A DNA stretch of 20,496 nt from a virus: positions 1-20,496 of the IMG/VR virus record IMGVR_UViG_3300022925_000231; one strand, written 5' to 3'. Of this stretch, positions 1 to 20,496 are shown one piece after another (positions within the stretch are counted from its first letter, which is position 1; each line of letters opens with the position of its first letter). Below the pieces are notes generated by a model, which was not told the DNA's origin, made no database searches, and was given only the letters and a program-made list of their open reading frames with translations. The position numbers were made by a program, and so were the translations under genes.

Positions 1-204
1 AGCAACTGCTACGAGTCGTGCAACTACGACATCGTTTACGACTACTTTTATTACTGGTATAGCCACTGTTGCTAGTACTGCTCGTACTACTACATATGAT
101 ACCTCAAGAAATACTGTACACTCTACTATTAGTACTTTTAATACGAGTAGAGCAACTGCTACGAGTCGTGCAACTACTACTTCGTTTACGACTACTTTTA
201 TTAC
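1..204 (+). repeat. Direct repeat pair in fibre gene, 54 bp, 150 bp apart
   Basis: Positions 1-54 and 151-204 match at 52 of 54 bases. The 150-bp offset is 50 codons, so the repeat keeps the fibre reading frame. Confidence 0.8.
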
Positions 205-1900
205 AAGCTTAAATACAACTACTGCATATGTTAGTAGTTTTAACACCTCTCGGGCTACAAGTACCAGCCGTGCAACTACTACTGCATTCACGACTACGTA
301 TATTACAACTATTGCAACAGCAAGAGATACTACTAGCACCTTTAATACTAGTCGAGCTACTACGAGTACGTTTAATACAACTACCGCGTATACAACTACT
401 TATATTACAACTATTGCAACAGCAAGAGATACTACTAGCACCTTTAATACTAGTCGAGCTACTACGAGTACGTTTAATACAACTACCGCGTATACAACTA
501 CGTATATTACAACTATTGCAACAGCAAGAGATACTACTAGCACCTTTAATACTGCTAGAGTTACCGATACAAGTAAATTGACTACTACCAGTAGAGGTAC
601 TGTAACTAGCAGGGCAACTACTACTGCTTATACAACTACTTATAATACAACTATTGCAACCTCTCGTAGCACCACTTCTACCTATAATACTAGTAGAGGT
701 ACTGTAACTAGCAGGGCAACTACTACTGCTTATGCAACTGCTACTAATTTTGCTACTAGTACTGCATATACGACTACTTACAATACTTCAAAACTAACAA
801 CTAGAAGTACCATTAGTACTTTTAATACTACACTAGCTACGGAAACTACCCGAGGTACTACTACATCCAGAGGAACTGCTACAAGTCGAGCAACTACTAC
901 TGCATTCACGACTGTGTATATTACTTCTATTGCTACTAATTTTGATACAACTACAGTATTCCAGACTTCAAAAGGTACTTTAACAAGTAGAGCAACCGAA
1001 ACTAGTAGAGCCACTGGAACCAGCAGAGCTACTACTACTGCATTTACTACTGTATTTGATACTACAAGAAATACGACCTTAACTACTAATACTGTGTTTA
1101 ATACAAGTCCTTTGACTTCTACTAGCATTGTAACTAGCAGAGGCACTACAACTGTTTATGCTACTAGCCTAAGCACAACTACTGCTTATACTACTACTTT
1201 TAATACTACCACTACGTTTAATACTAGCTTGGCTACTACCACTACTTTTAATACTACTACAGTATTTAATACAACTACTGCCTACACGACAGTTTTTGAT
1301 ACTACATTGGGAACTAGCCGTACTACTACTTTTAATACTACAACGACTTATAATACTTCTAGATCGACAACGACGGCATTTAATACTACCACTACGTTTA
1401 ATACTAGCCTTGTTACTACAACTGGTTTTACTACCGTGTTTGGTACTTCTGTAGAAACTACTCAAGGTACTTCTACAGGGTTTACTACTACATATGATAC
1501 AGTTAGAACTACTAATACTGTGTTTAATACGTCGCTTGAAACTTCTCAAGGAACTACTACTGCGTATACTACAGTGTTCGGGACTACTAAAGAAACTACT
1601 TTAAGTACTACGACTTCTTACAGTACTGAATTTGATACCGTAAACCCGACAACATTTACTACGACTACTACATATTCGACAACATTTGACACAAATAGAG
1701 ACACTAATGCTAGTACAACAACTACGTTTGCAACTTTGTTTGATACAACAGCACCAACAACTAGAGCGACTGCTACTTCGAGAAATACTACTACTGTAGT
1801 ATACGAAAGAGTAACAGGTTCGGCTGTGCAAACCGAAGTTGCCTCTGGATCAGCACATAATACTATATACTGGGATGGATCACAATGGACAGAAAACTAG
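2..1900 (+). CDS. Thr-rich repetitive tail-fibre-like protein, 5' partial
   Basis: An open frame runs from the left edge to the TAG at 1898-1900, giving 632 residues without the true start. A TTG at 578 can mimic a start but the frame is open and identical in character upstream of it. Almost the whole protein consists of short Thr/Ser-rich units such as TSRATTTAF, TTTYNT and STFNT, with aromatic or Arg residues at fixed even spacings (mostly 4 or 6 residues). This alternation suits extended beta strands in a trimeric fibre shaft. The last 40 or so residues differ and end in YWDGSQWTEN, a likely tip or trimerisation segment. No cysteine was seen. Similar Thr-rich repeats occur in fibres of marine phages, which is my basis for the call; the receptor cannot be told. 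It is followed by an overlapping coiled-coil gene and two glycosyltransferase-like genes. Confidence 0.75.
   Translation, partial: ATATSRATTTSFTTTFITGIATVASTARTTTYDTSRNTVHSTISTFNTSRATATSRATTTSFTTTFITSLNTTTAYVSSFNTSRATSTSRATTTAFTTTYITTIATARDTTSTFNTSRATTSTFNTTTAYTTTYITTIATARDTTSTFNTSRATTSTFNTTTAYTTTYITTIATARDTTSTFNTARVTDTSKLTTTSRGTVTSRATTTAYTTTYNTTIATSRSTTSTYNTSRGTVTSRATTTAYATATNFATSTAYTTTYNTSKLTTRSTISTFNTTLATETTRGTTTSRGTATSRATTTAFTTVYITSIATNFDTTTVFQTSKGTLTSRATETSRATGTSRATTTAFTTVFDTTRNTTLTTNTVFNTSPLTSTSIVTSRGTTTVYATSLSTTTAYTTTFNTTTTFNTSLATTTTFNTTTVFNTTTAYTTVFDTTLGTSRTTTFNTTTTYNTSRSTTTAFNTTTTFNTSLVTTTGFTTVFGTSVETTQGTSTGFTTTYDTVRTTNTVFNTSLETSQGTTTAYTTVFGTTKETTLSTTTSYSTEFDTVNPTTFTTTTTYSTTFDTNRDTNASTTTTFATLFDTTAPTTRATATSRNTTTVVYERVTGSAVQTEVASGSAHNTIYWDGSQWTEN
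301..553 (+). repeat. 102-bp in-frame tandem repeat, about 2.5 copies
   Basis: Copies begin at 301, 403 and 505 and each starts TATTACAACTATTGCAAC. The first two are nearly identical over 102 bp (one difference seen, 400 versus 502) and the third matches for about 49 bases before diverging. The unit is 34 codons, so gain or loss of copies by slippage or recombination would lengthen or shorten the fibre without a frameshift. Confidence 0.9.
591..733 (+). repeat. Second 102-bp-spaced direct repeat
   Basis: A 41-bp sequence at 591-631 recurs exactly at 693-733. The offset is again 102 bp (34 codons), the same register as the repeat at 301-553 although the sequence differs. Confidence 0.85.
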
Positions 1901-2043
1901 AAGATGAAATTAAGAATATGTCTCGAAGATTAGAGACTACGCTTGAAATTATCATGGAACACTTTCGAGAGACGGAAGATAGAATAGAAGCACTGGAAGA
2001 TAAAATAGAGGAGTTAGAAGATGCCCTTAGTAAGACTAGCTGA
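1885..2043 (+). CDS. Small coiled-coil protein (52 aa)
   Basis: ATG at 1885 lies inside the last codons of the fibre gene (16-nt overlap) and the TGA at 2041-2043 overlaps the next gene by 23 nt. The peptide starts MDRKLEDEIKNM and is almost wholly charged amphipathic helix, with Leu/Ile/Met at heptad-like spacing (LEDEI, LETTLEII, IEALEDKIEELEDAL). It has no Cys, Pro or membrane segment. Upstream, GGGATGG at 1872-1878 is only a weak ribosome site, so it may be translated by coupling to the fibre gene. Its place directly after the fibre gene suggests an oligomeric fibre accessory, chaperone or connector, but that is inference from position and predicted fold only. Confidence 0.6.
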   Translation: MDRKLEDEIKNMSRRLETTLEIIMEHFRETEDRIEALEDKIEELEDALSKTS

Positions 2044-2896
2044 GAACGATGAGCTTGGCAATGCTGCAGCTCACTTTTTTAAGTCAGGCAATATAATAAG
2101 AGGTAATGAGAATGATACTTTAGCAAAGTTAAAAGACTTATTGCCGAAGACTTCTCATAATGGCACTAGAGTAGAGTATGATGTGTGGTATGACATGGGA
2201 GACAACAATCAAGTTCATGGATATGTTTATACAGATGCTATGGCTAAATTTATTTATTTGAGACCTGCGGGAGCGCATCATTCCCATAAGATTATGCAAC
2301 AAGCCTCAAAAGAGCCTATAACAGAAGAAGGCGAGCGAATCTTTCAAGACTTAGCAGAGAATAGTGTAGACAAGTACAGACTAAGAAAAGCTAAAGAGCA
2401 TTATGACTTTGTTATTTTCTTACCTGGTACAAATATAATAAACGATGCTTTAAACTGGGATAAAATGGAAAATGCTATCAAGCAAGGAGCAAAATTAAAA
2501 TGTCATCCAATTACAGCTCCGGCGCTTGTTGCTAATCTCAAACATCGTTTTGGCGCAGAAAACATTCTCGATAAAAAGTTATCTGGCCACCAATTGCTAT
2601 CTCAAGCAAAAATTGTAGGATGTTGTGAGAATTCAGAGATGGGTATTGTATCATTAGCTCAAGGTAAAACCACGTACTTATTTGGGAATGGGCATAGACA
2701 TTTAACTTATAGTGCTTTATATAATACAATATGGAAGAATGGAAAACCGGATGTTAATAAGCTAAAGGCAATTCTTTCTAGCAAGTACTCAGGTCTTATA
2801 CCTGTTGTATCAGATAATCCACAAGAATATATAGATAGCTTTTTTAACCACCACAAGGATATGCCCCATGTTAAACCCAGAAATACTAATTCTTGA
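2021..2896 (+). CDS. GT-B / capsule-synthesis-like glycosyltransferase (putative)
   Basis: 291 aa. The ATG at 2021 has a good ribosome site, GAGGAG at 2008-2013, inside the coiled-coil gene. The C-terminal half resembles the nucleotide-sugar-binding half of GT-B enzymes of the capsule polysaccharide / polysialyltransferase type. A strand FVIFLPGTN (about 130-138) leads to KCHP (H162, P163), the 'HP' motif of these families, and then a helix and ENSEMGIVSLAQGK (203-216), which matches the usual pattern of an Asn-Ser element followed by a glycine-Lys turn. The N-terminal 100 residues are not recognisable. Its neighbour ending at 3593 may be a partner. The acceptor could be a virion protein, such as the Thr/Ser-rich fibre just upstream, or a host surface glycan. 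Family assignment is by motif pattern only. Confidence 0.45.
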   Translation: MPLVRLAENDELGNAAAHFFKSGNIIRGNENDTLAKLKDLLPKTSHNGTRVEYDVWYDMGDNNQVHGYVYTDAMAKFIYLRPAGAHHSHKIMQQASKEPITEEGERIFQDLAENSVDKYRLRKAKEHYDFVIFLPGTNIINDALNWDKMENAIKQGAKLKCHPITAPALVANLKHRFGAENILDKKLSGHQLLSQAKIVGCCENSEMGIVSLAQGKTTYLFGNGHRHLTYSALYNTIWKNGKPDVNKLKAILSSKYSGLIPVVSDNPQEYIDSFFNHHKDMPHVKPRNTNS

Positions 2897-3593
2897 TACT
2901 AATACGTTAACTCAGTTGACTATTAACTCAATAAAAAAGAATATGCCAAGAGCTAAGTATAAGGTAGTCAAATGTGGGGGTAGTAAAATAGGCACAGCTT
3001 TAGCCCATTGCAGTAAGCCTACCTTAGTAGTAAGCAGCGGGCTTGTATTAAACATTCGCCAAGGAGATCTGCCTAGTGAAGACAAGCTAAAAGATTACGA
3101 TATTTGCGTTAGTCGTGCAGGGGTTTATGTGGATCACCCTAAACTCAAAAATGTTTACTCACTTATAAACAGCCCTATAAATAAAGGGCATATTGATTTG
3201 TCTATTTTTATTATAAACCCTGCCAAATGGTACGAGATACCAAGTACAGATAAACAAATCTTAGCAAGTAAAAGAACTCTATATATGCCTAGATATATAA
3301 ATCATAAAAATGATGTTATTATTAAGGACTGCGTAGGTAGTTATGAAGCATTTCATTACGGAATGATGGGCGAGTCAGCTTCCGTTTATAATTATGTACC
3401 TCATCTACTATCGGGCAAAGCCACGCCCGTAGAGACTTTTGCTTATTGCTTTGATAAAATAGAGGACTATGTAGACGGGTTATCCGAACATAGAAAAAAT
3501 AAAATTTTAAAATTAGCTCAAAAGAGCAAGATTCGTATTTCTAAAATAAGAAAAGGAATAGCGGATTTGAAGAAAGGAGAACAAAATGTCTGA
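2868..3593 (+). CDS. Possible GT-A-like protein, function uncertain (241 aa)
   Basis: Start ATG 2868 overlaps the previous gene by 29 nt and has AAGGA at 2855-2859 ahead of it. The N-terminus (ILILDTNTLTQLTINSIKKN, residues 6-25, then YKVVKCGGSKIGTALA at 31-46) recalls the first beta-alpha-beta of family 2 GT-A glycosyltransferases, where a Val-Val-Asp-Asn-Gly strand is followed by a Gly-Thr helix. A later strand, LSIFIINPAKW (111-121), sits where such enzymes place a substrate-binding strand. A clear DxD metal motif is missing, so it may be inactive, use another mechanism or be an unrelated fold. The C-terminus is lysine-rich and probably helical. Its tight overlap with the GT-B-like gene suggests they work together. 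Confidence 0.35.
   Translation: MLNPEILILDTNTLTQLTINSIKKNMPRAKYKVVKCGGSKIGTALAHCSKPTLVVSSGLVLNIRQGDLPSEDKLKDYDICVSRAGVYVDHPKLKNVYSLINSPINKGHIDLSIFIINPAKWYEIPSTDKQILASKRTLYMPRYINHKNDVIIKDCVGSYEAFHYGMMGESASVYNYVPHLLSGKATPVETFAYCFDKIEDYVDGLSEHRKNKILKLAQKSKIRISKIRKGIADLKKGEQNV
3573..3579 (+). promoter_or_regulatory. Strong ribosome binding site for the 29-aa ORF
   Basis: AAAGGAG lies six bases before the ATG at 3586. It is the main evidence that this very short frame is translated. Confidence 0.6.
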
Positions 3594-3675
3594 TCCAGAA
3601 GATAGAACATATGAGGGGGATGAATCCACTAATCCCGTCCCACCTATGCCAACCCCACCAGCGGAGGAATTATAA
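3586..3675 (+). CDS. 29-aa acidic, proline-rich peptide
   Basis: ATG 3586 to TAA 3673-3675, overlapping the end of the previous gene by 8 nt. The product begins MSDPEDRTYEGDES and carries PVPPMPTPP near the end. The acidic first half and Pro-rich second half suggest it is unstructured. A near-ideal AAAGGAG at 3573-3579 precedes it, and its own last codons contain the GGAGG (3663-3667) used by the next gene, whose ATG shares the final A of the stop (TAATG). It is either a genuine micro-protein or a translated leader that couples the flanking genes. Confidence 0.5.
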   Translation: MSDPEDRTYEGDESTNPVPPMPTPPAEEL

Positions 3676-4367
3676 TGATTCATACTACATTACCATTGAG
3701 CTACATAGGAACATATGAAGAAGATATAAAACTCGGTTACGGCGTTGGTATCCCTTCTGACCGCTATATTTATCGCGACGATGTTTTGGACAGTATCCAT
3801 CACCGTAGAAGCCCTGAATATCATCCAGATAAATCCTATTTAATTAAGAATAAAAACTTAAACCTTATACTTTCTGGGGCATGGGAGTTTGAATGGTCTT
3901 GGGAAGAAGGGGACTTTACTGAAGAGCAAATTGATACTTTTATGGCCGAACCTCTTATACAGCCTAATGCAACTATTTTTAAGGATTTTGCTAACAATAA
4001 AGTCACTATCAATGTATCAAATGCAGATATTGAAATGGATAGCTGGGGAGTGTATAGACAATCATGGGTCTTAGCTTCTAAGACTGCAAAAATTACTAGT
4101 AAATCTAATAATGGTGGTATCCTGTGTATTGCTCTGTTAAATAACAGTTTTGATAGTTATAACATTGAGAGCAGGACGATAGAGCCTGGCACAGCAACTA
4201 CAATTGAAAAAGTTGGTTCAGAAGTTTGTTACTTTTTATTAAGCAGTGATCTTACTAAAGATGGAAACACACTAGAGCCTTTTAAAATGTATAAACTAAC
4301 ATCTGATTCTATATCTGTGGCAAACACTGGTGTAGATAGAACACGAATTATTCGTATAAGTAAATAG
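3675..4367 (+). CDS. Unknown phage protein, possibly virion-associated (230 aa)
   Basis: ATG 3675 has GGAGG at 3663-3667 with seven bases between. I do not recognise the family. Residues 15-55 are polar and aromatic (YEEDIKLGYG, SDRYIYRDD). The rest looks beta-rich, with short alternating strands and Asn/Ser/Gly turns (NNKVTINVSNAD, about 106-117; KSNNGGILCIALLNN, about 142-156). There is no signal peptide or membrane segment. This composition, and the position between the fibre and the lysis/terminator end of the rightward module, fit a small structural or receptor-binding beta-sandwich protein. That is inference from composition and position. Confidence 0.4.
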   Translation: MIHTTLPLSYIGTYEEDIKLGYGVGIPSDRYIYRDDVLDSIHHRRSPEYHPDKSYLIKNKNLNLILSGAWEFEWSWEEGDFTEEQIDTFMAEPLIQPNATIFKDFANNKVTINVSNADIEMDSWGVYRQSWVLASKTAKITSKSNNGGILCIALLNNSFDSYNIESRTIEPGTATTIEKVGSEVCYFLLSSDLTKDGNTLEPFKMYKLTSDSISVANTGVDRTRIIRISK

Positions 4368-4377
4368 GAGAAATAAA

Positions 4378-5187
4378 ATGTGGAATCCAATTAAAATAGC
4401 AAAGCTCACCAAAGCTATGTGGCAGAAGGGCGAAAATCAAGATGCCGACGATCTTATATCAGCAGCTTCTATTGCAAGAGATATGAATACTCAGATGGAG
4501 TTCCCGTCTAATATTAAAACTTTGCGTACATTTAGAGCAACCCCCAGGGGTAGGGATATTATGTGGGGAAGAAAAGATAAGACAAGAGAATTTCAGTTAA
4601 ATAATATTATTCCAGTTATTACTAATCAGAAAACTATGGAAACGTTTAGCCCTAACACTGTCGGGGGTCATTATAATCATTTGATCAAACAATGGTCTTT
4701 CCAAGAGTTATGGGATAAAAGATTTGAAGAGCCAGAAGTTCCAACAGCTATACAAGATATTAGAGGAAATCTTGCTCGTCATGTATTTCTAGCACATGAT
4801 TTTCAACATATTATGTTTCGATATGATACATCCCGATTAGGGGAGGCTTGTATTCAAGCTGTTACGTCTATTATGATCGGTGGGCATATAGGGCCTAAGT
4901 ACTTATCTTACGTTATGGCAGCTAGAGTGGCTTGGGATCATAAAAGTATGGAACCTTTTAAAGTTTTAAGAGAGGCGTATAAACTAGCGAAAGCTGTTGA
5001 TAGGTCTTTCTTTGAAATTAACCCTTTAGAGATTATTGAGTTAGACATTGAAGAAGCCCGAAATAAATTCAATATTGGGGTACCTGTTGAATACTTAAAG
5101 TTTGCTAGTAAACACAAGGAAGATTTTAGATTTGATCAAATTCATCCTGAATATAGTGACCGGGCGGTACAAGAAGTATGTTTATAA
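4378..5187 (+). CDS. COQ4-family (ubiquinone biosynthesis) protein
   Basis: 269 aa. AGGAG at 4366-4370 overlaps the previous stop and precedes ATG 4378 by seven bases. The centre carries the COQ4 metal signature HDxxHx11E: H140, D141, H144 and E156 (HDFQHIMFRYD, then GEA). Other COQ4-like features are FSPNTVGGHYNHLIKQ (90-105), equivalent to the 'TFG..Y..fm' segment, and a C-terminal EEARNKFNIGVP matching the usual 'R..LGI..P' ending. In mitochondria and bacteria COQ4 holds zinc and organises or catalyses a late step of coenzyme Q ring modification, acting at the membrane. The first 50 or so residues are an extra N-terminal extension. In a phage this would be an auxiliary metabolic gene, or a COQ4 fold reused for another lipid substrate. 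Family call is firm on the motif; the phage role is open. Confidence 0.72.
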   Translation: MWNPIKIAKLTKAMWQKGENQDADDLISAASIARDMNTQMEFPSNIKTLRTFRATPRGRDIMWGRKDKTREFQLNNIIPVITNQKTMETFSPNTVGGHYNHLIKQWSFQELWDKRFEEPEVPTAIQDIRGNLARHVFLAHDFQHIMFRYDTSRLGEACIQAVTSIMIGGHIGPKYLSYVMAARVAWDHKSMEPFKVLREAYKLAKAVDRSFFEINPLEIIELDIEEARNKFNIGVPVEYLKFASKHKEDFRFDQIHPEYSDRAVQEVCL

Positions 5188-5369
5188 AAAAGGGTAAATG
5201 GAACTGGCCTATATTAAAAATTCTGACAGGAAAAGAGCCTATTACTTTAAACTTTATAGTAAAAATACTAATTTTTGGTATAGGCTTTAAGTTGCTAATT
5301 ATAAATGGAATAGGAGTGTTGTTTTTTGGTATGGAACCCTTCCCTATTTTAAATTTCTTAACTGAATAA
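5178..5369 (+). CDS. Small single-helix membrane protein (63 aa), holin-like candidate
   Basis: ATG 5178 lies within the last codons of the COQ4-like gene (10-nt overlap) and the frame ends at TAA 5369, just before the terminator. The N-terminus is basic (MFIKKGKWNW). Residues about 25-52 are hydrophobic (NFIVKILIFGIGFKLLII onward), interrupted by one Lys, giving one or two short membrane spans. No strong ribosome site is visible, so coupling to the upstream gene is likely. Small membrane proteins at the end of a late module are often holins or spanin parts, but no endolysin is in the window. It could equally anchor the COQ4-like protein to the membrane. Confidence 0.5.
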   Translation: MFIKKGKWNWPILKILTGKEPITLNFIVKILIFGIGFKLLIINGIGVLFFGMEPFPILNFLTE

Positions 5370-5370
5370 T

Positions 5371-5402
5371 AAAAAGCCCGGAATTAACCGGGCTTCTTTT
5401 TA
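5371..5402. terminator. Bidirectional Rho-independent terminator
   Basis: Stem AAGCCCGG (5374-5381), loop AATTAA and CCGGGCTT (5388-5395) form a perfect eight-pair hairpin. A T-rich tract follows on the + strand and AAAAA precedes it, giving a U tract on the - strand. It sits between convergent genes ending at 5369 (+) and 5403 (-), so it can stop both modules. Confidence 0.92.
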
Positions 5403-5621
5403 TTAGTCGTTTGCAGCTTCGTTATTCATTCGCTTCATAGCTTCTGCCAACTCTGCAATATAACCTCGTTGCATCATATCTGCTCGCTGCTGTTCTAACT
5501 GTGCTGTGTGACTTTGATCTCGTGTATATTGAATCTGACTAAGTACATGGCGTACTTCATCGGATAAATCATCAACAAGATATTCGACTTCATCAATTGT
5601 TACTGTATCAGTGTTATTCAT
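5403..5621 (-). CDS. Small DUF6447-like phage protein (72 aa)
   Basis: Last gene of the leftward module. TAGGAAA a few bases upstream serves as ribosome site. The peptide begins MNNTDTVTIDEVEYLVDDLS, where the TI-D-x-x-E-Y-x-x-D-x-LSDE pattern matches small phage proteins I know as DUF6447, usually a short beta hairpin followed by a long helix. Residues 25-70 are helical, Gln/Met/Glu-rich, with no membrane segment. Function is unknown. Its end lies one base past the terminator arm, so its mRNA ends right behind the stop codon. The family match is from pattern memory and moderate. Confidence 0.65.
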   Translation of the reverse strand: MNNTDTVTIDEVEYLVDDLSDEVRHVLSQIQYTRDQSHTAQLEQQRADMMQRGYIAELAEAMKRMNNEAAND

Positions 5622-5630
5622 AATAATTTC

Positions 5631-6593
5631 CTATTTAAATATGTCTTGCCAATTACCTGTAGTGCTCGCTCTTGAGTACTCGGTGGCTCGGTTTTCAAAA
5701 AAGTTAGTGTGTTCTACTGCATTTAGCATATAGTCCAGCCAAGGTAGAGGATTCTCAGTAGAACCAAAAATCTTCTTCATGCCCAAACCTAATAGTCTTC
5801 GATCTGCAATATAACGAATATATTCTTTTACTTCTTGAGGAGTAAGGTTTTCAATCTCTGCTCCTGTAAAGCATAAGTCAATAAACGCATCTTCTAGCTC
5901 TACTGTACGTTCTGCTGCACAATAAATCTCATATTTTAGATCATCATTCCATAGCTCTGGGTTCTCGTGAATAAAAGTACGGAATAACTGAGACATTCCT
6001 TCTACGTGGAGAGTTTCATCTCGTATAGACCATGTAACAATCTGTCCCATACCTTTCATCAAGTTATGTCGAGGAAAGTTCAATAGAATAGCAAAACTAC
6101 TAAACAACTGTACTCCTTCTGTAAAACCACTATAGATTGCCATTGTTTTAGCAATATTTGTGGGTGTATCCATGCCAAAGTTAGATAAGTATTCGTGTTT
6201 ATCAAGCATTTCTTTGTGCTCAAAAAACTTTTGATACTCATCATCCCCAAACCCAAGAGTCTCTAAAAGCAAAGAGTATGCCTCTTGGTGTACTGCTTCC
6301 ATCGCTGCAAAAGCTGATAGCATCATTCTTACTTCAGGCTGTTTAAATGTTGGTAGATAATGTTTAGCATAACCACAACATACATCAACGTCAGCCTGTG
6401 TAAAGAAGCGAAAGATATTAGTAAGCAATAGTTTGTTACCATCACTTAATTTTTCCCTATAATCCTTCAGATCGTCTGCCAAGTTCACTTCGTCTGGAAG
6501 CCAGTGCATATGCTGCTGGCTCTTATAATGCTCAAATGCCCAAGGGTAATTGAACGGCTTATAATAGTCCCTTTCTACTAATAAATTACTCAT
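5631..6593 (-). CDS. nrdB: Class I ribonucleotide reductase, small (R2) subunit
   Basis: 320 aa, usual length for phage R2. It houses the di-iron/tyrosyl-radical cofactor that starts ribonucleotide reduction in NrdA. All six metal ligands can be placed: D68 (FTQADVDV), E99 and H102 (AMEAVHQEAY), E159 (FTEGVQLF), and E193 and H196 (RDETLH). The radical tyrosine is Y106, four residues after H102, in the same place as E. coli Y122, so this is a tyrosyl-radical type and not a Phe/Leu-substituted class Ic. The C-terminus (GNWQDIF) is the short tail that docks on the large subunit. Its ATG is two bases past the nrdA stop, so the pair is co-translated. Confidence 0.97.
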   Translation of the reverse strand: MSNLLVERDYYKPFNYPWAFEHYKSQQHMHWLPDEVNLADDLKDYREKLSDGNKLLLTNIFRFFTQADVDVCCGYAKHYLPTFKQPEVRMMLSAFAAMEAVHQEAYSLLLETLGFGDDEYQKFFEHKEMLDKHEYLSNFGMDTPTNIAKTMAIYSGFTEGVQLFSSFAILLNFPRHNLMKGMGQIVTWSIRDETLHVEGMSQLFRTFIHENPELWNDDLKYEIYCAAERTVELEDAFIDLCFTGAEIENLTPQEVKEYIRYIADRRLLGLGMKKIFGSTENPLPWLDYMLNAVEHTNFFENRATEYSRASTTGNWQDIFK

Positions 6594-6595
6594 CT

Positions 6596-8380
6596 CTATC
6601 CCTCACACGCTAGACACGCGTTCTCGTCTAAACTCTCAAATATAATCTGACGCAATGCTTCATCAGACACGTTTTCGGCACGCTTGTATGCCTCACTCCG
6701 TAGATAATATAGAGTTTTTACTTTCTTTTTCCAAGCCATCATATGTACCGCGTGAAGTTCTCCCTTAGACACATTCGCAGGAAAAAATACGTTTAGTGAC
6801 TGACTCTGGCAAATCTCTTTCTGACGATCAGCAGCCATATCAATTACCCAACGTTGATCAATCTCAACTGCAGTTCTAAATACTTCTTTAGTCCAATCAT
6901 CGAGAAAATCAAGATGTTGTACACTACCGCCTTTTGTTACAATGCTCTTCCATACGTCATCTGTGTCCATATCCAGGTCTTGCAGAATATGTTCCAGATA
7001 CTCGTTCTTCATCAATGAAGTTCCGGATTTAGTTTTCTGAGCATACGCATTAGCTCTATAAGGCTCAATACTAGGACTAGTGTTACCGCAGATAATGCTA
7101 CTACTAGCATTTGGAGCGACAGCCAGCAAATGACAGTTACGCATTCCAGTACCCACTGCATCAGGCGCTTCCCCGCGCTCTGTAGCAAGTTTCCTGCTTT
7201 CCGCCACTGCTTTTCTTTTAATAAGACTAAAAATGGCAATATTCCTGCTCTTTGCAATTGCGCTTTCAAAAGGTATATTGTGTCGTTGTAGATACGCATG
7301 AAATCCCATAGCCCCCAAACCAATACTTCTTTCTCGTTCTGCACTGTACTTTGCACGATGTAACTCATCTGGAGCATTTTTGATAAAGTGCGTTAACACG
7401 TTATCTAGCATTCGTACTAAGTCAGATATAAAAAACTCATTGTTTGACCACTCATCATATTCTTCCAAGTTTACACTAGATAAACAACATACTGCTGTAC
7501 GATCCTTATCTGTAGCTAGAGTAATCTCAGAGCAAAGATTGGAGTGGTGTACTTTTAACCCTCGTTCCTTTTGGCACTCGGGTAGTGCGTCTTGAACAGT
7601 ATCCCCAAACATAATGTAAGGCTCTCCAGTCTCAACGCGATTTTGTATCAATTTTACCCAAAGGGTTTTAGCTGATACTGTTTTTGTTACTTGCTTTGAG
7701 TGTGGGTCAACTAAGTCCCAACTATCATCAAAGCCCTCAACAAGAGTTGCCTGCTCTATAAGGTGCATAAAGTCGTTACTAACGACCACACCATGATGGA
7801 GATTAGTAGACTTTCTGTTAATATCTCCACCTGTCGGCTTCCTAATGTCAAGGTATTCTTCAATCTCTGGGTGAGAGATTTCAAGATATGCTGCATAGCT
7901 TCCTCGTCTTGTAACTCCTTGTGAAAAAGCAAGCATTTCTGCATCTACTACTTTCAAAAAGGGAATTACACCTGTGCTTTCTGACCCCGCTGAGGTTTTA
8001 CTTCCAACCGAGCGAATATCATTCCAGCAACCGCCTATACCACCGCCCACAGAGCTTAAAAAAGCATTCTCTGTGTAGTGGCTTGTTAATCCATGTCGGC
8101 TGTCTTCTACATAATTTAGAAAACAGCTTATTGGTAGCCCTCTTTTGGTTCCACCATTACTTAAAATAGGAGTAGAGAACATAAACCAAAGTTTACTAGC
8201 ATAATCATATAAACGCTGGGCGTGCTCTTTATCGTCTGCAAAAGCACAAGCGGCTCGTGCAAACGCATCCTGTGGTGAGGTCTCACCGTTTACTAAGTAT
8301 CGGTCTTTCAAAGTTTTAATACTAAACTCTGATAGATACCGATCACGTCGATAATCAATATCAATATTATACTTCAACAT
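6596..8380 (-). CDS. nrdA: Class I ribonucleotide reductase, large (R1) subunit, no ATP cone
   Basis: 594 aa, well short of the roughly 760 of E. coli NrdA. It reduces NDPs to dNDPs with NrdB. Catalytic parts are present: C86 (LPISCFL), N281-C283-E285 (SNLCSEI, thiyl radical site), C298 (AVCCLSS), the radical-transfer pair Y558-Y559 (KTLYYLRS), phosphate-binding PNASSSIICGN (423-433) and the C-terminal redox pair C589/C592 (ACLACEG). The missing part is the N-terminal ATP cone, the allosteric activity site: the protein begins directly with the R1 N-terminal domain. dATP feedback inhibition should therefore be lost, which would favour phage DNA synthesis. Ribosome site GGAGA lies ahead of ATG 8380, and its start overlaps the exonuclease gene by 14 nt. 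Confidence 0.96.
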   Translation of the reverse strand: MLKYNIDIDYRRDRYLSEFSIKTLKDRYLVNGETSPQDAFARAACAFADDKEHAQRLYDYASKLWFMFSTPILSNGGTKRGLPISCFLNYVEDSRHGLTSHYTENAFLSSVGGGIGGCWNDIRSVGSKTSAGSESTGVIPFLKVVDAEMLAFSQGVTRRGSYAAYLEISHPEIEEYLDIRKPTGGDINRKSTNLHHGVVVSNDFMHLIEQATLVEGFDDSWDLVDPHSKQVTKTVSAKTLWVKLIQNRVETGEPYIMFGDTVQDALPECQKERGLKVHHSNLCSEITLATDKDRTAVCCLSSVNLEEYDEWSNNEFFISDLVRMLDNVLTHFIKNAPDELHRAKYSAERERSIGLGAMGFHAYLQRHNIPFESAIAKSRNIAIFSLIKRKAVAESRKLATERGEAPDAVGTGMRNCHLLAVAPNASSSIICGNTSPSIEPYRANAYAQKTKSGTSLMKNEYLEHILQDLDMDTDDVWKSIVTKGGSVQHLDFLDDWTKEVFRTAVEIDQRWVIDMAADRQKEICQSQSLNVFFPANVSKGELHAVHMMAWKKKVKTLYYLRSEAYKRAENVSDEALRQIIFESLDENACLACEG

Positions 8381-9212
8381 TATCTAACATTCTCCGTTCT
8401 AAATCAGCCAAATTCTCGGCTCCGATTGCTTCATCGCAATATGTAATTAAATCCATCAACTCATAGTTTGTAAGGAGTTGCTCTGCATTTGCATTTAGCT
8501 CCTGTATATACTTATATTTGCTACTAATAGGTGTAGCATCATAAATATCCATAGCACTTCCAAACTCTTTAATAAGCTGCTCGGCCCGCTTCGGCCCTAT
8601 ACCTGGTATCCCAGCAACATTATCTCCCTTATCGCCCGTTAAGCATTTGAGTGAGATGTATTGTTCTGGAGTAACACTATAGTGCTCTGCCCAGTTATCT
8701 ATTCGAACTTCTTTCCTTGTAACGTATGAGAACCTACTTACATTATCCTGTATCAGTAGATCCCAGTCTCGGTCACTAGATACTAGCCATATACGCTCTA
8801 AGCCGTACTTGACTTTCTCTTTTACCAAGTGTGCTGCAATATCATCGGCTTCTACACCTTTGTACCTTAGCACAGTTGCTTCGTCTTGTAAGAGTTCTAA
8901 TGTAGCTTCATACTCTTCAAAAAACTCTTCGAAAGCAACTTTCTCTTCTTCAGTTTGCTCCGCAAACTTATCTTTCCTATTCTGCTTATAGTCGGGACAT
9001 ACATTCTTTCTATAGCTAGAACTTCCCCAATCTGCTGCGATAATTATATTTGAACAACTATAGGATTTTGCTAGGCTTTGTACTGTCTGTTGATAATCAT
9101 ATCTAAAGTCAGTACGTCCTTGGTGCTTCCACCTAAATGCTAAGTTGAGTGCATCTATAACTATTGTGGCGTCTGGGTCTTTTACCATTTTTTCTGTAAA
9201 GTTAAACGCCAT
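8367..9212 (-). CDS. 5'-3' exonuclease / flap endonuclease
   Basis: 281 aa, FEN-1/Pol I N-terminal nuclease family (compare T5 D15, T4 RNase H), which removes RNA primers and 5' flaps at the fork and can degrade DNA. Metal-binding acidic residues: D20 (IVIDALN), D61 (AADWG), E121/D123/D124 (VEADDIA), D147/D149 (SSDRDWD) and D194/D197 (GDKGDN). The helix-hairpin-helix DNA-binding element follows (GIPGIGPKRAEQLI, 201-214). The basic segment SYRKNVCPDYKQNRK (66-80) is the usual helical-arch start. The N-terminal polymerase partner is encoded separately upstream at 17650-19923, so nuclease and polymerase are split between genes. GGAG lies seven bases before ATG 9212. Confidence 0.93.
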   Translation of the reverse strand: MAFNFTEKMVKDPDATIVIDALNLAFRWKHQGRTDFRYDYQQTVQSLAKSYSCSNIIIAADWGSSSYRKNVCPDYKQNRKDKFAEQTEEEKVAFEEFFEEYEATLELLQDEATVLRYKGVEADDIAAHLVKEKVKYGLERIWLVSSDRDWDLLIQDNVSRFSYVTRKEVRIDNWAEHYSVTPEQYISLKCLTGDKGDNVAGIPGIGPKRAEQLIKEFGSAMDIYDATPISSKYKYIQELNANAEQLLTNYELMDLITYCDEAIGAENLADLERRMLDNVEV

Positions 9213-9651
9213 CTAAAAACTCCGTTGTTTCTTCTGTTAGCCAGGTGTCTGCTACCATTACATAGCAGTCTAGCCAGTTAATATACATATACTCAGCTTC
9301 AGAGGACTCTGGTTTAATAGAAGTAACAACAAATACCGTTGACCGATTATATTTGAAAAACAATAAAGGCTCCTGGTTTCCGCCTTCTGCTTGTTGTACT
9401 ACTTTCTTCCACCATCTACTTAAATTATTAGTCTTTCTTGCCGTGAATATCTTATCATTTAAAGGAGACTCTGCGTAGTTTTTTACTTCAATACAAAACC
9501 TATTCTTTGCATGGGGTACATACAAATCACCTTTTAAGTACTCAAGAGCGCCCGAGTTGGGCACTCTCTCGAACTGGTGTCCTGTTGTGCTTCGAAGCAT
9601 ATCACGAACTAAGTATTCGCCCCTCGCCCCTTTCGCTCTCGAATCTACCAT
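9202..9651 (-). CDS. PD-(D/E)XK nuclease, Holliday-resolvase-like
   Basis: 149 aa from the ATG at 9651. An in-frame ATG at 9729 would add 26 residues, but these are a very basic stretch antiparallel to an acidic ORF, and only 9651 has a proper ribosome site (AGAGGA, five bases upstream). Visible motif: E12 (KGARGEY), D42 (LKGDLY), then E55-x-K57 (CIEVKNY), the PD-(D/E)XK core. The start KGARGEYLVRDML resembles the Hjc/RecB-like helix 1 with its conserved Glu. Members resolve branched DNA or act in recombination and packaging. It follows gp46/gp47 and precedes the 5'-3' exonuclease, consistent with a recombination role. Exact specificity is not visible. Confidence 0.75.
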   Translation of the reverse strand: MVDSRAKGARGEYLVRDMLRSTTGHQFERVPNSGALEYLKGDLYVPHAKNRFCIEVKNYAESPLNDKIFTARKTNNLSRWWKKVVQQAEGGNQEPLLFFKYNRSTVFVVTSIKPESSEAEYMYINWLDCYVMVADTWLTEETTEFLDGV

Positions 9652-9763
9652 CAGTATCCTCTTCTTCTTCTTGCTCTGGCTCTTTCTCAGTAGCTTGCTT
9701 CTTATTCTCGCTGTATGCAGTACTCGCATACATCCACCAAATTCTCCTACGCCCTGCTCCCAT
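9602..9763 (-). CDS. Candidate 53-aa overlapping ORF
   Basis: The ATG at 9763 shares its A with the gp46 stop (TAATG), a coupled-start arrangement used elsewhere in this operon. The product begins MGAGRRRIWWMYASTAYS and continues with an acidic run (EKEPEQEEEEDTD) before a TGA at 9602-9604. Its last 50 nt lie out of frame inside the nuclease gene. An internal ATG at 9733 with AGGAG about ten bases upstream is another possible start. The aromatic start and acidic tail look like a real protein, and without it there would be a gap of over 100 bases in an otherwise gapless operon. No function is suggested. Confidence 0.45.
   Translation of the reverse strand: MGAGRRRIWWMYASTAYSENKKQATEKEPEQEEEEDTDGRFESERGEGRILSS
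9657..9662 (-). promoter_or_regulatory. Ribosome binding site fixing the start at 9651
   Basis: AGAGGA on the minus strand ends five bases before ATG 9651. No comparable site precedes the alternative start at 9729. Confidence 0.55.
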
Positions 9764-11556
9764 TACTCTAGCTCACTAACGTTTCCGTTCTTGACCACCT
9801 CAATCTTTTCCAAGAGAGGGTGAGTCCAACCATGGCTTACAACATATGTATTTAAGTCTTCATTTAGGAGAACTTCTACTAGCTTCTCTCTACCTGCGTC
9901 ATCTAATACGTTTATCACCTCATCTAAAAATAATATATTAAGTTTAGACTTTGAAATACTACTCATTAGTTTGCGTATAGCAATCAAAGTAGCGGTATTA
10001 ACTCTAGCTAATTCTCCTGAAGAGAGGGCTAGAATATCTACTATATTACCATTGTCAGTAATTTGTACATTAAGTTTATCATTTAAAACAACAAACTCTA
10101 GTGTAAACCTGCCATCGGACAGCTCTGCAAGGTATATATTAGTAAGATCTTCTAGTTCTTTTACTAAGTTTTCTATCTTGTATGCCAATAAGCCATTAGT
10201 ACTGAATGCTTTCTTTAACACCTCAAGATTTGAGTTTATAGCGGTTTCTTCTGCAAGTAGAAGCTGGGCTTCTTTTAATTGAGAGGAAAACTCTTCGGTT
10301 TGCTCTTGAATTACTTGAATTCTAGTATTCTTACGGGTTTTTAACTCGTTTTCTTTTGAGATTCGCGAGAGTTCCGCTCGTACTCTCTCCAACTCTCCTT
10401 GAATGCGTGTAGCGCGTTCTTCGAGCTTTGCTTTATCCAAAAGGGTTCCGGGAAGGCTTTGATCAATCCCTCGGTATAAGTCCTCCCAATCTCTTTGAAG
10501 TCTGGCTTTACGTTCATACTGTCTATTGTTTTCTTTAATATCTTCAATCTCTGACTGAATTTTAGCATTTCTCTCCTTTGCTTCATCTATCTTAGATTTC
10601 TCTGCCTGTATCATAGAGCTTTTAAACTCTGAATCCACGGACTGTTCACAAGTAGGGCAAGTATCTCCTAGACTGTTTAACTTTTCTAAAAGTTTCTCTG
10701 ACCCCGCTACGGTCGCTCTAATTGCACCAAACTCTCCCTGTAATTTATCATAGGATAGTTTACTTACTGCTGTGATACTCTTGATTTCTTCAAGGTCTAT
10801 CGCAGCCAACATTTCTTTGAATTGATTATTTTTTATAATTTTTTTATTTTTTTCGGAAATATTTGAAATCTCTACTTGTAAAGAACGTAAAGCCTTCTCA
10901 TCTTCTTCCGTGTCAATTATAATATTTTCAAGTGGCGCTATGTTGGTATCACTCAATTTGTTGTCACTTAACCACTTTTCTATTGTAGCCATTTTTGCTT
11001 CAATTGTAGTCAAATTAGCTACACTTTTTCTAGCTTCGTCTTTGAATAACTCAAATAACTTTACATAGTTCTCAAGGTGCAACAAATCTATCAGAAACTT
11101 TTTTCTGTTTGTGTCTGTAGCGGTTAAGAACTGTAAGCTAGTATTAGTGTTTTGATATACTAACTGAGAGAACGTCTTAAAGTCAATACCAAGTATTTCC
11201 TGTAAAGTCTTATAAGTATTTGTAGCCGTATGACTACTAATATCTTCGTTATTCTTTAAAAGCTGTAATTTAATACTGCTCTTTCTATCAATTATTACAT
11301 CATAAGAATCATCATCCTTCTTAAAGGATAAATGTATGTTATACCCATCATTTACATATCTATTAGGTATATCAGCTTTTTTAATGCCTTTGGAGTTTTT
11401 ATTATACAATGCTTCTTCAATAATTAACGGTATGGAGGACTTCCCCATACCGTTAGTACCGATTATTTGAGTTACTGTATTATCAGATAAATCTAACTCA
11501 TTGTTAGCGCCGTAACTAAAGCAATTACTCCATTTCAATTTTTGAAGTGTAATCAT
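9763..11556 (-). CDS. gp46/SbcC/Rad50-like recombination ATPase
   Basis: 597 aa, similar in size to T4 gp46 and far shorter than bacterial SbcC. It drives ATP-dependent DNA end processing with the nuclease encoded just upstream. Features in order: Walker A GTNGMGKSS (33-41), coiled coil from about 165, zinc hook CPTC (C300, C303), returning coiled coil to about 450, ABC signature LSSGE (511-515), Walker B ILFLDE with E546, D-loop (NVLDD) and switch histidine H575 (VVSHG). The two coils are only about 130 residues each, so the hook arm is short. It overlaps the gp47-like gene by 32 nt, which implies coupled expression. All catalytic elements are intact. Confidence 0.94.
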   Translation of the reverse strand: MITLQKLKWSNCFSYGANNELDLSDNTVTQIIGTNGMGKSSIPLIIEEALYNKNSKGIKKADIPNRYVNDGYNIHLSFKKDDDSYDVIIDRKSSIKLQLLKNNEDISSHTATNTYKTLQEILGIDFKTFSQLVYQNTNTSLQFLTATDTNRKKFLIDLLHLENYVKLFELFKDEARKSVANLTTIEAKMATIEKWLSDNKLSDTNIAPLENIIIDTEEDEKALRSLQVEISNISEKNKKIIKNNQFKEMLAAIDLEEIKSITAVSKLSYDKLQGEFGAIRATVAGSEKLLEKLNSLGDTCPTCEQSVDSEFKSSMIQAEKSKIDEAKERNAKIQSEIEDIKENNRQYERKARLQRDWEDLYRGIDQSLPGTLLDKAKLEERATRIQGELERVRAELSRISKENELKTRKNTRIQVIQEQTEEFSSQLKEAQLLLAEETAINSNLEVLKKAFSTNGLLAYKIENLVKELEDLTNIYLAELSDGRFTLEFVVLNDKLNVQITDNGNIVDILALSSGELARVNTATLIAIRKLMSSISKSKLNILFLDEVINVLDDAGREKLVEVLLNEDLNTYVVSHGWTHPLLEKIEVVKNGNVSELE

Positions 11557-12484
11557 TATATGTTCCTAGTATATCTGTTATTCTATCTTCCCCAATATCT
11601 AAAATATACTGGAGATATTCTGCAAGCTCTTCAGATACAGTAAGGTCTTTATCCATAATCAAAGTAGCTTCCGAATTACGTTTTACTACTTTCTTATCGA
11701 GTAACTCACTGTTCTTTACAGAAGCAAGCTCCTGAATATCACCTTCTACTTCGTAGATTGTATGGTGAAAATGCGTAGGAACCATGTCACTAGTATCTCT
11801 TACCGTTTTACGGATAAGCTGAGGTAACTCAAACCTTTCCCACAACCAAGACCAGTCTTGCTCATTGATAAGGATATACCCTGTATTTACTTCTGTTCTG
11901 TGAAAAGAAGTAGTCATTGGGCTGCCTGGATATACTATATTACGTTGACAATTACTATGTGAGTGCAAATCTCCTGAGAATACTACAGGAAAGTCCTCGA
12001 ACCTGTCTAAGTCCACCTCTGGCTTGACGTGTGGAGGTATTTCACCACGCACATGAGTAAATAATGGTCTTTTAGTATTAAACTGCTCAATGCTGTCTGG
12101 TCTATGTAAGTCAGCATATGGCAGTATTCCAAAACCTAAATCTTCATCTATGTATGCAATATCTACTATATTCACTAGAGGATTTATATCCCTAGATACT
12201 TGCTTTAACTGGGTAAAAAAGGTTTTATGTTTCTTAGTAGCCTCGTGATTACCGTCATAAATAATAGTAGGTATCTTTACTTTACGAATAAACTTAAAGT
12301 ATAGTTCTAACTCTTCCATATTCGGAAGACGATCAAAGAGATCGCCTCCGATTATGTGCATATTACAGTCGGCTTCTAGGGCATGGATCTGGTCAAAGAA
12401 TAGGTTATACCTATTCAGTGCCCATTTAACTGGGACATTCTTCTGTCCCAGTTTGATATGCCAGTCGGCTGTAAATAGAATCAT
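11525..12484 (-). CDS. gp47/SbcD/Mre11-like nuclease
   Basis: 319 aa metallophosphoesterase that pairs with the gp46-like ATPase to resect DNA ends for recombination-dependent replication and host DNA breakdown. Metal and catalytic residues: D7 and H9 (TADWH), D48 (IGGDLFD), N79/H80 (DGNHE), H144 (FTHVRG) and H174/H176 (SGDLHSHS). A C-terminal capping region of about 130 residues, with a helical end (SEELAEYLQYILD), should contact the ATPase coiled coil. Its ATG overlaps the SSB stop as ATGA. Confidence 0.93.
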   Translation of the reverse strand: MILFTADWHIKLGQKNVPVKWALNRYNLFFDQIHALEADCNMHIIGGDLFDRLPNMEELELYFKFIRKVKIPTIIYDGNHEATKKHKTFFTQLKQVSRDINPLVNIVDIAYIDEDLGFGILPYADLHRPDSIEQFNTKRPLFTHVRGEIPPHVKPEVDLDRFEDFPVVFSGDLHSHSNCQRNIVYPGSPMTTSFHRTEVNTGYILINEQDWSWLWERFELPQLIRKTVRDTSDMVPTHFHHTIYEVEGDIQELASVKNSELLDKKVVKRNSEATLIMDKDLTVSEELAEYLQYILDIGEDRITDILGTYNDYTSKIEME

Positions 12485-13107
12485 GATATATCGAACTCAG
12501 CTTCTAAAGACTCGTCAATTTCTTCTGAGCCAGCTTCACGAATCTCGTCAAGCAAAGTTTTCTGAGCATCTGGAGTAGGACGTGGCATTACATCATCCAT
12601 AGATTTTAAACCATCTACAAGAGCTTTCTCGTCTGCATCTAGTTCACGATGCTTACACTTCAATACCTGTAATTGATACTCTACATTATATGCTAGTGGG
12701 CCAGTCTTTACTCGCTTGAATTTAACATCCCAACCTGATACTGGATCAGTAGGGTCGCCAAGGTCTTCAGCAGCAGTCATGATCTGCTCAAAGAGTTTCT
12801 TCTTCAAGTTAATTACTTTGACTTCGCCGTTGTCAATGCACTGCATTGCGTAGCTCCAGCCACATTTCAGATCGGGGTAGAATTCACGAACCCAATCTTT
12901 TTCTTTGTTATTAAAACGCTCTTCGTTTCGATCAAAAGACAGACACTCGAAAGGAATGTTCTTGCCATTCTTACCTTCGATCCAATATACATAGCGAGCT
13001 AGTATATCACCTACGAGGCGGACAGAGTTGTCACCATCGCGGTAGCCGAAAGAAGAGATAGAAGATTTTTGGGCAGAGCCCTTAGATTTGTTGAATGATA
13101 GTGCCAT
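12481..13107 (-). CDS. Single-stranded DNA-binding protein (gp32-like)
   Basis: 208 aa. It would coat ssDNA and recruit replication proteins. The N-terminus is basic (FNKSKGSAQK), followed by an OB-fold-like region with aromatic and basic residues (NSVRLVGDILARYVYW, 27-42; KDWVREFYP, 70-78). Cysteines C54, C82, C90 and C151 with H153 could form a zinc site like that of T4 gp32. The last 20 or so residues are strongly acidic (EAGSEEIDESLEAEFDIS), the usual protein-docking tail. ACGAGG ahead of ATG 13107 overlaps the previous stop codon. It lies directly before gp47/gp46, as expected for a recombination module, and downstream of the strong promoter at 13517-13545. Confidence 0.8.
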   Translation of the reverse strand: MALSFNKSKGSAQKSSISSFGYRDGDNSVRLVGDILARYVYWIEGKNGKNIPFECLSFDRNEERFNNKEKDWVREFYPDLKCGWSYAMQCIDNGEVKVINLKKKLFEQIMTAAEDLGDPTDPVSGWDVKFKRVKTGPLAYNVEYQLQVLKCKHRELDADEKALVDGLKSMDDVMPRPTPDAQKTLLDEIREAGSEEIDESLEAEFDIS

Positions 13108-13109
13108 TT

Positions 13110-13514
13110 TTAATGCCTCGTTGTTTTGTCGTTGACTTCTTCATATAGAAAATGTAATTTACCATCTTCTGCGTGTAGTAGTCTATTATCATAGTAAAGT
13201 TCATGACTTACGGGAACTTCCAATAAGTCTACAGTTGTTGTGCCATAGGCAAGGTAGTCAGCAAGACTTCTTATCGAAGCGAGAGCAAGGTACTGACAAA
13301 TCTCTCTTGAGTCATACTTATACGCATTGAACAAAAGAACATCTGGGTGAACCAAGAATGACTCACCTGTAAAGTCTTTGTCTGCGTACTTGTATATTTT
13401 ATCATAACGATTGTTTGGTATTTGGCGTTCTACAAGCATTTTGAATATTCTTCGTACCTCAGTAACCGAACCATTCGCCTCGTTATATATCTTATTCCAA
13501 TTAAATAAGAACAT
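13110..13514 (-). CDS. Conserved-looking phage protein of unknown function (134 aa)
   Basis: The frame begins MFLFNWNKIYNEANG and looks like a compact alpha/beta protein with a helical centre (EICQYLALASIRSLADYLA) and no membrane segment. FNWNKIY at the N-terminus reads like real protein, favouring ATG 13514. However, that ATG has no ribosome site and sits two bases past the -10 box of the promoter at 13517-13545, so transcripts from that promoter would start inside or after it. An internal ATG at 13439 (MLVERQIPNN) is the next candidate. I cannot name a function; its place before SSB suggests a replication accessory. Confidence 0.6.
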   Translation of the reverse strand: MFLFNWNKIYNEANGSVTEVRRIFKMLVERQIPNNRYDKIYKYADKDFTGESFLVHPDVLLFNAYKYDSREICQYLALASIRSLADYLAYGTTTVDLLEVPVSHELYYDNRLLHAEDGKLHFLYEEVNDKTTRH

Positions 13515-13516
13515 CT

Positions 13517-13545
13517 ATTATACCAGAGTAGTGAGCAAAAGTCAA
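13517..13545 (-). promoter_or_regulatory. Sigma70-type promoter with extended -10
   Basis: On the minus strand TTGACT (13540-13545) and TATAAT (13517-13522) are separated by exactly 17 bases, and TGG directly before the -10 gives an extended -10. This is close to consensus for host housekeeping sigma factor. The -35 overlaps the stop codon of the oxygenase gene. Expected start point is about 13508-13511, so it would drive SSB, gp47, gp46 and the genes beyond. Confidence 0.75.
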
Positions 13546-14321
13546 GAACTATTTTTTTGAAAGTCATAATACTTTCTATCAATAGGTATTTCTTTATTCG
13601 ACCTTGCTAGTGGGACAGATATGGAAACTCGTGCACTGGCTGGTGATGCTTTATGAAACATCCCTGCAGGTATATACAATAAGTCCCCTGTTGTTAGTAC
13701 AGTATCAACTATAGTCTCGTACTTAGCCTCCTGTTCAGGTGGCATTGTCATTCTACTAGTAAACCGCTTTTTGCCGTCTTCACCGACTTCGCTTCTGGCA
13801 AATACATTGTATACTTTCCAGTGTACTTCTCCAATAGCATGAACAAGATAGTTATCGTCTGCATCTGCATGGCACTCAAAAGATACTGCATTTTCGCTCG
13901 GAGAGCAATAGAAGTGTGCATCTGCAGAAGAGTTCTGGTATCTATCTTCCAGGGCTTTGCCAATGGCTGAAATATTGGGACTAAACATGGAGGCTTTGGT
14001 AAGTATCATACTTCCACCTTTTTTCCATATGTCGTAAACGTACTCTTTTTCATAGTAGTCTTTTTTAGACCATGAGCTTTTCTGTCCACGATAAAGGTTT
14101 CCCTTTTCCATACACAATTTTTTGCCGTCTGGAGTAATCATCTGCAACCCCGCTACGGCTCTATCATTGCTAACATACTTTGAAATATCGTCCCAAGAAC
14201 AGATATTACTAAAGAAGTATCTTTTATACGCATCGGCACGAATAACGATTGGTTTCTTTCCTAGAATAGTTTCTTGGAACACATGGTCTGTGATCGGATG
14301 TATTAAGTCTTCGAATATCAT
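13542..14321 (-). CDS. JmjC/cupin-fold Fe(II)/2-oxoglutarate oxygenase
   Basis: 259 aa. The N-terminal segment LGKKPIVIRADAY (20-32) is the 'kkPlviRg' opening of cupin_4/cupin_8 (JmjC-type) hydroxylases. The iron triad is visible: H151 and D153 (FECHADADDNY) and H223 (IPAGMFHKASP). The strand between them, GEVHWKVYN (164-172), and a GDLLYIP strand match the double-stranded beta helix. This family, including bacterial YcfD/RoxA, hydroxylates protein side chains such as an Arg of ribosomal protein L16. Here the target is unknown; it could be a host translation factor or a phage protein. Its ATG overlaps the helicase stop as ATGA. Fold call is good, substrate is not visible. Confidence 0.75.
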   Translation of the reverse strand: MIFEDLIHPITDHVFQETILGKKPIVIRADAYKRYFFSNICSWDDISKYVSNDRAVAGLQMITPDGKKLCMEKGNLYRGQKSSWSKKDYYEKEYVYDIWKKGGSMILTKASMFSPNISAIGKALEDRYQNSSADAHFYCSPSENAVSFECHADADDNYLVHAIGEVHWKVYNVFARSEVGEDGKKRFTSRMTMPPEQEAKYETIVDTVLTTGDLLYIPAGMFHKASPASARVSISVPLARSNKEIPIDRKYYDFQKNSS

Positions 14322-15601
14322 ATCTGTTTTATTTTATACCCCATTTTTATATAGTGCCCCATACGAGCTGACGCTTGTTTAGTGGCAGTATTTCCTTTTA
14401 AATGTATATCAATTACTACTGGGTCACGTTTTCCATCCATCTTTCGGATAACTCGCCCAATAAGCTGTGTGAGTAATGGCTCATTATTTATAGGTGTTCC
14501 TAGAATGAGACAACTAAGTGTATTTACTGATATACCTTCACTGAAGATTGCTTGAGTTCCGTAAAGCACATTCTTGTCCCCATACAAGATCTCATCAATC
14601 AACGCTTCTCTTTGCTCATGTGGTACCTCACCTGTAACACAAATCGCTTTGTCACCAGTCAGCACGGCGCAGCTCTTTAAGAAGTGAACTCGATCGCTAA
14701 CTACGAGGACTTTATGACCTCGTGCCGCATATGCAGCTGCTAGCATAGCTACGCTGTGCCTGTACTCCTCGTTATTCGTTAAATGGTTAACACGTTTTGC
14801 CCAAGGAACACTAGCCCCGTCCATAAATCGAATATCTGATCTAAATATCTCGATAGTCGGGGTCATAGCATTTTCTTTTGGCGGTTTAAAGACGTTATTA
14901 CCAAAGTAATCTCTAAAAACAACGTGTTTTCCATCTTTTCGTTCAATAGTACCAGATAAGCCAATTTTATATCTACAGTAGTTGGTGTCAAGTACTTTAG
15001 AAAATGTAGGGCTTGAGACGTGGTGCATCTCATCCAGAATTACTGTACCAAACATTTTCTTTATCTTATCAATGTTTCGGTAAAGAGTTTGAGTATTGCC
15101 TATAACTATAGGACTATCAGTATCGAATGAACCACTACCAATTATGCCAGCTTCTATGCCGAATACTTTCTTTACTTCTTTAGCCCATTGATTTCTCAAA
15201 GCAATTGTATGTGTTACTACTAGCGTTTTCTGCCCTAGCTTTGCTGCGATTGCCAACCCCGTGAAGGTTTTACCCCAGCTAACCCAGGCATTGATAATTG
15301 CATTGTCATCTAACGCATCGTAAACTTCTCTTTGGCTATCTCGTAGCTCAAACTTAAACGTAGGAAACTCTACAGGTATAGTAATGCGTCTGTCTACTAC
15401 CTCGTATCCTTTAGGTATAAGATCAGTGCGCCCTACAGGTATAGTCACGAGATTTTCTCGTACTCGTGACATATTTTTAATCACCTGAGGAGGATCATTT
15501 GGGTTACTAGAAGGTATAGTATAAGTAAGAGCCTTACTAAGCTCCTCTTTATACTCTGGGGTTACTTCTAAATATATCCTATTACTAATAACTGCTTTCA
15601 T
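14318..15601 (-). CDS. SF2 DNA helicase, XPB/UvsW-like
   Basis: 427 aa. Helicase motifs in order: RDSQREV Q-like segment (87-93), motif I NAWVSWGKT (104-112), motif Ia VVTHTIALRNQW (128-139), motif II DEMHH (190-194), motif III GLSGT (214-218), motif IV-V region with YGTQAIFSEGIS (347-358), and motif VI QLIGRVIRK (379-387) with both arginines. Motif I is odd: Gly and Ser/Ala are replaced so that it reads W-V-S-W-G-K-T. UvsW-type helicases remodel forks and Holliday junctions, which suits the gp46/gp47/SSB neighbourhood. An N-terminal domain of about 80 residues precedes the motor. The ATG overlaps the PhoH stop (TAATG). Confidence 0.9.
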   Translation of the reverse strand: MKAVISNRIYLEVTPEYKEELSKALTYTIPSSNPNDPPQVIKNMSRVRENLVTIPVGRTDLIPKGYEVVDRRITIPVEFPTFKFELRDSQREVYDALDDNAIINAWVSWGKTFTGLAIAAKLGQKTLVVTHTIALRNQWAKEVKKVFGIEAGIIGSGSFDTDSPIVIGNTQTLYRNIDKIKKMFGTVILDEMHHVSSPTFSKVLDTNYCRYKIGLSGTIERKDGKHVVFRDYFGNNVFKPPKENAMTPTIEIFRSDIRFMDGASVPWAKRVNHLTNNEEYRHSVAMLAAAYAARGHKVLVVSDRVHFLKSCAVLTGDKAICVTGEVPHEQREALIDEILYGDKNVLYGTQAIFSEGISVNTLSCLILGTPINNEPLLTQLIGRVIRKMDGKRDPVVIDIHLKGNTATKQASARMGHYIKMGYKIKQI

Positions 15602-16266
15602 TAGAATCCTAGTTCGGTTTTTGCTATAATATAGTTTTTAACGAATGAGCTACGAACAATATCGTCTACGCCGAACTCAATAAAGTCAAAATCATTCATC
15701 CTTTTCAAGATATTAAGAAAATCAACCATGCCGCTTTGACCGGCCTTTAGGTCTGCCTGTCTAAAGTCTCCACAAAACATAACTCTACAATCTTCACCCA
15801 TTCGGGTTATAATAGAGTCTAGCTCATGGAAAGACATATTTTGACATTCGTCAATGACAATTACTGCGTTACGAAGCGTAATACCCCGAATAAAAGAAGT
15901 TGTCATAAAGTCAACGATATTTTTATTCTTTAGTATCTGGTACGCATCGCCCCGTCCAAATAGATCGTTACATATATCTTTATAGGGCTCCTCATATACA
16001 GATTGCTTTTCTTTTTCAGTGCCAGGAAGAAATCCAATATCTCGTGTTGGTACAGCACTACGAATGATTACTAGTCTCTCGTAACAGTGCTTTGCCATAT
16101 CATCAAATGCTAAATAGCATGATATAAAGGTTTTTCCTGTTCCTGCCAGCCCATGAAGTACTAAATGCTTATTAGATTCAAAAACTTCAAGCTGGTTTTT
16201 AGTGAGGGGCTCTATCTCTCGTAGGTCTAACCCAGCTCCTGCGATTGTACGATTTCTTTTTGCCAT
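15601..16266 (-). CDS. phoH: PhoH-family ATPase
   Basis: 221 aa from ATG 16266 (MAKRNRT). The frame could extend to a TTG at 16314, but that lies inside the previous gene, whereas the ATG follows its stop by one base. Walker A GLAGTGKT (39-46), the PhoH-specific RSAVPTRDIGFLPG (69-82), Walker B VIVIDECQN with D139, E140 and Q142, and sensor CGDFRQ (165-170) are all present. PhoH is a single-domain RecA-like NTPase common in marine phages. Its role is not settled; proposed activities include RNA handling linked to phosphate stress. No Pho-box-like element was seen upstream, so phosphate control is not supported here. Confidence 0.95.
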   Translation of the reverse strand: MAKRNRTIAGAGLDLREIEPLTKNQLEVFESNKHLVLHGLAGTGKTFISCYLAFDDMAKHCYERLVIIRSAVPTRDIGFLPGTEKEKQSVYEEPYKDICNDLFGRGDAYQILKNKNIVDFMTTSFIRGITLRNAVIVIDECQNMSFHELDSIITRMGEDCRVMFCGDFRQADLKAGQSGMVDFLNILKRMNDFDFIEFGVDDIVRSSFVKNYIIAKTELGF

Positions 16267-16267
16267 A

Positions 16268-16762
16268 TTATACTTTTCTTCTAGTATCTTTGAGCTTCGT
16301 TTCCGAATATTCAAAGAGCATCCACGGAAGTCCGTGGTAGTGGAGGACGGCTGCCCACTTCATTCCTTCGAGTGGAGGCCTCGGTACGATAAAAGGCTTT
16401 CTAACGCCTTCTAATCGCAATACACAAGCAACTTCTTTTAAAATCACTTCTGTAATTTTTATATACTTTAACTTACACATCAAGGTCTTTTCATAAATAA
16501 ATAAACGACCTTCACTGTCTATAAAAGTATTTGTTCTTTGTTTTAATATACCGTTTAGATCAACTAAGGCTTTTCTTAATTTTAGCAGCTCCCTATGAGG
16601 GGTTTGCATTCTTCGAATACCTAAAGTTTCCCCTGGCATATTTTTGTCGTCTATAAGCTGTTCATCTACAAATACTAATCCATCTGCCTGTAGCCAATTA
16701 GCGGAAGGCACTACGAATACAGGGAACTTAATGCTCTTGATAGACCGGTATGAGATCACCAC
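16268..16762 (-). CDS. Conserved phage protein of unknown function (164 aa)
   Basis: Starts at GTG 16762, chosen because AAAGGAG (16770-16776) stands seven bases upstream. It overlaps the radical SAM gene by 35 nt. The sequence has conserved-looking islands: FVVPSANWLQADGL (16-29), GETLGIRRMQTPH (44-56), a helical LLKLRKALVDL, the strand-rich FIDSEGRLFIYEK (80-92) and PRPPLEG...HYHGLPWMLFEYSET near the end. I associate this arrangement with an uncharacterised protein of T4-related cyanophages, without a known activity. The 35-nt overlap with the SPASM enzyme gene makes a shared job possible. No membrane segment, signal or catalytic motif is evident. Confidence 0.7.
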   Translation of the reverse strand: MVISYRSIKSIKFPVFVVPSANWLQADGLVFVDEQLIDDKNMPGETLGIRRMQTPHRELLKLRKALVDLNGILKQRTNTFIDSEGRLFIYEKTLMCKLKYIKITEVILKEVACVLRLEGVRKPFIVPRPPLEGMKWAAVLHYHGLPWMLFEYSETKLKDTRRKV

Positions 16763-17666
16763 CGCGTAGCTCCTTTATATATTCTAATCCTTCTTCACCT
16801 GCTATTTTAGCAACGTGCTGCCTATAGAAAGGAGTTTTTCTAAACTTTTCAATAGTGTTCATAGTATCTTTTCGGCCACCTTGACCATCATCACAACTGG
16901 CACAAGGAAGTATATCTCTACGCCTATTATTTATCAAAGACCAACGTATTCTATTTAATTTAGGGTCATTCACATACATATCCATTAAGCTACGTTCGTG
17001 AATATTGCCTATCTTAATTTGGTACTTCCAGTCGTTGCAACACATCTGGTAGTTACCCTTGTAGTCAATAAATATTTGTCGCATAGGATGCCAACAAGGA
17101 CTATCTAAGACTTTATCAGAGAACCAGCCTGCTCTATTGTTAAAAGCATATCTAAACTGTTTACCTTCGTTCTTAACATCATTCTGGTTTCCCAGCTTAT
17201 TTATTTCATCAACAGATAGACCATCTGGCTTAAAGTACTGATCTACAATAGTACCATTAGCAAGGCTTCTGTATTGAACTAGCCTTTCCTCAAAGTCTTC
17301 TCTGTTAGTATATGTGTTAAGTATAAGCTCATCAATTTTAGTATACGCTCTTGACCAGTGCTTTTTAATACGATAACCATTTGTAGTTACTCGTACTTTC
17401 CACTTACGTGGTTCCTGAGTTAGTAAGTCTATAACTTTCTCAAACTTAGGGTGTGTAGTAGGCTCGCCTCTCCCCGCTAACTCGATAAAGCCTTTAAAAT
17501 CTATACTTCGTAGTTCTTCCAGAACTGTTTCTATAGTTTTAAAAGACATGATCTCATTTACATTAGGGTAGGTAGGGTTAGACCTAGGACAGAAACTACA
17601 CGTTTTATTGCATAGTCCTGTCAGGTCAAGGTCAATCCTATAAATGTATTTAGTAAGTTGATCCAT
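16728..17666 (-). CDS. Radical SAM/SPASM-domain enzyme
   Basis: 312 aa from ATG 17666 (MDQLTKYIYRIDLDLTG), 17 nt inside the polymerase gene. Longer reads of the frame only translate polymerase sequence in another frame. CNKTCSFC gives the CxxxCxxC cluster (C19, C23, C26) that binds the 4Fe-4S and SAM, and GRGEP (65-69) is the SAM-binding glycine motif. The C-terminal half has C191 (PCWHPM), C209/C210 (MCCNDW) and C255/C258 (LPCASCD), with NIHERSLMDMY, the SPASM pattern that binds extra iron-sulphur clusters. SPASM enzymes usually modify peptides or proteins. It is not QueE-like by length or motif. The substrate may be the co-expressed 164-aa protein or another phage product. Confidence 0.88.
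   Translation of the reverse strand: MDQLTKYIYRIDLDLTGLCNKTCSFCPRSNPTYPNVNEIMSFKTIETVLEELRSIDFKGFIELAGRGEPTTHPKFEKVIDLLTQEPRKWKVRVTTNGYRIKKHWSRAYTKIDELILNTYTNREDFEERLVQYRSLANGTIVDQYFKPDGLSVDEINKLGNQNDVKNEGKQFRYAFNNRAGWFSDKVLDSPCWHPMRQIFIDYKGNYQMCCNDWKYQIKIGNIHERSLMDMYVNDPKLNRIRWSLINNRRRDILPCASCDDGQGGRKDTMNTIEKFRKTPFYRQHVAKIAGEEGLEYIKELRGGDLIPVYQEH
16770..16776 (-). promoter_or_regulatory. Strong ribosome binding site for the GTG start at 16762
   Basis: AAAGGAG on the minus strand, seven bases before GTG 16762 and within the end of the radical SAM gene. It settles a start that would otherwise be doubtful. Confidence 0.7.
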
Positions 17667-19923
17667 ATAATTTTTCAAATTTGCCCATTGAATAGTCATC
17701 ACCAATATCGAAGTCACAACCAACCGGAGCACCTGGGATATAAATACCCCTGTCCTTTTGTACCGCATCCAATAGAATAGCAGTATAGTCCTCTATTTCA
17801 CCTTCTGGCACTTCTGCTAGAATGGAGTCGTGTACAAGGGCAAATATGCGTGCCTTCATACCTTTTGCTTTTATCATTAGCTCTGCGTCTATAGCGCCTA
17901 GGAGGTTAATATCAGATGCAGCAGACTGCACCAGAAAATTAAGACCAGACCTAATGCTATGAGATTTGATGCCTTGATCTTCAGATCCAACATTTGGTAA
18001 TCTCCGCTTTCTACCGAAGTAGCTGTAAATAAACCCATTTTGTTCGATGAATTTATGGTTATCGTTTATCCACTCGCGTAGCTTATGGAAAGTTTTAAAG
18101 TAATCATCGATTACCTCTTTTGCTTCTTGTGGACTAAAGTACTTGCCCGAATCTTTTGTAACCTGTTCACTAATCTTCTTTGGGCCAGCTCCATACATAA
18201 TACCGAAGGTTACAGCCTTTGCAGCCTGTCGGCGATCTGGATAGAGTTCTGCTACGTCTTCCACGGCACAAGGAAGGCTGAACACTTTGTGAGCAATAGT
18301 ACTGTGGAAGTTTCCGCCTGAACGAAACACATCCATCAATGCTTTATCTTTTGCTAGAACTGCTGCAACATATACTTCTGCTGTTGTTAAGTCCATTGCG
18401 ACAATCTTGTGTCCAGGGGCAGCTTTAATACAGCCTTTAACAGTAGGATTATCTCGTGGAAGCTGTTGCATATTCAACTTACCACTTGAACTTAAACGAC
18501 CAGATGTAGTACTATGCAGATTAAAGCCTGTACGCAAACGACTATCTCGGTCAAGCTGTGGAATAATCTTATCAAGATAAGTATTCTTTATCTTAGACTT
18601 CTGACGAATAGAAAGAATAAGGGCTGGAACCTCTGATTGCTCCGCCAGCTCATTCAATACTTCTGCATCTGTAGAGTCTGCACCAGTACCGGTTTTCTTA
18701 CCTGTAGGGCGTAAACCTAAAAAGTCAAACATTAACTTTCGTAGTTGTACTGTAGAGTTAGGGTTGAACTCCTTGCCCTGTATCTCTTCAAACTTACGGA
18801 TAGCGGGATTCTCGTATAAAGATGCCACTGCCGTATCAATGTCCTTTTGCATCTCCTCTTGAGAGAATTCTAGGCGTTTGCGATCAAAGGGTACCCCATT
18901 GTCTTGAATGTCAGTAAGAAAACGACAGCCTGGAATAAGAATATTCTCATACACCCAGTTTAGCTTTTTGTTCTGTTTGATCTTAATAAATTTCTCATAG
19001 AGAATAAACGTACAAAGTGCGTCCATCCCCGCATAGGTTTTCATAATATCAAAAGGAATATCACCCCAGTTGAATTGACTTTTTAGAATGCCGTTAGCTT
19101 TCTTATATGAGTCGATCCAGTCGTACATTGGCTTTTCATAGTCACCGTAAGGAGTGAACTTCATAGTAAGCTGCTTCAATCCATGAGTACCTGGGTTCTC
19201 ATCAATAAGATAATGAAGAAGCATTGTATCTTCGAAGACTGGAAACTTAAAGTTAAAGTGGTACTCAAAGAACGCCATATCGAACTTAGCGTTGTGGAAT
19301 ACTACAGTCTTTTTGTTAAACAACTCTTGAAGCAGTTCTTCTGTAGTCTCGTCAAAACACTCTGTATCAATATATGCGCCCTTCTGATCACAATACGCTA
19401 GTGAAATACCGAGCATATGACCGTCACGAGGATAAAGACCAGTTGTTTCGGAGTCAAGTGCGATATAAGGAAGCGGAGCATCAATAGCTGCTTGAATATA
19501 CGCATTAGCTTCTTCAGTATCTTGAATACCGAAAGAGATAGAGGAATCAATTATTACATCTTTGACTTCGCCAGCAATATGTGCAATAACACTTTCTTTA
19601 CTAGAGTCCCATACTTTCTGTACTTCAGGCTTAAAGCGAAGCATAGCAGGGTTGATAATTGGAAGGAACTTACCCTCCACTTTCTTACCAGAGTATTCTG
19701 TAACAGAATTGATTTTGGTAAAGTACTTGAGAGCATCCGATCCTACTAGTATCACCCAGTCGTAATCATCTGTGTCAAGTTGAATGTCACAGTCTCTCTT
19801 TAATACTTTCTTTAGGGTAGGGTCAGAACACAGTTGGAACTGATCGAAAGAAAAAGCGTCGTCAAACGCCTGTTTAAAATTGGTATTGCTTGGCTTCGTT
19901 TCTACTAATGCAACTTTAGGCAT
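17650..19923 (-). CDS. Family A DNA polymerase with 3'-5' exonuclease
   Basis: 757 aa; replicates the phage genome. GAGG precedes ATG 19923. Residues 1-115 resemble the uracil-DNA-glycosylase fold (ILVGSDALKYF, 58-68; PIINPAMLRFKPE, 88-100) but lack the catalytic GEAPG-type motif. The proofreading domain is intact: D157/E159 (LDSETTG), N211/D215 (HNAKFD) and Y297/D301 (YAGMD). Polymerase motif A is D511-E516 (MDLTTAEVY, unusual against the common DYSQIELR), motif B RRQAAKAVTFGIMYG (564-578) has R565, K569 and Y577, and the position matching E. coli F762 is F573. Motif C is ALVHDS (H698, D699). No 5'-3' exonuclease domain is present; that activity is the separate gene at 8367-9212. Confidence 0.96.
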   Translation of the reverse strand: MPKVALVETKPSNTNFKQAFDDAFSFDQFQLCSDPTLKKVLKRDCDIQLDTDDYDWVILVGSDALKYFTKINSVTEYSGKKVEGKFLPIINPAMLRFKPEVQKVWDSSKESVIAHIAGEVKDVIIDSSISFGIQDTEEANAYIQAAIDAPLPYIALDSETTGLYPRDGHMLGISLAYCDQKGAYIDTECFDETTEELLQELFNKKTVVFHNAKFDMAFFEYHFNFKFPVFEDTMLLHYLIDENPGTHGLKQLTMKFTPYGDYEKPMYDWIDSYKKANGILKSQFNWGDIPFDIMKTYAGMDALCTFILYEKFIKIKQNKKLNWVYENILIPGCRFLTDIQDNGVPFDRKRLEFSQEEMQKDIDTAVASLYENPAIRKFEEIQGKEFNPNSTVQLRKLMFDFLGLRPTGKKTGTGADSTDAEVLNELAEQSEVPALILSIRQKSKIKNTYLDKIIPQLDRDSRLRTGFNLHSTTSGRLSSSGKLNMQQLPRDNPTVKGCIKAAPGHKIVAMDLTTAEVYVAAVLAKDKALMDVFRSGGNFHSTIAHKVFSLPCAVEDVAELYPDRRQAAKAVTFGIMYGAGPKKISEQVTKDSGKYFSPQEAKEVIDDYFKTFHKLREWINDNHKFIEQNGFIYSYFGRKRRLPNVGSEDQGIKSHSIRSGLNFLVQSAASDINLLGAIDAELMIKAKGMKARIFALVHDSILAEVPEGEIEDYTAILLDAVQKDRGIYIPGAPVGCDFDIGDDYSMGKFEKLYGSTY

Positions 19924-20429
19924 TCTTCTATTTCCTCATAGCTTAAAATTTGTACTAAGTTTTTCTCGTGTAGCCCAATGCTACGCGCATTTATATGGAA
20001 CTGTCCTTCTCCTACATTTCCTCTATGCTGTTTATTACTATAGTTTACTTCTTCGTTTATATCTTCGGACTTTATACTATATATTACTAGGCAATCTGAG
20101 AAGAATATGCCATAGTATAGAACATCAAATAAATCTTTCTTAATCTGTTGAAAGTTGCAATCCCAACTATAAAACTCACAAGTGTCGTAGTCAATGTCCC
20201 TATTTGCATCCTGAAATATAGCTTCTAGGATGGTGTCTTCTGTTACTTTGACTGTATCTTTCTTCTGTGCTCTACTGAACTTGCACTCTACTTTCTTTCC
20301 ATCTATTATCAGATCATACGTGTTATCTGGAGAAGCTTCTGCATTAAATAACTTTTTAACTAATATCTCTGCTGCTGTTCCAAATCTTTTATAGCCAAGT
20401 TTGAATATGGCATCTTTAAGGTTACTCAT
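19905..20429 (-). CDS. PD-(D/E)XK endonuclease-like protein (174 aa)
   Basis: The N-terminal half shows the PD-(D/E)XK layout: a helix with E21 (FGTAAEILVK), then D39 (NTYDLIIDG) and E48-C-K50 (KKVECKFSR), on a beta hairpin. A later segment, GNVGEGQFHINARSIG, has the look of a strand and turn region in restriction-type nucleases. It could cut host or competing DNA, or act in recombination. It is not similar in sequence to the other nuclease at 9202-9651. It overlaps the polymerase gene by 19 nt and the gene before it by 8 nt. Nuclease fold is likely; DNA specificity is not visible. Confidence 0.65.
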   Translation of the reverse strand: MSNLKDAIFKLGYKRFGTAAEILVKKLFNAEASPDNTYDLIIDGKKVECKFSRAQKKDTVKVTEDTILEAIFQDANRDIDYDTCEFYSWDCNFQQIKKDLFDVLYYGIFFSDCLVIYSIKSEDINEEVNYSNKQHRGNVGEGQFHINARSIGLHEKNLVQILSYEEIEECLKLH

Positions 20430-20496
20430 ATAATTTCTTCTTTAAACTGCGAACCTGTGAATAGGTGAGAGCACCTGCATCAAGCTCTTTGTTACC
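20422..20496 (-). CDS. C-terminal end of an unseen leftward gene, partial
   Basis: From the right edge an open frame gives 24 residues, GNKELDAGALTYSQVRSLKK then KLYE, ending at TAA 20422-20424. The stop overlaps the next ATG (20429) by eight nt, matching the operon style. The AAGAAG in its last codons probably serves as ribosome site for the next gene. The fragment is too short to identify. Confidence 0.7.
   Translation of the reverse strand, partial: GNKELDAGALTYSQVRSLKKKLYE

Follow-up and report, generated by a model that had tools for sequence, protein, structure and literature searches.

A phage-only clade of COQ4-family proteins and its small membrane-type partner

We found that the 269-amino-acid protein encoded at positions 4378-5187 (+ strand, ATG start) of the window, by which we mean the whole 20,496-base IMG/VR virus record analysed here, is a member of the COQ4 family, an assignment that is well supported by a Pfam match, the predicted fold and a metal-binding motif. 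In cells, COQ4 takes part in making the respiratory molecule coenzyme Q. The phage of the window is one seen in metagenomes alone. On the sequence comparisons given below, the phage proteins are a phage-only clade, apart from the sampled bacterial COQ4 proteins and present in several unrelated phages. The clade and its dedicated membrane partner go beyond what had first been read from the window.

Motif, profile matches and predicted fold of the window protein

The original prediction had named the gene a COQ4 homologue carrying the metal signature of the family, and both parts of this claim were borne out. The putative metal ligands H140, D141, H144 and E156, which form the pattern HDxxHx11E within HDFQHIMFRYDTSRLGE, are invariant in an alignment of 25 non-redundant homologues, and the pattern is found on average only 0.0145 times in shuffled window ORFs as compared with the one occurrence observed. 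The protein begins with MWNPIKI and carries the core motif PNTVGxxY at residues 92-99. Pfam Coq4 was the sole family matched by the window protein, over profile positions 74-218 of 221, with a score of 18.2 bits (E 0.0016) that lies below the curated cut-off of 22.9. This cut-off was passed by relatives at 58% and about 28% identity to the window protein, the two tested singly being L035 (25.9 bits) and L063 (25.5 bits), and all 25 non-redundant members matched the family, the best at 3.3e-13. When a profile of the phage proteins was compared with one built from 13 bacterial COQ4 sequences, the two aligned over 193 columns with E = 4.9e-21 and a probability of 99.4. A profile search of the PDB sequences with the phage family retrieved 3msq at 8.3e-5, and NCBIfam gave matches at chance level only.

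The AlphaFold model of the window protein (pLDDT 80.4) resembles two cyanobacterial COQ4-like proteins, Alr8543 of Nostoc (6e12; Z 17.3, 203 residues, 2.8 A) and Npun02000094 (3msq; Z 16.3), the next row having a Z of 5.3. The fold is the same although the identity over aligned residues is only 13-16%, and the spacing of the metal ligands is equivalent (H120/D121/H124/E136 in the cyanobacterial protein, H140/D141/H144/E156 in the phage protein). The reading was to be given up if a profile search yielded no COQ4 hit and the model lacked the COQ4 helical bundle; the profile is matched, at the score below cut-off given above, and the bundle is there. A 50-residue N-terminal extension, which had also been proposed, did not hold up because the N-terminal helices have counterparts in Alr8543. 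Model residues 1-235 pair with residues 5-216 of 6e12, with a pLDDT under 50 at residues 1-9 and 20-30, and what the model adds to 6e12 is internal together with about 34 C-terminal residues.

The phage clade within the COQ4 family

Scanning IMG/VR with an alignment of the conserved core yielded 57 loci, hence at least 58 with the window. The motif HDxxHx(10-13)E is kept in all 58, a count that is partly ascertained because the patterns of the core scan contained either the TVG motif or the second histidine of the metal motif. Nearly all 58 proteins start with M(A)WN or MWD, the start being uncertain at L054 and cut by the contig end at L037. The first search for homologues had used the pattern MWNPIKI and was thus biased toward N-terminal conservation; the rescan with the core alone still gave M(A)WN in nearly all.

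A tblastn search of 50,697 isolate phage records with three divergent phage COQ4 proteins gave nothing at E <= 0.1 (0.01 for the window query), and the window query at E <= 10 returned one match at chance level. None of the PHROGs families was matched by the three phage members tried. When 84,980 prokaryote genomes were scanned for the phage-type motifs, which do not cover all COQ4 proteins, the phage-type protein was not detected, and our literature search retrieved no paper tying COQ4 to phages.

In the tree, a branch with 100/100 support separates the 25 phage rows from the 29 bacterial COQ4 rows; this branch is long (2.15 changes per column). The HDxxHx11E motif and the profile match are common to the phage protein and the COQ4 family (PF05019), including human and yeast COQ4, from which the phage clade differs by its M(A)WN start, an HPEYxD-type C-terminal tail in many members and the small membrane partner. 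The COQ4 proteins of Cupriavidus, Sphingomonas and Phenylobacterium, which belong to the separate bacterial clade, have the core motifs GTVGAAY and HDIWHVLxGY...GE. Bacterial COQ4 reads GTVGAAY and HDIWHVLTGYxADExLGE where the phage proteins read NTVGxxY and HDxWHVLFRYDTxxxGE. Bacterial COQ4 is itself patchy: of 289 genomes taken from the class of an alphaproteobacterium, 27 have it. It may therefore be that these bacterial proteins are not core enzymes of ubiquinone synthesis, and that the phage protein uses a different substrate. Three bacterial genomes of the sampled class (G056, G147 and G250) have four to six COQ4 matches each, which suggests bacterial uses of COQ4 beyond one ubiquinone step.

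A real, if less likely, alternative is therefore that the COQ4 fold has been reused on another polyprenyl lipid, for instance undecaprenyl phosphate or other isoprenoid carriers, and that the phages would change envelope synthesis or block superinfection instead of acting on quinone synthesis. Proteins of this fold bind long isoprenoid or fatty chains (6e12, PMC9774615), and the distance of the phage clade, the patchy and sometimes multi-copy bacterial distribution and the position of the window copy among fibre-like genes would all suit such a reuse. However, the metal motif and adjoining core motifs are the same as in bacterial COQ4, and the redox and Fe-S neighbours found at 18 loci (see below) suit quinones or respiration better.

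Partner gene, neighbourhoods and phage backbones

Directly after the COQ4 gene lies c1 (5178-5369, + strand), a 63-amino-acid membrane protein whose frame overlaps the COQ4 stop by 10 nt and whose long hydrophobic stretch runs from about residue 24 to 50. Across loci, c1 has 60-80 amino acids, one long hydrophobic stretch and five invariant residues (W8, P11, K38, N43 and P56 in the window), and it usually overlaps the stop of COQ4. Of 57 testable loci, 53 have c1 directly after the phage COQ4 gene; among the others, L038 and L039 lack it and L023 and L024 have merely a 40-residue hydrophobic ORF. The divergence of c1 tracks that of COQ4 (Mantel r 0.54, p 0.0002). Independent scans with c1 found COQ4 upstream wherever the contig was long enough, except in one lineage (L257-L261). 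A search with the c1 profile detected no c1-like gene at the bacterial COQ4 loci searched, those of Cupriavidus, Sphingomonas and Phenylobacterium included. To our knowledge, the cyanobacterial COQ4-like proteins have no small membrane partner.

The exceptional lineage led us to reject c1 as an obligate partner of COQ4. Its five contigs have c2 followed by c1 with no COQ4 between them, and COQ4 is absent from both contigs of the lineage that were searched whole (34 and 45 kb). The order there is c2, c1 and an M15-like peptidase ORF, the last recognised by sequence reading and not profile-tested, and c1 may serve a separate function.

We considered that COQ4 and c1 could together bring about lysis or set its timing, c1 being holin-like and COQ4 a lipid-binding regulator. 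A small membrane protein that ends the late genes, and that in L257-L261 stands just upstream of the peptidase ORF, would fit this. But in the window's 69-kb relative a holin (GTA_holin_3TM, 3.7e-20) and a lysozyme are encoded at another place, which rejects c1 as the only holin in the window's group; L036 has a separate M15 endolysin; in L260, by reading, the peptidase is followed by another holin-like ORF; and c1 of L063 matches nothing in Pfam or PHROGs, hence no known holin family. On balance we hold a lysis role to be improbable.

The gene directly upstream of COQ4 is one of two, c2 at 40 of the 58 loci (the window included) and c7 at 18, never both. In the window, c2 (3675-4367, + strand) encodes 230 amino acids and had been taken as a structural-type gene. 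Its model (pLDDT 93.7) has instead a bicupin-like predicted fold, the leading structural rows being bicupins and pirin/YhhW-like proteins with a best Z of 8.9, to the YhhW pirin; a Z near 8 is modest and can reflect common arrangements, and the assignment is a statement on fold only. An alignment of c2 shows no conserved cupin metal histidines, the invariant columns being R34, G68, W76, C151, S210 and N217. No PHROGs or Pfam match was obtained with the members tried, and c2 was dropped as a recognisable virion protein.

The alternative neighbour, c7, is a membrane-type protein of 53-64 amino acids that stands upstream of COQ4 within a redox/Fe-S gene set (18 loci). Encoded in this setting are an adenylate-cyclase-like protein, a weakly nucleotidase-like protein, a peroxiredoxin, a phosphoribosyltransferase, a NifU_N scaffold, an A-type Fe-S protein, a glycosyltransferase and, as judged by sequence reading, a glutaredoxin. 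At L035 (4091-7346) and related loci, peroxiredoxin, phosphoribosyltransferase, NifU_N, A-type Fe-S and glutaredoxin genes surround the COQ4-c1 pair. A NifU_N gene is also present in the 69-kb relative. The phage family phrog_8429, a NifU-like Fe-S assembly protein encoded by a phage auxiliary gene, is represented in this relative; NifU_N stands beside COQ4 in many loci, and the phrog_8429 product differs from the phage COQ4 protein and is a companion only. The NifU_N-like gene of the 69-kb relative (L224, 9266-9706) contains an apparent in-frame repeat in which DEDASNVGTGMVGAPACGDVM occurs twice; it may be genuine or stem from faulty assembly. The c2/c7 label switches at least five to six times over the phage COQ4 tree, from which it follows that the COQ4-c1 pair moved between settings.

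The window gene had been placed in a late, fibre-type module, and this was confirmed: on the + strand it comes after Thr-rich fibre-like sequence, and the gene run ends just after c1 at a terminator-like hairpin (5374-5395, AAGCCCGG-AATTAA-CCGGGCTT then CTTTTTATTA), a consensus match only, with two sites found for 1.3 expected. The accompanying claim that the neighbours are structural and not metabolic stands for the window and fails for the family, given the 18 redox/Fe-S loci. Two further conserved neighbours, phrog_26179 (2021-2896, + strand) and c38 (2868-3593, + strand), keep their order in close relatives. The Thr-rich repetitive frame at 2-1900 looks like a tail fibre and is cut by the contig end. 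On the - strand, a JmjC/cupin-type oxygenase-like protein (13542-14321; JmjC_2, 2.7e-15) is encoded among replication genes and a Radical SAM protein with a SPASM domain at 16728-17768. No further ubiquinone gene was recognised in the window.

That the COQ4-like protein is a virion part or an assembly helper is very improbable in our estimation. Where c2 is directly upstream (40 loci), the gene does often follow fibre-type genes, but it stands in metabolic surroundings without c2 at the other 18, its product has the COQ4 bundle fold with a kept metal site, and its partner c1 is a membrane-type protein.

The COQ4-c1 pair occurs in several phage backbones. The DNA polymerase of the window shares about 44% identity with its counterparts in Aeromonas and Vibrio phages that have genomes near 115 kb and that we take to be T5-like, and the 69-kb relative carries tape measure and prohead protease genes. 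Relatives of L035 have a cyclase-like gene in common with the Kyanoviridae phages HTVC008M and Melnitz, and relatives of L063 have a virion protein in common with HTVC106P and others; HTVC008M, Melnitz and HTVC106P themselves lack the COQ4 gene.

Selection and proposed function

Between the window and L002, pN/pS was 0.136 for COQ4, 0.120 for NrdB, 0.139 for NrdA, 0.298 for c1 and 0.571 for c2, values that are approximate because synonymous sites are near saturation. Judged by these ratios, the COQ4 gene is under strong purifying selection, like ribonucleotide reductase. The kept metal site, this selection and the redox/Fe-S setting of 18 loci favour an active enzyme that would serve in respiration or redox. 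They also lend indirect backing to the original proposal, in itself plausible, that the phage may sustain respiration or alter host quinones. The nearly constant pairing with the same tiny membrane protein suggests that lipids or quinones in the membrane of the host are what these phages act on.

We give an even chance to the phage protein being a metal-dependent, membrane-docked enzyme whose target in the host is an isoprenoid quinone or related prenyl lipid. It would be an active protein docked on the host inner membrane, where c1 may dock or gate it. Alr8543 binds Mg2+ at the motif together with a lipid chain (PMC9774615), and the pocket of the phage protein would likewise hold an isoprenoid tail. 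Human COQ4 is reported to be a C1 oxidative decarboxylase that, in one step, puts a hydroxyl in place of the C1 carboxyl on precursors of coenzyme Q (PMC11495197); in the phage protein, the metal centre may act on a prenylated quinone or its precursor by a comparable decarboxylation and hydroxylation at C1. The phage would in this manner keep up or alter the quinone pool and respiration of the host late in infection. Of the steps in this explanation, the identity of the substrate is the weakest. More tentatively, the COQ4-like enzyme and c1 could constitute a two-protein membrane system that is specific to phages and common to unrelated ones. Late in infection it would remodel the host's quinone pool or a related prenyl lipid, and the bicupin-fold c2 or the c7/Fe-S set would be its alternative accessory partners.

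Should quinones prove to be the target of the pair, phages would tune the respiratory chain directly at its lipid carrier. A COQ4 paired tightly with a membrane protein of 60-80 amino acids would also offer a minimal system for the action of COQ4 at the membrane.
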